Shown here: in pieces, positions 1 through 64,000 of the stretch
Numbering within the stretch: the first letter of the stretch is position 1
Layout of the letters: the number at the start of each line of letters is the position of its first letter
DNA from: Reyranella sp. CPCC 100927
GTDB taxonomy: Bacteria; Pseudomonadota; Alphaproteobacteria; Reyranellales; Reyranellaceae
Direction: 5' to 3'
DNA: 64,000 nt
Assembly (NCBI RefSeq): GCF_007859315.1
Contig: NZ_VOHA01000030.1
Location: 1-64,000, forward strand
The notes under the pieces: generated by a model
Databases searched by the model: none
What the model saw: only the letters and a program-made list of their open reading frames with translations
What the model was told of the DNA's origin: nothing
Position numbers and translations under genes: made by a program

Positions 1-1
1 G

Positions 2-2374
2 GCCGTGCGCGCAGCGCAAGGCCAGGCCGCGGCGCAGGTGCGCGACGCCCTCGCCCGCGCCGAAGCCGACCGGCTGGAGTGTGAACGGGCCCGCGCCGCC
101 GAGCGGATGGCGGCCGAGAACGAGGCCGCCAAGGTGGCCGACCTGGTGCACAAGGCGTCGGCGCGCGTGACGCGGCTGAAGGCCGAGGAGGCCGGCATCG
201 CCGCCGCGCTGCGCTCGGCCGCCGGCAGCCTGTGGCCGCCGCTGATCGACGCGCTGACCGTGGCGCCGGGCTACGAAGCGGCGCTGGGCGCCGCCTTCGG
301 CGAGGACCTCGAGGCCTCCTATGATCAAGGCGCCCCGCTCTACTGGCAGGCGCTGGGGACGATGGACGACACGCCGGTGCTACCTGAGGGCGCCGAGCCG
401 CTGACGAGCCATGTGCAGGCCCCGGCCGAACTGGCGCGGCGGCTGCAGTTCATCGGCATCGTCGGCGATGAAGAGACCGGCCATCGCCTGCATGCGCAAC
501 TGAAGGCGGGCCAGCAGCTGGTCACGCGCGACGGCGCGGTGTGGCGCTGGGACGGCTTCACGGTGAAGGCCGGTGCGCCGACCGCCGCCGCCAATCGCCT
601 GAGCCAGCGCAACAAGCTTGCCGAGGTCCGAGCCCAGCTCGACGTCGTGCAGGGCGAGCTGACCGCGGTGGAAACCAAGCACATCGCGGCGCGCGCCGCG
701 GTCGAGGCGGCGCGCCAGGCCGAGCGGCTGGTGGTCGAGCGCTCGCGCCAGTTCGGCGCCGCGCTGGTCGAGCGCGCCCGCCAGGCCGAGCGCCAGCTGG
801 TCGCGGCGGCGCAGGCCGAGGAACAGGACATCGTTGCGACGGCGCGCGAGAACGAGCGCGAGATCGTGGCGCGCATGCAGGCCGACGAGCAGACGGCCCG
901 CCGGGCACTGGCCGAGGTGCGAGCGGCAACCGCATCCATGGTCGGCCAGGCCGAGCACGCCGCCAGCGAAACGCGCGATCGCGCCGTCGACGTGGCGCGG
1001 CGCACGGCCGCCCTCACCTCGCGCCTGTCGGCGGCCGACGAGGTCGCGGCCCAGGTGGGCGGCGAGATCGCCGATCTGGAGATGCGCCGCACCTTCCGCG
1101 AGGCACGCCGGTCGTGGATCCCCGACCCGTCGTCGGATCGCCAGGAGGCCGCCGCGCTGCGGGCCCAGCTGGCCGAGTTGCGCACGGCCCTGGTCGAGCG
1201 GCAGTCCGCCTGCGATACCCTGGCGCGCGAGACCGAGCTGCGGGCGCAACGCCTGCGCCAGATCGAGTCGGACAGCCTGGGCTGGCAAGGCCGCCTCGAC
1301 GATGCGGCGCGGCAGATCGCGGCGCTCGACGAGCGGCGCGAGGCGCTGGCCGAGCATCTCGCCGAGCTCGATGCGCGGCCCGAGCAACTCGCCAGCCAGC
1401 GCTCGACCCTGGAAGACGACATCGCGACGGCAGAGGAGGAGCGCCGCACCGCGGCCGACCTTCTGGCCGAGGCCGACAACAAGCTCGAGGCGGCCGACAA
1501 GGCCCTGAAGCAGGTCGAACGTGACCTTGCCGAAGCGCGCGAGCAGCGGGTCCGCCGCGAGGGTCTGGCCGAGCAGACCGAGCGCGACCGTCACGCCGTC
1601 GTCGAGCGTATCGCCGAACGCCTGCGGCTGGTCCCGGAACAGATCCTGGAGGCGGCCGAAGCCCAGAGCCTCGAGGAGCTGCCCGACATGGCGCAGGCCG
1701 AGCGCCGGCTGGAGCGCCTGGTCAACGAGCGCGAGAGCATGGGCGCTGTCAACCTGCGCGCCGAGGAAGAGGCCGCTGAGCTCGACCAGCAAATCATCGC
1801 CATGACCGGCGAGCGCGACGACCTGACGGCCGCCATCGGCCGCCTGCGCCAGGGCATCGCCAGCCTCAACCGCGAGGGCCGCGAGCGCTTCGTGGCGGCG
1901 TTCGAGAACGTCAACCGCCACTTCCAGGAGCTGTTCACCAAGCTCTTCGGCGGTGGCCGCGCCGAACTGCGGCTGACCGAGTCGGAAGACCCGCTCGAGG
2001 CCGGCCTGGAGATCGTCGCCTCGCCGCCGGGCAAGAAGCTGCAGGTGATGTCGCTGCTGTCGGGCGGCGAGCAGGCGCTGACGGCACTGTCGCTGCTGTT
2101 CGCGGTGTTCATGACCAACCCGGCGCCGATCTGCGTGCTGGACGAGGTCGACGCACCGCTGGACGACGCCAACGTCGAGCGCTTCTGCGATCTCGTGGCC
2201 GACATCGCACAGCGCTCCGACACGCGCTTCCTGATCATCACCCACCACCGGGTAACGATGGCCAAGATGCACCGGCTCTACGGTGTCACCATGGCCGAGC
2301 GCGGCGTGTCGATCCTGGTCTCGGTCGATCTCGAGCAGGCCGACCGCGTGCTGGAAGGCACCGTCGCGGCGTAA
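2..2374 (+). CDS. smc: Chromosome segregation ATPase SMC, C-terminal part (5' end outside window)
   Basis: The open frame enters from the left edge, so only the last ~790 residues are visible. The order is coiled coil, then the globular hinge (about residues 70-200 of the visible part), then a long Ala/Glu/Arg-rich coiled coil, then the C-terminal ATPase lobe. That lobe carries the ABC signature LLSGGEQALTALSLLF, the Walker B run ICVLDEVDAPLDD and the switch sequence LIITHHR. SMC dimers bind DNA and, with ScpA/ScpB, organise and segregate the chromosome. The N-terminal Walker A lobe must lie upstream of position 1. A palindromic repeat follows the stop codon directly. Confidence 0.95.
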   Translation, partial: AVRAAQGQAAAQVRDALARAEADRLECERARAAERMAAENEAAKVADLVHKASARVTRLKAEEAGIAAALRSAAGSLWPPLIDALTVAPGYEAALGAAFGEDLEASYDQGAPLYWQALGTMDDTPVLPEGAEPLTSHVQAPAELARRLQFIGIVGDEETGHRLHAQLKAGQQLVTRDGAVWRWDGFTVKAGAPTAAANRLSQRNKLAEVRAQLDVVQGELTAVETKHIAARAAVEAARQAERLVVERSRQFGAALVERARQAERQLVAAAQAEEQDIVATARENEREIVARMQADEQTARRALAEVRAATASMVGQAEHAASETRDRAVDVARRTAALTSRLSAADEVAAQVGGEIADLEMRRTFREARRSWIPDPSSDRQEAAALRAQLAELRTALVERQSACDTLARETELRAQRLRQIESDSLGWQGRLDDAARQIAALDERREALAEHLAELDARPEQLASQRSTLEDDIATAEEERRTAADLLAEADNKLEAADKALKQVERDLAEAREQRVRREGLAEQTERDRHAVVERIAERLRLVPEQILEAAEAQSLEELPDMAQAERRLERLVNERESMGAVNLRAEEEAAELDQQIIAMTGERDDLTAAIGRLRQGIASLNREGRERFVAAFENVNRHFQELFTKLFGGGRAELRLTESEDPLEAGLEIVASPPGKKLQVMSLLSGGEQALTALSLLFAVFMTNPAPICVLDEVDAPLDDANVERFCDLVADIAQRSDTRFLIITHHRVTMAKMHRLYGVTMAERGVSILVSVDLEQADRVLEGTVAA

Positions 2375-2377
2375 TCC

Positions 2378-2419
2378 CGGGAGCGCACATGGGCGGGCCA
2401 GAGGCCCGCGCTCCCAGGG
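2378..2419. repeat. Palindromic repeat, family A, copy 1
   Basis: An inverted repeat with outer arms GGGAGCGC and GCGCTCCC around a GGGCGGGCC/GGCCCGC core. It begins three bases after the smc stop. Related copies lie at 4535-4566, 13359-13419 and 49241-49333. It could fold as an RNA hairpin behind smc. Confidence 0.75.
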
Positions 2420-2455
2420 GTGCCACCGCCTCCACGGCGTGGGGGCGGGAAGAAG

Positions 2456-3259
2456 ATGAGCACCATGACGGCTTCCCTGGATGAGTTGCCGCCGGCGTGG
2501 CGGCGGCAGCGTCTGGCGTCCCATCGCTGGTCGCAGCAGACGATCGGGCGATCGGCGGCGGCCGTGTTCCGGCTGACCGCGGACGACGGCACGGTACTGT
2601 TCGCCAAGACGGAGCCGATCGACCCGTTCGGCGAACTGACCGGCGAGGCCGAGCGCTTGCGCTGGCTCGGCGCGCAGGGCATCGCCTGTCCACGCGTGCT
2701 CGCGGCCGACAGTACCGCCGACCGGCATTGGCTGCTGATCAGCGCGCTGGGTGGCCATGACCTTGCTTCATCGCCTCACCTCTCGCCGTCGGCGATCGTG
2801 GCGCTGACCGCGACCGCCCTGCGGGGCCTGCATGCGCTCGACATTGCCCGCTGCCCGTTCGATCACCGGCTGGATCGCCGCATCGCGATGGCACGGGAGC
2901 GCGTCACCGCCTGTATCGTGGACGACAGCGATTTCGACGACGAGCGCCGGGGCAGAACGGCGACCAGCGTCTTCGAGGAGCTCATGTCACGCCGACCCGC
3001 TGCCGCCGAGGACCTGGTGGTTACACACGGCGACGCCTGCCTGCCCAACCTGATGGCCGATGCCGGCCGGTTCAGCGGATTCATCGATTGCGGGCGCCTG
3101 GGTGTCGCCGATCGCTATCAGGACATCGCGCTGGCCTGCTGGAGCATCACGTACAATCTCGGCGCGGCGTGGGTTGCGCCGTTCCTGCAGCACTACGGCC
3201 TGCCTGACGCGGACGCCGATCGCCTGGCGTACTACCGATTGCTGGACGAGTTCTTTTGA
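2456..3259 (+). CDS. Aminoglycoside-phosphotransferase-fold kinase (APH family)
   Basis: This 267-residue protein has the protein-kinase-like APH fold. Near residue 185 it shows the catalytic loop THGDACLPNL (Brenner motif HGDxxxxN), then the Mg-binding segment DCGRLGVADRYQD, both diagnostic of APH(3')-type enzymes. The N-terminal half carries FAKTEP, matching the ATP-binding lysine strand. The ATG at 2456 is chosen because GGGAAGAAG precedes it; a GTG at 2420 would put the repeat into the protein. The family phosphorylates aminoglycosides or unrelated small alcohols, so antibiotic resistance is possible but not shown. Confidence 0.85.
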   Translation: MSTMTASLDELPPAWRRQRLASHRWSQQTIGRSAAAVFRLTADDGTVLFAKTEPIDPFGELTGEAERLRWLGAQGIACPRVLAADSTADRHWLLISALGGHDLASSPHLSPSAIVALTATALRGLHALDIARCPFDHRLDRRIAMARERVTACIVDDSDFDDERRGRTATSVFEELMSRRPAAAEDLVVTHGDACLPNLMADAGRFSGFIDCGRLGVADRYQDIALACWSITYNLGAAWVAPFLQHYGLPDADADRLAYYRLLDEFF

Positions 3260-3292
3260 TGCCCTCCCCAGCGACGCTGGGGAGGAACCACA

Positions 3293-3550
3293 TTACATCC
3301 CGGTCTTGGTCGGGCCCTGGCTGTCGGTTTTGCCGGCATCGAGTGACGCCAGCGCCTTCTTGACCTCGTCCAGCAGGTTCGGCTCGCCGCCGCCCATGCC
3401 CTCCTCGGTCGCGGTCTGCAGCAGGCGCGCATCGAGTTCCCACTGCTTCAGTACGGCGATCTTCTGATCGCGCGACAGGTGTGCCGCCCGCAGCACGTCG
3501 GCGGGGCGATCGAATTCCTTGGTCGGTGTCACGGTTGCGGACTTGGCCAT
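3293..3550 (-). CDS. Small conserved-type hypothetical protein
   Basis: An 85-residue charged soluble protein with no signal peptide or membrane segment. It has a helical centre with SRDQKIAVLKQWELDAR, then a Gly-rich turn and a second helix LLDEVKKALASLD. It starts 18 nt after the stop of the universal-stress gene on the same strand, so the two are probably co-transcribed. I do not recognise a named domain. Codon use matches its neighbours. Confidence 0.7.
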   Translation of the reverse strand: MAKSATVTPTKEFDRPADVLRAAHLSRDQKIAVLKQWELDARLLQTATEEGMGGGEPNLLDEVKKALASLDAGKTDSQGPTKTGM

Positions 3551-3568
3551 CGCGCGGCTCCGGCTGTC

Positions 3569-4384
3569 TCAGTGTGAAATCAAGGTCGGCACGGTCATCG
3601 AGCGCAGCACGGTGCGCGTCGCGCCGCCGAACACGAACTCGCGCACGCGGCTGTGACCGTAGGCACCCATCACCAGCAGATCGGCCGCGTTGTCGGACAC
3701 GGCATTCAGGATGGCGGCACCGGCATCGAGATCGCCCAGCGTGGTCTGCCGCAGCTCCGCCTTGATGCCGTGATCGGCCAGGTGACTGACGGCGTCGGCG
3801 GCACCGATGTCAGTATCGCTATCGCCGGCGGTGAACAGGACGACATGCTCGGCCCGCGCCAGCAGCGGCAGGGCATCGTGCAGCGCCCGCGCCGACTCGC
3901 GCGTCCCGCGCCAGGCCACCAGTACACGCCGGCCGTACGTGTCGAAGCTGCCGGTGTGCGGCACGCACAGGACCGGTCGCCCGGAGGACAGAGCAACCTG
4001 CGCCACCGGTGCCGACATGGCGCCGTCACGCTCCTGTCCCATCACGATGATATCGGCCGTCGCGCCCGCCGCGGCGATCACCTCGCCCGCCAGTCCATTG
4101 ACGGTGCGCCAATCCCAGTTGACACGTTCCGCACGCATCGTCTGCTCGACCGCGTGATGCAACGCCTCGCTGCGCTTCTTTTCGGCATCGATTTCCTGCT
4201 GCACCAGATCCAGCGCCGGCGCGCCCATGGGTTCGCTGTAGAGACCGACCGACAGCGGTGCCTTCAAGGCATACAGCACGCGCACGCGCGCCTTGTCGGC
4301 GCGCGCCAGCGCCAGGGCCAGCGACAGGCGGTGGGAGAAGCGGTCATCCGCATCGGCATGCACCAGCAACGTGCGCAGTGTCAT
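3569..4384 (-). CDS. Universal stress protein with two tandem UspA domains
   Basis: 271 residues. Domain 1 covers about residues 1-140 (TLRTLLVHADADDR...) and domain 2 residues 145-271. The second ends with the nucleotide-binding signature GAYGHSRVREFVFGGATRT, the Gx2Gx9GS/T-type loop of ATP-binding USPs. Domain 1 has only the weaker IIVMGQERDG, so it may be structural. The ATG at 4384 is preceded by GGAGGGG. Such proteins act in the cytoplasm during stress or stasis; their clients are usually unknown. The small gene at 3293-3550 follows it. Confidence 0.9.
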   Translation of the reverse strand: MTLRTLLVHADADDRFSHRLSLALALARADKARVRVLYALKAPLSVGLYSEPMGAPALDLVQQEIDAEKKRSEALHHAVEQTMRAERVNWDWRTVNGLAGEVIAAAGATADIIVMGQERDGAMSAPVAQVALSSGRPVLCVPHTGSFDTYGRRVLVAWRGTRESARALHDALPLLARAEHVVLFTAGDSDTDIGAADAVSHLADHGIKAELRQTTLGDLDAGAAILNAVSDNAADLLVMGAYGHSRVREFVFGGATRTVLRSMTVPTLISH

Positions 4385-4534
4385 CTGACCCCTCCGGATC
4401 TCAGCGAGCACGACCTTTTGTTTTCAATTCAACGCCCGGACACGACCACGGTTCCGATCCCTTCACCTCGGGCGCAGCGAAGGGTCCGGATGGAAGCATG
4501 CTCCCGGAGCGCGCCCGGCTTGCTTTCCTCCTGA

Positions 4535-4566
4535 CATGAGCGGGCGGGACGCCCGCGCTCCCAGGG
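4535..4566. repeat. Palindromic repeat, family A, copy 2 (half element)
   Basis: GAGCGGGCGGGACGCCCGCGCTCCCAGG-type half element in the space between the CoA-transferase stop and the UspA gene. It matches the right half of the copies at 13359-13419 and 49241-49333. Confidence 0.7.
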
Positions 4567-4567
4567 G

Positions 4568-6418
4568 TCAGTCGGCGAGCACGGCGCGGACCAGGGTCCG
4601 CTGGATGCGGTCTCTAATCGTGGCGGCATCATGCAATCCCAGCCGCTCGAGGCACATGGCTTGTGACTCCGATATCGTGCCGGCGCGAAGGCCGCGCCAG
4701 AACAGGCGGCAGAGTGACGCAACGCTTGAGGATGCCGCCTTGAGCTGGGTCAGCGCCGGGATGAGACGCAGTTCGACCGGCGTGAAGTCGGTGCCGAACG
4801 GGAACGACGGCGCCAGGCCGCGCTCGCGCACCGGCGCCAGGGCGCGCTCGATCCGCGCCGGCGTGTTGTCGCGATAGGTGGCCGGGATCTGGTAGGCGGC
4901 GTCGATCTTGCCGGCGGCCTTGGCCTCGCGCAGCAGCGCTTCCTGAAAACGCGAATCGGTGACCTGCAGCATGGCCGCCACACATTCGCCGTCCGTCTTG
5001 CCGCGCAGGTCGGCAACGCCGTACTCCGTCACGATGATGTCGCGCAGATGTCGCGGGATCGTCGTGTGGCCGTAGGACCAGCGGATGTTGGAGAGCGTGC
5101 GATGGCTGTCCACCCGCGTGGCGTTCAGCGTGATGATCGAGCGCGCGTCTTCCAGCGCGAAGGCCTGGGCCACGAAATTGTACTGACCGCCGACGCCGCT
5201 CACGATGCGGCCATCCTCCAGGCCGTCGGAGACGACGGCGCCCAGCAGCGTCGCCATCATGGCGTTGTTCACGAAGCGCGCATCGACGCGCGCCCGACGC
5301 TTGCCGGCTTCGTCGCCGAAGAGTTCGTTGACGAAGCCCACCGGCGTCATGCGGATGCGGGCGCGCGCCGCGTCGGGCATCTCGCGCAGCGCCTGGTAGA
5401 ACGCCTTGGGTCCGAGGAAGAAGGCGGCGTGGACCACGGCACCGTCGACCTCGCGGCTCAGGATGCCGTGCTTCATCAGGTCGAGGAAGCCGTCGACCAG
5501 CATCTCGGTGGCGCCGTACAGGCCTGATGTGAAAGGAGCGGCCTCGAACGGTTCAGGCGGCACGGCCGACAGACGCATGACCGTGTCGCGATAGAGCGCG
5601 TTCTCGCGCTGGCGCAGGATCAGCGCCTGACACACGGCATCGCCGACCGAGCCGATGCCGATCTGCAACGTGCCGCCGTCACGGATCAGACGCGCGGCAT
5701 GGAAGCCGATCGCATATTCCGTGAGGCTGACCGCCGCCTTGGGCGGCGCGAACAGGGGGAACTGCGTTGCCGGGCTGTCGAGCATGTGGCTGAACTGCCG
5801 TGCCGGCAGATCGCCGTCGCCGATCATGAACGGCAGTTCCGCGTTGGTCTGTCCCACCAGCAGGAAGTTGGCGCGGCCGGCATCGCGTGCCGCCAGCAGG
5901 TCCAACGTGAGATCGGGATTGCAGCTCAGGCTGTAGCGCGGTTCGCCGTCGACCGTCCGCGGCGCCACCAGTTGCGCCACGACGTTGACGCCGCGGTCGA
6001 GCACGTAGCGCGCCGCATGGGTGTAGTTGGCCGAGATGTAGTCCTGCTGCGCCGCCGGCGCCGCGAGCCAGCGGCCGGCCAGCATGAAGAACTCGTTGAC
6101 CTCGATGTTGGTCGGCAAGGTACCGGCGCGCCGGCCCGGCACATAGGCAAGATCGGGATAGCCACCGAACAGCCGCTCCGTGATGGGTCCCAGGAAGCGC
6201 CGCTCCAGGTCGCTGCCGCCGCGCGGCTTCTCCAGGGTGAGCGCCGTGAAGATGCGCAGCGTGATCGACGGGTCGGCCATGGCGCGCGCGAACAGCGCGT
6301 TCACCACATGGTTGGCCTTGCCCAGCCCCAGCGGCAGCGCCAACACGATGGTCTTGCCGACGGCAGCGATGATGGCATCGGCCAGCGCCGCGGGATCTTC
6401 ATAACGGACCGGGTGCAT
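4568..6418 (-). CDS. Acetyl-CoA hydrolase/transferase family protein
   Basis: 616 residues, class I CoA-transferase type related to acetyl-CoA hydrolase and 4-hydroxybutyrate CoA-transferase. The C-terminal half shows the family runs GVGGQYNFVAQAF and YGVADLRGKTDGECV; further up are LQIGIGSVGDAV and VVHAAFFLGP. It is longer than the usual 430-500 residues because of a variable N-terminal region and a ~60-residue C-terminal helical tail. The ATG at 6418 has AAGGAG seven bases before it. The likely reaction is CoA transfer between, or hydrolysis of, acyl-CoAs; the substrate cannot be read from sequence. It is a single gene with no pathway partner beside it. Confidence 0.85.
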   Translation of the reverse strand: MHPVRYEDPAALADAIIAAVGKTIVLALPLGLGKANHVVNALFARAMADPSITLRIFTALTLEKPRGGSDLERRFLGPITERLFGGYPDLAYVPGRRAGTLPTNIEVNEFFMLAGRWLAAPAAQQDYISANYTHAARYVLDRGVNVVAQLVAPRTVDGEPRYSLSCNPDLTLDLLAARDAGRANFLLVGQTNAELPFMIGDGDLPARQFSHMLDSPATQFPLFAPPKAAVSLTEYAIGFHAARLIRDGGTLQIGIGSVGDAVCQALILRQRENALYRDTVMRLSAVPPEPFEAAPFTSGLYGATEMLVDGFLDLMKHGILSREVDGAVVHAAFFLGPKAFYQALREMPDAARARIRMTPVGFVNELFGDEAGKRRARVDARFVNNAMMATLLGAVVSDGLEDGRIVSGVGGQYNFVAQAFALEDARSIITLNATRVDSHRTLSNIRWSYGHTTIPRHLRDIIVTEYGVADLRGKTDGECVAAMLQVTDSRFQEALLREAKAAGKIDAAYQIPATYRDNTPARIERALAPVRERGLAPSFPFGTDFTPVELRLIPALTQLKAASSSVASLCRLFWRGLRAGTISESQAMCLERLGLHDAATIRDRIQRTLVRAVLAD

Positions 6419-6598
6419 GCGACTCCTTGGCGTCAATACGCGACCTCACCCCGAGGTTGGGGCCGGTGCGCGGACCATTCCGATCCCGCAGGATATCGCG
6501 GCGGGCGCTGTGCGCACCCGCATCATGGCGAGGGATGACGATAGGCCTCATATGCGGTAGCCCTGCCCCTGCTGGAAAAATACGGAAGGAGACCCGCC

Positions 6599-7222
6599 GT
6601 GCCGAATGATGCCTTGGAGAGGCTGGCGATTGCCGAGGTCGTGCAGAACTGGGCGATCTGGCGCGATGCCGGCGACTGGGAACGCTTCCGCACCGTGTGG
6701 CACGACGACGGCTGGATGACCGCCACGTGGTTCCAGGGCCCGGCCGAGACGTTCATCGAGGTCAGCCGCAGCGGCTTCGAGCGCGGCGTCAGCATCCTGC
6801 ACTTCCTCGGCGGCATCAGCGTCGATCTCAACGACCACCGCGCCACGGCGCAGACCAAGATGACGATCAGCCAGCGCGGCCTGGTCGACGGCGTGCTGGT
6901 CGATGTCGTCTGCACCGGTCGCTTCTTCGACTTCTTCGCCAAGCGCAACGGACGCTGGGCGATCGTGCGCCGCCAGCCGATCTACGAGAAGGATCGCATG
7001 GACCCGGTGAGCCCCAGCGCCACCCTGACCCTGGATGCGACGCTGCTCGACAGCTTCCCCGAAGGCTATCGCCACCTCGCCTACCTGCAGACCAAGCTGG
7101 GCTTCACCATCAAGAAGGACCTGCCGCAGTTGAAGGGCGACGTGGTGGCCGACCTCTACGCACATGGCCGCGCCTGGCTTGCCGGCGCGCCGTCGGCGTT
7201 TCCCGGTGGTGGCCCGGCCTAG
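6599..7222 (+). CDS. SnoaL/NTF2-like domain protein
   Basis: 207 residues starting at a GTG with AAGGAG eight bases upstream. The opening helices (LERLAIAEVVQNWAIWRD, then DWERFRTVWHDDGWMT) and the alternating strands after them fit the cone-shaped NTF2-like fold of the SnoaL_4 group. That fold includes small isomerases, dehydratases and non-enzymatic binding proteins, so no reaction can be assigned. It is soluble, with no signal peptide. It is divergent from the CoA-transferase gene at 4568-6418 across a 180-base gap. Confidence 0.75.
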   Translation: MPNDALERLAIAEVVQNWAIWRDAGDWERFRTVWHDDGWMTATWFQGPAETFIEVSRSGFERGVSILHFLGGISVDLNDHRATAQTKMTISQRGLVDGVLVDVVCTGRFFDFFAKRNGRWAIVRRQPIYEKDRMDPVSPSATLTLDATLLDSFPEGYRHLAYLQTKLGFTIKKDLPQLKGDVVADLYAHGRAWLAGAPSAFPGGGPA

Positions 7223-7561
7223 GCTGGCGACTCATCGCGGCAGAAAGGGCAGATACGGCCAGAAAGTCATTTCCGCTCCTGATTTCAAGGCGTTGCGAGA
7301 GGCGCTCGGCGTTGGCCAGGCGGCGGCCAGATGGGGCCAGTTACGGCCAGAAAGTCCCGGTGGTCCGACGAAGAGACGCTTCCTGGGTTCATTGGTTCGA
7401 TCACCACGAAGCTGGTCCTCCTCGCACGTACATACAACATTCTCCAATGAAGAACAAGAACAAATTGGCAACTCAATGCCCGAAACGCGAAGTGAGGCAT
7501 CGCCCATGTTTCGCCGTCTTCGGCCGCGATCTTTCAGCGATTCGACTGGGGAGTGATCGGC
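7223..7561. other. Gene-free stretch with a direct repeat and a possible HTH remnant
   Basis: No convincing complete gene. A ~20-base near-identical direct repeat (CAGATACGGCCAGAAAGTC and CAGTTACGGCCAGAAAGTC) sits at 7251-7270 and 7337-7356. Between them the plus strand can be read as FKALREALGVGQAAARWG, which resembles the start of a helix-turn-helix regulator, but it has no intact start, DNA-recognition helix or continuation. It may be a decayed regulator. Confidence 0.35.
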
Positions 7562-7981
7562 ATGGAAGCGGTGGCATCGTGGATCGTCGGCATTCTGATG
7601 CTGACATTGCCCGTCGACTGGACCGCAACGAAAGCGGCGGCATGCCGGGACGTGCCCGTGGCGCAAGCCCCGACCAAGACGATGACCCAGGAGTGCATGG
7701 CGACGTTTGCCCGCGGCGAGTCGCAACTGACAGTCATCGTGTGGACGCCCCAGGTGGCGCGCGACGGCGGCCCGATGGCATCAGCCGAAAACCTGAAGGG
7801 CAGACTTCTGGGCAAGAACGTGGTGGTGAGCCGCACGTCGCACTTCATGGGCAAGCCCCAGGAAGTGCTGGTCACGGCGCTGACGCTGGAGAACCCGCGG
7901 GCGCACGTCCTCATCCATGCCCAGAAGATCACCACCCAGGATTTTCAGGCCGTGCTCGACCGGGTGAAGCTGGCCAAGTAG
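7562..7981 (+). CDS. Hypothetical exported protein
   Basis: 139 residues. The N-terminus (MEAVASWIVGILMLTLPVDW) is hydrophobic and could be a signal sequence or anchor, although it lacks the usual positive n-region. The mature part has two cysteines (AACRDV, QECMAT) that could form a disulfide, and ends DFQAVLDRVKLAK. A GTG at 7553 is an alternative start; the ATG at 7562 is preferred for its spacing to GGGGA. I do not recognise a family. It reads toward the unknown gene at 8038. Confidence 0.6.
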   Translation: MEAVASWIVGILMLTLPVDWTATKAAACRDVPVAQAPTKTMTQECMATFARGESQLTVIVWTPQVARDGGPMASAENLKGRLLGKNVVVSRTSHFMGKPQEVLVTALTLENPRAHVLIHAQKITTQDFQAVLDRVKLAK

Positions 7982-8037
7982 GCGTCGTTCGCCCGCCCCT
8001 CGCACGGCACATCCCTCGCCTGCGCTGAGGGCGCGCC

Positions 8038-8637
8038 ATGGCCACGTACAGCGCACTGATCGTCGAGAAGGCGCGGCTGCCCGATAGCGCAACGCTATCC
8101 GACGCGATCGCCCACCATGGGGCGCGACTATCGTTTCCGAACGACTTCCGGCTCGACCGTCATCCCGGCAAATGGGTCCCCGTCAGGCTCGACGGCCGCG
8201 AAACCGGCTTCGACTACGGGATTGAGCCGCTGGAGGCGCTGATCGGCGGCGACAGCGACCTGCCGCCCCACCTGACGACGTTCGGCGATCATCTGCTGAG
8301 CTTCGAGGCCCGTGGACTCGATTCCGCAATGGCGGTAGCTCATGTGCAGTGGGCTCTGGCGGAGCGATGGCGCGCGGCAGGCTGGATCGAAGATACGCTT
8401 CTGACGTCGGATGAAATGGCCCGGGATTGCGAAGCGGTGGTGCGTACCCTGCCCGCCGCGCTGGCGCAGGCCGACGTGGCACGCCGTGCCGCCGATGCAG
8501 CCGGCGCTGCGGCAAAGCCGGCCGTATCGCTGCCCCCGCACCGCTGGCCGCGGACCTTGTTCGACAGGTTCATGATCGGGTGGTGGCTCACCTGCATCGC
8601 CGGCGCCCTGATCCTGGTCTGGTGGAAGACAGGCTGA
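8038..8637 (+). CDS. Hypothetical protein with one C-terminal membrane helix
   Basis: 199 residues. Residues 1-165 are soluble: a mixed N-terminal part (PNDFRLDRHPGKWVPVRLDG) and an Ala-rich helical part. Residues ~175-195 (FMIGWWLTCIAGALILVWW) form one clear transmembrane helix, giving a tail-anchored layout. No named domain is recognised. It starts 56 bases after the exported hypothetical gene. Confidence 0.65.
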   Translation: MATYSALIVEKARLPDSATLSDAIAHHGARLSFPNDFRLDRHPGKWVPVRLDGRETGFDYGIEPLEALIGGDSDLPPHLTTFGDHLLSFEARGLDSAMAVAHVQWALAERWRAAGWIEDTLLTSDEMARDCEAVVRTLPAALAQADVARRAADAAGAAAKPAVSLPPHRWPRTLFDRFMIGWWLTCIAGALILVWWKTG

Positions 8638-8704
8638 CGCGCCGGCACTGGCCTCTTCCGTCTCACCTCGCGGCGGTGAGTAGCCTGTGCAAGACGAGAG
8701 GAGA

Positions 8705-8732
8705 TGTGTATACTATCGATGATCACTACACA
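8705..8732. promoter_or_regulatory. Possible VapBC operator upstream of vapB
   Basis: Inverted arms TGTGTA and TACACA, separated by 16 bases with a central ATCGAT, end 16 bases before the vapB start. VapB-type antitoxins usually repress their own promoter through such palindromes, so this is a plausible autoregulation site. Confidence 0.4.
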
Positions 8733-8748
8733 TCGCGACACATCACCG

Positions 8749-8952
8749 ATGCGCACCAATATCGAGATTGATGACTCCCTGATGGCGGAAGCCCAAAAAG
8801 TTTCCGGACAAGCAACCAAGAAGCAGACGGTCGAACAGGCACTGCGCCTGATGATCAGGTTGCGGCGGCAGCAGGAAGTCGATGCATCTTTCGGGAAGTA
8901 CCGTTGGCGCGGCAATCTCGCCCAGAGCCGCAAAGGACGAGGAACCGCGTGA
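8749..8952 (+). CDS. vapB: VapB-type antitoxin
   Basis: 67 residues. The N-terminus MRTNIEIDDSLMAEA is the ribbon-helix-helix opening typical of VapB/DUF2191 antitoxins: a beta strand, then a helix that binds DNA as a dimer. The basic middle helix (LRLMIRLRRQQEV) leads to a C-terminal tail that should wrap around the toxin. Its stop overlaps the GTG start of vapC by 4 nt (GTGA), indicating translational coupling. An upstream in-frame ATG at 8704 would add a non-conserved extension and is rejected. Confidence 0.88.
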   Translation: MRTNIEIDDSLMAEAQKVSGQATKKQTVEQALRLMIRLRRQQEVDASFGKYRWRGNLAQSRKGRGTA

Positions 8953-9350
8953 TCGTTGTCGACAGTAGCGTCTGGATCGACTTTCTCAATGGCCGGGATG
9001 TACCTCACGTCCGGCGGTTACGTGCAACTCTGGGCATGGATGAAATCATCGTCGGTGACCTCATGCTGTGCGAGGTTTTGCAAGGCCTCGACAACGAACG
9101 GGTGGCTCGAAACGTCGAAGCTTTGCTCAGTCGCTTCACCATCGCGCCGATGGCCGGCCATGCGATCGCCGTCGCGGCAGCGCGCAACTTCCGTTTCTTG
9201 CGCCGACGTGGCATCACCGTCCGCAAGACGATCGACCTGTTGATCGGTACATGGTGCATCGAGAATCGCCGGCCGCTGCTTCATAACGACAGCGACTTCC
9301 GTCTCATGACCCGCCATCTGGGACTGATCGAGGTGCCGACGGTTGCATGA
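8949..9350 (+). CDS. vapC: VapC-type PIN-domain ribonuclease toxin
   Basis: 133 residues, full length for VapC. It opens VIVVDSSVWIDFLNG with the first catalytic Asp (D5), has conserved Glu in VGDLMLCEVLQG, and carries the C-terminal acidic cluster in TIDLLIGTWC and LLHNDSDFRLM. These acids bind Mg2+ or Mn2+ in the PIN nuclease, which cuts specific tRNAs or rRNA when VapB is lost. The start is a GTG overlapping the vapB stop. All catalytic acids seem present, so the pair looks functional. A related fragment lies at about 16970-17015. Confidence 0.9.
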   Translation: MIVVDSSVWIDFLNGRDVPHVRRLRATLGMDEIIVGDLMLCEVLQGLDNERVARNVEALLSRFTIAPMAGHAIAVAAARNFRFLRRRGITVRKTIDLLIGTWCIENRRPLLHNDSDFRLMTRHLGLIEVPTVA

Positions 9351-9466
9351 AGCCGTGCCTTTGCGAGGCGACGCCCCTGGCTGATGCACTTACAAGCTCG
9401 TGCCACTGCCTCATATGGTCCCACTGGCCTTGCGATCGTTCATCGATCGGATATGGCCAGAGCGTC

Positions 9467-9862
9467 TTACGCCTCATCTTCTCCCTCCCCGCCCTCGCGG
9501 GATCCGGAGAGATCGAGCAGCCTTTCCTTGGCCGGTGCGATGTCGGTGACCAGGTCGCGCACCAGCGGCTTGTTGGGCAGCGGCCCGATCTCGTAGGTGT
9601 GCCCGGGCTCCAGCCGCGCCAGGCAGGCGTAGACCGTCTTGCCGTCGAGCCGCACCATGCACTCCTTGCAGGCATTGGCGTTGATGCAGGCGTAGCGGAA
9701 GGCCAAGGTGTCGTCGACATGGGCGCGCACCCAGCGCAGGCCGTCGAGCAGCGAGGCCGCCGCCGTACCGGGTATCGCATACTCCTGCAGGGTCGACCCG
9801 GATCGGGCGCAGCCGCGATGAACGCGCAACCGTATGGTCTGTTCAGTATCGGACGACGTCAT
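9467..9862 (-). CDS. [2Fe-2S] ferredoxin-like subunit (SdhB N-domain type)
   Basis: 131 residues, equal to only the N-terminal plant-ferredoxin domain of SdhB/FrdB. Four cysteines lie at about C59, C65, C68 and C80 (YACINANACKEC, then VYAC), giving CX5CX2CX11C. Canonical SdhB has CX4CX2CX11C, so the first spacing is one residue longer. The C-terminal domain with the 4Fe-4S and 3Fe-4S clusters is absent. Its start overlaps the stop of the flavoprotein gene by 4 nt, so the two surely form one complex, with this subunit carrying electrons to or from the FAD. The physiological acceptor is unknown. Confidence 0.75.
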   Translation of the reverse strand: MTSSDTEQTIRLRVHRGCARSGSTLQEYAIPGTAAASLLDGLRWVRAHVDDTLAFRYACINANACKECMVRLDGKTVYACLARLEPGHTYEIGPLPNKPLVRDLVTDIAPAKERLLDLSGSREGGEGEDEA

Positions 9863-11595
9863 GCCGTGGCCTCCTCGGCCTGGGCCGCGGACAGGTCGGC
9901 AAGGCGCTCGACCGGCTGGGTGGCGAGCGCCCAGCGTCCGTCATGCCAGGCGATGGTGTGGTTGAGGGTCCAGGCTTCGTCCTGGGCAGGATGGTCTTCG
10001 CGCTGGTGCGCACCACGGCTTTCCGTCCGCGCCAGCGCACTGCGCGCGACAGCCTCGGCCACCAGCAGCATGTTGCGCAGGTCGAGCGCGTCCAGCCGCA
10101 CCGGATCCTGCGCACCGCCACCCGGCAATGTGGCACCGGCGCGCGCCCGCAGTGCGGCGAGCATGGCGAGCGCCTGGCGCAGGCCGGCGTCGCTGCGGAA
10201 GGGACCGACATGCGCCTGCATCGTGGCCTGCAGGTCCTCGATGAGCGCCGCGACATTCGGCTCGCGGGCCACGGACGTTGCCGGCGCCAGCAGCGCGAGC
10301 ACCGGTGCGGCCAGCGTGCGCAGCACGTCGAGCGTCGGCGGCGCGACCCCGTCGGCGGCGGCAGAGCGGCCGGCGCGCAGACCAAACGCCACGGCCTCGG
10401 TGATCGCGTTGCCCGACAGCCGGTTGGCACCATTGGCACCGCCCACGGCCTCGCCGGCGGCATAAAGCCCGGGGACGTCGGTGGCCAACCGCGTATCAAC
10501 GCGGATGCCACCCATGTGGTAGTGCGCGATCGGGGCCACTTCGATCATCTGTTGCGTCAGGTCGATTCCCGCCGCGGCCAGCCGGTCGATGATCGGCCCG
10601 AACGCCGCCCGCAATGCCGCTTCAGGCACGTGGCGGAAGCTCAGCCAGGCACCGCCGGCGGGTGAACCGCGGCCGGACTCGACTTCCTTGAGGATGGCGT
10701 AGGTGGCCGCATCCCGCGTGGTGGTATAGCGCTGGCCCTCGGCGGCGTTGCCGTAGCGCGCGACGAACTCCTCGCCGTCGCGGTTGAGCAGTCGGCCACC
10801 AAGCTTGTAGCGGAACGGATCCCACATGATCGGATCGAAGCCCACCAGCCGCGGCGCCAGGTGACCGATCGGAAAGAACTGCACGAACTCCATGTCGACC
10901 AGCCGCGCGCCGGCGCGCAGCGCCAGCGCAAAACCGTCGCCGCCCATGTTGAGCGACGCGCTGTTGCGACGGTACAGGCGCGTGAGGCCGCCGGTGGCGA
11001 TCACCGTCGCGCCGGCACGGACGAGCACCGGTTCGCCCGAAGCCAAGTGCAGCGCGACGGCACCCACGGCGCGACCTTCGTGCAACACCAGGTCGACAAT
11101 GACGAGATCGCCGACGCGGCGCACGCCTGGTGCGCGCACGACCTGCGTCCGCAGGGTCTTGGCGACAGCTGGGCCGGTGTTGAGATAGTCGACATACACG
11201 CAGCGCGGGCGATCATGGCCGGGCGCCTGAGCCTGCGTCAGGTGGCCGTCGGCGCGAGCCCAGCCGACGCCCCAACGGTCCAGCCGGCGAATCGCATCGA
11301 CACCCTCCTCGCACAGCAGGCGCGCCAGGGGTTCGCTGCACAGGCCGCGGCCGGCCGCGAGCGTATCGCGCAAATGGTGGCGCCAGTGATCGGGCTCCTG
11401 CTCGCCCAGCGCGGCGGCCACGGTCATCTGGGCCATGATGGTGGCGCCACCGCGGCCGATGAGGCTGCGGTCGGCCAGCAGCACCCGGCGGCCGGTCTCG
11501 CCGGCAGCGATCGCAGCGCTCATGCCGGCACCGCCGGCACCGATCACCAGCACGTCGGTGTCGAGGATGTGGGGTGTTTGATTTTCGGTGGACAT
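9859..11595 (-). CDS. FAD-dependent succinate dehydrogenase/fumarate reductase-type flavoprotein
   Basis: 578 residues. The N-terminus has the Rossmann FAD motif VLVIGAGGAGMSAAIAA, followed by RGGATIMAQ, which fits the SdhA/FrdA/L-aspartate-oxidase superfamily. AHYHMGGIRVDT and LYAAGEAVGGANGANRLSGNA are further superfamily signatures (substrate His and FAD adenine loop). The final ~140 residues form the C-terminal helical domain. It is coupled to the ferredoxin-like subunit downstream and lies 176 bases after livF on the same strand. That suggests it acts on whatever the ABC importer takes up; the substrate is not identified. Confidence 0.85.
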   Translation of the reverse strand: MSTENQTPHILDTDVLVIGAGGAGMSAAIAAGETGRRVLLADRSLIGRGGATIMAQMTVAAALGEQEPDHWRHHLRDTLAAGRGLCSEPLARLLCEEGVDAIRRLDRWGVGWARADGHLTQAQAPGHDRPRCVYVDYLNTGPAVAKTLRTQVVRAPGVRRVGDLVIVDLVLHEGRAVGAVALHLASGEPVLVRAGATVIATGGLTRLYRRNSASLNMGGDGFALALRAGARLVDMEFVQFFPIGHLAPRLVGFDPIMWDPFRYKLGGRLLNRDGEEFVARYGNAAEGQRYTTTRDAATYAILKEVESGRGSPAGGAWLSFRHVPEAALRAAFGPIIDRLAAAGIDLTQQMIEVAPIAHYHMGGIRVDTRLATDVPGLYAAGEAVGGANGANRLSGNAITEAVAFGLRAGRSAAADGVAPPTLDVLRTLAAPVLALLAPATSVAREPNVAALIEDLQATMQAHVGPFRSDAGLRQALAMLAALRARAGATLPGGGAQDPVRLDALDLRNMLLVAEAVARSALARTESRGAHQREDHPAQDEAWTLNHTIAWHDGRWALATQPVERLADLSAAQAEEATA

Positions 11596-11640
11596 GTCGT
11601 TGGGTGACTAGCGCAAGGTCGCGGTCGAGCGGGAAAAATA

Positions 11641-11750
11641 AACCACAGAAGCACAGAGATCACAGAGGGGCACGGCGAAGACCAGATCGCACGCTGCGGC
11701 GATTCTCCTTGCGGTGGTTCGGTCCCAGCCGTCGCCAGCACCGTCGCGCC
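11641..11750. repeat. CACAGAG-type mosaic repeat, family C, copy 1
   Basis: Starts ACCACAGAAGCACAGAGATC and continues into a GCTGCGGCGATTCTCCTTGC module and GGTCCCAGCCGTCGCC. The latter modules recur at 23350-23430. It fills the gap between livF and the flavoprotein gene. Confidence 0.65.
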
Positions 11751-11771
11751 CGGCAGCATGCTCGACGCTCA

Positions 11772-12518
11772 TCACGTCGCACCGAGATAGGCTTTCTGCA
11801 CGGCCGGGTCGGCCGCAAGATCAGCGGCGCGGCCCTGCAGAACGACGTGGCCGTGTTGCAGCACGTAGGCGCGGTCGGCGAGTTCCAGCGCGATGCGCGC
11901 GTTCTGCTCGACCAGCAGGATGGTTTGGCCCGCTTCCTTCCAGCGGAACAGCACCTCGTAGACGGCATCGACAAACCGTGGCGACAGGCCCATCGACGGC
12001 TCGTCGATGCAGATGAGGCGCCCCCGGCGCAGCCAGGCGCGGCCCAGCGCCAGCATCTGCTGCTCGCCGCCGGAGAGCGTACCGGCCGGCTGACCGCGCC
12101 GCTCGGCCAGGCGCGGAAAGGCATCGAACACCGCGTCGAGATCCTGTGCGATCGCCACCTTGTCACGGCGGCGCGGATAGGCGCCCATCAACAGGTTCTC
12201 GTACACCGACATCTCGGGGAACACGCGCCGGCCCTCGGGCACGCTGGCGACGCCGAGGTCGATCACGTCGGCCGGCGGCCAGCCGTGGATGGTGCGACCG
12301 TCGAGCACGATGCGACCGCGCGTGGGCGCAACGAGGCCGAGCACCGACTTGAGCGTGGTCGATTTGCCCGACGCGTTGCCGCCGAGCACCGACACGACCT
12401 CGCCGGCATGCACGTCGAGGCTCACGCCGAAGAGCGCCTGCACGGCACCGTAATGCACGTCGATGGCATCGATCACGAGCAGTGGCGTGGCGGCAGAGGA
12501 CTCAACCAAGATGGGCAT
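11772..12518 (-). CDS. livF: Branched-chain amino acid-type ABC transporter ATPase LivF
   Basis: 248 residues. Walker A is GGNASGKSTTLKS (with Asn-Ala where Pro/Asn-Gly is common), the signature LSGGEQQMLALGRAW, Walker B LICIDEPSMGLSP, and the switch His lies in LLVEQNAR, where Gln replaces His as is normal for LivF. It overlaps the end of livG by 17 nt. With LivG it should drive the LivHM permease at the inner membrane. The true substrate may be another amino acid, urea or an aromatic acid. Confidence 0.92.
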   Translation of the reverse strand: MPILVESSAATPLLVIDAIDVHYGAVQALFGVSLDVHAGEVVSVLGGNASGKSTTLKSVLGLVAPTRGRIVLDGRTIHGWPPADVIDLGVASVPEGRRVFPEMSVYENLLMGAYPRRRDKVAIAQDLDAVFDAFPRLAERRGQPAGTLSGGEQQMLALGRAWLRRGRLICIDEPSMGLSPRFVDAVYEVLFRWKEAGQTILLVEQNARIALELADRAYVLQHGHVVLQGRAADLAADPAVQKAYLGAT

Positions 12519-13434
12519 CCGACTCGACGGGCCGCGTGCGGGCGCGGCCCAGATAGGCTTCGACCACCTCGGGGTGGTCCAGCGCCTGGGCCGGCGTGCC
12601 GGTGGCGAGCACGCGACCCTGATTGAGCACCACCACCCGATCGGCGATGCGGCGTACGAGCGAGAGCTTGTGCTCCACGACGAGGATACCGAGCGCGGGC
12701 TGCTCGGCGCGCAGCGCCAGCAGCAGGTCGGTCAGTTCGGCCGTCTCGCTGGGGTTCATGCCGGCCGCCGGCTCGTCAAGCAGCACGAAGCGCGGCTGCG
12801 CGGCCAGCACGCGGGCGATCTCCAACCGCCGACGATTGGCGTACGACAGGCTGAAGGCGGGCTGATCGCGCCGCGGCCACAGTCGCTCGCCGAAGCGTTG
12901 CAGTGCCGCCGCCGCGCGCGTCGCGGCCCGGGTCCGTCGACCCCGCCAGCCCGGCAGACCCAGCAATTCGCCCGCCAGCTCGGCCAACGGGTTGGCGAGC
13001 CGGCCGCCGCCATGGCCATCGCGCAACAGCCCGGCCTGAGTACCCAGCAGCACGCTGTCCCACACGGTGAGCGCCGGGAAGACGCGCGAGGTCTGGAAGC
13101 TGCGTCCCAGCCCCAGCCGCGCGATGCGCTCGGGCGCCAGGCCATCGATGCGCCGACCATCGAGCATGATGCGGCCTGACGTGGGCCGCTCCACGCCGCT
13201 CAGCAACTGGATCACCGTCGACTTGCCGGCGCCGTTGGGGCCGACCAGCGCCACCGTCTCGCCAGGAGCGAGGTGGAAGCTCACACCGTCAACCGCCTTC
13301 ACGCCGCTGAAATGGCGACTCAGCCGCTCGACGTGGAGGCCGGCAGCGGCTTCACAGTCCTGGGAGCGCGGGCCTCTGGCCCGCCCGGCATGAGCGGGCG
13401 GGATACCCGCGCTCCCAGGGTCCGATCGAGACAT
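12502..13434 (-). CDS. livG: Branched-chain amino acid-type ABC transporter ATPase LivG with repeat-encoded N-terminus
   Basis: 310 residues. From about residue 33 it is a normal LivG: LHVERLSRHFSGVKAV, Walker A GPNGAGKST, signature LSYANRRRLEIAR, Walker B FVLLDEPAAGMNP and switch His VVEHKLSL. The first ~28 residues (MSRSDPGSAGIPPAHAGRAR...) are encoded by palindromic repeat family A at 13359-13419. No other ATG or GTG lies between the repeat and the conserved domain, so the ATG at 13434, two bases past the livHM stop, seems to be the working start and the repeat is translated. Confidence 0.9.
   Translation of the reverse strand: MSRSDPGSAGIPPAHAGRARGPRSQDCEAAAGLHVERLSRHFSGVKAVDGVSFHLAPGETVALVGPNGAGKSTVIQLLSGVERPTSGRIMLDGRRIDGLAPERIARLGLGRSFQTSRVFPALTVWDSVLLGTQAGLLRDGHGGGRLANPLAELAGELLGLPGWRGRRTRAATRAAAALQRFGERLWPRRDQPAFSLSYANRRRLEIARVLAAQPRFVLLDEPAAGMNPSETAELTDLLLALRAEQPALGILVVEHKLSLVRRIADRVVVLNQGRVLATGTPAQALDHPEVVEAYLGRARTRPVESDAHLG
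13359..13419. repeat. Palindromic repeat, family A, copy 3, inside the livG reading frame
   Basis: Two inverted halves (CCTGGGAGCGCGGGCC... and ...CCCGCGCTCCCAGG) joined by GGCATGAGC. It is the same element that is intergenic at 2378, 4535 and 49241, but here it is in frame within the 5' end of livG. It could form a strong hairpin near the ribosome-binding region and lower LivG expression. Confidence 0.85.
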
Positions 13435-13436
13435 GA

Positions 13437-15317
13437 TCAACGCGCCCCCAGAAGGCCGTGAGGACGCAGCCGGAGCATGATCAGCAGCGCGACGCCGTAG
13501 ACGATCATGCGCCACTCGGCGAACGGCCGCAGAAGTTCGGGCAGCAAGGTCAGCGCGAAACCCGCGAGCGCCGCACCCGTGAGATTGCCCAGGCCGCCGA
13601 GCACCGCGATGGTGAGCAGCAGGATCGATACGCCGACCGTGAAGCTCTCGGGACTCACCACGCTTTGTACATAGGCGAACAGGCCACCGGCCGTGCCCGC
13701 CAGCACGCCCGACAAGGCGAAGCCCAACAGGATGTAGCGGCGCACCGGCAGCCCGGCCGCATGGGCAGCCAGCCGGTCCTCGCGAATACCGCGCCAGACC
13801 CGACCGATACCTGAATCGAGCAGCCGCTGTGCGAGCGCCAGCGCCAGCGCCGCCACGGCCGCGATCAGCCAGAACTTCTGCACCAGACTGGACAAATTGA
13901 GCCCGCCCAGAACGGCCAGACGCGGCGCCGGTATGTTGATGAAGCCCATCGGTCCACGCGTCACCTCGAGCCAGGTCATGAACACGAGGTAGCCGATCTG
14001 CCCGACGGCAAGCGTGCCCAGCGCCACGGTGTGGCCGCTGAGCTTCAGCAGCGGCAGTGCGCTCGCCACCGCGACCGCCGCCGTCACCAGCGCGGCACCG
14101 GCAATCGCGGCCTCGGCCGGCCAGCCGGCATTGCGCGCCAGCAGGCCGACCGCATAGGCACCCACGCCATAGAATGCCGCATGCCCGATCGACAGCATGC
14201 CCAGCGCACCCGAGACCAGCGTCACGCTCGCCACGAGCAGCGCGAAGATCATGGCGTAGGCGACGGCCTGCAGAACGTAGGCGCTCTGGGTAACGGCAGG
14301 CAGCAGCGCCAGGACGGCGCCAACCGCAAGGAAGCCCCACGGCGGCAGGTCCAGCGTCCGCACCGCGCCGCGCTGGCTGGAGGCCGATGTCAGCACGCTG
14401 GTGCTCGGCATGGCACCCGCGGCGCCACCGGCGCCGCCCAGTGCATCAAGCCGCCGGTTGCCCAACAAGCCCTGCGGGCGAAACACGAGGAACACGAGCA
14501 CGAGCGTGAACGCCACGAGATCGCGGTAGCCTTCGCCCACATAGGCGCTGGCCAGCGTCTCGACCACGCCCAGCAGCAACCCGCCCAGCACGGCGCCCGG
14601 CATGCTGGTGAGCCCACCGAGCAGCGCCGCGGCGAACCCCTTGAGCCCGTAGGGCAAGCCCATCTGCGGGAACACACTCTTGAAGTACAGCGCCACCAGG
14701 ATGCCGCTGAGCGCGCCGAGCAAGCCGGCCAGCGCAAAAGCCATGCCCTTCACGTTGCCGGTGCGTACGCCGAGCTGCGCGGCGGCGTCGCGGTCCTGCG
14801 CCGTGGCGCGCAAGGTGCGACCGAGCCACGAGCGAGAGAGGAACAGCGTGAGCGCGACCGTGGTCACGGCGCCAAAGCCGAAGATCAGCAGGTCGGTGCT
14901 GGTCACGTAGGCGGCGCCGAAAAAGTAGGTCGCTTCCTCGAACGGCACCGGGAAGGCCTGGCCCTCGGGCGACCAGATGATCTCGGCGAGCTGATCGATG
15001 ATGAGGCTGATGGCCAGCGTGGACAGCACCGGTGCAATGTAGGGCGCGTTCTCGAGCGGGCGCAGCGCCACGCGCTCGAGCAGCATGCCCAGCAGCGAGA
15101 CGACGACGACCGACAGCACAGCCGCCGCCGGCAGCGGCAGATGCAGCACCGTCACGCCGCTGAAGGCGATGAAGGCGCCGAGCATGAACAACGCGCCCTG
15201 CGCGAAGTTGATGAGATTGGAGACGCCGAAGACCAACGTGAAGCCCAACGCGATCAGTGCGTAGACCTGGCCGATCGCCAGGCCGTTGACGACCTGGCTG
15301 GCGAAGAGTTCGAGCAT
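13437..15317 (-). CDS. livHM: Fused LivH-LivM permease
   Basis: 626 residues. Residues 1-~290 are LivH-like: VYALIALGFTLVFGVSNLINFAQG opens the first conserved helices, and GLKGFAAALLGGLTSMPGAVLGG is the EAA-type loop. After a Ser/Ala-rich linker (~290-325), residues ~330-626 are LivM-like, with ALGMLSIGHAAFYGVGAYAVG and VLGGLGNLTGAALAG. LivH and LivM are normally separate genes; here one polypeptide gives both halves of the membrane channel, about 16-18 helices. ATPases livG and livF follow directly, and livK lies upstream after a 245-base gap. Confidence 0.9.
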   Translation of the reverse strand: MLELFASQVVNGLAIGQVYALIALGFTLVFGVSNLINFAQGALFMLGAFIAFSGVTVLHLPLPAAAVLSVVVVSLLGMLLERVALRPLENAPYIAPVLSTLAISLIIDQLAEIIWSPEGQAFPVPFEEATYFFGAAYVTSTDLLIFGFGAVTTVALTLFLSRSWLGRTLRATAQDRDAAAQLGVRTGNVKGMAFALAGLLGALSGILVALYFKSVFPQMGLPYGLKGFAAALLGGLTSMPGAVLGGLLLGVVETLASAYVGEGYRDLVAFTLVLVFLVFRPQGLLGNRRLDALGGAGGAAGAMPSTSVLTSASSQRGAVRTLDLPPWGFLAVGAVLALLPAVTQSAYVLQAVAYAMIFALLVASVTLVSGALGMLSIGHAAFYGVGAYAVGLLARNAGWPAEAAIAGAALVTAAVAVASALPLLKLSGHTVALGTLAVGQIGYLVFMTWLEVTRGPMGFINIPAPRLAVLGGLNLSSLVQKFWLIAAVAALALALAQRLLDSGIGRVWRGIREDRLAAHAAGLPVRRYILLGFALSGVLAGTAGGLFAYVQSVVSPESFTVGVSILLLTIAVLGGLGNLTGAALAGFALTLLPELLRPFAEWRMIVYGVALLIMLRLRPHGLLGAR

Positions 15318-15365
15318 GGTGGATCGCTATCGCGTGCGGCGTTGTCTGGGGCAGTGCACGAAGAC

Positions 15366-15535
15366 CAACCACAGAGACACAGAGACACGGGGACAGCACG
15401 GAGAAGAACGCGTTGCATTCCTTCGACATGCATTGGTGTTTTCTCTGTATGACCTCTGTACTACTGACCTCCAGAATCGTCGCACACTGCGATGATTCCT
15501 CTCTTCTCCCCGCCTGCGCGAGGAGAAGGGAATGC
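15366..15535. repeat. CACAGAG-type mosaic repeat, family C, copy 2
   Basis: Begins ACCACAGAGACACAGAGACA, then CGGAGAAGAAC, TTCTCTGTATGACCTCTGTA, CTGACCTCCAGAATCGTCGC and an inverted TTCTCCCCGCCTGCGCGAGGAG hairpin. The CTGACCT...AATCGTCG module recurs inverted near 23405-23450. It occupies the livK-livHM gap. Confidence 0.65.
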
Positions 15536-15562
15536 CCGCCACTGTGGTTGCCTTCACGCTCA

Positions 15563-16681
15563 TCAGTCGAGCAGGTGGAAGCCGCCGTCGCGTACGACGA
15601 GGAAAGTCGGATTCTTTTTCACATTGCCGTTCTCGTACTTGGTCACGCCGGTCAGACCCGGGTAGGCCGGCCCGTTGGCCAGTTCGTCCCGCACAGACTG
15701 GCCGGTCAGCGGCTTGCCGGACTGGATCACGCGGCGGATGGCAGCCACGCCAACGCCGGCGGCATCGTAGGCAAGCGCGGCGAACTGGTCGGGCAGGCGA
15801 TTGTACTTGGTCTTGTAGGCGTCGACGAAAGCCTTCTTCGACGGATCGCCGGCGAAGAAGATGCTGTGCACCACCACGCCGTCGGCGGCCTTGCCGGCGA
15901 GCTCGATGAACTTCGGCGAGGTCAGCGGGATGCCGCCGCCCGCCGGGACATCGACGCCGGCCTGGCGCAGCTGCTGGATGAAGATCGACGCTTCCTGGTA
16001 AGGCAGGGCGAGGAACACGCCGTCCGGCTTGGCGGCCTTGATCTTGCTGACCAGCGGACGAAAGTCCTTGGCGCCCGGGATCACGGCCTCGGTCAGCAGC
16101 ACCTTGCCGCCATCCTTCTCGATCGCCGCGGCCGTGGCCTTGACGGTGAACACACCCCAGTCGTCCTGCGAATAAGGAATGGCGATGCGACCGGCCTTGA
16201 GCTTCTTGTGGATGGTGTCGGCGTTGTACTGCGCCAGGATGTCATCCGTGTTGTTCTGCCGGAACTGGTAAGCGCTCTGGCGACTGAAATCAGGGTGCGA
16301 CGACGTCGGGCTGATCTGCGCGATTTTGGCTTCGGCGAAGATCGGCGCCGCCGCCAGCGACGCCGTGGTGGACCATGACCCGATGGCCAGCACCACACCC
16401 GGCGCGGCGACGATCTTGCGCGCTACCGTCGCGGCCTCCTGGGGCGAGTTGCGATCGTCCTCGACCAGCAGCTTGACCGGACGACCGTCAATGCCGCCGT
16501 CGGCGTTGATCTTGTCGAGGTAGAGCTCCACCGCGTTTCTGAAGCTCGCGCCGTACTCGGCGAAGTTCCCGGACAGATGCGAGAAGAAGCCGATGGTGAT
16601 CGGCTCGGCCGCCCTGGCGGCGGCCGACAGTGTGACAGTGATGAACGCTGCCGCGAGGAGGCGGGACAAGAGAGAACGCAT
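15563..16681 (-). CDS. livK: Branched-chain amino acid-type ABC substrate-binding protein LivK
   Basis: 372 residues. A Sec signal peptide (MRSLLSRLLAAAFITVTLSA, cleaved about after ARA) is followed by AEPITIGFFSHLSGNFAEYG, the conserved start of type I periplasmic binding proteins of the Leu/Ile/Val class. LVEDDRNSPQEAATVARKI and VLAIGSWSTTASLAAAPIF are further family signatures. The periplasmic protein hands its ligand to LivHM/LivGF. The ligand pocket cannot be read with certainty, so the substrate stays open. The ATG at 16681 begins right at the signal peptide. Confidence 0.92.
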   Translation of the reverse strand: MRSLLSRLLAAAFITVTLSAAARAAEPITIGFFSHLSGNFAEYGASFRNAVELYLDKINADGGIDGRPVKLLVEDDRNSPQEAATVARKIVAAPGVVLAIGSWSTTASLAAAPIFAEAKIAQISPTSSHPDFSRQSAYQFRQNNTDDILAQYNADTIHKKLKAGRIAIPYSQDDWGVFTVKATAAAIEKDGGKVLLTEAVIPGAKDFRPLVSKIKAAKPDGVFLALPYQEASIFIQQLRQAGVDVPAGGGIPLTSPKFIELAGKAADGVVVHSIFFAGDPSKKAFVDAYKTKYNRLPDQFAALAYDAAGVGVAAIRRVIQSGKPLTGQSVRDELANGPAYPGLTGVTKYENGNVKKNPTFLVVRDGGFHLLD

Positions 16682-16887
16682 GAGAAAAACAGGTCCAATA
16701 GCGAGCGGGACGGCGGCGCTGCACACGACTGCATGGCGGCGCCACCGAGGAGCCGGACCTTATGTTTTTTCAGCAACGGAACGACAACGCATGATTCTTA
16801 ATGGTCACTTCAAGTTTTTCTTAACACACCCTTAAGGAAACGCGTGGGTGTCAGCGGCATCCACAACCGCCCGTCATGCCGTTTCCA

Positions 16888-16977
16888 TCAGGACGATGAC
16901 GCTGGGTGCGCCGCCCGCATCAGAAAGCCGTCGAGCAGACCAATGAAGGTCGCGGCCCAGGCGGCGAGCAACGGGCC
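16888..16977 (-). pseudogene. C-terminal fragment of a TDT-family transporter
   Basis: Read on the minus strand this gives LLAAWAATFIGLLDGF, then MRAAHPASSS and a stop. It closely matches the end of the complete TDT transporter at 19475-20539 (AAWAATFIGMLDSF, VRAAHRASVP). Only ~28 codons remain, including the native stop, so it is a relic of a second copy or of a duplication. Confidence 0.7.
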
Positions 16978-17015
16978 GGATGTACTTCACGTCCCGGCGG
17001 TCGCGCGCAACGGCA
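16970..17015 (+). pseudogene. Possible VapC fragment
   Basis: The bases AACGGGCCGGATGTACTTCA and those after them align with the vapC region at about 8990-9036 (AATGGCCGGGATGTACCTCA), with roughly four in five bases matching. In frame this reads NGPDVLHV against NGRDVPHV. It abuts the TDT fragment, suggesting a site of repeated recombination. Confidence 0.4.
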
Positions 17016-17026
17016 GGTGATCCGCT

Positions 17027-17614
17027 CTAAGGGTGTTCGTCGTAGTACTTTTGGGCGATCTGACGTTTGGCTGCGTTGGGCGCGATGACCGACAGTCGGC
17101 CATCGAGCAGCAGCTTCAAGACCTGGCGCACCATATACGCGTCGTCGCCGAGTTGGACCCGCATGCGTCCCGCGGCATTGTTGAACAGGTCCATGTCCTG
17201 TCGACGCACGGGGTTGTCGGGAATCTGTTCATGCAGCGAGGTCACGAACCCCGCTTCCTTGAAACCGACCTCGCGCGTCAGCACGGCGCTCCAGAAACAA
17301 TGCCTGAACGCATCACCCTCATCGTCTTCACCCGTGCGGCCGAAGATGGCGGCCTCCGTGTCGTACGCTTTCTTGGCCGTCGACTTCACTTTCAAGGCGA
17401 CCCAGGGATGGGTGACGAAATAGGCCTCCTCGGCGAGAGTCACGCTGCGACCCATGAGCTGTTCAATTTTCTTCAGCAGAAAATAGCCACCCAACAAGGC
17501 GACCACAGTGCCAGCGGCAACTACCAACGGCGCGGCCATAGGATCTCCGAACGATGAAGCGTCGTCGGACACTGTCATCGCGGGATGACCTGTCGTCTTG
17601 GCCTTGGACGACAC
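17027..17614 (-). CDS. DUF6973-like protein with N-terminal membrane helix
   Basis: 195 residues. Residues ~27-50 (AAPLVVAAGTVVALLGGYFLL) form one transmembrane helix. The C-terminal domain contains DAFRHCFWSAVLTREVG, then SLHEQIPDNP and MDLFNNAAGRMRVQLG. This DAFRHxxW...HE...NP...MDxxNNxxGR pattern is what I know from DUF6973 proteins, whose conserved His, Glu, Asp and Asn suggest a metal or hydrolytic site. The function is unknown. The annotated start is a GTG; an ATG at 17539, with GGAG five bases upstream, would start just before the membrane helix and is a good alternative. Confidence 0.65.
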   Translation of the reverse strand: MSSKAKTTGHPAMTVSDDASSFGDPMAAPLVVAAGTVVALLGGYFLLKKIEQLMGRSVTLAEEAYFVTHPWVALKVKSTAKKAYDTEAAIFGRTGEDDEGDAFRHCFWSAVLTREVGFKEAGFVTSLHEQIPDNPVRRQDMDLFNNAAGRMRVQLGDDAYMVRQVLKLLLDGRLSVIAPNAAKRQIAQKYYDEHP

Positions 17615-17737
17615 TTCGCCGCTGATTTTCCAGAGAAGAAGTGGGTCGATGGTAAGGGAACGGCACCAGCCTTACGCCGAGGCGCGAGTGCTACGTCGAA
17701 AGCGGTTCATCGTGTGATGGAACGCCATAGCCGTCGT

Positions 17738-17884
17738 CCTGACAGCCTGTGATTTTGAGCCCACGCCTGTCATCCCGAGCGTAGCGAGGGATCTTTTCGG
17801 CCGTGAACGGCTCATAAACCGCTGAAAGATTCCTCGCTACGCTCGGAATGACAGCATGGGCCAATAAAATCACAAGCTGTCAGG
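17738..17884. repeat. Long imperfect palindrome containing repeat family B, copy 1
   Basis: The family B core (17767-17854) has arms GTCATCCCGAGCGTAGCGAG and its complement. Outside it a second pair of arms extends the palindrome: CCTGACAGCCTGTGATTTT on the left and AAAATCACAAGCTGTCAGG on the right. The whole ~147 bases could form one long stem. It sits between the DUF6973-like gene and the SDR gene, both leftward. The remaining gene-free sequence up to 18086 shows nothing I can name. Confidence 0.8.
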
Positions 17885-18086
17885 AAGACAGTGGCAGCCG
17901 ACGCTTGCACGCTCCGGCCCGCCGGTCTCTGCGAGTGCTCCGTCGCGCCGTTCATCGCGGACGCATTCCCGATCAAGGCACTGCCTTCCGAAAGTTGGAC
18001 TCCCGAGCACCGCCGACGCAACGACCGAAACGCCGGGCCGGCACGCCAAAGACGTGCCCTCGCCCTGATCTACGAAGAACAATCGC

Positions 18087-18833
18087 CTACAATCCCTGCG
18101 CACCGGCAACCGCGATCGTCTGGCCGGTCACCCACGATGCCAGCGGCGAGGCGAGGAACAGCGCGACGTTCGCCACTTCCTCGGGATGCCCCATGCGCCC
18201 GAACGGAATCGACGCCAGTGTCGCGTTGTAAAGCGTCGGGTTCTCGGTCTTCCGCCGGTCCCACACGCCGCCGGGAAACTCGATCGAACCGGGAGCGATG
18301 CAGTTCACCCGGACCCGGTCCACGGCATACATCGCCGCCTGCGTCGTGGTGTAGTGGATCACCGCCGCCTTGATCGCACCGTAAGGCGGTTGCCGGGCAG
18401 CGGGATGAAGCGCGGCGATGGAGGAAATGTTCACCACGCTTCCCTGTGATTGCTTCAGCGCCGGCAGTGCCTCCTGTGTCGCATGCACGATCGACACCAT
18501 GTCGACGGCAAGGCTGCTGGTCCAGCCCTTATCGTCATCCGACGATCCGAAGGCCGATGCGTTGTTGACCAGGAGATCGACACCACCCAAAGCGGCGATG
18601 GCGTCGCGCACATAGCCGCGCACTGCCTCGCCCTGCGATAGGTCGGCACTGGCGGCATGGGCCTTGCGGCCGAGCTTGGCGATTTCGGACCGGGTTTCCT
18701 CCAGAGCCTTGCGGTCGCGGGCGCAGATCGATACGTCGCCGCCGCAGGTCGCAAAGCCCAGCGCGATCGCCTTGCCAATGCCCCGGCTGCCGCCGCAGAT
18801 GATGGCCTTCTTACCCGCAAAATCGATGTTCAT
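18087..18833 (-). CDS. Short-chain dehydrogenase/reductase (SDR)
   Basis: 248 residues, classical SDR. The cofactor motif is GGSRGIGKAIALGF (TGxxxGxG type), then NNAS near residue 90 and the catalytic region SSIAALHPAARQPPYGAIKA. Ser and the YxxxK pair (YGAIK) are present. The sequence at the cofactor strand end (CARDRKALEET) has Arg, compatible with NADP(H). The C-terminal WVTGQTIAVAGAQGL is the usual final strand. The ATG at 18833 has AGGAG upstream. The substrate is unknown and no pathway genes are adjacent. Confidence 0.88.
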   Translation of the reverse strand: MNIDFAGKKAIICGGSRGIGKAIALGFATCGGDVSICARDRKALEETRSEIAKLGRKAHAASADLSQGEAVRGYVRDAIAALGGVDLLVNNASAFGSSDDDKGWTSSLAVDMVSIVHATQEALPALKQSQGSVVNISSIAALHPAARQPPYGAIKAAVIHYTTTQAAMYAVDRVRVNCIAPGSIEFPGGVWDRRKTENPTLYNATLASIPFGRMGHPEEVANVALFLASPLASWVTGQTIAVAGAQGL

Positions 18834-18958
18834 GGTGCTGCTGTCTCCTCGTCGTCCTGCCGGCTTCTCGGGCGCATGGACGCGCCATCGCCGCCGCATT
18901 CACCCATCATATCCGAAGCCAAGATGCCGGGGATCAGGCCTATTGGTGATACCGTCCT

Positions 18959-19308
18959 TCACATCTCGTTTTGCAGCTCGCCATAGCGCCGCAACACCAG
19001 AGTCACGGCTCCCATCAGTGGACCGTCCCCGGCAAAGCGCGCGGGTATGACCCTGACTCGGTGCGCCCGGCTGAGTTGCGCGCGTTTCAACAGCGTGTGA
19101 CGCTCGTATGCGGCTTCGAGCGGTTCGAGCAGCAACTGCCCAGCCGCCAAGCCACGGCTGCCCACCACGACAACACCTGGATTGAGAATGGAGCCGATGA
19201 TGCCCAGGCCCCGACCAGCCGCGTCGGCGGTGCCCGCGATGGCATGGCGGCAGCTGGTATCGCCCGCGGCGGCGCGTCCGATCACGTCGTCGATCGTCAG
19301 CGACCGGC
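18959..19308 (-). pseudogene. C-terminal remnant of a ROK-family regulator or sugar kinase
   Basis: The minus strand reads LTIDDVIGRAAAGDTSCRHA, then GLGIIGSILNPGVVVVGSRG and PARFAGDGPLMGAVTLVLRR. These are the end of the ROK fold (NagC/XylR type). The N-terminal HTH, ATP-binding DxGxT and the zinc motif are missing. Homology stops abruptly near 19308, where an SDR remnant in the other orientation begins. Confidence 0.65.
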
Positions 19309-19317
19309 GCAAGCGTG

Positions 19318-19443
19318 CAGCCCCAGTCGCTGAAGAAGACGCTGCTCGAGGAGGAGGTCGCGCGCGCCGCCCTCTTCCTCGCCGCAAACGACAGCCGCAC
19401 GATCACCAGGCAATCGCTGATCGTCGACGCCGGCCTGCGCTGA
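19318..19443 (+). pseudogene. C-terminal remnant of a short-chain dehydrogenase
   Basis: The plus strand reads LLEEEVARAALFLAANDSR, then TITRQSLIVDAGLR and a stop. This is the last ~40 residues of an SDR (the E-V-A-x-A-x-x-F-L-A...G-Q-x-x-x-V-D-G-G-L pattern). No start or cofactor domain precedes it. It meets the ROK remnant head to head. Confidence 0.7.
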
Positions 19444-19474
19444 TCCGTACGCCAGGCTGGCAGACGAGACGCGC

Positions 19475-20539
19475 TCAAGGCACCGAGGCGCGGTGCGCAG
19501 CCCGCACCACGAAGCTGTCGAGCATACCAATGAAGGTCGCGGCCCAGGCGGCGAGCGCGATCAGCATGAACGCCTTGGACAGCGGCAACAGGAACGGCGC
19601 ATCGACGATGCGCGTCAGATGCCAGCTGGAGACGGCGTACATGCCCAACGGAAAGACGCCGCCCCAATAGAGCGGATCGTAGGCGAAGGGCACACCGCGG
19701 ATCAGGTAGCGCCACACGCCCAGCACCACGAGCATGGGGATCCACCAGCTGGCCACGGCCCAGAAGAACAAGGCACCGCCCTTCATGAAGGCCGCGATGT
19801 CGCCGACGACAGGCGACAGCGCGGCGTGCTCGGCCAGGATGGATCCGGCCAGCGCGGAAATCGCCACGGCCCCCATGTTGATCCAGTAGGTGGGCGTCAG
19901 ATCCGCGGGCGACATCCGCACGAACGTGTAGCGGAAGAAGATCAGCGTCATGATCCAGAGATAGACGGCGCCGCCACCCAGCCACAGCACCAGTGCCGCG
20001 AACATCAGCGGCTGATGCAGATGCGCCGGCACCGCGTCCGGCAGGACCAGGACGGTCAGGATCGCCACCGACTGCGCCGCCACGACGATGACCAGCCAGC
20101 CGCCATTGAGGCCCTCGGCCAGGCTGGGCTTGTCGGCCTTGACCGTGAGCACCGCGAGAACGCCGTAGGTGACGACGGCCCACAGCGCCACCGCGACGAT
20201 CCAACACACGATGGCCACATCGGTGGCCGCCAGCAGCAACAGGCTCTGCGTGCCGAACACGGCGGTGGCGGCCACCGCCGTGAAAAAGCCGACACCGCGG
20301 CTGTGGCTTGCGATGTCGGCGGCGAAAGCACGGGGATGGCGCAGGACGCGCGCCAGCGTCGCCGCCAGCAGCACGGCGAGAAACAGGGCGTTGAGCCAGA
20401 ACAGGACGATCGGCACCAGCGCCACGCCGTGAAGATCGGCGGCGATCGACACGATCCCGGTGGCCATGACGAGCGCGTAGTAGGCGGGATGCAGGGTTTT
20501 CAGCTCATCGCGCCGACCACGCTCGAAACGAAGCTTCAT
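19475..20539 (-). CDS. TDT family transporter (tellurite-resistance/dicarboxylate type)
   Basis: 354 residues with about ten predicted membrane helices. The opening LKTLHPAYYALVMATGIVSIA matches the conserved first helix of the tellurite-resistance/dicarboxylate transporter family (TehA, Mae1, SLAC1-like). These are trimeric channels or carriers for anions such as malate, sulfite or chloride. The ATG at 20539 is preferred over a longer upstream frame because it falls just before the conserved helix. The extreme C-terminus is duplicated as a fragment at 16888-16977. The substrate is not determinable. Confidence 0.85.
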   Translation of the reverse strand: MKLRFERGRRDELKTLHPAYYALVMATGIVSIAADLHGVALVPIVLFWLNALFLAVLLAATLARVLRHPRAFAADIASHSRGVGFFTAVAATAVFGTQSLLLLAATDVAIVCWIVAVALWAVVTYGVLAVLTVKADKPSLAEGLNGGWLVIVVAAQSVAILTVLVLPDAVPAHLHQPLMFAALVLWLGGGAVYLWIMTLIFFRYTFVRMSPADLTPTYWINMGAVAISALAGSILAEHAALSPVVGDIAAFMKGGALFFWAVASWWIPMLVVLGVWRYLIRGVPFAYDPLYWGGVFPLGMYAVSSWHLTRIVDAPFLLPLSKAFMLIALAAWAATFIGMLDSFVVRAAHRASVP

Positions 20540-20695
20540 GCCCCTGTCCCCACTGTCCACCGAACGCGCAACGATGGTGCTGCTTCGAGGCCGACGCCGC
20601 AGACGTCTGCCGCCAGCCTCGACCGCACCATATTCCCGTAACGCCGTCCGCTCCACGTGCACCTTGCACCGCTCAGCGATGCAGGCCCGTCCGGC

Positions 20696-21772
20696 CTAAA
20701 TTGCCGGGCGGCTGTCGGCGAGGCGCGGGTAGTCGGTGTAGCCGCGCGCGCCGGCGCTGTAGAACGTCGACGCATCAGGTGGGTTGAGCGCAGCACCGCG
20801 ACGGAAACGCTCGATGAAATCGGGGTTGGCCAGTGCCCAGCGCCCCACGGGCGCGATGTCGGCGAGGCCGGCCTCGATGTCGGCCATCGCCGCCTCGAGC
20901 GGACGGTTGATGCGGTTGACCAGCAGGGTCCGCGGCCAGGCGGCGCGGATGCGCTTCAGCAGCGCATCGTTGCCGCCATGCGCGATATGCAGGTAGGCGA
21001 GATCGAGCCTGGCGAGTTCCTCGACCACATGAAGGTAGAGCGCTTCATGGTCGTCGCCCTCGACGATGCCGCCCAGCCGCGACCCGGGCGACAGGCGAAT
21101 GCCGGTGCGATCGGGTCCGATCTCGGCGGCGATCGCCGCCGCAACCTCGAGCCCGAAACGCGCCCGGTTCACCATCGAAGCGCCATAGGCGTCGGTGCGC
21201 GTGTTGGCATTGGGCGAGAAGAATTGCTGGATCAGGTAGCCGTTGGCGCCGTGGATCTCGACGCCGTCGGCGCCGGCTTCGATGCTCCTGGCCGCGGCAT
21301 GGCGGTAATCGGCAATCGTGGCGCGGATCTCGTCCGCCGTCAGCATCCGCGGCGTTGGCGTCGGCTGGGGACCGTTGCGGGTGTGCAGCGTCTCGCCCGA
21401 CGCGATGGCCGACGGCGCCACCGGCAGGCGGTGGTGCGGCGGGTTGTCGGGGTGGCCCATGCGGCCAACATGCATCAGCTGGACGAAGAGACGACCACCA
21501 CGGCCGTGCACCGCCTGGGTGATGCGGCGCCAGCCCTCGACATGGCGATCGGTGTAGATGCCGGGCGTGCTCAGATAGCCCTGCCCGTCCGCCGAGGGCT
21601 GCGTACCTTCCGTGATCAGCAACCCGAGCGCGGCCCGCTGGCTGTAGTATTCGGCGGCGAGGTCGCCCGGCGTGCCGTCGTCCGCGGCCCGGCTGCGGGT
21701 CATCGGCGACATGGCAAAGCGGTGCGGCAGGCTGATGCGGCCGACCGTGATGGGATCCCAAACGCTGCTCAT
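20696..21772 (-). CDS. Old yellow enzyme family NADH:flavin oxidoreductase
   Basis: 358 residues of an FMN TIM barrel. It opens WDPITVGRISLPHRFAMSPMTRSRA, as in N-ethylmaleimide reductases. The substrate-binding pair of OYE appears as DGVEIHGANGYLIQQFF; RSIEAGADG and NTRTDAYGASMVNRARF are also standard. The position usually Tyr/His/Asn at the pocket is HGAN. Such enzymes reduce activated C=C bonds of enones or nitro compounds using NAD(P)H. AGAGGAG lies eight bases before the ATG. A decayed LysR gene sits divergently upstream, so its regulator was probably lost. Confidence 0.92.
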   Translation of the reverse strand: MSSVWDPITVGRISLPHRFAMSPMTRSRAADDGTPGDLAAEYYSQRAALGLLITEGTQPSADGQGYLSTPGIYTDRHVEGWRRITQAVHGRGGRLFVQLMHVGRMGHPDNPPHHRLPVAPSAIASGETLHTRNGPQPTPTPRMLTADEIRATIADYRHAAARSIEAGADGVEIHGANGYLIQQFFSPNANTRTDAYGASMVNRARFGLEVAAAIAAEIGPDRTGIRLSPGSRLGGIVEGDDHEALYLHVVEELARLDLAYLHIAHGGNDALLKRIRAAWPRTLLVNRINRPLEAAMADIEAGLADIAPVGRWALANPDFIERFRRGAALNPPDASTFYSAGARGYTDYPRLADSRPAI

Positions 21773-21904
21773 CGGTATGCTCCTCTGGACATGCGCGCCG
21801 TCCGGTCCGGAACAGCGCGTTGCATTGCCTGCCCATATGAGTCGTTCCGATATCGGATCGAAGATGCCATTGTTGAGATGGATCGTCTCGAAAGTGGGCC
21901 AATC

Positions 21905-22139
21905 ATGGACCGCTATGACGCTTTCATTCGCGTCAACCCGCACGCCGAGGAACGCCTGGTCGGGCGCTGTTTCGCGCGACGAGATGCTGGTGGTAACGCC
22001 GCCGACGGTGCGACCGATCGAACTCAGGGCGCTGCATCGCCCGCGGTGGCTGGTCAATCCGAAGGTGACGGCGTTCGTCACCTTCCTGGTGGAAGCCTTT
22101 CCCGATCGGCTGCTGCAGAACTGGCAACCCGCCCGGTGA
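21905..22139 (+). pseudogene. Remnant of a LysR-type regulator divergent from the OYE gene
   Basis: MDRYDAFIRV at 21905 looks like a LysR N-terminus. In a different frame, PTVRPIELRALHRPRWLVNP followed by KVTAFVTFLVEAF and a stop at 22137-22139 is a typical LysR C-terminus. The HTH completion and most of the effector domain are missing, implying a deletion plus frameshift. Confidence 0.5.
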
Positions 22140-22371
22140 AGCGCGACCGCGTTCAAGAAGATGCGATCATCAGCGGACCCGACTTCTTAGGACCAATCAA
22201 ATACGCCCGACTTCGAGGCGGTCATATGGTCGCGCGCTCAGGAAAGCCCATCTGCCGTCGAACAACGACTTTGCGTTGCCAAAGACCGTCGAACGCGACA
22301 ATCTGATTCGGCGAGGCCATCCGGCGGGGGAGATGCTCGGCTGGCCGATCAAAACCAGGACGTCGAGCAAG

Positions 22372-23130
22372 ATGCCATCCACCGCGCGCGACCACGCTCG
22401 CATTTGCCGTGGCTGTTGGGACCAGATGCGCGTGCCAATCCCGATCCGGGGTCCTCTGGCATTCCCGTTCCGCGTCTGCGGCATCACGCGAAGCAAGATG
22501 AACCCGAACATCTGCACGATCTGCGAGCGTTCGTTCAGCTTCGTCAAGAAACAGCGGCATATCTCGGCCACCGTCACCATCCTGTTCGCCGATATCCGGG
22601 GCTATACCCATTTGTCGGAGCGGATAAACCCCGTGGTCCTGAGCGAGATCGTCAGCCTGTTCCAGGATCAATGCGCCCAGGCCATCTGGAACAACGACGG
22701 CATCGTCAACAAGCAGATGGGCGACGGCCTGATGGCGATCTTCAACTTTCCGATCAAGATCGCGCACCATGCCAGCGCCGCCGTACAAGCGGCGCTCGAC
22801 ATCCAGCGGCATTGCACGGCGGCACTCAACGATCTGGCGTCGCGCCAGGGTGAGCCGGCGGCCGACGGCGTTGGTGTCGGCGTCGGCGTTCACACCGGCC
22901 TGGTCGAGATCGGCGAATTCTCGACGTTCCGCAGCGAATTCACTGCGATCGGCGGCGCCGTCAATCTGACAGCCCGGCTCGAATCGCAGGCAGCGGCCGG
23001 CGAAATCCTGGTCTCGGCGGCGGCCGCCGCACAAGCCGCCGATCTCGTCGCCGGCGCCCAGACGCGCTCGCTGTCGCTCAAGGGCATCGAGCACCCTGTC
23101 ACGGCCCATGTCCTGGGCAAAGGCCACTGA
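22372..23130 (+). CDS. Class III adenylate/guanylate cyclase-like protein
   Basis: 252 residues with the start chosen here. An N-terminal segment (PIRGPLAFPFRVCGITRSKM) leads to NPNICTICERSF with a CxxC pair, then the catalytic domain from ~70. VTILFADIRGYTHLSERI carries the first metal Asp, NKQMGDGLMAIFNFP the second, and AIGGAVNLTARLESQA the Asn/Arg pair that stabilises the transition state. It would make cAMP or cGMP in the cytoplasm as a dimer. Start choice is uncertain: TTG at 22276, ATG at 22333, 22372, 22426 or 22498 are all in frame and none has a strong ribosome-binding site. Confidence 0.8.
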   Translation: MPSTARDHARICRGCWDQMRVPIPIRGPLAFPFRVCGITRSKMNPNICTICERSFSFVKKQRHISATVTILFADIRGYTHLSERINPVVLSEIVSLFQDQCAQAIWNNDGIVNKQMGDGLMAIFNFPIKIAHHASAAVQAALDIQRHCTAALNDLASRQGEPAADGVGVGVGVHTGLVEIGEFSTFRSEFTAIGGAVNLTARLESQAAAGEILVSAAAAAQAADLVAGAQTRSLSLKGIEHPVTAHVLGKGH

Positions 23131-23194
23131 CGGCGCAAGCGGGAGCGCTGCGGCACAAGTGCGCCGACCGCGCCGGCTCACATGTGCGACATGA

Positions 23195-23532
23195 AGAATT
23201 CACCACGGAGGCACAGAGGACACAGCACGGCCGTTGGCCGCAACCAAAGTAAGGTGAAGCGAGTGCGTGATGGCGCTGGTGACGGGTCGGACCGCGTCGC
23301 TCCAGCGACGCCCCGACGCGCAGCGGCGGATCATGAGCGCCGCTGGAGCGGCGCGGTCCCAGCCGTCGCCAGGACGGCATTCACTGGCCGAGCCACCGCA
23401 AGGAGAAATCGTCGCAGTGCACGACGATTCTTGAGGTCAGTAATACAGAGAACATTCTTCGCGCGCGCCGAAGGTGCGCCGTGGCCTTATCTCCGTGTGC
23501 CTCTGTGTCCTCTGTGCCTCCGTGGTGAATTC
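23195..23532. repeat. 338-bp element bounded by ~38-bp inverted repeats (family C and D modules)
   Basis: The left end starts GAATTCACCACGGAGGCACA and the right end is its near-exact complement, finishing TGCCTCCGTGGTGAATTC. Inside are a family D module (23282-23375, GCGCCGCTGGAGCGGCGCGG, CCCAGCCGTCGCC) and the inverted GCACGACGATTCTTGAGGTC module. No reading frame inside looks real. The layout resembles a MITE. It fills most of the gap between the cyclase and the hydrolase genes. Confidence 0.7.
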
Positions 23533-23604
23533 TTCTTCCTCGGGACCGCGCGTTCGTGCGGGCGACACACCGCAGGGTCCTTCGCTTGGTCCTGCGCCTG
23601 CACA

Positions 23605-24540
23605 TCACGATGAAAAGAAATCCAGCAGTGCCGTGATCGTCTCCTGGGGCCGCTCTTCCTGCAGCGTGTGGCCGCAATCGAAGGCGCGTCCCTCGACGTG
23701 GAGCGCCTTCTCGCGCCAGGCTTCGGGAACGTCGAACAGCACGTCGATCGAACCCTTCGCGCCCCAGATCGCGAGCAGCGGTACCCTGATCCGCGCGTCG
23801 GCGTCCTCGGCATCGTGGACCAGGTCGATCGTCGCGGCGGCGCGGTAGTCCTCGCAGATGGCGTGACGCGTCGCCGGGTCGCTGTAGCAGCGCAGGTACT
23901 CGGCAAAGGCCTCGGGCTCGGTGGCGCCGGGCGTCTTGAGCTGGCCATCGATGTGCCGGCGCAGAAAGAATTCAGGATCGGCGGCGATCAGGCGCTCCGG
24001 CAGCGGCGCCGGCTGGATGAGAAAGAACCACCAGAAATAACGGGTCGCGAGCTCCTTGTCGGTGCGCGCATACATGGTCGCCGTCGGCACGACGTCCATG
24101 ACGGCGATGCGCGTGACGGTGTCGGGATGATCAAGCGCCATGCGATGGGCGACACGGCCGCCGCGGTCATGACCGGCGACGGCGAAACGCGGATGTCCCA
24201 ACGCCTGCATCAGCGCGACCTGGTCGCGGGCCATGCTGCGCTTGGCATAGGCCCTGTGGTTCTCGCCACCCGGTGGCTTGCTGCTGTCGCCGTAGCCGCG
24301 CAAATCGGCGGCGACGACCGTGAACCGCTCCGCCAATGCCGGCGCGATCTTGCGCCATGTCACGTGGGTCTGCGGATGGCCGTGCAGCAGCAGAAGCGGC
24401 GGTCCCTTGCCGCCGACCGCCGCCCGGATGGTGATGTCGGCGCCGACGGCGACATCGAGGAGACGGAAGCCCGCCAGAAGAGGCGCCGCGCCGAGATCGG
24501 CGATCGCCCGGTGGGACGCGTGATCGTTGAACGTCGTCAT
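23605..24540 (-). CDS. Haloacetate dehalogenase-like alpha/beta hydrolase
   Basis: 311 residues. The oxyanion loop is LLHGHPQTHVTW, the nucleophile region AGHDRGGRVAHRMALDHP (Asp125 with Arg126 and Arg129), and the catalytic His lies in DCGHTLQEE near residue 297. Asp as nucleophile plus HDRGGR is the hallmark of fluoroacetate/haloacetate dehalogenases and some epoxide hydrolases. The halide pocket, usually His-Trp, reads FWWFFLIQPAPLPE here, i.e. Trp-Trp, so halide specificity may differ. DLRGYGDSSKP and IWGAKG also match the family. It is monocistronic. Confidence 0.8.
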   Translation of the reverse strand: MTTFNDHASHRAIADLGAAPLLAGFRLLDVAVGADITIRAAVGGKGPPLLLLHGHPQTHVTWRKIAPALAERFTVVAADLRGYGDSSKPPGGENHRAYAKRSMARDQVALMQALGHPRFAVAGHDRGGRVAHRMALDHPDTVTRIAVMDVVPTATMYARTDKELATRYFWWFFLIQPAPLPERLIAADPEFFLRRHIDGQLKTPGATEPEAFAEYLRCYSDPATRHAICEDYRAAATIDLVHDAEDADARIRVPLLAIWGAKGSIDVLFDVPEAWREKALHVEGRAFDCGHTLQEERPQETITALLDFFSS

Positions 24541-24726
24541 GACCTGTCCAGCACTACCACCGCGGCGGTGGAACGGCCAGACGACGCGATCGCATCGGGC
24601 GTCCGTCGTTTCCACCGCCGGACCTGCCAGCGCCCGCCCCCGGAATCCCGCCACACTTGTCACTCCCGCGGCGCATGATCGGACACCTAGTGTGAGCAGG
24701 AGATGGCACACGATGGAGACGGAGCG

Positions 24727-25455
24727 ATGACGACAAAAGATGTACCTGCGATCGTCGATCGGGCCACGTTCCAAGCGGAACTGGATACGCTGCGGGCGCG
24801 CGAGAAGGCTCACACCCGGGAAGAAGACGCCATTGCCGCAGCCCGCCGACGACTGCCCATGGTCGCGGTGGATGGCGCAACGCCGCTGGTCGGCGACCAG
24901 GGCACCGTGACGCTGTTGGATGCGTTTGAAGGTCGCCGGATGCTGCTCGCCTACTACTTCATGTGGCATGCCGGCCAGCCGGCGCCGAAGCAGTGCGAGG
25001 GGTGCACCCTCTATACCGCGCAGGTCCGCGAGCTGTCGTTCCTGCATTCCCGCGATGTCACCTACGCCACGTTCTGCCAGGGGCCGTACGCCGAAAGCGC
25101 CCGGTACCGCGACTTCATGGGCTGGCAGACGCCGTGGTACTCGGCGCAGGGCTCGCTCGACACGCTGCTGGTGGGACGGCGAATCGGCATGATGCATCTC
25201 GTCAGCTACCTGCGGGAAGGATCGCAAGTCTTCGAGACCTATTGGACGACGGGGCGCGGCGTCGAGATGATGGGCAACAGCTACGCCTTGCTCGACCTGA
25301 CGGTTTACGGGCGGCAGGAGGCCTGGGAGGACTCGCCCGCCGGCTGGCCGCGGTGGCAAGGCGGGCACTACTACCGCACCGATGGACGTCCCATCGTCCA
25401 GTGGCCGCGCGTGAAGGCCGGGCATTCCGACGACCTGGGGACGGGCAAAGCCTGA
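24727..25455 (+). CDS. DUF899 family thioredoxin-like protein
   Basis: 242 residues. LLAYYFMWHAGQPAPKQCEGCT, TFCQGPYAES, FMGWQTPWYS and SYALLDLTVYGRQEAWEDSP follow the DUF899 pattern closely. The family has a thioredoxin-like fold; here the only CxxC (QCEGCT) is at the position equivalent to the active-site loop. No reaction has been established for the family to my knowledge. ATG 24727 has GACGGAG upstream; an ATG at 24703 is less likely. It diverges from the hydrolase gene. Confidence 0.85.
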   Translation: MTTKDVPAIVDRATFQAELDTLRAREKAHTREEDAIAAARRRLPMVAVDGATPLVGDQGTVTLLDAFEGRRMLLAYYFMWHAGQPAPKQCEGCTLYTAQVRELSFLHSRDVTYATFCQGPYAESARYRDFMGWQTPWYSAQGSLDTLLVGRRIGMMHLVSYLREGSQVFETYWTTGRGVEMMGNSYALLDLTVYGRQEAWEDSPAGWPRWQGGHYYRTDGRPIVQWPRVKAGHSDDLGTGKA

Positions 25456-25508
25456 ACGCGGCCGTCCGCACCATAAGCGCCTGCCGTTGCTTCCCATCGA
25501 CAGGCGCG

Positions 25509-26396
25509 TCACGCCGCAAACAACTTCTGCGCCATGAAGTCGACGAAGACCCGGAGCTTGGGCGACAGGTGACGACTCGACGGCCACAGGATGCGGAAGG
25601 TGCCGCTGTGGTGGACGTGCGGCTCGAGCACGGACACCAGCGTGCCCGCCGCGAGCTGCGGGCGGATGGCGAAATCGGGCAGACAGGCAATCCCCAGTCC
25701 CTGCTCGGCCATGTGGATCAGCGGCTCGATGGTGTTGGCCACGGCGGTGACCGGCAGGTCGATGGCGATGTCGCGCCGCCCACGGCGCAGCGGCCAGCGC
25801 TCGAGCTTGCTGGTGGTGGCGAAGCGGTGATGCAGACAGGCATGCGCCGTGAGGTCTTCCGGTTTGCGCGGCACGCCGGCGCGCGCGAAGTAGCCCGACG
25901 TGCCGACGAGCTTGGAGCGGAACGTACCCAGCGAGCGGGTCATCAGCCGCGAGTCGCGGGCCTCGCCGGCGCGGATCACGACATCGAAGCCCTCGTCGAT
26001 CACATCGACCAGGCGGTCGCTGAAGTCGAGGTCGAGCGCGACCTCGGGATAGGCCCGCATGAAGGCGCTCAGCGCCGGCATCACCAGCATGCCGATGATC
26101 GGCAGGCTGACCCGCAGCCTGCCGCGCGGCGCGCCCTGCGTCTGCGCCAGCTCCTGCTCGGCGGCGTCGATCTCGCACAGGATGCGCCGGCAGCGTTCGA
26201 GAAAGAGCGCGCCCTCGGGCGTCAGGGTGATGGTGCGTGTCGAGCGGTGGAACAGCCGCACGCCCAGGCGCTCTTCCAACCGCGCCACCGCCTTGCCGAC
26301 AGCGGAGGACGACACGCCCAGCTGCCGGCCCGCCAGGGTGAAGCTGCGCGTGTCGGCAGCCTGCATGAAGGCATTGAGCGAACCGAGACTGTCCAT
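25509..26396 (-). CDS. LysR-type transcriptional regulator
   Basis: 295 residues. The winged HTH covers residues 1-60 (LNAFMQAADTRSFTLAGRQL, then SSSAVGKAVARLEERLGVRL, FHRSTRTITLT). The effector domain follows (GRLRVSLPIIGMLVMPALSA onward) and ends LSPKLRVFVDFMAQKLF. It is divergent from the MFS gene at 26642 across 245 bases, the classic layout for a LysR controlling an efflux pump. No inducer can be inferred. Confidence 0.93.
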   Translation of the reverse strand: MDSLGSLNAFMQAADTRSFTLAGRQLGVSSSAVGKAVARLEERLGVRLFHRSTRTITLTPEGALFLERCRRILCEIDAAEQELAQTQGAPRGRLRVSLPIIGMLVMPALSAFMRAYPEVALDLDFSDRLVDVIDEGFDVVIRAGEARDSRLMTRSLGTFRSKLVGTSGYFARAGVPRKPEDLTAHACLHHRFATTSKLERWPLRRGRRDIAIDLPVTAVANTIEPLIHMAEQGLGIACLPDFAIRPQLAAGTLVSVLEPHVHHSGTFRILWPSSRHLSPKLRVFVDFMAQKLFAA

Positions 26397-26427
26397 GGTG
26401 AACTCTCCCGTGGTGGGCCTTCGGTGG

Positions 26428-26510
26428 CTGTCATTCCGAGCGGAGCGAGGAATCTTTGGCAGTGTGCGGACCGTCCATGACGAAAGATCCCTCGCTGCGC
26501 CCGGAATGAC
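26428..26510. repeat. Palindromic repeat, family B, copy 2
   Basis: Arms TGTCATTCCGAGCGGAGCGAGG and the partly degenerate complement, with an internal spacer. It lies in the divergent control region between the LysR gene and the MFS gene, so it could affect both 5' ends. Confidence 0.8.
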
Positions 26511-26641
26511 CGTCGCCCGGGCACGAGTCGATTACGGACAGATACGTCCGATATGTCTGGAACTGAAGCGCAATTCTCCTGGGTGACCGATGCCCTTATC
26601 TAACCGCCGATCTCTCGCTCGCTTTTCGATTGGTGGTTTAC

Positions 26642-27862
26642 ATGACATCGACGACCGACACGCTGGCCCCACGCGGCGGCCACGCCGGATCAGCGCGGCA
26701 TCAAGGCCTGCCGATGGCCGGCCTGCTGGCGCTGGCCATGGCCGGCTTCATCACCGTGCTCACCGAAGCGCTGCCGGCGGGCGTGCTGCCGGCCATGAGC
26801 GCCGACCTCGGCGTATCGGAAGCGCTGGTCGGCCAGCTGGTGACGCTCTATGCCATCGGCAGCCTGGCGACGGCGATCCCGCTCACGATCGCGACCCAAG
26901 GCTGGCGGCGACGCCCGCTGCTGCTGATCGCGGTCGGCGGCTTCGCCGTCGTCAACCTGGTCACGGCACTGTCGACCAGCTACGCACTGACGCTGGCCGC
27001 GCGCTTCCTGGCCGGCGTGTTCGCCGGACTGCTGTGGGCACTGCTGTCGGGCTTTGCCACGCGCATGGTGCCCGAGCACCTGAAAGGACGCGCCATTGCC
27101 GTCGCCATGGTCGGCATCCCGCTGGCGCTGTCGCTGGGGATTCCGGCGGGCACCTTTCTCGGCAACGTCGTCGGCTGGCGCGTCGCCTTCGGCATCATGA
27201 GCGGATTGACCCTGATCCTGATCGGCTGGGTCCTGGCGAAGGTTCCCGATTTCCCCGGCCAGGCCGCCGAGCGGCGCCTGCCGGTCGCCGCCGTGTTCAT
27301 GCTGCCCGGCATCCGGCCGGTGCTGTTCGTCACCTTGGCCTTCGCGCTGGCGCAGAACCTGCTCTACACCTACATCGCGCCTTTCGTCGTTCCCGCCGGC
27401 CTCGCGCGCGCGATCGATGTCGTGCTGCTGGTCTTCGGCACCGCGGCGCTGGCCGGCATCTGGATCACCGGCGTGCTGATCGATCGCTGGCTGCGCGCGC
27501 TGGTGCTGGCCAGCACCGTGCTGTTCGCAGTGGCCGCCGCCGCGCTGGGGCTGTGGGGCGATGTCGCCGCCGTCGTCTATGCCGGCGTCGGGTTGTGGGG
27601 ACTGTCCTATGGCGGCATCGCCACGCTGTTGCAGACCGCCTTGCGCCATGCCGCGGGCGATGCCGGCGATGTCGCGCAATCGATGATCGTCACGGTGTGG
27701 AACATCGCCATCGCCGGCGGCGGACTGGCCGGCGGCATCGTGCTGGAGACCGCGGGTGTCGCCGTCATGCCGTGGCTGCTGGTCGCCCTGCTGGTGCCGA
27801 CGTTGCTGGTGGCCTGGCAGGCCAAGCGCCACGGCTTTCCGCCGGCCGCGCCTCGGGTTTGA
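26642..27862 (+). CDS. MFS efflux transporter (DHA1 / AraJ-like)
   Basis: 406 residues with 12 predicted membrane helices. After a ~25-residue polar N-terminus comes LLALAMAGFITVLTEALPAG, the TM1 motif with TE-LPAG typical of the sugar-efflux/chloramphenicol-resistance group (AraJ, YdhP). Motif A appears in loop 2-3 as TQGWRRRPLLL. TM5 has the motif C-like GIPLALSLGIPAGTFLG, indicating drug/H+ antiport. The ATG at 26642 is chosen over a GTG four codons upstream. It is likely controlled by the divergent LysR gene. A strong palindromic repeat follows the stop. Confidence 0.88.
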   Translation: MTSTTDTLAPRGGHAGSARHQGLPMAGLLALAMAGFITVLTEALPAGVLPAMSADLGVSEALVGQLVTLYAIGSLATAIPLTIATQGWRRRPLLLIAVGGFAVVNLVTALSTSYALTLAARFLAGVFAGLLWALLSGFATRMVPEHLKGRAIAVAMVGIPLALSLGIPAGTFLGNVVGWRVAFGIMSGLTLILIGWVLAKVPDFPGQAAERRLPVAAVFMLPGIRPVLFVTLAFALAQNLLYTYIAPFVVPAGLARAIDVVLLVFGTAALAGIWITGVLIDRWLRALVLASTVLFAVAAAALGLWGDVAAVVYAGVGLWGLSYGGIATLLQTALRHAAGDAGDVAQSMIVTVWNIAIAGGGLAGGIVLETAGVAVMPWLLVALLVPTLLVAWQAKRHGFPPAAPRV

Positions 27863-27877
27863 TCACGACGAAGGCTT

Positions 27878-27961
27878 CACCACAGAGACACAGAGGGCAC
27901 AGAGGACACGGAGAGGGACGTCACCCTCTGTGATCTCTGTGCCCTCTGTGTCTCTGTGGTG
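27878..27961. repeat. CACAGAG-type palindrome, family C, copy 4
   Basis: CACCACAGAGACACAGAGGG on the left and CCCTCTGTGTCTCTGTGGTG on the right are exact inverted copies, with GAGAGGGACGTCACCCTC between. It lies between the convergent ends of the MFS gene and the outer-membrane-type gene and could terminate both transcripts. Confidence 0.85.
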
Positions 27962-27979
27962 ATCTCATACCCGGCTGGT

Positions 27980-28921
27980 CTAGAACGTATGACTGAAGCG
28001 CAGCAGGACGCGGATCTGTTCGGGGCGGTCGCGGGCTGCCGTTTCCCAGTAGGCGTTGGCGGTGAGCGTGACAGCGTCATGGCGCCACTGCACGCCGGGG
28101 CCGATGCCCACGACACGTTCACGCGAGCGCTTTTGCGCGACACCGTCGATGCGATCCGACGTGATCTGCTGCAGGACGTAGCCCGACAGGCCGAGCCGCA
28201 AGCCGTCGGCGACCGCGCGCGACAGCGAGAGATTGGCGTGCAGCGCCTGGCCCGGCTGGATCGAGCGGGCGCCCAGGCCGTCGGGCGGATCGTCGTTGGC
28301 CGAGACCCAGAGGTAGTGCAGCCGGCCGCTGACGTCCCATGTGTCCGACGCCATCCACGTGAAGGCGTAGTGCGGGTTGACCTGGACCACGTTGCTGCCG
28401 GCATTCACCAGACGCCGGCTGCTGTAGCGTCCCGTCGGCACGCTGACGTTGAGGTTGAGGCGCTGCCAGAACGGGCGGCCGAACAGGCGCTGCTCGGGCC
28501 ATTGCAGCAGGACCGGGCTGATGAACAGGTCGCCGATGCCGGTCGTGCGGCCACGCACGCCGGGCGCGACATCGAGCGCGACCCGCGCCACGGGCAGCAC
28601 GATCTCGGCACCCCAATAGGCGCCGAACACCTTCTGGTGCGAAATATAGGCGATGTGCGTGAGCGCGCTGACCGTCGACAGATCCCGCGGCGTTGCCGCC
28701 CTGCGGCCGCGCCCGTCGCGGAAGGAACGCGCCGTTCCAACTGACAGTGTTTCCTCGATCAGCCCACCGGGACCGGCGACGCCATCCAGGAAGCTGGTGT
28801 CGCCGAGGTTGACCGGCGGCAGCGACACTTGCGCCATGGCCGGCGCCGTCCAGAGCGTCGCGGCCATGACGCTCGCGCCTGCCGTGCCGCGCCATGCGCG
28901 GCGCATGCCTGGTCTTGTCAC
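27980..28921 (-). CDS. MetA/SphA-type predicted outer-membrane transporter (Phenol_MetA_deg family)
   Basis: 313 residues with a signal peptide (RRAWRGTAGASVMAATLW, cleaved after AMA). The mature part is rich in alternating strands, with NLNVSVPTGRYSSRRLVNAG and YLWVSANDDPPDG and a final aromatic strand RVLLRFSHTF, typical of a C-terminal beta-barrel strand. This matches the 'phenol degradation meta-pathway' family of outer-membrane proteins linked to uptake of hydrophobic compounds. The GTG at 28921 overlaps the stop of the upstream MFS gene by 4 nt; an ATG at 28906 is the alternative. It is the last gene of wrbA-MFS-metA-like. Confidence 0.75.
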   Translation of the reverse strand: MTRPGMRRAWRGTAGASVMAATLWTAPAMAQVSLPPVNLGDTSFLDGVAGPGGLIEETLSVGTARSFRDGRGRRAATPRDLSTVSALTHIAYISHQKVFGAYWGAEIVLPVARVALDVAPGVRGRTTGIGDLFISPVLLQWPEQRLFGRPFWQRLNLNVSVPTGRYSSRRLVNAGSNVVQVNPHYAFTWMASDTWDVSGRLHYLWVSANDDPPDGLGARSIQPGQALHANLSLSRAVADGLRLGLSGYVLQQITSDRIDGVAQKRSRERVVGIGPGVQWRHDAVTLTANAYWETAARDRPEQIRVLLRFSHTF

Positions 28922-30102
28922 GGCGATGCCGGTCGCCGCAGCTCGCGCGCGAGCGCGCCGGCGGTCACCACGGCGAGAACGGCGGCGCCGGCCACGATCA
29001 ACGCCGCAGCACCCCAGCCCTGCGCATCGATGACGCTGCCCACCGCGACCGGGCCGACGACCTGGCCGAGGTTGTTGCCCTGCATGACCAGGCCGAAGAC
29101 GACGGGCGTCAGGCGGGCGACGGGTGCCGCCATCGGCGTCGAGGACAGCAGGGTCGCGGGGATCAGGCCGCCCACCGCCGAGAACACCAGGCACAGCAGC
29201 AGTGTCGGCGTGTCGGGCAGCAACGCCAGGAAGATGACCAGGCCCGTTGCGCCCATCACGACATTGGCGCCTGACAGCAGCATCACCCGGCTGCCGCCGC
29301 GCGCCAGCACCATGCCGGCGGCCAGGTTGCCCAGGATGTTGACGGCGCTCGCCAGCGCGCTGAGCAGGCCGGCGGTCTGATGGTCGACCTGCATGCGCGT
29401 CATCAGCAGCACGGGCAGGAAGCTGAACAGCGCGAAGAACATCAGGCTGTAGAGCCCGAAGGCGGCGGCCAGCAGCAGCGGACTGCCGGCGCGCAGGATC
29501 GTGCCGGTGTCGGCCGCCAGGCGGTGCCATGACCACGGCTGGCGTCCAGCGCGCGCCGGCACGACCGCGAGCACGCCCAGCAGGACCAGCACCGTCACGG
29601 CACTGCTGGTCCACCAGATCGCGTGCCAGCCGCCCAGCAGCGGGCCGGCCAGCAGCGCCAGCGCAATGCCCGCCGGCATGAAGCAGCTCCAGAACGCGAA
29701 GGCGAGATCGCGCTGCCGCGGCGCCACGACATCCTCGAGAAGCGACGGCGCCGCGACGCTGATCAGCAGGAAGCCGGCGCCTTCCACCACCCGCGTGGCC
29801 AGCAGCAGCGGATAGGCGGTGGCCACGGCACCGACTGCCGCCGCGGCCGCGGTGGCGAGCAGGCCGGCGACCAGCACGCGGCGGGCGCCGATGCTGGCGA
29901 CGGCGGCGCCCACGGGGATGCCGCCGACCAGGCCCAGCACGGCGAAGATGCTGGTCAGCCAGCCGACCGCTGCCAGGCCGAGCCCGAGATCGGCCTGCAG
30001 CATCGGCGTCGCGATCGCCGCCTTGCCGACCTGCAGCGCCGCCACCAGGCCGGCGGCCACGACCAGCGCGACGACGCCCCACCGTGTCGTTGTTGCGGGC
30101 AT
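28918..30102 (-). CDS. MFS transporter
   Basis: 394 residues, 12 predicted membrane helices. VGWLTSIFAVLGLVGGIPVG and SIGARRVLVAGLLATA form TM2 with motif A-like loop 2-3; GFLLISVAAPSLLEDVV is TM4. It begins one base after the wrbA stop and overlaps the next gene by 4 nt, so the three form an operon. Paired with a quinone reductase and an outer-membrane protein, it may import or export an aromatic compound. Confidence 0.85.
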   Translation of the reverse strand: MPATTTRWGVVALVVAAGLVAALQVGKAAIATPMLQADLGLGLAAVGWLTSIFAVLGLVGGIPVGAAVASIGARRVLVAGLLATAAAAAVGAVATAYPLLLATRVVEGAGFLLISVAAPSLLEDVVAPRQRDLAFAFWSCFMPAGIALALLAGPLLGGWHAIWWTSSAVTVLVLLGVLAVVPARAGRQPWSWHRLAADTGTILRAGSPLLLAAAFGLYSLMFFALFSFLPVLLMTRMQVDHQTAGLLSALASAVNILGNLAAGMVLARGGSRVMLLSGANVVMGATGLVIFLALLPDTPTLLLCLVFSAVGGLIPATLLSSTPMAAPVARLTPVVFGLVMQGNNLGQVVGPVAVGSVIDAQGWGAAALIVAGAAVLAVVTAGALARELRRPASP

Positions 30103-30103
30103 G

Positions 30104-30730
30104 CTAGGTCGCCTCGGCGACCCGGCCCGCCGCCAAGACTTGCGCGATGCGCGCGACGTGCCGTCCCTGGAAACGGGCGGCGTCCAGCTCGTTGGCGCTG
30201 GGCTGGCGCACCGCGTGGTTCTCGCCGTCGGCGACGGTGGAGGCGCCGAACGGCGAGCCGCCGCTGATCTCGTCCATGCGCGACAGGCCGGTGAAGGTAT
30301 AAGGCAGGCCGACGATCACCATGCCCAGATGCAGCATCACGGTGTGGACCGACTGGATGGTCGTGGCATGGCCGCCGTGCTGGCTGCCGGTCGAGGTGAA
30401 GGCGCTGCCGACCTTGCCGACCAGTTTGTTGTCGGCGAACAGTCCGCCGGTCTGGTCGAGGAAGTTCTTCATCTGGGCCGCCACGGTGCCGTAGCGCGTG
30501 GGCGTGCCGATGATGATCGCGTCATAGTCGGGCAGTTCGGCGACGGTGGCGACGGGTGCCGGCTGGTCGACGCGGTAGCCCGCCTCGGCCGCGACCGCCG
30601 CGGGGACCAGTTCGGGAACCCGCTTCACGGCCACCGCGGCGCCGGCCTCGCGCACGCCCGCCGCCATCGCGTTCGCCATCGTCTCGATGTGGCCGTAGGA
30701 GGAGTAATAAAGCACCAGCACGCCCGCCAT
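30104..30730 (-). CDS. wrbA: NAD(P)H:quinone oxidoreductase WrbA
   Basis: 208 residues, flavodoxin-like. [16 protein letters not shown] is the FMN phosphate loop. [25 protein letters not shown] and [19 protein letters not shown] are strong WrbA signatures. It reduces quinones by two electrons and limits redox cycling. The ATG at 30730 has GGAG six bases upstream and is preferred over an in-frame GTG/ATG at 30742. It leads an operon with an MFS transporter and a MetA-type barrel, divergent from a LysR gene. Confidence 0.93.
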
Positions 30731-30809
30731 GAGGTCTCCCATCCGCGGCCCGATGCGCCGCGACGGGGAGATAGGTGTCCCGGCTGGCCGAATGGAGTGA
30801 TAGAATTGC

Positions 30810-30834
30810 GATCAAGTTGATCACATGGACTGAT
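30810..30834. promoter_or_regulatory. Palindromic operator region between wrbA and its LysR regulator
   Basis: GATCAAGTTGATC (30810-30822) is a perfect 6-1-6 palindrome. It is followed by TGATCACATGGACTGATCA, which ends at the LysR start codon and also has inverted TGATCA arms. These fit LysR T-N11-A sites in a divergent promoter. Confidence 0.5.
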
Positions 30835-30835
30835 C

Positions 30836-31837
30836 ATGCTGGATGGCCTGACCCTGGACCAGATCCGCACGTTCGTGACGGTCGCCGACAGCGGCAGCTT
30901 CCGCGCCGGCGCCAGCAAGCTCGCGCGCGTGCAGTCAGGCGTGAGCGCCGCCATCGCCAACCTGGAGGCGCAACTGGGCGTCGTGCTGTTCGACCGTTCG
31001 GGACATCGGCCGGCGCTGACGCCGACCGGCCAGGCGCTGCTGGCCAACGCGCGCGACGTGCTGCTGCGGGTCGACGCCATGCGGGCCCGGGCGCGCGGCC
31101 TGGGCGACGGCGTCGAGCTCGACCTGTCGCTGGTGATCGACACGCTCTATCCCATCCACCAGGTCGGCCAGGCGATCATCGCGATGCGGGCGGCCTATCC
31201 GTCGGTGACGGTGCGGCTGGCGATCGAGCCGATGGGCGGACCGATCCAGGCGCTGGTCGACAAGCGCTGCGTGCTGGCCGTCACTGTCGGCGAGGACTTC
31301 CGCGATCCGCGCATCACGCTCGAAGCGCTGTCGGCGGTCGTGCAGGTCGCGGTGGTGGCGGCCACGCATCCGCTGGCGCGGCACGGCGACGGCGGCCTCG
31401 GCATCGCCGACCTCGCCGATCATCTGCAGATCGTGCTGGCCGATCCGACGACGCGTTCGGCCGGACGCGCCTTCGGCGTGCTGTCACCGCAGACCTGCCG
31501 CGTCTCCACCCAGGACGCCAAGCATGCGTTGATCCTGGCCGGCGTCGGCTGGGGGCGCCTGCCGCACTGGCAGGTCGACCGCGACCTCGCGGAAGGCCGG
31601 CTGGTGCGGGTCAGCACACCGGCGCTGGGCCGCCAGAGCCAGATGGTGTCGGAAACCTATCTCGCGCACCGCCTCGACGAGCCGCTGCGCCCGGCCGCCC
31701 GCCATTTCCGCGCCGCGCTGATGCGGCTGGCGGCGGACGGGCCCGACGGCGGCCTTGACGTCACTGAGGCGGAACCAACGCGCCCAGGAAGGAATAGGCC
31801 GCGTTCGGCCCGTCGACGACCAGCGTCCACGCGGTGA
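30836..31837 (+). CDS. LysR-type transcriptional regulator
   Basis: 333 residues. The HTH lies in residues 1-62 (LDQIRTFVTVADSGSFRAGA, VQSGVSAAIANLEAQLGVVL, FDRSGHRPALT). The effector domain ends near residue 300 (RPAARHFRAALMRLA). A further ~30 Arg/Pro-rich residues run on to the stop and overlap the 3' end of the convergent gene by 77 bases; this tail is probably not conserved. It most likely regulates the divergent wrbA operon. Confidence 0.9.
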   Translation: MLDGLTLDQIRTFVTVADSGSFRAGASKLARVQSGVSAAIANLEAQLGVVLFDRSGHRPALTPTGQALLANARDVLLRVDAMRARARGLGDGVELDLSLVIDTLYPIHQVGQAIIAMRAAYPSVTVRLAIEPMGGPIQALVDKRCVLAVTVGEDFRDPRITLEALSAVVQVAVVAATHPLARHGDGGLGIADLADHLQIVLADPTTRSAGRAFGVLSPQTCRVSTQDAKHALILAGVGWGRLPHWQVDRDLAEGRLVRVSTPALGRQSQMVSETYLAHRLDEPLRPAARHFRAALMRLAADGPDGGLDVTEAEPTRPGRNRPRSARRRPASTR

Positions 31838-32387
31838 AATCCTCGGCACTGGTACAGCTGTTGCCGCCGCCTTGCAGGATCAGCGTGATGCGCGTGGCGT
31901 CATGGTTGGAGGGCGCGAAGATGCCGGTGCCGACGAGCTTGCCGGTCAGCCGCCACTCCTTGTACAGCCGCGGGCCCAGGCCACCCTCGCGCGTGTCCGT
32001 GCGCGGATCGACCTCGAAGACCGCGATCTGCTCCGGCCATGCCAGCGCCAAGGTGCCCGCCGGCTTGCCGTTGTCGCTGAACGCAAAGACGATGTCGCCG
32101 CCCGTCCGCCGCACCTCGAGATCGTACGAACTCGTCGTCGCCCGCAGGCCCTTCAGGTCTTGCGGATCGGCAGCGCCCGTGAACAGGCTGGCGGCCGGCG
32201 CAAAGCGCAGGCGGGCGATTTCGCCGCGCTGATAGTCGCTGAGCTTTTCCGTCGCGACGCGCCGCTGACCGGTGTCCGTACAGCATGCACAGGCATGCGC
32301 ACCGGACGGGATCAGCATCACCGCGGCGCAGATGACGGACAGGAAAGCCATCACCGCACCGCGCCGAATCAGCATGTCACTGCGCAT
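31761..32387 (-). CDS. Hypothetical exported Cys-rich protein
   Basis: 208 residues with a Sec signal peptide (MLIRRGAVMAFLSVICAAVM, cleaved after GAHA). The mature N-terminus ACACCTDTGQR contains three cysteines at once, suggesting metal or haem binding or a disulfide cluster. The rest is a beta-rich domain (SSYDLEVRRTGGDIVFAFSD; RITLILQGGGNSC). No named family is recognised. Its 3' end overlaps the LysR gene on the other strand. The ATG at 32387 follows GAGGA; other in-frame ATGs at 32375 and 32438 are possible. Confidence 0.65.
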   Translation of the reverse strand: MRSDMLIRRGAVMAFLSVICAAVMLIPSGAHACACCTDTGQRRVATEKLSDYQRGEIARLRFAPAASLFTGAADPQDLKGLRATTSSYDLEVRRTGGDIVFAFSDNGKPAGTLALAWPEQIAVFEVDPRTDTREGGLGPRLYKEWRLTGKLVGTGIFAPSNHDATRITLILQGGGNSCTSAEDFTAWTLVVDGPNAAYSFLGALVPPQ

Positions 32388-32415
32388 ACCGGCGTCCTCG
32401 CATTGATCCGACGTC

Positions 32416-33270
32416 TTACCAGGCCCTCTCGAAAACATACGTTGGACTGGTCAGCTGAGAGAACAAAGCCGGTTGGGTTCCCGGCTTTGCTTCGACCAAC
32501 TCCAGTGTGTAATTCTCCTCCCGGATCACAGCCCGGCGCCGCCCGTAGCTCGGCGGGACAGCGGCCATGACCTCGTCGAAATACTGATCGTAGATCTCGG
32601 CCAGAATGATGCGCGGCGGTGACTCCGCAAGGAGGCGCGTGGCCCCTCGAAGCACATCCGCTTCCGCCCCTTCAACGTCAAGCTTCCACACCTGACAACG
32701 AGCAGCATCGGAGACGTTGTCCAGCGCCTCAACCTGAACGCTCTTCGTCCGATCCGAGTAGAGCTGCGTGAACAACGCTTTCATATCCGCGCGCAACGTA
32801 TTGCCCTGATTGTGCGCATCGGACAACAGAAGACGACCTTGCCCGGCCCGATCGCCGAGAGCCCAAGCGTGCACCGTGATCCGCGGCTCTCTCGGGATGC
32901 GCGCAGCCAAGTCACTATCGGCTTCAAACGCCAGGACGTGCGACGCGCCGGCGGCAAGCGCCATTGCCGCTGTCACACCGATATTGGCACCGGCATCGAG
33001 CACGCCATCGCCATGTTGGACGAACCGGCGAAACAGCATCTCATCGAGATCCATCTGCGGGTATCGCAGGTCGGTCAGCAACCGCCCCACATACCGGCGC
33101 TCGTGCACATGTCGAAGGTCGAAGCGCAACAACACGCCGCCCATCGGAATGGCGACGTCGCCTGTGGTGCGAATCAAGCCCTCGATCGCATAGATGTCCT
33201 TCATGTCGGCCGATAATGACACCTGCGACCACCTCGTCAATCTCGCGCCAATTCGCCTGACAGCGTCCAA
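32416..33270 (-). CDS. FkbM-family methyltransferase
   Basis: 284 residues. The SAM motif I is VLDAGANIGVTAAMALAAGAS, then VLAFEADSD (motif II acid), WALGDRAGQG and WKLDVEGAEADVLRGA, the D-V-E-G-x-E signature of the FkbM family. It O-methylates hydroxyls of sugars or secondary metabolites; the substrate is unknown. The frame opens with TTG at 33270; a GTG at 33222 (AGGTGG upstream) or ATG at 33204 may be the true start. It lies 28 bases upstream of the exported Cys-rich gene and could be co-transcribed. Confidence 0.8.
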   Translation of the reverse strand: MDAVRRIGARLTRWSQVSLSADMKDIYAIEGLIRTTGDVAIPMGGVLLRFDLRHVHERRYVGRLLTDLRYPQMDLDEMLFRRFVQHGDGVLDAGANIGVTAAMALAAGASHVLAFEADSDLAARIPREPRITVHAWALGDRAGQGRLLLSDAHNQGNTLRADMKALFTQLYSDRTKSVQVEALDNVSDAARCQVWKLDVEGAEADVLRGATRLLAESPPRIILAEIYDQYFDEVMAAVPPSYGRRRAVIREENYTLELVEAKPGTQPALFSQLTSPTYVFERAW

Positions 33271-33408
33271 TGCGAATCCGGCAGAACGGTGGCCGCATCA
33301 TCGATGAACTGCGTGGGCGGGTCACACGGTATACCGCCCGCGCGTGGTTTGCCGCTATACTGCAACTCGGCTGTAACGACTTCGTCCTCACCGAAAGGGA
33401 GACCGGCG

Positions 33409-34830
33409 ATGAGCGTCATGCGGATGATGCGCCTCTTGTCGCTCTGGGCCGTCGTGGCCGTGCTGCCGACAGGGGCCAACGCCGATCCGGCGCGACCCGA
33501 CCAGACCGCGTTCCGCGCCCTCTACAAGGAACTGGTCGAAACCAACACCGCCTATCCCAACGGCGACTGCACGCTGGCGGCACGGCGCATGGCGGCCCGG
33601 CTGACGCAGGCCGGCTTTCCGGCCGACGACGTCTGGGTGTTCACGGCACCCGATCATCCCAAGGAAGGCGGCCTGACGGCGGTGCTGCGCGGATCCGATC
33701 CGGCCGCCAAGGCGATGCTGCTGCTGGCCCATATCGACGTGGTCGAGGCCAAGCGCGAGGACTGGGCGCGCGATCCGTTCACCCTGATCGAGGAGAACGG
33801 CTACTTCTATGGCCGCGGCACCGTCGACGACAAGGCGATGGCGGCGGTCTTCGTCGACAGCCTGATCCGCTATCGCCAGGAGGGCTTCAAGCCCAAGCGC
33901 GACATCAAGCTGGCGCTGACTTGCGGCGAGGAAGGCGCCTGGCCCTTCAACGGCGTGCGCTGGCTGATCCAGAATCATCGGGCGCGTGTGGAGGCCGCCT
34001 TTGCGCTGAACGAAGGCGCCGGCGGCCGGCTCGACGACAAGGGCAACCGCATCTCGATGGGCATCCAGGCCGGCGAGAAGGTCTACCAGGACTTCAGCCT
34101 CGAGACGACGCATGCCGGCGGGCACAGCTCGCGGCCGGTGCCGGAGAATGCGATCTATACGCTGTCGGCGGCGCTGGGCCGGGTCAGCGCCTACTCGTTT
34201 CCGGTGCAGATGAACGACGCCACGCGCGGGTATTTCACCCGCATGGCCGAGGTGACCGGCGGCGACACCGGCGCGGCGATGAAAGCGCTGCTGGCCGACC
34301 CCACCGACGCCAGGGCCGACGCGATCGTCTCGCGCGATCCGAGCTGGCGTTCCATGCTGCGCACCACGTGCGTGGCCACGATGATCGAGGGCGGCCATGC
34401 GCGCAACGCGCTGCCGCAGCGGGCGCGGGCCAACGTCAACTGTCGGATGTTCCCCGGCACCGCGGCCGATGACGTGCGCCAGCAACTGATCCGCGCCATC
34501 GATGATCCGAAAGTGTCGATCAGCGCCGCCGGACGCCAGAACGCGACCGTGCCGGCGCCGCCGCTGTCGCGCGAGATCCTCGGGCCGGTCGAGGCGGTGG
34601 CCGGCAAGATGTGGCCGGGCGTGCCGCTGGTGCCGACCATGGCGACCGGCGCCACCGACGGCCGCTTCCTGCTGGCCGCCGGCATCGCGACCTATGGCCT
34701 GTCCGGCATGTTCGGCGATCCCGACGGCAACGGCGTACACGGCCTGAACGAGCGCATCCGTGTGCGCTCGCTCTACGAGGGCCGCGACTTCCTGCACGAG
34801 GTCGTGAAACTCTACGCACAGCAACCCTAG
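33409..34830 (+). CDS. Exported M20-family metallopeptidase
   Basis: 473 residues. A signal peptide (MRMMRLLSLWAVVAVLPTG, cleaved about after ANA) directs it to the periplasm. Dizinc ligands of M20 appear as LLAHIDVVEA (His), YGRGTVDDKA (bridging Asp), CGEEGAWPFN (catalytic and ligand Glu), and the late His in GVHGLNERI. The lid/dimer domain covers ~200-330. It matches carboxypeptidases or aminoacylase-like enzymes acting on small peptides. The ATG at 33409 has AAGGGAGA upstream. The methyltransferase gene follows after 11 bases. Confidence 0.9.
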   Translation: MSVMRMMRLLSLWAVVAVLPTGANADPARPDQTAFRALYKELVETNTAYPNGDCTLAARRMAARLTQAGFPADDVWVFTAPDHPKEGGLTAVLRGSDPAAKAMLLLAHIDVVEAKREDWARDPFTLIEENGYFYGRGTVDDKAMAAVFVDSLIRYRQEGFKPKRDIKLALTCGEEGAWPFNGVRWLIQNHRARVEAAFALNEGAGGRLDDKGNRISMGIQAGEKVYQDFSLETTHAGGHSSRPVPENAIYTLSAALGRVSAYSFPVQMNDATRGYFTRMAEVTGGDTGAAMKALLADPTDARADAIVSRDPSWRSMLRTTCVATMIEGGHARNALPQRARANVNCRMFPGTAADDVRQQLIRAIDDPKVSISAAGRQNATVPAPPLSREILGPVEAVAGKMWPGVPLVPTMATGATDGRFLLAAGIATYGLSGMFGDPDGNGVHGLNERIRVRSLYEGRDFLHEVVKLYAQQP

Positions 34831-34841
34831 GATCAGACGTC

Positions 34842-35624
34842 ATGGAGCAACGCTTTGCCTTCGACCAGGTCGCACGGGCGTATCAGGCCGTGCGACCCGA
34901 CTATTCCGATGCCCTGATCGACGATGTCATCGCGTATGCGGGCCTGCGGTCCGGCGATGTCATCCTCGATGTCGGCTGCGGCACGGGCCAGGCCACCAAG
35001 AGTTTCGCCACGCGCGGCTTTGCCATGCTGGCCCTCGATCCGGGACCGCAGATGATCGGCGCCGCGCGCGAGGCGCTGGCCGCGTTCCCCGACGTCGCAT
35101 TTGCCGAAGCCACTTTCGAGGCGTGGTCGCCGGCCGCGACGCCGTTCCGCCTGATCACCGCGGCGCAATCCTGGCACTGGGTCTCGCCCGACATGGGATT
35201 CGCCAAGGCGGCCGAGGTGCTGGCGTCGGACGGAACGCTCGCCGTCTTCGGCCACGTTCCGGTCGGACTCGACCCACCGCTGCTCGCGCAGTTCAAACAG
35301 ATATACCAGCGGCACATCGGCTATCAGGGGCCGCCGCCGGAGGCCTGGTACCTGCCCGACGGTCCGTTCAAGCCCGCGTTCGAGGCGTCGGCGTTTTTCG
35401 GCCCGGTCACGCACCGCTGTTATCCCTGGCAATGGCGCCACACCACGGCGAGCTACCTGGCCTTCCTGCGCACACGGTCGGATCACCAGGTGATGGCACC
35501 GGCCCAGCGCGCGGCGGTGTTCGACGCCATCGCCACCGCGATCGACGGCTACGGCGGCGCCTTCGCGTTCGACTACGAAACGCATCTCTACATGGCGCAC
35601 CGAGCCTCAGCCGAGCGTGCGTGA
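34842..35624 (+). CDS. Class I SAM-dependent methyltransferase
   Basis: 260 residues. FDQVARAYQAVRPDYSDALI opens the UbiE/Tgs1-like group; motif I is VILDVGCGTGQATKSFA, motif II MLALDPGPQMI, motif post-I AQSWHWV. The AQSWHW run is typical of the trans-aconitate or TrmR-like group acting on small acids. It starts 11 bases after the M20 peptidase and is likely in the same transcript. Its last 18 bases overlap the convergent chromate transporter gene. Confidence 0.85.
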   Translation: MEQRFAFDQVARAYQAVRPDYSDALIDDVIAYAGLRSGDVILDVGCGTGQATKSFATRGFAMLALDPGPQMIGAAREALAAFPDVAFAEATFEAWSPAATPFRLITAAQSWHWVSPDMGFAKAAEVLASDGTLAVFGHVPVGLDPPLLAQFKQIYQRHIGYQGPPPEAWYLPDGPFKPAFEASAFFGPVTHRCYPWQWRHTTASYLAFLRTRSDHQVMAPAQRAAVFDAIATAIDGYGGAFAFDYETHLYMAHRASAERA

Positions 35625-36836
35625 TACGGCACCAGCCGCCGCCAGTACGAGGACGACGATCCAGGGCGGCGCCTTCCACACCGTGAGCAGCAGGAAGCCG
35701 GCCAGCGCCAGCACGAAGTCGCGCGACGACAGCACGGCGCTGGTCCACACCGGATCGTAGAGCGCGGCGGCCAGGATGCCGACGACCGCCGCGTTGGTGC
35801 CGCGCATGGCGGCTTGCGCCAGGGGGCGCGTGCGCAACGCGTCCCAGAACGGCAGCATGCCGTAGACCAGCAGCAGGCCGGGCAGGAAGACGCCGACCAG
35901 GGCGATGGCCGCGCCGGCAAGGCCGTGCGGCGCCGGCCCCATGACGGCGCCGAGATAGGCGGCGAAGGTGAAGAGCGGCCCGGGCACCGCCTGCGCCAGG
36001 CCGTAGCCGGCCAGGAACGCCGCGTCGCTGACCCATCCGGGCGCCACCACCGCGACCTGCAGCAGCGGCAGCACGACATGACCGCCGCCGAAGACCAGCG
36101 CGCCGGAACGATAGAAGGCATCGAACAGGGCGGCGGCCGGGTTGCCGGTCGCGCCGGCGATCAGCGGCGTAACGACCAGCAGCGCCGCGAACGCAGCGAG
36201 CGCCAGCACGCCCGCACGGCGCGACACCGGAAAGCGCAGGTGCCCCGACACCGCCGCCGGCGGCGCGCGGCAGAGCCAGCATCCGGCCACGGCGCCCAGC
36301 GCAATGGCGCCGATCTGGCCCCACGATCCGCCGACAAACACCGCGACGACAATCGCGGCCAGCGCGATGCCGGCGCGCGGCGAGTCCGGCGCCAGGCTGC
36401 GTGCCATGCCCCAGATCGCCTGCGCCACCACCGCGACGGCGACCAGCTTCAGGCCGTGCAGCACGCCGGATGCGACCGGCCCGGTGAACGCCGCCGCGCC
36501 CAGCGCACAGGCGAACAGAAAGACGGCCGACGGCATGGTGAAGGCGAACCATGCCGCAAGCCCGCCCAGCAGGCCGCCACCGCGCAGCACGCCGAGCGAA
36601 AAGCCGACCTGGCTGGACGCCGGCCCCGGCAGGAACTGGCAGAGCGCCACGAGGTCGGCGTAGCCCGGCTCGTCGATCCATCGCCGGCGCACGACCAGCT
36701 CATCACGGAAATAGCCGAGATGCGCGATCGGCCCGCCGAACGACGTCAGGCCCAGCTTCAGGAAGACCGCGAACACTTCCCACGGCGAGCCCGGGCCCGC
36801 GGCGACCATCGGCTGCGCGTCGTCTTGACCATCCAT
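35607..36836 (-). CDS. chrA: Chromate transporter ChrA (long-chain CHR)
   Basis: 409 residues, two homologous halves each with about five to six membrane helices. The first half has FLKLGLTSFGGPIAHLGYF and LCQFLPGPASSQVGFSLG, the second SGALVFGGGHVVLPLLQ and AQAVPGPLFTFAAYLG, which are the duplicated CHR signatures. It exports chromate or sulfate-like oxyanions. The ATG at 36836 follows GGAGAG. No chrB or chrF regulator is beside it. It is convergent with the methyltransferase gene and overlaps it slightly. Confidence 0.9.
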   Translation of the reverse strand: MDGQDDAQPMVAAGPGSPWEVFAVFLKLGLTSFGGPIAHLGYFRDELVVRRRWIDEPGYADLVALCQFLPGPASSQVGFSLGVLRGGGLLGGLAAWFAFTMPSAVFLFACALGAAAFTGPVASGVLHGLKLVAVAVVAQAIWGMARSLAPDSPRAGIALAAIVVAVFVGGSWGQIGAIALGAVAGCWLCRAPPAAVSGHLRFPVSRRAGVLALAAFAALLVVTPLIAGATGNPAAALFDAFYRSGALVFGGGHVVLPLLQVAVVAPGWVSDAAFLAGYGLAQAVPGPLFTFAAYLGAVMGPAPHGLAGAAIALVGVFLPGLLLVYGMLPFWDALRTRPLAQAAMRGTNAAVVGILAAALYDPVWTSAVLSSRDFVLALAGFLLLTVWKAPPWIVVLVLAAAGAVSRTLG

Positions 36837-36876
36837 CGGGCTTTCTCTCCTCGCCCCGCTCGCACGGGGCGAGGCG

Positions 36877-37392
36877 TCAACGCTGAAGCAGGGCCACGAT
36901 CTGTTCAACAGTGGCGTCGGCCAGCGCGTGCAGTTCAGCGGTGGTGCGGTTCTGGATCGGGTGCGGCAGGTAGATCAGCGCCGGATCGAGTCCCAGCGAG
37001 TCGCATTGCACCGCGGCCGCATCCGCGAACACTTCGGTCGTGACGTTGACGGCGGCGATGCCGCGTCCGTCGAGATCAGCGATGTCGTGCAGACTGCACG
37101 ATATGCAGGAGCCTCAATCGGCCAGCGCGATGACCGCGACCTGCGCCTCGGTCGCGATCTGCTGCAGCAACGCCGTCGACGCCACGCGCGAGGGTGTCGG
37201 CTTGCGATAACGCTTCGACGCGATGCCGCGCTCGTCGAGCCGCGCCTGCAGGCGGTCGATGTATTCGCTGCCGCGCAGCTTGCCGATGTCGAGCAGCGCC
37301 ACGGTGGCGCCTTCCAGCGATGCCGGCGGCGGCGTGCGCGGCCGGCGCTGGCTGCCGGTCTCGGCGGTGGGATCACGCATCGAGAAACTCAT
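36877..37392 (-). CDS. UGSC-family selenoprotein with in-frame UGA (Sec93)
   Basis: Read from ATG 37392 the frame runs 92 codons, meets UGA at 37116-37114, and continues in the same frame as GSCISCSLHDIADLDG, RGIAAVNVTTEVFADAA and ALIYLPHPIQN to TGA at 36879. Decoding UGA as selenocysteine gives a 171-residue protein with U-G-S-C, the motif that names the UGSC selenoprotein family. The N-terminal half holds VALLDIGKLRGSEYIDRLQ. The start overlaps the stop of the thioredoxin-domain gene by 4 nt. A hairpin just after the UGA fits a bacterial SECIS. The coding signal is continuous on both sides of the UGA, so a pseudogene is unlikely. Confidence 0.85.
37085..37101 (-). promoter_or_regulatory. 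Candidate SECIS hairpin of the UGSC gene
   Basis: In the mRNA the stem is UCGUGCA, loop GUC, then UGCACGA: seven perfect pairs. The stem starts 13 nt and the loop 20 nt after the UGA. G is the first loop base. The UGCAG..UCUGCA apex is very like that of the known E. coli fdhF SECIS. Confidence 0.75.
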
Positions 37393-38852
37393 GGCTGGAT
37401 CTCCCTGGTCACGGGTTGAGTCTGATCACGGATGCCGGTGCCGGGCCAGCCGGCGAGGATGCCGGAGAACAGCCCGGCCGGACCGCCGGCGCGCACGACC
37501 AGCAGGCCGCCGCGCCAGAACTTGGGCACCATCATATCGGCGAACTTCGCCGGCATGCCCTCGGCGATGCCCTGGGCACCGGCCACGAGATCCTTGCCCG
37601 GGCGGGTGGAGTCGGCGAGCAGGCTGTCCTCGATGCGGGCGCGATCCCAACCGGCGCTGCGGAAGATCGCATAGTGTTCGGGCGACAGCACCAGCATCGC
37701 CGCCGTCGCGCTGTAGAGCTTGGGGTGCATCACCGCCGACAGCGACAGCGCCAGCGAGCGCGACAGCTCCTCGGCCGTGCGCGAGCGCTGATCCATGCAG
37801 GCCTGCAGGCCATAGCCCTGGAACAAGGTCACCGCGTTCCTGCCCGGCGCAATGCCGCGCGCCACCGACAGCGGCTGCCAGTCCGGATCGGTCTCGTCCT
37901 CGGCGAAGCAGCAGCTGATCTTGCCCGGCGAGCCGATGGTGGAGCGGTCGATCTCGCCTGGCCGGCCGCCGCCGACATTGCGGATGACCAGCTGCAGCGC
38001 GCGGCCGATGGTGAGGTTGGCGCGATTGCCCTGCCCCAGCGCGTTGATGCCCCAGTTCATGCCGATGGCGCGCGTGATCGGCCCGTTGACCACGATCACC
38101 GGGCCCGAGAAGCAGGTGGTGCACAAGAGGCCGTGCATGGTGAAGACCGGATCGAGCGCGGCCTCCACCACCGCCAGCACCACCGGCATGTATTCCGGCT
38201 TGCAGCCCGCCATCACGGCATTGATCGCCACCTTCTCGACCGTGCATGGCGCCAGGTTGGGCGGGATCAGGCCGACGATCTCGTCGGGCTTGCGCGTCGT
38301 GCCGCCCAGCATGCGCAGGATGCGCGCGTCGGTCGGCGCCACCACCGGCAGGCCATCGGTCCAGCCGCGATCGAAGCAGGCCTCGGCCTCGTCGTCCCAG
38401 TCGCTCAGCGTGATCTTGCGCGCACCCAGGCCGGGATTGCCGAAACGGGCGACGAGGTGTTCGTAGACGCCGGGATCGCGGCTCTTCGATCCGCAGCCGG
38501 GCCGGAATCCGGGCAGGCCATCGCCCAGCGCCTGCAGGCCGGTGATCCGTTCCCATTCGCCGCGGTCCCAGCCCACCGTGCGCGCCACCTCGCGGCCGTC
38601 GCGCAACCGGATCAGGGTCGGCACGGTCTCGACATCGAGGCGGAACGACTGCTCCAGGGACGTGTCGTCGACCACGTCGAGGTCGGCCGGGAAAGCCGGA
38701 TCGTCCTGCGAGTAGACGACCAGCCTGTGATCGGCGCGCGCCAGGGTGCGCAACACCGGCGCGACGAGTTGGCAGGTCGGGCAGTCCTCCTTGGCGAAGA
38801 CGACGAAGCCGTCTTGCGGCAGGACGTTCGAGGAAGGCGACAGCGCAGCCAT
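37389..38852 (-). CDS. Thioredoxin-domain protein fused to a large conserved domain, partner of the UGSC selenoprotein
   Basis: 487 residues. Residues ~10-115 form a thioredoxin fold: FVVFAKEDCPTCQLVAPVL with the CPTC active site (C24, C27) and a cis-Pro in ETVPTLIRL. After GFRPGCGSKSRDPG comes a ~350-residue domain with GWTDGLPVVAPTDARILRML, TVEKVAINAVMAGCKPEYMP and PVIVVNGPITRAIGMNWG, plus CCFAED. I know this second domain only as conserved and uncharacterised. It overlaps the UGSC gene by 4 nt, so both proteins are made together; the CPTC module is a likely reductant for the Sec or for the fused domain. ATG 38852 follows GGAG. Confidence 0.8.
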   Translation of the reverse strand: MAALSPSSNVLPQDGFVVFAKEDCPTCQLVAPVLRTLARADHRLVVYSQDDPAFPADLDVVDDTSLEQSFRLDVETVPTLIRLRDGREVARTVGWDRGEWERITGLQALGDGLPGFRPGCGSKSRDPGVYEHLVARFGNPGLGARKITLSDWDDEAEACFDRGWTDGLPVVAPTDARILRMLGGTTRKPDEIVGLIPPNLAPCTVEKVAINAVMAGCKPEYMPVVLAVVEAALDPVFTMHGLLCTTCFSGPVIVVNGPITRAIGMNWGINALGQGNRANLTIGRALQLVIRNVGGGRPGEIDRSTIGSPGKISCCFAEDETDPDWQPLSVARGIAPGRNAVTLFQGYGLQACMDQRSRTAEELSRSLALSLSAVMHPKLYSATAAMLVLSPEHYAIFRSAGWDRARIEDSLLADSTRPGKDLVAGAQGIAEGMPAKFADMMVPKFWRGGLLVVRAGGPAGLFSGILAGWPGTGIRDQTQPVTREIQP

Positions 38853-39005
38853 GACGGCATTCTCCGCAGGATCGCCGTGAGCTTAGCCCGGTGCAGGGTC
38901 CGGTCAAACCCGGGCAATCGCATAGGGGCGTTGTGGCGTCGGGTCTGTCGTCCCGCCGCGCTGGCATAACGCCACCTCCCTTCGCGAGCGTTTCCACCGA
39001 TCCGC

Positions 39006-39057
39006 TTGACTCGGTCGGCCGACCGAATTATTTTATGTATATCGGTCGGTCGACCGA
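39006..39057 (+). promoter_or_regulatory. Promoter with two palindromic operators upstream of the MddA-like gene
   Basis: TTGACT (39006-39011) and TATTTT (39029-39034), 17 bases apart, form a sigma70-type promoter. TCGGTCGGCCGACCGA (39011-39026) fills the spacer and TCGGTCGGTCGACCGA (39042-39057) lies over the start region. The two 16-bp sites are 31 bp apart, three helical turns. This is a typical TetR-type repression layout; the TetR gene at 40488 is a candidate. Confidence 0.7.
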
Positions 39058-39082
39058 ACAAATCTAAAGGGAGGCATCCGCC

Positions 39083-39865
39083 ATGGCCGGCTTCGCTTCG
39101 GTGCTCTACGGCGTCGTGGTCTATCTGATCTTCTTCGGGACCTTCCTCTACGCGATCGCTTTCGTCGGCAACCTGCCGGTGCCCAAGACGGTCGACAGCG
39201 GCACGCCGGGCCCGCTCGGCCTGGCGATCGTCGTCGACGTCCTGCTGCTGGGTCTCTTCGCGATTCAACACAGCGTCATGGCGCGGCCGGGGTTCAAGCG
39301 CTGGTGGACGCAGATCGTGCCACACCCGGTCGAGCGGACGACCTATGTGCTGCTGGCCAGCCTGGCGTTGCTGCTGCTGTACTGGCAGTGGCGGCCGCTG
39401 CCGCAGCCGGTGTGGTCGGTCACGCATCCCGCCGGCGTCGCGGTGCTGCAGGCGATCTTCTGGATCGGCTGGGGGCTGGTGTTGCTCAGCACGTTCCTGA
39501 TCAACCACTTCGAGCTGTTCGGCCTGCGCCAGGTCTATGCCCGGCTGCGCCGCCGGTCGCTGCCGCCACCCACGTTCAAGACGCCTTTCCTCTACAAGCG
39601 GGTGCGCCATCCGATCTATCTCGGCTTCCTGCTCGCCTTCTGGGCGACGCCGTCCATGACGATGGGCCACCTGCTCTTCGCGGTCGCGACGACCGGCTAC
39701 ATCCTGATCGGGATCTACCTGGAGGAACGCGACCTGATCGCGCTGTTCGGCGACCAATACCGGCGTTATCGCGAACAGGTGGGGATGCTCATCCCGCTCC
39801 CCGGCCGCAAGGCCGCCGGCGACACCGGCACGGATCCGGTGCCCACCGGCGCCAAGCACCCGTAG
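39083..39865 (+). CDS. MddA/NnrU-like membrane methyltransferase
   Basis: 260 residues with five to six membrane helices. [37 protein letters not shown] and [11 protein letters not shown] are NnrU-family features. The C-terminal [20 protein letters not shown] ... [21 protein letters not shown] contains the RHPxYxG...EExxL...Y signature of isoprenylcysteine-carboxyl-methyltransferase-type enzymes. Within that group the layout matches MddA, which methylates methanethiol to dimethyl sulfide with SAM. The exact substrate is inference. It is tightly regulated by a double palindrome. Its final ~55 bases are duplicated at 40398-40443. Confidence 0.75.
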
Positions 39866-39879
39866 CCATCAACCGGCAA
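39823..39879 (+). repeat. Direct repeat, left copy, flanking the orphan gene
   Basis: CACCGGCACGGATCCGG ... CACCCGTAGCCATC.ACCGGCAA, the 3' end of the MddA-like gene and beyond. The right copy is at 40398-40443, shortened internally by about 9 bases. Confidence 0.7.
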
Positions 39880-39912
39880 AGGTTTGCGATCGGAAATCCG
39901 AGGAGGCTGCAA

Positions 39913-40356
39913 ATGGCACTCAGCATCTCGTCATGGGCCGAATGGATGACAAGCAACAAACCGGTAAGCCGCACCGTGCCGGTCATTGCCCTCGGCAGCG
40001 GCGATTCCACCGAGAGTTCCAAGAGCTGGATCATGCTGTCCGAACAGACCACGACCCAGCTTGACGTTGAAACCTTCATGAAGGGCGTGAATCACTCAAA
40101 GAAGATCAGCTTGTTCATGCGCAGTGATGCGGCGCTCCTGGCCTTTCCAGTAGCCAGGAAGGTCCATTTCTTGCAATTGACCATCAAGGCCGACAGCCTG
40201 CTGCTGTCAGAGCAGTCCAGCCACGATTTGACGGTCTGGAAGAACGCGCCGTGGACCGTCAAAGGACCGAGAATTCAAGGTAACAATGTGTCGGTTGCAT
40301 CATTTGGTGTCGGCAGTATCGTCGTTTTCACATTCAAAGGTACATTCAAATCCTGA
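39913..40356 (+). CDS. Orphan protein of unknown function with lower GC
   Basis: 147 residues, no signal peptide or membrane helix. It has Ser/Thr-rich strands (ALGSGDSTESSKSWIMLSEQ; VSVASFGVGSIVVFTFKG), which looks like an all-beta domain. GAGGAGG lies before the ATG. Its base composition and codon use (many AAG/AAC, ATT, TTG) are clearly AT-richer than the neighbours, and it is framed by direct copies of the mddA-like 3' end, so it looks acquired. No family is recognised. Confidence 0.65.
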   Translation: MALSISSWAEWMTSNKPVSRTVPVIALGSGDSTESSKSWIMLSEQTTTQLDVETFMKGVNHSKKISLFMRSDAALLAFPVARKVHFLQLTIKADSLLLSEQSSHDLTVWKNAPWTVKGPRIQGNNVSVASFGVGSIVVFTFKGTFKS

Positions 40357-40397
40357 TTCATTTTTTCCAGGATCTTGCCCGGTGTCGACGCTCTGCC

Positions 40398-40443
40398 CAC
40401 CGGCACGGATCCGGCACCAGGCACCCGTAGCCATCCGCCGGCA
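40398..40443 (+). repeat. Direct repeat, right copy, flanking the orphan gene
   Basis: CACCGGCACGGATCCGGCAC, then CACCCGTAGCCATCCGCCGG, matching 39823-39879. It is out of any gene here. Together the copies bracket the AT-richer orphan gene. Confidence 0.7.
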
Positions 40444-40487
40444 ATCCTGCGACCCTTCCCCGCAACGGGCGATGATGACGAGGTAAA

Positions 40488-41102
40488 ATGACCCGCGCAG
40501 TGGCGAAGAAGCCGGAAACCAGCGTAACGCTGCTCGAAGCCGCCAAGGTCGTGCTGCGCCGCACCGGCTACGCCGGGCTCTCGACACGCGATGTCGCGGC
40601 GGAGGCCGGCGTGCCGCTGAGCCAGATCCATTATCACTTCGGCTCCAAGCAAGGGATGATGCTGGCGCTCTTCGAATACCTCAATGCCCAGCTGCTCGAT
40701 CGCCAGAGCGCGATGTTCACCGACACGACGCTGACATTCTCCCAACAGCTCGACCGGGCGTGCGACTACCTCGATGACGACATCGCGTCGGGCTATGTCC
40801 GCGTCCTGCAGGAACTGATCGCGGCGAGCTGGGCCGATCCGACGATCGCCAAGGTCGTGCGCGCCGCCATTCGGGGGTGGGTCGATCTGATCATCGCCGC
40901 GGCGCGCCGGGCCGAACGGGCGCATGGCAGCCTGGGCCCGTTCACGCCGGAGGAAGTCGCGGCGCTGATCTCCAATGCGTTCATTGGCGCCGAGAGCCTG
41001 CAGCTGCTCGGCCTCGAGAGCAAGAGCGTGCCGCTGCGCCGCGCGCTGCGGCGTATCGGCGATCTCTTGCGCCAGGCGGAAGACGCCGCGTCGAGCGGGT
41101 AA
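40488..41102 (+). CDS. TetR-family transcriptional regulator
   Basis: 204 residues. The HTH is LLEAAKVVLRRTGYAGLSTR, DVAAEAGVPLSQIHYHFGSKQ (the usual Y-H-Y-F-x-S-K ending is IHYHFGSK). The all-helical ligand domain follows, with a final AALISNAFIGAESLQLLGL helix. GACGAGG precedes the ATG. It ends 4 bases before the hydrolase-glycosyltransferase fusion gene, so they are probably co-transcribed. It is also a candidate to bind the TCGGTCGG palindromes at 39011-39057. Confidence 0.9.
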   Translation: MTRAVAKKPETSVTLLEAAKVVLRRTGYAGLSTRDVAAEAGVPLSQIHYHFGSKQGMMLALFEYLNAQLLDRQSAMFTDTTLTFSQQLDRACDYLDDDIASGYVRVLQELIAASWADPTIAKVVRAAIRGWVDLIIAAARRAERAHGSLGPFTPEEVAALISNAFIGAESLQLLGLESKSVPLRRALRRIGDLLRQAEDAASSG

Positions 41103-41106
41103 AACC

Positions 41107-43206
41107 ATGCGCGCCAAGCTCCCGAGCAAGGATGGCTTCATCGAACGCGACGGCGTGAAGCTCTACTGGGAGACCTACGGCGAGGGCCCGGAAACCATCG
41201 TCTTCCCGCCGCCCTGGAGCATCGTTCATTCGCGCGTCTACAAGGCGCAGCTGCCCTACTTCAGCGAACGCTTCCGCTGCATCACCTATGACGGGCGCGG
41301 CAACGGCAAGTCGGATCGGCCCGATGATGTAGCCGCCTACTCGCTCGACAACTATTTCGCCGATGCGCTGGCCGTCATGGATGCAACCGACGCCGGCGAA
41401 GCGATACTCGTCGGCCTGTCCTTCGGCGGCATGCTCGCCATGATGATGGCGGCCTATCATCCCGAGCGGGTGAAGGCCGCGGTTCTGGTCGGGACGTCCG
41501 CCAGCATCGGACCGGCCTACCCCTACGCGGCCCCGCAACATTTTCTTGCGCAACGCGAGCGGTTCGAGAGCTGGGACAAGTACAATCGTGCGTACTGGAT
41601 GACCGACTATCCGGACTTCGCCGATCACTTCGTGCGCAACATCTTCAGCGAACCGCATTCGACCAAGCAGATCGAGGATGGCCTCGCCTGGGCTGCCGAC
41701 ACATCAGGCGCCGTGCTGGCCAAGACCGTGGACGCGCGGGCCATTGCGCCAAGCCACGATGTCAGCGAGGCGATGTACCGCAAGATCCGCTGTCCCCTGT
41801 TGATCATCCACGGCGCCGATGACCGCATCCAGCCGCACGCGCGGGCACAGGCCGTCGCCGCGGCAACCGGCGCCGAGCTGGTGACGATCGCAGGCGGCGG
41901 CCACAACCCGGCGGGCCGCTTTCCGGCGAAATGCAATGCGCTGATCGCCGACTTCCTGGATCGCACGCTCGGCAAGACAGTGCCGAAACGGGCGGCGCGC
42001 CGGTCGGGCAGGAAGGTGCTCTATCTGTCCTCCCCCATCGGCCTGGGTCACGGACGGCGCGACCTTGCCATTGCGCGCGCCTTGCGCCAGCTGCAGCCCG
42101 ATCTCGAGGTCGACTGGCTGGCGCAGGATCCCGTCACGCGCCTGCTCGCGGGCAATGGCGAACGCATCCATCCGCTCAGCCGACGCCTGGCCAGCGAGTC
42201 GCGCCACTTCGAGCTGGAGTCGGGCGAGCACGATCTGCATTGCTTCCAGGCGCTGCGGCGCATGGACGAGGTGCTGATCGCCAATTTCATGACCTTCCAG
42301 GACGCGGTCGAGGCCACGCGCTACGACCTGGTGATCGCCGACGAAGCCTGGGACGTCGATCACTATTGGCATGAACATCCGGAACTGAAACGCGCGCCGC
42401 TCGCCTGGTTCACCGACTTCGTCGGCTACCTGCCGATGCCGTCAGGCGGCAACCCCGAGGCGGCGCTCACCACCGACTACAACGCCGAGATGATCGAGCA
42501 TATCGAACGCCATCCCGGCGTGCGCGATCGCGCCATCTTCGTCGGCGATCCGGACGATATCATCCCACAGTCGTTCGGCCGCGACCTGCCGGCGATGCGC
42601 GACTGGGTGCCCCAGCATTTCGACTTCGCAGGCTACATCCTGGGCGCGCACCCCCGGACCTTTGGCAGCCGCGCGGACCTGCGGCGCGCGCTGGGCTATC
42701 GCCCCGACGAACGCGTATGCATCGTGACGGTCGGCGGGTCGGGCGTCGGCGTGCCGCTGATCAAGCGCATCCTGCAGAGCTGGCCGATCGTCAAAAGGCA
42801 AATGCCCGAGATGCGCATGGTCCTGGTCGCGGGCCCGCGCATCGACCCGCGCGCGCTCGCCGCACCGGCCGATGTCGACGTGCGCGCATTCGTGCCCGAT
42901 CTCGATCGCCACCTCGCCGCCTGCGATCTGGCAGTCGTCCAAGGCGGCCTGACGACCTGCATGGAGCTGACGGCGGCACAGACGCCGTTTCTCTATTTCC
43001 CGCTGGGCCATCATTTCGAGCAGCAATTCCATGTCGCCCATCGCCTCGACCGCCACCAGGCCGGACGGCGCATGGATTTTGCGACGGCCACGCCCGACAT
43101 CATCGCCGACGCCATGATCGCAGCGCTGCGCGCACCGGTGACGTTCCGGGCCGTCGACGCCGATGGCGCCATCCGCGCCGCCCGCATGCTCGCCGGTCTT
43201 CTGTGA
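41107..43206 (+). CDS. Alpha/beta hydrolase fused to a GT-B glycosyltransferase
   Basis: 699 residues, two domains. Residues ~8-285: alpha/beta hydrolase with YDGRGNGKSDRP, nucleophile elbow GLSFGGML (Ser ~107), acid in IIHGADDRIQ and His in AGGGHNPAGR. Residues ~305-699: GT-B fold glycosyltransferase related to MurG/UDP-glycosyltransferases, with KVLYLSSPIGLGHGRRDLAI at the start (N-terminal Gly loop) and VVQGGLTTCMELTAAQTP FLYFP near the end, the nucleotide-sugar binding region. A fusion of these two activities is unusual; it may process and glycosylate one acyl or polyketide-like substrate. It follows a TetR gene by 4 bases. Confidence 0.85.
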   Translation: MRAKLPSKDGFIERDGVKLYWETYGEGPETIVFPPPWSIVHSRVYKAQLPYFSERFRCITYDGRGNGKSDRPDDVAAYSLDNYFADALAVMDATDAGEAILVGLSFGGMLAMMMAAYHPERVKAAVLVGTSASIGPAYPYAAPQHFLAQRERFESWDKYNRAYWMTDYPDFADHFVRNIFSEPHSTKQIEDGLAWAADTSGAVLAKTVDARAIAPSHDVSEAMYRKIRCPLLIIHGADDRIQPHARAQAVAAATGAELVTIAGGGHNPAGRFPAKCNALIADFLDRTLGKTVPKRAARRSGRKVLYLSSPIGLGHGRRDLAIARALRQLQPDLEVDWLAQDPVTRLLAGNGERIHPLSRRLASESRHFELESGEHDLHCFQALRRMDEVLIANFMTFQDAVEATRYDLVIADEAWDVDHYWHEHPELKRAPLAWFTDFVGYLPMPSGGNPEAALTTDYNAEMIEHIERHPGVRDRAIFVGDPDDIIPQSFGRDLPAMRDWVPQHFDFAGYILGAHPRTFGSRADLRRALGYRPDERVCIVTVGGSGVGVPLIKRILQSWPIVKRQMPEMRMVLVAGPRIDPRALAAPADVDVRAFVPDLDRHLAACDLAVVQGGLTTCMELTAAQTPFLYFPLGHHFEQQFHVAHRLDRHQAGRRMDFATATPDIIADAMIAALRAPVTFRAVDADGAIRAARMLAGLL

Positions 43207-43336
43207 CGTTGGGACCGCCGTCACGGCGATTGCGGCCCGTCTGACCTCGCAGAGCGAGGCGACGGTCGGAGGAATGGCACTGCCAATTGCCCGATCCTGC
43301 GGCATTTTCAACGCCTTAACCCTGCCGCAATGAAGC

Positions 43337-43365
43337 TTGACACCCCCCAGGCCTTTCCCTAGGTT
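43337..43365 (+). promoter_or_regulatory. Promoter of the Fo ATP synthase operon
   Basis: TTGACA (43337-43342) and TAGGTT (43360-43365) with a 17-base spacer, about 80 bases upstream of atpI. CTTGAC at the -35 is the usual alphaproteobacterial housekeeping form. The rest of the gap from 43207 shows no gene. Confidence 0.6.
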
Positions 43366-43447
43366 CCGCGCGGCTTTGCATGGGCTCGGTGCAATCGTAC
43401 CTGGTCGGTGTGAAGCTTGGCGTTTGCTGTTCGGAAGCCTCCTGAAC

Positions 43448-43780
43448 ATGGCCGATGAGCGCAAGCCGACGTCGCTTGAGGATCTCGACGCGCGGGTCAC
43501 CGCAGCGCGGGCCGCCAACAAGCAACAGTCCGGCGATGGCAAAACGGTCCCGGGCGGCAAGCCGCCCATGACCGGCTTCGGCTTGGCCATGCGTATGGGG
43601 ACCGAGCTGGTGGCGGCTGTCGCGGTCGGCGTCGGGATCGGTTATGTGCTGGACCTCTGGCTCGGCACCAAGCCGTGGCTGATGGTGGTGTTCTTCTTCC
43701 TGGGCAGCGCCGCCGGCATGTTGAACGTCTATCGCGCCACGGCCTACCTGGGTCGGCGCGACGGCAGCGACGGCACCTGA
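43448..43780 (+). CDS. atpI: ATP synthase protein I
   Basis: 110 residues. A hydrophilic N-terminal 45 residues (KPTSLEDLDARVTAARAANK), then two membrane helices, ELVAAVAVGVGIGYVLDLWL and WLMVVFFFLGSAAGMLNVYR, the AtpI/alphaproteobacterial layout. AtpI helps assemble the c-ring and is not part of the final enzyme. It is first in the Fo operon. Confidence 0.92.
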   Translation: MADERKPTSLEDLDARVTAARAANKQQSGDGKTVPGGKPPMTGFGLAMRMGTELVAAVAVGVGIGYVLDLWLGTKPWLMVVFFFLGSAAGMLNVYRATAYLGRRDGSDGT

Positions 43781-43815
43781 AGGCGGCCGCACGGCCGAGC
43801 AAGTTGGGGGATGGC

Positions 43816-44544
43816 GTGGCGAGTCCTATCGAGCAGTTCAAGATCGAACGGTTGATCCCGATCAAGCTCGGCAACGTCGACATTTCCTATACCAATTCCG
43901 CACTGTGGATGACGATCGCGGTCGTGGTCGTGACCCTGTTCCTGGTGCTGGGCACGCGTCAGCGGGCGCTGGTGCCGGGCCGATGGCAGTCCATGGCGGA
44001 AATGTCCTACGAGTTTGTCGCCAACCTGCTGCAAGAGCAGGCCGGCAACGCCGGGCGGGTGTTCTTCCCGTTCATCTTCACGCTGTTCATGTTCATCCTG
44101 GCCGGTAACCTGCTGGGCCTGATCCCTTACAGCTTCACCTTCACCAGCCACATCGTCGTCACCTTCGGCATGGCGATCGTGGTGTTCATCGGCGTGACGG
44201 TGATCGGCTTCATCAAGCATGGCTTCCACTTCCTGTCGTTCTTCGTCCCCAAGGGCGTGCCGGCAGCGATGCTGATCCTGATCATCCCGATCGAGATCCT
44301 CTCGTACCTGACCCGGCCGGTCAGCCTGGCGATCCGTCTGTTCGCCAACATGATGGCCGGCCACACCATGCTGAAGGTGTTCTCGGGCTTCGTGGTGGCG
44401 CTGGGCGTGCTGGGCGGCTGGCTGCCGCTGGCCGTCAACGTGGCGCTGACCGGCTTCGAGGTGCTGGTCGCCTTCCTGCAGGCCTACGTGTTCGCCATCT
44501 TGACCTGCATCTACCTCAACGATGCACTCCACATGGACCACTGA
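43816..44544 (+). CDS. atpB: ATP synthase Fo subunit a
   Basis: 242 residues, start GTG after GGGGGAT ([19 protein letters not shown]). Five to six membrane helices. The essential Arg lies in [19 protein letters not shown] and the end [21 protein letters not shown] is the conserved C-terminus with Gln and His. The subunit forms the two half-channels for protons beside the c-ring. It is typical of the alphaproteobacterial type. Confidence 0.96.
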
Positions 44545-44624
44545 TCACGCGTGTACCGCGCGACGCCAGGGTGGTCGGCCTCGCGCATAAACGGATAACT
44601 GGAAAACGGAAAGGACAAGCAATC

Positions 44625-44849
44625 ATGGATCTCGCCAGTGCAAAGATGATCGGTGCCGGTCTTGCGGTGATCGCCCTCGCGGGCGTCGGCGCCGGCATCG
44701 GCAACATCTTCTCGTCCCTGGTCGGCACCATCGGCCGCAACCCGGCCGCCCGCGGCCAGGTGTTCGGCATCGGCATGCTGGGCTTCGCGCTCACCGAGTC
44801 GGTGGCGCTGTTCGCGCTGCTGATCTCGTTCCTGATCCTGTTCACCTGA
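44625..44849 (+). CDS. atpE: ATP synthase Fo subunit c
   Basis: 74 residues, two-helix hairpin. The loop has [12 protein letters not shown], and helix 2 carries the proton-binding Glu in [14 protein letters not shown]. Glycine-rich helix 1 ([12 protein letters not shown]) packs the ring. No Na+-specific Gln/Ser pattern is obvious beyond Thr-Glu-Ser, so H+ coupling is assumed. AAGGAC precedes the ATG. Confidence 0.97.
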
Positions 44850-44917
44850 TCACGCTCGCCGCAAGCCGCCGACGGTCGTAGGACCGGCGGTGGCGCACGG
44901 CTTCGCGGGAACGGCCC

Positions 44918-45409
44918 ATGCCGCAACTCGATCCAGCCTTTTTCGGCACACAGCTCTTCTGGCTGGTGGTCAGCTTCGTCGTCCTCTACGTCATCATGTG
45001 GCGGCTGGCGATGCCTCAGGTCGCCGGCGTCCTGAAGCAGCGCGAGGACAAGATCCAGGGCGACCTGGAGACGGCGCAGAAGCTGAAGGAAGAGACCAAG
45101 TCAGTGATCGCCGCCTATGAAAAGGCGCTGGCCGACGCGCGCGGCCAGGCCCAGACCCTGGCGCGGCAGACCGCCGACGCGGCCGGTGCCGAATCGGCAC
45201 GCCGCCAGCAGGAAGTCAGCGATCGCATCAATGCCCAGCTGGTTGCCGCCGAGCGTCGTATTGCCGAGGCGCGCGCCGCGGCCATGGCCGGTGTCAAGAC
45301 CATGGCCGCCGAGGTAGCACAGTCGGCGTTCACCAAGCTGACCGGCGCCCAGGCCGATCAGGGCAAACTCACCGCCGCGGTCGACTCGGCGCTGAAGGGA
45401 GGTGCCTGA
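44918..45409 (+). CDS. atpF': ATP synthase Fo subunit b'
   Basis: 163 residues. One N-terminal membrane helix (FFGTQLFWLVVSFVVLYVIM) followed by a long charged coiled coil. The FWLVVSFVVLYxxxxxxAMP opening is typical of b' in photosynthetic-type and alphaproteobacterial enzymes, which use a b/b' heterodimer as peripheral stalk. Its stop overlaps the atpF start (ATGA). Confidence 0.94.
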   Translation: MPQLDPAFFGTQLFWLVVSFVVLYVIMWRLAMPQVAGVLKQREDKIQGDLETAQKLKEETKSVIAAYEKALADARGQAQTLARQTADAAGAESARRQQEVSDRINAQLVAAERRIAEARAAAMAGVKTMAAEVAQSAFTKLTGAQADQGKLTAAVDSALKGGA

Positions 45410-45942
45410 TGTTCGGTACCGCCTACGCCGCCGACCCTGCGGGCGGCCACAAGGAGCCGCTGCTGCAGTCGCCCGAGTTCTGGGTTGCTGTCGCCTTTGT
45501 CATCTTCGTCGCACTGATGGTCTGGAAGGTCCGCAAGACCTTGACCGACATGCTGGATGCACGCGCCGATCGCATCCGCAAGCAGATCGACGAGGCCGAG
45601 ACGCTGCGCCGCGAGGCCCAGGACCTGCTGGCCGACTACCAGCGCAAGCAGTCCGAGGCCTACAAGGAAGCCGAGGGCATCATCGCCCAGTCCAAGGCCG
45701 AGGCCGAGCGCATGAAGGTCAAGGCCGAGGCCGAGCTCGAGGCCGCGATCAAGCTGCGCGAGCGTCAGGCGCTGGACCGCATCGCCAATGCCGAGGCTCA
45801 GGCCGCCACCGACGTGCGCAACGCCGCCGTCGCCGCCGCCATCAGCGCCACGCGCCAGCTGATGCAGGAGCGCCTGGCTGCCGGCCAGGGCGGCGAGCTG
45901 ATCGACCAGGCCATCGCCGAGCTGCCCAAGCGCTTGCACTGA
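45409..45942 (+). CDS. atpF: ATP synthase Fo subunit b
   Basis: 177 residues. A membrane helix (FWVAVAFVIFVALMVWKV) near residue 25, then a long coiled coil rich in Glu, Lys and Ala. It pairs with b' to form the stator that holds F1. Overlap with atpF' by 4 nt shows translational coupling. A strong terminator follows, so the F1 genes are elsewhere. Confidence 0.95.
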   Translation: MFGTAYAADPAGGHKEPLLQSPEFWVAVAFVIFVALMVWKVRKTLTDMLDARADRIRKQIDEAETLRREAQDLLADYQRKQSEAYKEAEGIIAQSKAEAERMKVKAEAELEAAIKLRERQALDRIANAEAQAATDVRNAAVAAAISATRQLMQERLAAGQGGELIDQAIAELPKRLH

Positions 45943-45967
45943 GCGCCGCGACCAACGCATCGTTCAA

Positions 45968-46000
45968 GCCCCGTGCGGCCACCGCACGGGGCTTTTTCTT
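45968..46000 (+). terminator. Rho-independent terminator of the Fo operon
   Basis: GCCCCGTGCGG-CCA-CCGCACGGGGC stem followed by TTTTTCTT, 25 bases past the atpF stop. Confidence 0.92.
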
Positions 46001-46011
46001 GGGTTCAGACC

Positions 46012-46094
46012 GTCATCCCGAGCGTAGCGAGGGATCTCCTGCGAAAAGACGTGCGCCACTTTCAGGAGATCCCTCGCTACGCTCGGGATGACAG
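46012..46094. repeat. Palindromic repeat, family B, copy 3
   Basis: GTCATCCCGAGCGTAGCGAG, then GGATCTCCTG, and the complementary CAGGAGATCCCTCGCTACGC TCGGGATGAC. A near-perfect ~30-bp stem, between the ATP synthase terminator and the PqiA-like gene. Confidence 0.88.
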
Positions 46095-46123
46095 ATCTTG
46101 TCGCACGTCCGTAATGTCATGCC

Positions 46124-46618
46124 ATGAACTCGCTGGCCGACCGCTTTCCTCGCCGCACCATCGTGCTGGCCGTCGTCTGGGTGATTGCCATCGGCCTGCT
46201 GGTGGCCGGCCTGGTGCTGCCGGCGGTGCGCGTGACGCGCCTGCGGCTGGTCGACGAAACGCTGTCGGTGCTGTCGGGCATCGGCGACCTGTGGCAGGGC
46301 GGATCATGGCCGCTGGCCATCGTGCTCGCGCTGTTCTCGGTGGCGTTCCCGATCGCCAAGCTGGTCCTGGCGGCGTGGCTGTGGTTCGCACCGCATGGCC
46401 GGCACCAGGCGTTGCACGCGCTCGCCGGCGGCGCCGGCAAATGGTCGATGCTCGACGTGCTGGTCGTCGCGGTCGTGGTCGCCTCGCTGCAGGGCGGCTT
46501 CCTGGTGCGCCTGCGGCCGGAGATCGGCATCTACCTGTTCGGCGCGTCGACCTTGATCACCAACCTGATCACCTGGCTGATCGAGCGCTACCGGCGCGAG
46601 GCCGACGAGGCACGCTGA
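46124..46618 (+). CDS. PqiA-like inner-membrane protein
   Basis: 164 residues, four membrane helices: TIVLAVVWVIAIGLLVAGLV, WPLAIVLALFSVAFPIAKLV, KWSMLDVLVVAVVVASLQGG and IGIYLFGASTLITNLITWLI. The SVAFPIAKL...KWSMLDV pattern is that of the paraquat-inducible protein A family. PqiA works with MCE proteins in lipid transport between membranes in enterobacteria; no MCE gene is adjacent, so its role here is open. Confidence 0.85.
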   Translation: MNSLADRFPRRTIVLAVVWVIAIGLLVAGLVLPAVRVTRLRLVDETLSVLSGIGDLWQGGSWPLAIVLALFSVAFPIAKLVLAAWLWFAPHGRHQALHALAGGAGKWSMLDVLVVAVVVASLQGGFLVRLRPEIGIYLFGASTLITNLITWLIERYRREADEAR

Positions 46619-46690
46619 AGACCGGTTGCCCGCTCCGTGGCGTCATGTTCTTGTACGCCGGCAACGTGACGCCTGATGGGGGCATGGGCC

Positions 46691-47188
46691 ATGGTTGTAT
46701 CCAGTTGCTATGGGATCACGCCGGGAAGCACGAACTGGGGACAACCGCAGCAAGGTTCAGCGAACGGCGACCGGGAGCATGCCGAACGCGAGGCCTACGC
46801 CCACTACACCGGCCACCGCGGCGATCGGAATTTCCGCGGGCTGAGCGTCTTCCTCTTCGTCCAGGATGCCTATCCCTGTCGCGAATGCGATACCTTTTTC
46901 CGCGCCCAGTCGGCGACAAAGTCGTTCGTTTTCCGGATCACCCGCAACACAGCCGGATACGGTCCGCCCACACCCTTGCTCGAACGCCGCCCCAGGCCGG
47001 CCATGGGCAACGATCCAGCGGCATACCATGCCGCCATGCAGGCCTTCAAAAACGCCGCGCCGTTCGTCCAGGTCGCCAATCTCGGCGCCGTCCAGACGCC
47101 GGCTGTCCTCTACTACCATCGCGGTTCGGCCTATCTGAACGTCACGCCCGACGGCTTTCCGGCGCATCCCGACATTTCTCGATTCTGA
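46691..47188 (+). CDS. Standalone cytidine-deaminase-fold protein (toxin-like)
   Basis: 165 residues. The zinc and catalytic motifs of the nucleotide/nucleic-acid deaminase superfamily are both visible: DREHAEREAY (H30-A31-E32) and AYPCRECDTFF (P62-C63-x-x-C66). The strand between them (GLSVFLFVQD) is in the right place. The second half (AVLYYHRGSAYLNVTPDGFP) has further strands. This resembles deaminase domains found at the ends of polymorphic toxins, but no delivery domain, signal peptide or immunity gene is evident. ATG 46676 is an alternative start; neither has a clear ribosome-binding site. Confidence 0.6.
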   Translation: MVVSSCYGITPGSTNWGQPQQGSANGDREHAEREAYAHYTGHRGDRNFRGLSVFLFVQDAYPCRECDTFFRAQSATKSFVFRITRNTAGYGPPTPLLERRPRPAMGNDPAAYHAAMQAFKNAAPFVQVANLGAVQTPAVLYYHRGSAYLNVTPDGFPAHPDISRF

Positions 47189-47197
47189 GGCGCGCCG

Positions 47198-47758
47198 TCA
47201 CGCCGCGGGTTCGTGCTCGCGGCAGAGGCGCAGCGTGTGGTCCGGCTCGAGGGGATCGTGCGTCAGGCCGCAGGTGAACGCGCCGTCCTTGCGCTGCAGG
47301 AAACGGCAGCTTCGGCACTGGCCGAACGTGCGCCGCCCGTTGGCGCCCTGCAGCGCAGACAGCAAGGTTGCGAGAGCGGTTTCCACCCCTTCCTGATCGC
47401 CGGCGACCGCCGCCGTCGCGGTGCGCCATGCCGGCGGCGGTGATAGCGCCTCCAGTAGCGTCTGCGCTTTGGCCGTCGGCACCAGGTGCACTACACGCGC
47501 ATCATCGCGGTCGGGCCGGCGGCGCAGCAAGCCCGCCTTCTCCAGCGCGATCAGGCGCTGCGAGACATTGCCCTTGGTGAGGCCGAGGAACTCGGCCACG
47601 GCGATCGGCGTGTCGCTGTAGCGATTGGCGCGCGCGAGATACGCCAGCGCCTGCAGGTGCACCGGCTCAAGGCCATGAGGCGCACCCAGCCGGCGCAGTT
47701 CGCTGCGCAGCAGCGCGCCGATGCGCTCAACCAGATCGAAGAGCCTGTCGCCGCTCAT
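47198..47758 (-). CDS. MarR-family regulator with C-terminal cysteine cluster
   Basis: 186 residues. The winged HTH is AVAEFLGLTKGNVSQRLIAL, EKAGLLRRRPDRDDAR, as in MarR proteins. After residue ~145 there is an extra tail with CRSCRFLQRKDGAFTCGL and LRLCREHE: four cysteines in CX2C...C...C spacing, likely to bind zinc, iron or an Fe-S cluster. That would make it a metal- or redox-responsive repressor. It is divergent from an exported protein plus redoxin, with two palindromes between. Confidence 0.82.
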   Translation of the reverse strand: MSGDRLFDLVERIGALLRSELRRLGAPHGLEPVHLQALAYLARANRYSDTPIAVAEFLGLTKGNVSQRLIALEKAGLLRRRPDRDDARVVHLVPTAKAQTLLEALSPPPAWRTATAAVAGDQEGVETALATLLSALQGANGRRTFGQCRSCRFLQRKDGAFTCGLTHDPLEPDHTLRLCREHEPAA

Positions 47759-47762
47759 GGTC

Positions 47763-47826
47763 TATTGGTATCGCCAATAAACCATCTTGACAAGATCGGG
47801 ATCGCCATATTGTATCGCCGCGATAC
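47763..47826 (+). promoter_or_regulatory. Divergent promoter region with two operators for the MarR-type regulator
   Basis: TATTGGTATCGCCAATA (47763-47779) and GTATCGCCGCGATAC (47812-47826) are inverted repeats sharing a TATCG core. TTGACA (47787-47792) with TTGTAT (47810-47815), 17 bases apart, forms a rightward promoter that the second palindrome covers. Confidence 0.6.
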
Positions 47827-47846
47827 TATTTAGGCGGAGGGGAGAG

Positions 47847-48575
47847 ATGATGAGAGGCATTGCGCTGTTTGCCGTCGCCGCCAGCGTCGCCTGGCCGGCG
47901 CTGGCGCACGATCCCATCAAGGCCAACCCCAGCGCCAAGGTGGCGCCGGGCTTCGATCTGGTGCGCACGGAAGTCCGGGTCGAGGGCGACACCTTGGTGT
48001 TCACGCACGCGACATCCGGCACGCCGGGCGCGCTGATCCCCGACCGCAACGGCAAGCTCGCGGGCGCGCCGGTGTACACCTACGTCTGGCCGACCTCGCT
48101 CGACAGCGCCGCTGCCGGTTTCGAGACCGCACAGGGCATCCTGGCGCTGGCCGCCGCCATCCACCCTGACTTCGACGACACGCCGCTGGAGGACGAGAAC
48201 GGCGATGGCGACCCGAAGAACGATGGCGCCAAATGGCACAGCCATTGGGTTGTACTGGTGAAGGATGCCGCCTGCGGCCCCGCCGGCCTCAAGGTCAAGG
48301 ACATCCCGCCGGGCGCCAAGCCGAAACTGCCCAAGACCTGGCCCGGCCTGCCGCTGCTGATCGACAGCCCGGGTTACCGTCCCGGCTTCGGCACCGACAA
48401 GGTCGAGATCCGCGTACCGCTGAAGGACATCGGCGCGCCCAGGGACTTCAAGTATGACGGCGTCACCGCCGGCCTGCGCGTCAATGCCAACGTGCACGAC
48501 CCGCTGTTGTGCGTGGAGAACGTCTTCAAGGTAACATCAGGCGATCTCAGCCTGCCGGGCCGCGTCGCGCGCTGA
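47847..48575 (+). CDS. Hypothetical exported protein of a MarR-linked unit
   Basis: 242 residues. A Sec signal peptide (MMRGIALFAVAASVAWPALA, cleaved before HDP). The mature part is beta-rich, with a Ca-loop-like DENGDGDPKND and several His (KWHSHWVVLV), which may bind metal. No family is recognised. GGAGGGGAGA precedes the ATG. The redoxin gene starts 28 bases after it. Confidence 0.7.
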   Translation: MMRGIALFAVAASVAWPALAHDPIKANPSAKVAPGFDLVRTEVRVEGDTLVFTHATSGTPGALIPDRNGKLAGAPVYTYVWPTSLDSAAAGFETAQGILALAAAIHPDFDDTPLEDENGDGDPKNDGAKWHSHWVVLVKDAACGPAGLKVKDIPPGAKPKLPKTWPGLPLLIDSPGYRPGFGTDKVEIRVPLKDIGAPRDFKYDGVTAGLRVNANVHDPLLCVENVFKVTSGDLSLPGRVAR

Positions 48576-48603
48576 GCGCGCGGACGTGGAAGGAGATGCC
48601 ATC

Positions 48604-49077
48604 GTGCCAACGACCAGCAAGCCGGCGCCCGAGTGGCGCATCAGCGAATGGATCAACAGCGAGACGCCGCTGACGCTCGAAGCGCTGCGCGGCAAGGTGG
48701 TCGTTGCTTTCGCCTTCCAGATGCTGTGTCCGGGCTGCGTGCAGGAATCGATCCCGCAGGCCAAGCGCGTACACGAAATCTTCGACGGCAACAGGGTCGC
48801 CACCATCGGACTGCACACGGTCTTCGAGCATCATGACGCGATGCGTCCGGTGTCGCTCAAGGCCTTCATCCACGAGAACCGCATTCAATTTCCGGTCGGC
48901 GTCGATGCGTACGAGGGCGATGATCCGTTGCCGGCCACGATGCGCGCGTACAACATGCAGGGCACGCCGACGCTGCTGCTGATCGACCGCGCCGGCCGAT
49001 TGCGGCGCCAGGCGTTCGGTCATGTCGCCGACCTGGCGCTGGGCGCCGAGATCATGGCGCTGCTCGTCGAACGCTAG
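48604..49077 (+). CDS. TlpA/redoxin-like thioredoxin-fold protein
   Basis: 157 residues, cytoplasmic as no signal is seen. FAFQMLCPGCVQESIPQAKR carries a CPGC active site, IGLHTVFEHHDAM is the peroxiredoxin/TlpA-like second segment, and MQGTPTLLLIDRAGRLRRQ has the cis-Pro. GTG 48604 is chosen since AAGGAG lies eight bases upstream. It probably is in one transcript with the exported protein before it and under the MarR-type repressor. Confidence 0.82.
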   Translation: MPTTSKPAPEWRISEWINSETPLTLEALRGKVVVAFAFQMLCPGCVQESIPQAKRVHEIFDGNRVATIGLHTVFEHHDAMRPVSLKAFIHENRIQFPVGVDAYEGDDPLPATMRAYNMQGTPTLLLIDRAGRLRRQAFGHVADLALGAEIMALLVER

Positions 49078-49105
49078 TCCCGGCTATCGCCCGAATGGGA
49101 TCGCG

Positions 49106-49195
49106 CTGTCATCCCGAGCGCAGCGAGGGATCTTTTGATGCAGGCGCACCCGTGCGTCTCTTGCAGAAGATCCCTCGCTACGCTCGGGAGGACAG
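49106..49195. repeat. Palindromic repeat, family B, copy 4
   Basis: TGTCATCCCGAGCGCAGCGA and the complement GATCCCTCGCTACGCTCGGG with a GCGCACCCGTGCGTC inner part. It follows the redoxin gene. Confidence 0.85.
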
Positions 49196-49240
49196 CAGTA
49201 TCAGTGACCCGCGATTCCAGGTGCTAGCTAGAACGAGTTC

Positions 49241-49333
49241 CCTGGGAGCGCGGGCGTCTCGCCCGCATCACCACGGCGAAAGCAAAATTTCGCCTGATAA
49301 GACATGAGCGGGCGAGACGCCCGCGCTCCCAGG
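49241..49333. repeat. Palindromic repeat, family A, copy 4 (full element)
   Basis: CCTGGGAGCGCGGGCGTCTC and its complement enclose GGCGAAAGCAAAATTTCGCC, itself palindromic. Each half is a palindrome too. Upstream of the MDR reductase gene. The gap 49078-49446 holds this and the family B copy; no gene is seen. Confidence 0.88.
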
Positions 49334-49446
49334 ATTGAATGTCGGCTCATTGCACCTTTTACGACGCGTTCGCGTGACGTAGCCTTCGTGCCGCCGGCAG
49401 CGTGGCCCGTTGCGGGATGAACGACCGATGCGAGGGGGACATCGCC

Positions 49447-50448
<1,002 letters not shown>

Positions 50449-50477
50449 CGCGCTGCCCCGCCACCAGGGAGAGAGAC

Positions 50478-51263
50478 ATGGGCCGCCTCGAGGGCAAATC
50501 CGTCATTATCACCGGCGCGGGAAGCGGTATCGGCCGCGCCGCCGCGTTGCTGTTCACCAAGGAAGGCGCGAAACTGATCGCGGTCGATCGCACCGACGGT
50601 GTGAATGAAACAGCGAAGCTCGTGCGCGACGCCGGCGGCACGGTCCAAACCGTCACCGCTGATGCGGGCGCCGAGGCGGACGTGAAAGCCTTCATCGACA
50701 AGGCGCTGTCGACGTACGGCAAGCTCGATGCAATATGGGCCAATGCCGGTGTCAGCGGCGGTCTGGTGCCGCTTGCTGATCAGACCGTGGAGCACTGGCA
50801 GGACGTGCTGCGCGTCAATCTGATCGGCCCGTTCCTGGCCATCAAGCATTCGATTCCGCACATGACCAGGCAGGGCTCTGGCTCGATCATCTGCACCGCG
50901 TCCGTCGCCGGCCTGAAGGCCGGTGCCAGTGGTCACCCCTACGGCGCCAGCAAGGCCGGCGTCATCAGCCTGGTGCAGACCACCGCCTACTCGCTCTCCG
51001 GCACCGGCGTGCGCGTCAACGCGGTCTGCCCGGGCCTGATCGAAACCGGCATGACGAAGCCCGTGTTCGACCGGGCCAAGGAGCGCGGCACCGCCGACAA
51101 GATTGGTCAGCTCAATCCGCTGAAGCGCGCCGGCCAGCCGCACGAGCTGGCGGCGATGGGATTGTTCCTGGCGAGCGATGAAGCGTCCTACGTCAACGGC
51201 CAGGCGATCCCGGTCGACGGCGGCCTTACCGCCTCGATGCCGTATACGGGCAGGCCCATCTGA
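50478..51263 (+). CDS. Short-chain dehydrogenase/reductase (SDR)
   Basis: 261 residues, classical SDR: TGAGSGIGRAAALLF, cofactor acid in AVDRTDG (suggests NAD), ANAGVSGG, catalytic Ser in CTASVAGLKAG and YGASK. The final VNGQAIPVDGGLTAS is standard. GAGAGAG lies before the ATG. Likely an operon with the MDR reductase. Substrate unknown. Confidence 0.92.
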   Translation: MGRLEGKSVIITGAGSGIGRAAALLFTKEGAKLIAVDRTDGVNETAKLVRDAGGTVQTVTADAGAEADVKAFIDKALSTYGKLDAIWANAGVSGGLVPLADQTVEHWQDVLRVNLIGPFLAIKHSIPHMTRQGSGSIICTASVAGLKAGASGHPYGASKAGVISLVQTTAYSLSGTGVRVNAVCPGLIETGMTKPVFDRAKERGTADKIGQLNPLKRAGQPHELAAMGLFLASDEASYVNGQAIPVDGGLTASMPYTGRPI

Positions 51264-51402
51264 CCGTGACTTGCGCGCCCGCGGCCTGACCAACCGGTAA
51301 CCACGCTATCGCGGCAGGCTCTGATGCCGCGCTTGAAGCCGTTGGAGTCGCACGGCTTGCGGGCGGCGTAGTACCGGGAATCACTCGTCGCTGACACAGC
51401 CC

Positions 51403-51490
51403 GTCATCCCGAGCAGAGCGAGGGATCTTCTGCAAGTGACGCACGGGTGCGTCTGCATCGAAAGATCCCTCGCTACGCTCGGGATGACAG
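51403..51490. repeat. Palindromic repeat, family B, copy 5
   Basis: GTCATCCCGAGCAGAGCGAG ... and ATCCCTCGCTACGCTCGGGA TGACAG, with an inner GACGCACGGGTGCGTC hairpin. The remainder of 51264-51533 shows no gene. Confidence 0.85.
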
Positions 51491-51533
51491 GTCTCGAGAT
51501 CACGGCGTTACTTGTCGAAAGCTGATCGCTCAC

Positions 51534-51561
51534 TTGACTCTTATCATATGAATGATATGAT
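51534..51561 (+). promoter_or_regulatory. Promoter with internal operator for the caspase-like gene
   Basis: TTGACT (51534-51539), 16-base spacer, TATGAT (51556-51561). TATCATATGAATGATA (51542-51557) is an inverted repeat that lies between and over the -10, as an operator would. The stretch is strikingly AT-rich. Confidence 0.65.
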
Positions 51562-51586
51562 TACTCACTCATGAATGGAGTGAACC

Positions 51587-52201
51587 ATGATCTCCATCAA
51601 GGCGCCCCACATGGGCCTGAACGATGCACGGGCTCCGGTTCGCGTACAGATGTGGAATACCTGGGAGGTTTCCGCATCCGACACCAAGCGTCACATCCTT
51701 GATTGGACCGCCTGTGTGGCGCGCGGTGCGCCAGGCGGCAAGCTCAAGGAAATCGTGATCTCCTGCCACGGCGCGCCGGCCTACCTGCAGCTCGGCGAGG
51801 GCTTCGGCGCCGCCGACGCCGGCCTGTTCAGTGCCTGGCGCGGGCTGGTGGACAAGATCTGGATCCGCGCTTGCCTGGTTGGCCGCATCGTCGGCCCCGA
51901 AACGGCGCGCCAGGGTGACGGCGCCTTCATCACGGCGCTGGGCATGACGGGCAACGGCGACACCTTCATCCGCGGCATGGCCGCTGCGGCGCAGGCCTAT
52001 GTCGTGGTCGGCACCGAGCTGCAGTCGTCCGGGCGGTATACCCGCACGGCGCCCTGCCCCTACGGCCAGCTCGACCAGTATGAAGGCCTCGTGCTGAGCT
52101 ATCCTTCCGATGGCGGTCCGCCCAACTGGTCGCAACGCTACCCGTCGGTCTACAACGCCAATCCGACCACGCTCACCGCTTCTCATCCAAACAGCGAGTG
52201 A
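51587..52201 (+). CDS. Caspase-like (DUF4347/CHAT-type) predicted cysteine peptidase
   Basis: 204 residues, no signal peptide. LKEIVISCHGAPAYLQLGEG contains an His-Gly (H61) after a beta strand, and KIWIRACLVGRIVG a Cys (C96) at the end of the next strand. It then has GDGAFITALGMTG and AQAYVVVGTEL. His-Gly followed by Ala-Cys at this spacing is the dyad layout of clan CD folds such as DUF4347 and CHAT. It lacks the long partner domains usual for those families. AT-rich promoter with an operator upstream. Peptidase activity is inferred from the dyad alone. Confidence 0.55.
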   Translation: MISIKAPHMGLNDARAPVRVQMWNTWEVSASDTKRHILDWTACVARGAPGGKLKEIVISCHGAPAYLQLGEGFGAADAGLFSAWRGLVDKIWIRACLVGRIVGPETARQGDGAFITALGMTGNGDTFIRGMAAAAQAYVVVGTELQSSGRYTRTAPCPYGQLDQYEGLVLSYPSDGGPPNWSQRYPSVYNANPTTLTASHPNSE

Positions 52202-52376
52202 GATCGCTCCGATTGCGGCGCGGCCTCCGGTCGCGCCGCAGCACTTCACGTTTTGATGGACACGAAGAAGCCTGACGTTTGCGTCGACAGCACCTGCGGC
52301 GGACGCGGGGCTTCGCGGTCTTGGCGCGGATCGCGTAGTGCCACCAGAATCGCCTCTTGTCGTGACGCTGCGGAAG

Positions 52377-52441
52377 CCCCTCATCCGGCCGCCGCTGTGC
52401 GGCGTCCACCTTCTCCCCGCCTTCGCGGGGAGAAGGGATTT
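52377..52441. repeat. Palindromic repeat, family E, copy 1
   Basis: CCCCTCATCCGGCCGCCGCT, GTGCGGCGTCCACCTTCTCC and CCGCCTTCGCGGGGAGAAGG form chained hairpins. They lie between the caspase-like gene and the end of gcvPB, where they may terminate transcription. Confidence 0.6.
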
Positions 52442-52444
52442 TTC

Positions 52445-54037
52445 CTACTCCGCGGCCTGCTTCAGCGGGCCGTCGTCGGGGCCGCGGTTGGTGGGGCGCC
52501 AGCGCAGCACCGGCTTGCGGGCAGCGAGCGTCTCGTCCAGGCGGCGGCGCGGGGCGAAGCGCGGGGCGGCCTTGAAGTCGTCGGCGGCGGTGCCCGACTT
52601 CGCCTTGCGCGCCAGATGCAGCATGGCGTCGCAGAACTCGTCCAGCGACCGCTTGCTCTGGGTCTCGGTCGGCTCGATCAGCATGGCGCCATGCACGACC
52701 AGCGGGAAGTACATGGTCATCGGGTGGTAGCCCTCGTCGATCATCGCCTTGGCGAAATCCAGCGTACTGACGCCGGTATCCTTCAGGAAATTATCGTCGA
52801 ACAGGCATTCGTGCATGCACGGCCCGTCGTACGCGGGCGTCAGCGCGACTTGCAGGCGCGCCATGACGTAATTGGCGTTCAGGACGGCATCCTCGGCGAC
52901 CTGGCGCAGGCCATCGGCGCCATGGCTCAGCATGTAGGCCAGCGCCCGCACGAACATGCCCATCTGGCCGTGGAACGCCTTCAGCCGGCCCAGTGGCTCG
53001 CCGTCGATCGCACCGCCCTCCTCGATCAGGCGCCAGCCGTTGGCATCGTGCACCACCCATGGGCGCGGCGCGTAGGGCGCCAGCCGCGCCGACAGCACCA
53101 CAGGACCCGAGCCCGGCCCGCCGCCGCCATGCGGTGTCGAGAAGGTCTTGTGCAGGTTGATGTGCATGCAATCGACGCCGAGATCGCCCGGCCGCACGCG
53201 GCCGACGATGGCGTTGTAGTTGGCGCCGTCGCAATAGAAGTAGGCGCCGGCCGCCGACACCGCGTCGCCGACCTCGCGGATGTCGCGCTCGAAAAGGCCG
53301 CAGGTGTTGGGGTTGGTCAACATGATCGCCGCCACGTCCGGCCCCAGCGCCGCCTTGAGCGCCGCGACATCGACGCGGCCATCCGCGGTGGCCGCGATCG
53401 GCTTCACGGTGAAACCCAGCGCCGCCGCGGTCGCGGGGTTGGTGCCGTGCGCCGACTCCGGCACCAGCACGGTCTTGCGGTGGCCTTCGCCGCGCGCCCG
53501 CAGGGCCGCGGCGATCGCCATCATGCCGCACATCTCACCATGCGCGCCGGCCGCCGGCGACATCGCCACCGCCGGCATGCCGGTGAGCGTGGTGAGCCAG
53601 CCGGCGAGTTCGCCGATCAGCTCGATGGCGCCCGGCACGGTCGATTGCGGCTGCAGCGGATGGACGTCGCCGAAACCGGGCAGCCGCGCCATGCGCTCGT
53701 TGAGTCGCGGGTTGTGCTTCATGGTGCACGAACCCAGCGGATAGAGGCCGCTGTCGATGGCGTAGTTCTTCTGACTGAGCCGGGTGTAGTGCTGCACCAC
53801 CTGCGGCTCGGCAAGGCCGGGCAGTCCGATGGCGCCACGCCGACGCAGGCCGCCGAGGCGATCCTTCACCTTGGGCGGCTCGGGCAGGTCGACGCCGCTG
53901 CGATCGGCGTGCGCATATTCGAAGATCAGCCGTTCCTCGAGCTGCAGGCCGCGGTTGCCGGTCGAGGTTTCGACAGCGGCGGCGGACATCGCAATGGTGC
54001 CGCTGCGGCCCTGCGAGAGATCGGTCGACTGAACCAT
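52445..54037 (-). CDS. gcvPB: Glycine dehydrogenase (decarboxylating) subunit 2
   Basis: 530 residues. The PLP-binding lysine lies in MHINLHKTFSTPHGGGGPG. SGLYPLGSCTMKHNPRLNE and FCDAMLHLARKA are P-protein C-half signatures. With GcvPA it forms the alpha2beta2 P-protein that decarboxylates glycine and loads the aminomethyl group on GcvH lipoate. The ATG at 54037 overlaps the gcvPA stop (ATGA). It ends the gcvT-H-PA-PB operon. Confidence 0.96.
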   Translation of the reverse strand: MVQSTDLSQGRSGTIAMSAAAVETSTGNRGLQLEERLIFEYAHADRSGVDLPEPPKVKDRLGGLRRRGAIGLPGLAEPQVVQHYTRLSQKNYAIDSGLYPLGSCTMKHNPRLNERMARLPGFGDVHPLQPQSTVPGAIELIGELAGWLTTLTGMPAVAMSPAAGAHGEMCGMMAIAAALRARGEGHRKTVLVPESAHGTNPATAAALGFTVKPIAATADGRVDVAALKAALGPDVAAIMLTNPNTCGLFERDIREVGDAVSAAGAYFYCDGANYNAIVGRVRPGDLGVDCMHINLHKTFSTPHGGGGPGSGPVVLSARLAPYAPRPWVVHDANGWRLIEEGGAIDGEPLGRLKAFHGQMGMFVRALAYMLSHGADGLRQVAEDAVLNANYVMARLQVALTPAYDGPCMHECLFDDNFLKDTGVSTLDFAKAMIDEGYHPMTMYFPLVVHGAMLIEPTETQSKRSLDEFCDAMLHLARKAKSGTAADDFKAAPRFAPRRRLDETLAARKPVLRWRPTNRGPDDGPLKQAAE

Positions 54038-55383
54038 CACAGCACCTCGGCAAGGCCAGTGGCGAGCGCCTCGATATCGGCATCCGTCACGGTTTCGGTC
54101 ACGGCGACCAGCAGCAGGTCGGCACTGAGCGGCGCATCGGGGATCAGCCGCGATACCGGCACGCCGCCGAGGATGCGCCTGGCGGCCAATGCTTCGATCA
54201 CCGGTGCCGCCGGCTTGGGCAGCATCACCGTGAACTCGTTGAAGAACGTCTCGTTCAGCACCTTCACACCCGGCACCTTGGCCAGCCGCTCGGCGGCGCG
54301 CACGGCGGTGGCATGATTGATCTCGGCCAGCCGCGTGAAGCCACGCTCGCCCAGCAACGTCAGGTGGATGGTGAAGGCGAGCGCACACAGCCCGGAGTTG
54401 GTGCAGATGTTCGACGTCGCCTTCTCGCGCCTGATGTGCTGTTCGCGCGTGCTCAAGGTCAGCACGAAGCCACGCTTGCCGTCGGCGTCGACCGTCTCGC
54501 CCACCAGGCGGCCGGGCATCTGGCGCAGCAGCTTCTCGCGGGTGGCGAAGAGCCCGACATAGGGGCCGCCGAAGTTCAGGCCGACGCCCAGCGACTGGCC
54601 TTCGCACACCACAATGTCGGCGCCCATATCGCCCGGCGGCGTCAGCAGGCCGAGCGACACGACCTCGGTCACCACCACCACCAGCAGCGCGCCGGCGGCG
54701 TGACAGGCCTCGGCCAATGGCGTGAGGTCGCGCACGTGGCCGAACACGCTGGGGTTCTGCACCACGACGCAGGAAACTTCCTTGTCGACCAGGGCGCTGA
54801 GATCCTCGATGCCGTCGGCGTCGACGGGCGCGCCGACGGTGCGGAAGCCCTGCCAGTGCGCCGTGGTCTCGATCACCGAGCGATAGTGGGGATGCAGGCC
54901 GCCCGACAGCACCGCCTTGTTGCGGCGCGTGACGCGGTTGGCCATCAGCACGGCTTCGGAGGCGCCCGTACTGCCGTCGTACATCGAGGCGTTGGCGACC
55001 TCCATGCCGGTCAGCATGGTGATCTGGGTCTGGAACTCGAACAGATACTGCAGCGTGCCCTGGGTGATCTCGGGCTGGTAGGGCGTGTATGACGTCAGGA
55101 ACTCGCCACGCTGGATCAGATGATCGACGCTGGCCGGCACATGATGCTTGTAGGCGCCGGCGCCGACGAAGAACGGCACGTCGGATGCCGCGATATTCCG
55201 GGCGGCCATGCGACCCAGCCGGCGCTCGACCTCCAGCTCGCCCATGTGGCTGGAAAGGCCGGCGATCGGGCCGGGCAGGCGCACCGATGGCGGCACATCA
55301 CGGAAGAGATCGTCGATCGACCGCGCGCCGATGGTCGCCAGCATCTCGCGGCGATCGGTGTCGGTGAGGGGGAGGTATCGCAT
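54037..55383 (-). CDS. gcvPA: Glycine dehydrogenase (decarboxylating) subunit 1
   Basis: 448 residues. [20 protein letters not shown] and [20 protein letters not shown] are the standard start of the P-protein N-half, and [18 protein letters not shown] and [15 protein letters not shown] are core signatures. It supplies the other half of the P-protein. The ATG at 55383 follows an AG-rich site; an upstream in-frame start would run into repeat family B and is rejected. Confidence 0.96.
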
Positions 55384-55414
55384 CCAGGGACTCCGTCGAT
55401 CTCTCTGCTTATCC

Positions 55415-55500
55415 GTCATCCCGAGCGTAGCGAGGGATCTTCTCGAGGGACGCACCGTGCGTCATGCCAACAAGATTCCTCGCTTCGCTCGGAATGACAG
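55415..55500. repeat. Palindromic repeat, family B, copy 6, inside the gcv operon
   Basis: GTCATCCCGAGCGTAGCGAG and TTCCTCGCTTCGCTCGGAAT GAC. It lies between gcvH and gcvPA, so it is transcribed and may act as an mRNA processing or stability hairpin. Confidence 0.85.
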
Positions 55501-55510
55501 CCTGTTTGAA

Positions 55511-55888
55511 CTACGCCAGGCTCTTGACGAAGGCGTCGTACTTGGCCTGGTCCATCAGACCGTCGAGTTCCGACGGATCGGCGAGCTTGATCTTGAAGAA
55601 CCAACCCTTGCCGGTCGGCTCCAGGTTCACGTCGCCCGGCGCATCGGCGAGCGCGGCGTTGGCCTCGACGATCTCGCCCGAGGCCGGCGCATAGATGTCG
55701 CTGGCGGCCTTCACCGACTCGACGACGGCCACCGCTTCGCCCTTGGCGACGGTGCGGCCGACGTCCGGCACCTCGACGAACACGACGTCGCCGAGCTGCT
55801 CCTGGGCGTAGTCGGTAATGCCGACCGTGCCGACGCCGTTCTCGACGCTGACCCACTCGTGCTCGTCGGTGTATTTCACTGTCGCCAT
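55511..55888 (-). CDS. gcvH: Glycine cleavage system H protein
   Basis: 125 residues. [20 protein letters not shown] starts the fold and the lipoyl-lysine lies in [14 protein letters not shown]. It shuttles the aminomethyl group between P, T and L proteins. It lies between gcvT and gcvPA; both spacers carry palindromic repeats. Confidence 0.97.
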
Positions 55889-55915
55889 GGTGTCCTCTGG
55901 AAGGAAAAACAACTC

Positions 55916-56057
55916 CTCTCCCGCGAGCGGGAGAGGAAGGGGCCCATTGCGCGCAGCGCAATGGGAAGGTGAGGGGCTAAGGACAAGACGCATCGTGTGA
56001 GGCCCCTCACCCGACGGGCGCTCCGCGCCCGTCGACCTCTCCCGCATGCGGGAGAGG
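55916..56057. repeat. Palindromic repeat, family E, copy 2, between gcvT and gcvH
   Basis: Nested hairpins CTCTCCCGCGAGCGGGAGAG, CCCATTGCGCGCAGCGCAAT GGG, GACGGGCGCTCCGCGCCCGT C and CTCTCCCGCATGCGGGAGAG; the outer GGTGAGGGGC and GCCCCTCACC pair also. A large folded RNA inside the operon. Confidence 0.85.
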
Positions 56058-56083
56058 TGAAGACAGCGTCGCAAACCATCACC

Positions 56084-57211
56084 TCAACCCCGCCAGTACG
56101 TGTGCTTCACGAAGGGCATGGCGACGATCTCGGCCGGCGCCGGCTTGCCGCGCACCAGCAAGGCGAGCTTCGTGCCCGCTGCGGCGTGCGCGCGCTCGAC
56201 GTAGCCCATCGCCAACGGACCGTTGAGCGACGGGCCGAAGCCGCCGCTGGTCACCTTGCCCACAACGGCACCGGAAGCATCGACGATCTCGGTGCCTTCG
56301 CGCGCGATGGTGCGACCCTCCGGCCGCAAGCCGACGCGCCGTCGCGGCGGTCCCGAGGCGATCTGGCGGATGATGATCTCATCGCCCGGAAAGCCACCCT
56401 TGGCGCGACGCTCCTTGCCGATGCTCCACGTCAGTCCGGCCTCGACCGGCGTCGTGGTGGTGTCGATGTCATGACCATAGAGGCAAAGCCCGGCCTCGAG
56501 CCGCAACGAGTCGCGCGCGCCCAGGCCGATGGGCTTCACCCTGTCGTCCTTGAGCAGCAGCCTGGCGATGCGCTCGGCGGCATCGCCCGGTGTCGAGATT
56601 TCGTAACCGTCGCACCCCGTGTAGCCCGAGCGCGTGACATAGCACTCGGCACCGTCGATCACGACGAAGCTGCCGGTCATGAACGTCATGGCGCGCACCT
56701 GCGGCGCATGCCTGCCCAGCACGTCGACCGCCTCGGGCCCCTGCAGCGCCAGCAGCCCGCGCGCAAACATCGGCTCGATCTCGACGTCGTCCGACAGGTG
56801 CTGGCGGACATGCGCCAGGTCGGCGTCCTTGCAGGCGGCATTGAAGACCATCAGCAGGTGATCGCCGGTACTGGTCACCATGAAGTCGTCGAGGATACCG
56901 CCCTGCCCGTTGGTGAGCTGGGTGTAGCGCATCTGGCCGGGCTTCAGGCCAGCGATGTCGCCCGGCACCAGCCGCTCGATGGCAGCCGCGGCGCTCTTGC
57001 CGGGCTTGGCCGTGAGCCGGACCTGCCCCATGTGCGAGACGTCGAACAGGCCCACCGCGCGGCGCGTGTGCAGGTGCTCGTTCAGGATCCCCATCGGGAA
57101 CTGCACCGGCATCTCATAGCCGGCGAACGGCACGATCTTGCCGCCGAGTTCAACATGCAGCGCATAAAGCGGCGTGCGTTTCAGGGAGTCGGACGCGGTC
57201 GTTTCGGCCAC
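56084..57211 (-). CDS. gcvT: Aminomethyltransferase (glycine cleavage T protein)
   Basis: 375 residues. DSLKRTPLYALHVELGGKIV, PFAGYEMPVQFPMGILNEHL, GLFDVSHMGQVRL and RLEAGLCLYGHDID are GcvT signatures; the catalytic Asp lies in DFMV/TRSGYTGCDGYE regions. It transfers the methylene group to tetrahydrofolate and frees ammonia. GTG 57211 is chosen: GAGG lies six bases upstream and the protein then starts as known homologues do; GTG 57238 would add nine residues. It is the first gene after the riboswitch. Confidence 0.95.
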   Translation of the reverse strand: MAETTASDSLKRTPLYALHVELGGKIVPFAGYEMPVQFPMGILNEHLHTRRAVGLFDVSHMGQVRLTAKPGKSAAAAIERLVPGDIAGLKPGQMRYTQLTNGQGGILDDFMVTSTGDHLLMVFNAACKDADLAHVRQHLSDDVEIEPMFARGLLALQGPEAVDVLGRHAPQVRAMTFMTGSFVVIDGAECYVTRSGYTGCDGYEISTPGDAAERIARLLLKDDRVKPIGLGARDSLRLEAGLCLYGHDIDTTTTPVEAGLTWSIGKERRAKGGFPGDEIIIRQIASGPPRRRVGLRPEGRTIAREGTEIVDASGAVVGKVTSGGFGPSLNGPLAMGYVERAHAAAGTKLALLVRGKPAPAEIVAMPFVKHTYWRG

Positions 57212-57257
57212 CAGCCACCTCGACACGATGGGACGCACCGGCGGTCATCCGCCGGCC

Positions 57258-57462
57258 ACGCCCCCTCTGTCCGGTGACCTGAAAGATTGGTCGGCCGCGC
57301 GAACGCGCCCAACTTACCTCGTCGGTGGATCGCGCCGGCCCCGCCGGTCACGACCGCTTTCCAGAGTGCCATCCCCCCGCGGTCCGGTGGCCTGAGAGTT
57401 TCCGGGGCGGTTGCTCCTTCGGCGGCCTGCCGCCGAAGCGACAGGCTCTCTCCCACGGGGAT
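57258..57462 (-). ncRNA. Tandem glycine riboswitch controlling gcvT-H-PA-PB
   Basis: On the minus strand aptamer 1 (about 57462-57378) reads GTGGGAGAGAGCCTG ... AAGGAGCAACCGCC ... AAACTCTCAGGCCACCGGAC. Aptamer 2 (about 57370-57258) has GACGAGGTAAG ... AATCTTTCAGGTCACCGGAC AGAGGGG. The paired 'GGAGAGA...CTCTCAGG...GGACAGAGGGG' pattern is the conserved gly riboswitch core. It ends ~45 bases before gcvT, close enough to control initiation. Glycine binding should switch the operon on. Confidence 0.93.
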
Positions 57463-57803
57463 CATCTGACCGGCCGACCATAAACCGCGGCCCCATTGCA
57501 GCGCAACGGCAGGCCGCTGCCGGCGTGGTCGATTTGTCGTGGACAACCAATTCTGCGGCTGCAAATTCGTCCCGGCTGCCCGCGTCCGGGCGGCCGTCAG
57601 GCACCGCGCCGGCGGCTTCGTTAGCCTGCGAACGACTACACGTTCAGAGCCGAACCCAGGACGGCGCCTCAAATGGTCACAGGCCGGGTCGGCGCAACGT
57701 TGCGGCAATATTGTTCGACATCCGACAAAAGCGCCGGGATTCCCGAGGGTTGGCCTAAAATCGGGTCTTCCCTAAGCGGCTGCTCACCATTAATAATCCC
57801 GCC
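57463..57803. other. Intergenic region between the gcv riboswitch and the TetR gene
   Basis: No gene is seen. It must carry the leftward gcv promoter and a rightward promoter for the TetR gene (AT-richer GCGGCAATATTGTTCGACAT near 57700 and ATTAATAATC just before the start). I cannot fix either promoter with confidence. Confidence 0.4.
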
Positions 57804-58379
57804 ATGGGTAAGGCGGATGACACCAAGAAGCGAGTCGAGCGCGCAGCCTTGACGCTCTTCATGGCGCGAGGCGTCGCGGAAACGACGACACGCGAGATCG
57901 CAATGGCCGCGTCGGTCGCTGAGGGTACCATCTACCGGTACTTTCCGAGCAAGGACGCGCTCGCTTTGGAGCTCTTCACACGCCATCACGTGGCGCTGGC
58001 GGAAGCGCTCCTCGAGGCCATCCGACCGCACAAGAAACTGCGCCAGAAGGCGGAAGCCATTGTGCGCTGTTACTGCGACTGGGCCGACCGCGACTGGACG
58101 ACCTTCGCCTACCATCTGCTGACCCAGCACCACTTCCTGGCGAGCCTGTCGGAAGATCTACCCAATCCGGTCGATGTGGTGCGCGACGTCATCGCGCAAG
58201 CGATCTCCGCCGGCGAGATCCCCAAGCGCGATATCGATGCGCTGACCGCCTCGGTGGTCGGTGTCGTACTGCAGGCGGCGACCTTCAAGGTCTATGGCCG
58301 CATCACCGGTTCGCTCACCGACCATGCGCCGACATTCGTCGAGGCTGTTTGGGCGGTGCTGAATGCCAAGCCCGGCTGA
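57804..58379 (+). CDS. TetR/AcrR-family regulator
   Basis: 191 residues. HTH: VERAALTLFMARGVAETTTR, EIAMAASVAEGTIYRYFPSK. The ligand domain is all helical with a WTTFAYHLLTQHHFL run. It stands alone between the gcv operon and a convergent lipoprotein gene, so its target is unclear. Confidence 0.9.
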   Translation: MGKADDTKKRVERAALTLFMARGVAETTTREIAMAASVAEGTIYRYFPSKDALALELFTRHHVALAEALLEAIRPHKKLRQKAEAIVRCYCDWADRDWTTFAYHLLTQHHFLASLSEDLPNPVDVVRDVIAQAISAGEIPKRDIDALTASVVGVVLQAATFKVYGRITGSLTDHAPTFVEAVWAVLNAKPG

Positions 58380-58398
58380 ACGATAACCGTCAATCCCC

Positions 58399-58442
58399 AA
58401 TGCAAGCGAGGGCTCCCGTGACGGGGAGCCCTCGCTGCATTT
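58399..58442. terminator. Bidirectional terminator between the TetR and lipoprotein genes
   Basis: GCGAGGGCTCCC-GTGAC-GGGGAGCCCTCGC stem, extended by TGCA/TGCA and flanked by CCCCAA and ATTTGGG. Both convergent genes can use it. Confidence 0.8.
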
Positions 58443-58464
58443 GGGAGCAACGCGGCGACAGCGA

Positions 58465-59004
58465 CTACTGGCGGCCGCCGCGGCGATTGAACTCGAGTTC
58501 CTCGGCCGTCGGCAGCAGTCCGACGGCGACCGTGAAGGCACCGCCCTGCTGACCCTCGCGCAGCGGAACATTCAGCGTCAGCTGCTCCGATGAGCCCTGC
58601 CGGTTGCGATTACCCGAGAACCGATAGTCGGCGGAAAAATTGCGGCCCTGCACGATGGTGCCAGCGGGATCCATCAGGCGCACGAAATAACCGACATTGG
58701 CGGTGCGGTCGGTCAAGGCCGGGCCTTCGTTGACGACGATATCCAGCGTGAGCTCGACATAGACGCTGCCGCGTCGCGGGTCGCAGGCGATGTCGACCTT
58801 GCTCAGCTCGGCCTGGAACATCACATCGGTGCGATCGCGTCCACCGCTGGGCCGAAAGCGTGTCAGCGTGGCGGCATCCTGAACGCGCATGGCCTGCGGG
58901 CAGGCCTGGCGCAGATCCGACACTTCCTGGGTCGACGGGCCGCAAGCTGCCAGGCCGGCGGCGAGCGCCCCCGGCGCCAGCAGGGTAAGCAAACGCACTT
59001 TCAT
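58465..59004 (-). CDS. Hypothetical lipoprotein
   Basis: 179 residues. The signal ends in a lipobox AGLAACGPS, so Cys21 should be lipidated and the protein anchored in a membrane. The mature domain is beta-rich (VYVELTLDIVVNEGPAL; QLTLNVPLREGQQGGAF) and ends with basic RRGGRQ. It is a common alphaproteobacterial type but I do not know a function. Confidence 0.8.
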   Translation of the reverse strand: MKVRLLTLLAPGALAAGLAACGPSTQEVSDLRQACPQAMRVQDAATLTRFRPSGGRDRTDVMFQAELSKVDIACDPRRGSVYVELTLDIVVNEGPALTDRTANVGYFVRLMDPAGTIVQGRNFSADYRFSGNRNRQGSSEQLTLNVPLREGQQGGAFTVAVGLLPTAEELEFNRRGGRQ

Positions 59005-59049
59005 CGATCGTCCTTTCTGGCGGCCAGGCCCGGCCGGAATGGCAGCGTT

Positions 59050-59289
59050 CTATACGGTCTTGTGCGTGCCGTCACACATCGGACTCTTGCCGCTGTGCTT
59101 GCAGGCACAGAACCAGACGTCGCCCGACGTGGTCGGCGTGTATTTCACGGGCGTGAACTCAGAGCCCTTGTGACTGCCGTCACAGAAAGGTTGCTTGGTA
59201 CTCTTGCCACAGGCACACCACCAATAGTCCTTGCCGGCCTCGACGGCCGTCTTGATGGGTGCCTTGGCCGCGACAACAGGGCTGGCCAT
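59050..59289 (-). CDS. CDGSH iron-sulfur domain protein with two motifs
   Basis: 79 residues. Two CDGSH-type [2Fe-2S] motifs: WWCACGKSTKQPFCDGSHKG and WFCACKHSGKSPMCDGTHK, each C-x-C...C-D-G-[ST]-H (3Cys-1His ligation). Such small two-motif proteins bind redox-active, acid-labile clusters and may act in electron transfer or cluster handling. Confidence 0.93.
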   Translation of the reverse strand: MASPVVAAKAPIKTAVEAGKDYWWCACGKSTKQPFCDGSHKGSEFTPVKYTPTTSGDVWFCACKHSGKSPMCDGTHKTV

Positions 59290-59397
59290 GGTTGCTTCCT
59301 CGCGAATGGGCGGTCTGGTAGGGTGTCTTACGCCGCCGGTGCGAGCCGATTCTAGAGGATGCTCCGCAGCCGCGACAAGCGAACCTTCCGATCAACC

Positions 59398-60354
59398 ATG
59401 CCATCCGCCGCCGCCAAGCCGCCCCTGACCATCCTGCTCGCCAGCCCGCGCGGCTTCTGCGCCGGCGTCGACCGGGCGATCCAGATCGTCGAACGCGTCC
59501 TGCTGAAATTCGGGCCGCCCGTCTATGTGCGCCACGAAATCGTGCACAACCGCTTCGTCGTCGAAAACCTGGAGGCGAAGGGCGCCATCTTCGTCGAGGA
59601 GCTGGACCAGGTGCCGGACGGCCGGCCGGTGGTCTTCAGCGCCCATGGCGTGCCCAAGGCCGTGCCGGCCGAGGCGGCGCGACGCCACATGATCCATGTC
59701 GACGCCACCTGTCCGCTGGTGTCCAAGGTCCACCGCGAAACCGAACGCCACCATGCCGCCGGCCGCACCGTGATCCTGATCGGACACAGCGGCCATCCGG
59801 AAGTGGTCGGCACCATGGGCCAGCTGCCGCCGGGTGCCGTGATCCTGGTCGAAACGGTCGAGCAGGCCGAGCGACTGGAAATCGCCGACGCCGACAGCCT
59901 CTCGTTCGTCACGCAGACAACCCTGTCGGTCGACGATACGGCACAGATCGTCGCCGTCCTGCAGCGCCGCTTCCCGCATCTCAATGGCCCCAAGCGCGAA
60001 GACATCTGCTACGCGACCACCAACCGGCAGGCGGCGGTGAAGGCGATCGCAACGGACTGCGACGGCTTGATCGTGATCGGTGCGCCCAACTCGTCGAACT
60101 CGATGCGGCTGGTCGAAGTGGCGCGCGCCTACGGATGCCCCAAGGCGACGCTGGTGCAACGCGCTGCCGACATGGACTGGCGCTGGCTCGATGGTGTATG
60201 GCGATTGGGGATCACGGCTGGCGCGTCGGCGCCCGAGCTTCTGGTCGAGGAGCTGCTCGCCGCCTGCCGTGCCCGCTATGCCGTGACCATCGAGGAAGTA
60301 CGCGTGACCGACGAAAACACGGTGTTCAGGCTGCCACGCGCCCTGGTGGCTTGA
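59398..60354 (+). CDS. ispH: 4-hydroxy-3-methylbut-2-enyl diphosphate reductase
   Basis: 318 residues. The three cluster cysteines lie in [25 protein letters not shown] and [12 protein letters not shown]; the catalytic Glu is in SFVTQTTLS region and SAHGVP, GHSGHPE are standard. It makes IPP and DMAPP at the end of the MEP pathway. ATG 59398 gives the conserved length; an ATG at 59359 is possible. It overlaps thrB by one base (TGATG). Confidence 0.96.
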
Positions 60355-61313
60355 TGGCCGTCTATACCGAGGTTGCCGACGACCAGCTCGATGCGTTCCT
60401 GGCCGAATACGACATCGGCGAGCCGCAATCGTGCAAGGGCATCGCCGAAGGCGTGGAGAATTCCAACTACCTTCTGGCCACCACGCGCGGCACCTATTTC
60501 CTGACGTTGTACGAAAAGCGCGTCGATCCGCGCGACCTGCCGTTCTTCCTCGGCCTGATGGACCACCTGGCGGCGCGCGGCATTCCCTGCCCGACGCCGG
60601 TGCATGGTCGCGACGGCCGCGCGCTGCGCACCCTGGCCGGCCGGCCGGCGGCGATCATCACCTTCCTGTCGGGGCTGTGGCCGCGGCGCATCACGGTCGA
60701 CCATTGCGCGCCGGTCGGCGCGGCGATGGCGCGCCTGCATCTGGCGGCAGCCGACTTCACGCTGAAGCGTCCCAACGCACTGTCCGTCGCCGGGTGGCGC
60801 CCGCTGTTCGACAGCACCCGCATGCGGGCGCACGAAGTCGCACCCGGCCTGGCCGACGAACTGGCTGCCGACCTCGCCGTGCTCGAGCGCGACTGGCCGC
60901 GCGATCTGCCCGCCGGCGTCATCCACGCCGACCTGTTTCAGGACAACGTGCTGTTCCTGCATGAGACGCTGAGCGGCGTGATCGACTTCTATTTCGCCTG
61001 CAACGACCTGCTGGCCTATGACGTGGCGATCTGCCTGAACGCCTGGTGCTTCGAGGCCGACCGCAGCTTCAACGTCACCAAGGCGCGCGCCCTGGTGAGC
61101 GGCTACCAGCAGGTGCGGCCGCTGTCGGCGGCCGAGCGCCACGCCCTGCCGCTGCTGGCGCGGGGCGCCGCGATGCGCTTCCTGCTGACGCGGCTCTACG
61201 ACTGGCTGCATACGCCGCCCGGTGCCATGGTCAAACGCAAGGACCCGCTGGAATACCTGGCGCGGCTGCGCTTCCACCGCGGCGCCGGCGGCCCGGACGA
61301 TTACGGCCTATGA
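60354..61313 (+). CDS. thrB: Homoserine kinase (APH-fold type)
   Basis: 319 residues. [20 protein letters not shown] and [20 protein letters not shown] start the alphaproteobacterial ThrB2-type enzyme; [15 protein letters not shown] is the catalytic loop and [18 protein letters not shown] the Mg site. It phosphorylates homoserine for threonine synthesis. Overlaps both neighbours, ispH and rnhA, so the three are one operon. Confidence 0.95.
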
Positions 61314-61801
61314 CCGACACAGCGCCTGATCCCGCCGTCGAGATCTTCACCGACGGCGCCTGCAGCGGCAATCCCGGCCCCGGCGGCTGGGGTGCTTTGT
61401 TGCGCTACAAGGATGTCGAGCGCGAGTTGTCGGGCAGCGAGGCCACCACGACCAACAACCGCATGGAGATGATGGCCGCGATCATGGCGCTGGAAGCGCT
61501 GAAGCGGCCCAGCATCGTGCAGCTGTTCACCGACAGCGTCTACCTGCGCGACGGTATCACCAAGTGGATCCACGGTTGGAAGCGCAACGGCTGGCGCACG
61601 GCCGACAAGAAGCCGGTGAAGAACGTCGACCTCTGGCAGCGGCTGGAGGTAGCGCTGCATTCGCACCGCATCGAATGGCACTGGGTGAAAGGGCACGCCG
61701 GCCACCCCGAGAACGAGCGCGCCGACGCCCTGGCACGCGCCGCGATCAAGGAGCTGCGCGAAAGCCGGGCTTCCGAGAAGCCTCTGCCGTCGACGGGTTG
61801 A
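61310..61801 (+). CDS. rnhA: Ribonuclease HI
   Basis: 163 residues. The D-E-D-D residues lie in [38 protein letters not shown] and [12 protein letters not shown]. It cuts RNA in RNA-DNA hybrids. It overlaps thrB by 4 nt (ATGA). A family D repeat follows the stop. Confidence 0.97.
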
Positions 61802-61834
61802 GTACGTTCGGGGCAGGACTTCGGCGGCGGCTGA

Positions 61835-61910
61835 TGACGTCGGACTGCGTCGCTTCAGCGACGCATCACGAGCGCCGCTGGAGCGGCGCGGTCCCAGCCG
61901 TCACCAGCAT
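61835..61910. repeat. Repeat family D, copy 2
   Basis: GTCGGACTGCGTCGCTTCAG, CGACGC...GCGCCGCTGGAGCGGCGC, GGTCCCAGCCGTCACC. The same modules lie at 23282-23375. It sits between the rnhA stop and the peroxiredoxin terminator. Confidence 0.7.
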
Positions 61911-61933
61911 CGTTCGCTACGGATTGCATCGCC

Positions 61934-61964
61934 AAAAAGAAAGGGCGGCCGGAGCCGCCCTTTC
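61934..61964 (-). terminator. Terminator of the Cys peroxiredoxin gene
   Basis: On the minus strand GAAAGGGCGGC-TCCG-GCCGCCCTTTC followed by TTTTT, 17 bases past the stop. Confidence 0.9.
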
Positions 61965-61981
61965 GCAGACCGTGATGCCGC

Positions 61982-62464
61982 TTACAGCGCTTTCAGGATG
62001 GCATCGCCGCTCGACACGTCGAAGGCGCCCGGCGCTTCGACGTTCAGCGTCTTGATGACACCGTCCTGGACCACCATGGCATAGCGCTGCGAACGCTTGC
62101 CAAGACCGAACTTCGAGCCGTCCATCACCAGGCCCATCTTTTCGGTGAAATCGCCGTTGCCGTCGGCCAGCATCAGCACCTTGCCGTCGCTGTTCTGGTC
62201 CTTGCCCCAGGCGTCCATCACGAAGGCATCGTTGACCGAGATGCAGGCGATGGTGTCGACGCCCTTGGCCGTGATGGCATCGAAATTGGCCACGAAGCTG
62301 GGCACGTGCTTAGCCGAACAGGTCGGCGTGAAGGCGCCCGGCACGGCGAACACCACCACCTTCTTGCCGGCCGCGAACAGCTCGTCCGTCGGCATCGGCT
62401 TGATACCATCGGCACCCTTGTGCATCAGGGTCGCGCTGGGAACCTTGTCGCCTACTTTCGCCAT
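61982..62464 (-). CDS. Prx5-type peroxiredoxin (Cys form)
   Basis: 160 residues. PGAFTPTCSAKHVPSF holds the peroxidatic Cys49 in the TPTCS context of the Prx5 group, and DTIACISVNDAFVMDAWGKD has Cys74. LGKRSQRYAMVVQDGVIK is also conserved. It reduces H2O2 and organic peroxides with a thiol donor. ATG 62464 has GGAGG five bases upstream. Its paralogue of the same length, with UGA instead of Cys49, lies just upstream on the same strand. Confidence 0.95.
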   Translation of the reverse strand: MAKVGDKVPSATLMHKGADGIKPMPTDELFAAGKKVVVFAVPGAFTPTCSAKHVPSFVANFDAITAKGVDTIACISVNDAFVMDAWGKDQNSDGKVLMLADGNGDFTEKMGLVMDGSKFGLGKRSQRYAMVVQDGVIKTLNVEAPGAFDVSSGDAILKAL

Positions 62465-62526
62465 AGCATCCTCCATTGGCGGTAACTCTCACGCTGGGCG
62501 GCAGATCAGCACGGATCGCGGCAAAA

Positions 62527-62557
62527 CGAAAGGCGGGATCGTGCATCCCGCCTTTCG
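62527..62557 (-). terminator. Terminator of the Sec peroxiredoxin gene
   Basis: On the minus strand CGAAAGGCGGGAT-GCACG-ATCCCGCCTTTCG followed by TTTTGC, 20 bases past the stop. Confidence 0.9.
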
Positions 62558-62577
62558 CCATACCGGGGTTGTTACAG

Positions 62578-63060
62578 TTACAATCCCTTGAGCACCGCCT
62601 CAGCCGCCGACACCTCGAAGGCGCCCGGCTTCTCGACGAAGAGCCCCTTGATGGTGCCATCCTCGACGACCATGGCGTAGCGCTGCGAGCGCCGCCCCAG
62701 CCCGTTGCGCGTGGCATCGAGCACAAGTCCCATCGCTTCGGTGAACTCGCCGTTGCCGTCACCGAGCATCATGACTTTGTCACCAGTGCCCTGGTCCTTG
62801 GCCCAGGCGCCCATGACAAACGGATCGTTTACGGAAATGCAGGCGATCGTGTCGACGCCTTTGGCCTTGATCGCATCGTGGTTGGCCAGAAAACCTGGCA
62901 CATGCTTGGCACTTCAAGTCGGCGTGAATGCCCCGGGCAGCGCGAAGACAACCACCTTCTTGCCCGGCGCGAACAGCTGCGCGGTGGTGATCGCCTGGGG
63001 GCCTTCCCCCGTCATATAGCGCAGAGTCGCCGATGGTACCTTGTCCCCTACAGTCGCCAT
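62578..63060 (-). CDS. Prx5-type peroxiredoxin with in-frame UGA (predicted selenoprotein, Sec49)
   Basis: From ATG 63060 (MATVGDKVPSATLRYM) the frame reads 48 codons to PGAFTPT, meets UGA at 62916-62914, and goes on in frame as SAKHVPGFLANHDAIKAKGV, DTIACISVNDPFVMGAWAKD to TAA at 62578. With UGA as Sec the protein has 160 residues, exactly the length of the Cys paralogue, with U at the peroxidatic Cys position (Cys49). The sequence on both sides is fully conserved, so it is not decayed. A hairpin beyond the UGA fits a bacterial SECIS. Sec at this site should speed peroxide reduction. AGGACAGG precedes the ATG. Confidence 0.92.
62885..62899 (-). promoter_or_regulatory. Candidate SECIS hairpin of the Sec peroxiredoxin
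   Basis: In the mRNA: GCCAG, loop GUUUU, CUGGC, with a possible extra U-A pair across a bulged C. The loop starts at the 20th nucleotide after the UGA, the same as in the UGSC gene, and has G first. Confidence 0.7.
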
Positions 63061-63190
63061 ATCCACCTGTCCTTCCTCATAGTGCATGTACGGCCATCCG
63101 CTGATGGCCACACCGACCGTAGTGACGCCTCCCGCGGTTGTCCACGCCGGGCCCTTGGCAACAGCAGCCCGATGCCTAGATTGGACCGAT

Positions 63191-63688
63191 ATGGGCAACA
63201 CCTACTCCATCACGCGCGGCGAGGGGCTCGACCTTTACCTCTCCAACGGCGGAACCGACGTCTTCCTGGACGTCATGACCCTGGCGAGCTGTCCGCTGGC
63301 GCACACGCCGTGGCAGCAGAACCTGGCCTTGCTGTTCGCCGACAGCCAGCGCTTCGGCTACGGCTTCGCCGGCTTCGCATTGGACGAACTGCCGTGGACG
63401 TCGGACGCACCCGAGGAGCGCCGCTTCCTGCTCGCCGTCATCGACAAGGCGCTGACCCGGCACGGGTGGAACCTGCTGACCTACGATCCGCCCTTCGCGC
63501 AGGGCTATCTGGAGACCTATCGCACCATGGTCGAAAGCTTCACGCCCGTGCCGACCGTGTCGGCGCATTTCGGCGATTGGCGCGCGGCACCCGATGCCGA
63601 TCTGGTGCGGCGCTGCCCCCAGCACGACGTCTTCCAGGGCCTGGCGGGATGCCGGCTGTGCGATACCAACCTGCAGCCCGCGCCGTGA
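63191..63688 (+). CDS. Conserved-type hypothetical protein
   Basis: 165 residues, soluble. MGNTYSITRGEGLDLYLSNG and SCPLAHTPWQQNLALLFADS lead to a domain rich in Trp, Phe and Pro; the C-terminus GCRLCDTNLQPAP has a CxxC, with CPQHD nearby, so a metal site is possible. No family is recognised. It is divergent from the Sec peroxiredoxin gene, with only ~130 bases between them. Confidence 0.7.
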   Translation: MGNTYSITRGEGLDLYLSNGGTDVFLDVMTLASCPLAHTPWQQNLALLFADSQRFGYGFAGFALDELPWTSDAPEERRFLLAVIDKALTRHGWNLLTYDPPFAQGYLETYRTMVESFTPVPTVSAHFGDWRAAPDADLVRRCPQHDVFQGLAGCRLCDTNLQPAP

Positions 63689-64000
63689 TCACTGCGGCTC
63701 GAGCTTGACCTCGTCGCGAATGATGCGCGTCCAGCGCGAGACCTCGCGCGCGATGAGCGCACGGAAGGCTTCAGGTGAACTGGGCGACAGCTGCACGCCG
63801 AGATCCAGAAAGCGCGCCTTCAGATCGGACCTGTCAAGGACCGCGCCGATCGCCGCCGACAGCGTCTGGATCGCCGCATCAGGTGCGCCGGCGCGGGTGA
63901 CGATCCCGAACCAGAGGGTCATGTCGTAGCCCGGCAGGCCGCTTTCGGCGATGGTCGGGATGTCGGGCGTGCCGCTGAACCGCTCGGCGCTGGTCACCGC
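63689..64000 (-). CDS. TctC/Bug-type periplasmic binding protein, C-terminal part
   Basis: About 104 C-terminal residues are visible; the frame leaves the window at the right edge. SGTPDIPTIAESGLPGYDMT and WFGIVTRAGAPDAAIQTLSA are the highly conserved Bug/TctC segment that precedes the final helix. Bug proteins bind organic acids in the periplasm for tripartite tricarboxylate transporters, and many are orphan genes. It is convergent with the hypothetical gene to its left. Confidence 0.92.
   Translation of the reverse strand, partial: AVTSAERFSGTPDIPTIAESGLPGYDMTLWFGIVTRAGAPDAAIQTLSAAIGAVLDRSDLKARFLDLGVQLSPSSPEAFRALIAREVSRWTRIIRDEVKLEPQ

Follow-up and report, generated by a model that had tools for sequence, protein, structure and literature searches.

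Peroxiredoxins that carry selenocysteine (Sec) are already known from the COG1225/PF00578 TxxU family, PrxU and the Prx-like UxxC families (PMC13188914, PMC2398784), and genomes that hold both a Sec and a cysteine (Cys) version of one enzyme are known as well, as in the isoenzyme sets of Methanococcus maripaludis (PMC11097638). The window considered here (the whole stretch of 64,000 nucleotides that was analysed) contains two adjacent peroxiredoxin genes, called prxU and prxC, which appear to form such a Sec/Cys pair. In having Sec at the peroxidatic position within a TxxU motif, prxU is like PrxU of Eubacterium acidaminophilum and the COG1225/PF00578 family, but it differs from them in subclass, which is Prx5/PF08534. 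With the PF08534 redoxin selenoprotein (PMC13188914 Table 1; Prx-like 3 of the GOS survey, PMC2398784) it shares the Pfam name, although the motif of that protein is UxxC and prxU reads TPTUSAKH, with no UxxC. Sequence family, length and a PGAFTPTC-type active site are shared with the plant and bacterial type II/Prx5 peroxiredoxins (PDB 1tp9, 3uma, 4f82) and human Prx5 (1h4o), all of which have a peroxidatic Cys where prxU has Sec. The Methanococcus sets are archaeal, serve mostly energy metabolism and include selenium-regulated Cys forms, whereas the present pair is an alphaproteobacterial peroxidase pair.

The subclass of prxU follows from its profile matches. Both proteins match PF08534 Redoxin (prxU at 1.9e-36, 125.5 bits), and prxU is akin to solved Prx5/PrxII structures (best 1.4e-47). 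Against the NCBIfam PrxU model (NF040737) it scores 25.5 bits, below the curated cut-off of 270; because of this score and the missing UxxC motif, prxU is assigned to the Prx5 subclass. It is thus a Prx5-subclass member among known Sec peroxiredoxins. A PF08534 redoxin does appear among the 119 entries of the 2026 selenoprotein inventory, but it is of the UxxC type (PMC13188914), and a TxxU selenoprotein of the Prx5 subclass is absent from the open-access inventories consulted. Titles, abstracts and counts in the open-access literature likewise returned no paper that connects bacterial selenocysteine to Prx5-type proteins, nor any that treats selenoproteins in Reyranella. Such proteins could have gone unnoticed within the broad "TxxU Prx" counts of older surveys.

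The tandem pair and its locus

Both genes are encoded on the minus strand, close to the right-hand end of the window, with prxU upstream, prxC downstream and 113 nt between them. The features of the locus are as follows.

62578–63060, minus strand: prxU, Prx5/PrxII-type peroxiredoxin of 160 aa whose codon 49, an in-frame TGA, is taken to encode selenocysteine (from translation)
62914–62916, minus strand: Sec-UGA codon 49 of prxU at the peroxidatic position, PGAFTPT-U-S (from sequence and conserved copies)
62885–62899, minus strand: putative bSECIS apical hairpin, GCCAG-GUUUU-CUGGC (from sequence, folds and synonymous-site constraint)
62523–62557, minus strand: terminator-like hairpin after prxU, a perfect 13 bp stem with only a TTTT tail (from a fold of the intergenic region; no score from the terminator scanner)
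61982–62464, minus strand: prxC, Cys paralogue of 160 aa with TGT at codon 49 (62318–62320) (from translation and identity)
61939–61964, minus strand: intrinsic terminator after prxC, 11 bp with a T-rich tail
61310–61801, plus strand: rnhA, a convergent neighbour that marks where the ancestral prx5 lay (from sequence and tblastn synteny)
60354–61313, plus strand: thrB-type homoserine kinase, conserved neighbour (from synteny)
59359–60350, end approximate, plus strand: ispH, conserved neighbour (from synteny)

A sequence-only reading of the window had described two tandem Prx5-type genes of 160 residues, strongly identical, with Cys49 (TPTCS) in one and UGA at the same codon (TPT-UGA-S) in the other, each followed by its own terminator. 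The translations bear this out: the genes are of equal length, their products are 70% identical, and codon 49 is TGT in prxC and TGA in prxU. A search of the 9.08-Mb genome recovered these two as its only close Prx5 copies. The claim about terminators also holds for the window, and the presence of a separate terminator-like hairpin after each gene suggests that prxU and prxC are transcribed separately. Hairpins similar to the one after prxU occur in the other three loci of the same genus; in the remaining tandem loci, which belong to other genera and have gaps of 65–75 nt, no hairpin with a T-tail was found. At four loci (L021, L104, L105 and L106) a hairpin that is long and stable (-46 to -50 kcal/mol) and has no T-tail fills the Sec–Cys gap of about 75 nt. 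A promoter-like pair, ATGGACAA ... CTAGG(T/G), recurs in tandem loci no more than about 120 nt upstream of prxU and is clearest in L021, L104–L106 and L068.

Predicted selenocysteine insertion

The UGA of prxU aligns with the redox Cys of its homologues, as expected of a selenoprotein gene. According to the published rule, a bSECIS element has a small apical loop with a G in its first two positions, 16–37 nt after the UGA (PMC13188914). The putative hairpin in prxU sits 15–29 nt after the UGA and its loop, GUUUU, begins with a G that is the 20th nucleotide after the UGA, which fits this rule; the fold at the Sec codon of this genome's formate dehydrogenase likewise has its loop G at nucleotide 20. 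The stability of the prxU hairpin does not exceed that of shuffled sequences (z -0.26), and its near invariance leaves no covariation to test. Because the folding energy is not significant against shuffles, synonymous-site constraint is used as evidence instead. The stretch after the TGA, AGYGCNAAGCATGTGCCAGGKTTTCTGGCC, is almost identical throughout the main Sec clade. Among amino-acid-invariant codons of 19 Sec genes, the mean frequency of the commonest codon is 0.971 in codons +1 to +11 versus 0.717 elsewhere, and in the same genes 7 of 11 codons inside this stretch are wholly invariant versus 4 of 66 outside it (permutation p ~5e-6, Fisher 3.7e-5). The window's clade of Cys copies shows no such synonymous freeze (0.875 inside versus 0.864 outside).

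Judged by its gene content, the cell should be able to make selenocysteine. A tRNA-Sec gene (72.9 bits) and SelB, both over their cut-offs, are on contig C35 of the genome, SelA was recognised by reading the open reading frame beside SelB at L099, where it has no HMM score and an FdhE-like protein comes next, and SelD (over the cut-off) is on contig C39 of the window's own genome (G000; L181, L184). Close to SelD on C39 is a formate dehydrogenase alpha gene with exactly one in-frame TGA, which gives the genome one or more classical selenoprotein genes in addition to prxU. SelB is present in all 24 genomes that carry a TGA copy of prx5, yet because it is found in 72 of the 75 family genomes this co-occurrence adds little. 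The tRNA-Sec gene lies about 4.6 kb away from selB on C35 and so is not nested inside it; such nesting is described for some Alphaproteobacteria (PMC8124441).

Phylogenetic distribution and alternative readings

By homology search, 24 of 75 family genomes, spread over all five genera, have a Prx5 copy with a single in-frame TGA. A DNA pattern search likewise gave 24 of 75 genomes with TGA at the same codon, and the reversed control pattern gave no matches. In samples of 385 genomes from the class and 398 from the phylum the pattern was not found outside the family, the only matches being family members. Relatives with the Sec copy only, the Cys copy only or both all occur, and several genomes hold the TGA copy alone, including G071 and G027, which are 100% complete. 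Since about two thirds of the family genomes have no Sec copy, this copy is dispensable. Viral origin was considered as well, but viral contigs do not contain the TGA motif, which leaves that reading unsupported.

These data bear on what the UGA represents. The reading that we favour, at a probability of about 0.93, is that prxU would be a genuine selenoprotein of the Prx5/PrxII subclass, and that the pair would stem from a tandem duplication in which the upstream copy changed from Cys to Sec and gained a bSECIS element. Sequencing error at the TGA is ruled out by the retention of the same TGA in 24 genomes, and the possibility raised by the sequence-only reading against itself, that resequencing would turn up TGT or TGC, is contradicted by the same observation. 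A second ground on which that reading could have fallen, the lack of Sec machinery, does not apply to a genome with tRNA-Sec, SelA, SelB, SelD and a TGA-containing formate dehydrogenase. Its judgement that a chance nonsense mutation is improbable agrees with the distribution just described. Prx5 redundancy could nevertheless have allowed prxU to decay by nonsense mutation into a pseudogene, a working Cys paralogue being next to it and the TGA copy being missing from many family genomes; conservation across 24 genomes and five genera argues strongly against this, as do the Sec machinery, the genomes in which the TGA copy stands alone, and the median dN/dS of 0.27 after the UGA and hairpin, a sign of purifying selection, together with the synonymous-site constraint just downstream of the UGA. 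Decay of this kind is thus extremely improbable. It is also very unlikely that the UGA is decoded as Trp or Cys by a near-cognate or suppressor tRNA, an idea which draws on the fact that prxU is known here as a sequence; the UGA falls exactly at the catalytic cysteine, a bSECIS-type hairpin follows it, and the genome has dedicated Sec machinery.

Evolutionary history of the Sec and Cys copies

Many alphaproteobacterial outgroups keep a single Cys Prx5 with rnhA and thrB next to it, and ispH as well where this gene was covered. In the window and its nearest relatives both prxU and prxC occupy this place, with prxC nearest to rnhA, and in G071 the Sec copy stands there alone. Because the outgroups have one Cys gene at the locus, synteny points to Cys as the ancestral state and to the Sec copy of the window as derived, which supports the earlier proposal of duplication followed by a Cys/Sec change and gives that change a direction. 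The ancestral Cys Prx5 at rnhA-thrB-ispH would have been duplicated in tandem, and most likely the upstream copy turned to Sec, gaining its bSECIS element, before the five genera of the family split. The trees neither establish nor reject monophyly of the Sec genes (AU p 0.30 on protein, 0.20 on DNA) and so do not fix the number of Sec origins.

The later history is more intricate. The prxC of the window falls in a separate clade of downstream Cys copies from two genera (support 97/93). The Reyranella Cys copies, in contrast, group with the Sec clade and not with the prxC of the window (99/98 in a DNA tree with the active-site codons removed), which implies that Sec went back to Cys or that the tandem genes underwent gene conversion with each other. 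A later Sec/Cys exchange thus occurred in Reyranella, and it could have run in either direction. If by conversion, the Reyranella Cys copies would be orthologues of the window's prxC whose flanks were overwritten from the adjacent Sec gene, and not revertants; this concerns history only, and the prxU protein would still contain Sec. The Reyranella tandems keep the same order, Sec upstream and Cys downstream, and the serine that follows codon 49 is encoded by TCN in their Cys genes, as mostly in Cys outgroups, but by AGY in the main Sec clade, so that point reversion would need several changes. Serine-codon usage therefore seems to favour conversion or a mixed history. The grouping with the Sec clade tells against conversion, and placing every Cys copy of the family in a single clade is disfavoured on DNA (AU p 0.023 with two odd Sec genes included), the protein values being 0.131 with these two genes and 0.029 without them. 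Taken together, conversion is a serious contender whose chances are somewhat short of even.

Two Sec genes, L161 (in G033) and L075 (in G057), have TGA at codon 49, lack the standard hairpin sequence and show a Cys-type hairpin region; L161 also keeps the Cys-type serine codon after its TGA (TGA TCC). These are possibly later, independent Cys-to-Sec gains, or a broken gene, and the trees do not decide. A wider scenario, in which the family has repeatedly switched its catalytic residue in both directions, by Cys-to-Sec change in the old tandem copy, Sec-to-Cys change in Reyranella and a fresh Cys-to-Sec gain in G033 and perhaps in G057, with some of the switching due to exchange between adjacent tandem copies, is a tentative and rather doubtful proposal.

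Proposed catalysis and significance

In the Prx5 family the peroxidatic residue is activated by a pocket of Pro, Thr and Arg. By this chemistry Sec49 is presumably the peroxidatic residue of prxU, and Cys74 may be the resolving residue, with regeneration presumably by glutaredoxin, glutathione or thioredoxin. The PxxxTxxC/U active-site motif and the second Cys 25 residues further on are present and invariant across the main-clade Sec genes, and Cys74 is invariant in Sec and Cys genes alike. Insertion of selenium into the prxU product, and any gain in activity, are predictions made from the gene. SelB would bind the hairpin and bring Sec-tRNA-Sec to the UGA. With the conserved Pro42, Thr46 and an Arg holding the substrate, either H2O2 or an organic hydroperoxide, Sec49 would then attack it through its selenolate, giving a selenenic acid that would be resolved by Cys74, unless glutaredoxin/glutathione or thioredoxin does so directly. 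When selenium is lacking, translation would end at 48 residues and prxC would cover the function. By analogy with Methanococcus (PMC11097638), prxC may thus be a back-up under selenium shortage; no regulatory element for selenium-dependent switching between prxU and prxC was found.

The natural Cys/Sec comparison within one genome that had been anticipated from the window is indeed available, and the pair is moreover family-wide. Such pairs address the old question of why cells pay for selenocysteine when cysteine suffices, as side-by-side Sec and Cys enzymes allow rate, resistance to over-oxidation and selenium-dependent expression to be compared, and relatives with Sec only, Cys only or both offer many natural replicates of the exchange. 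Automatic annotation could easily call such genes broken or truncated.

Two other features of the window may be mentioned. An open reading frame at about 63191–63688 (plus strand, coordinates approximate) is divergent from prxU, and a search of the relatives' loci gave no match to it. At 57263–57465 on the minus strand, two glycine riboswitch aptamers (RF00504, 69.6 and 39.1 bits) lie in tandem upstream of apparent glycine-cleavage genes (gcvT, gcvH, gcvP) at about 52–57 kb.
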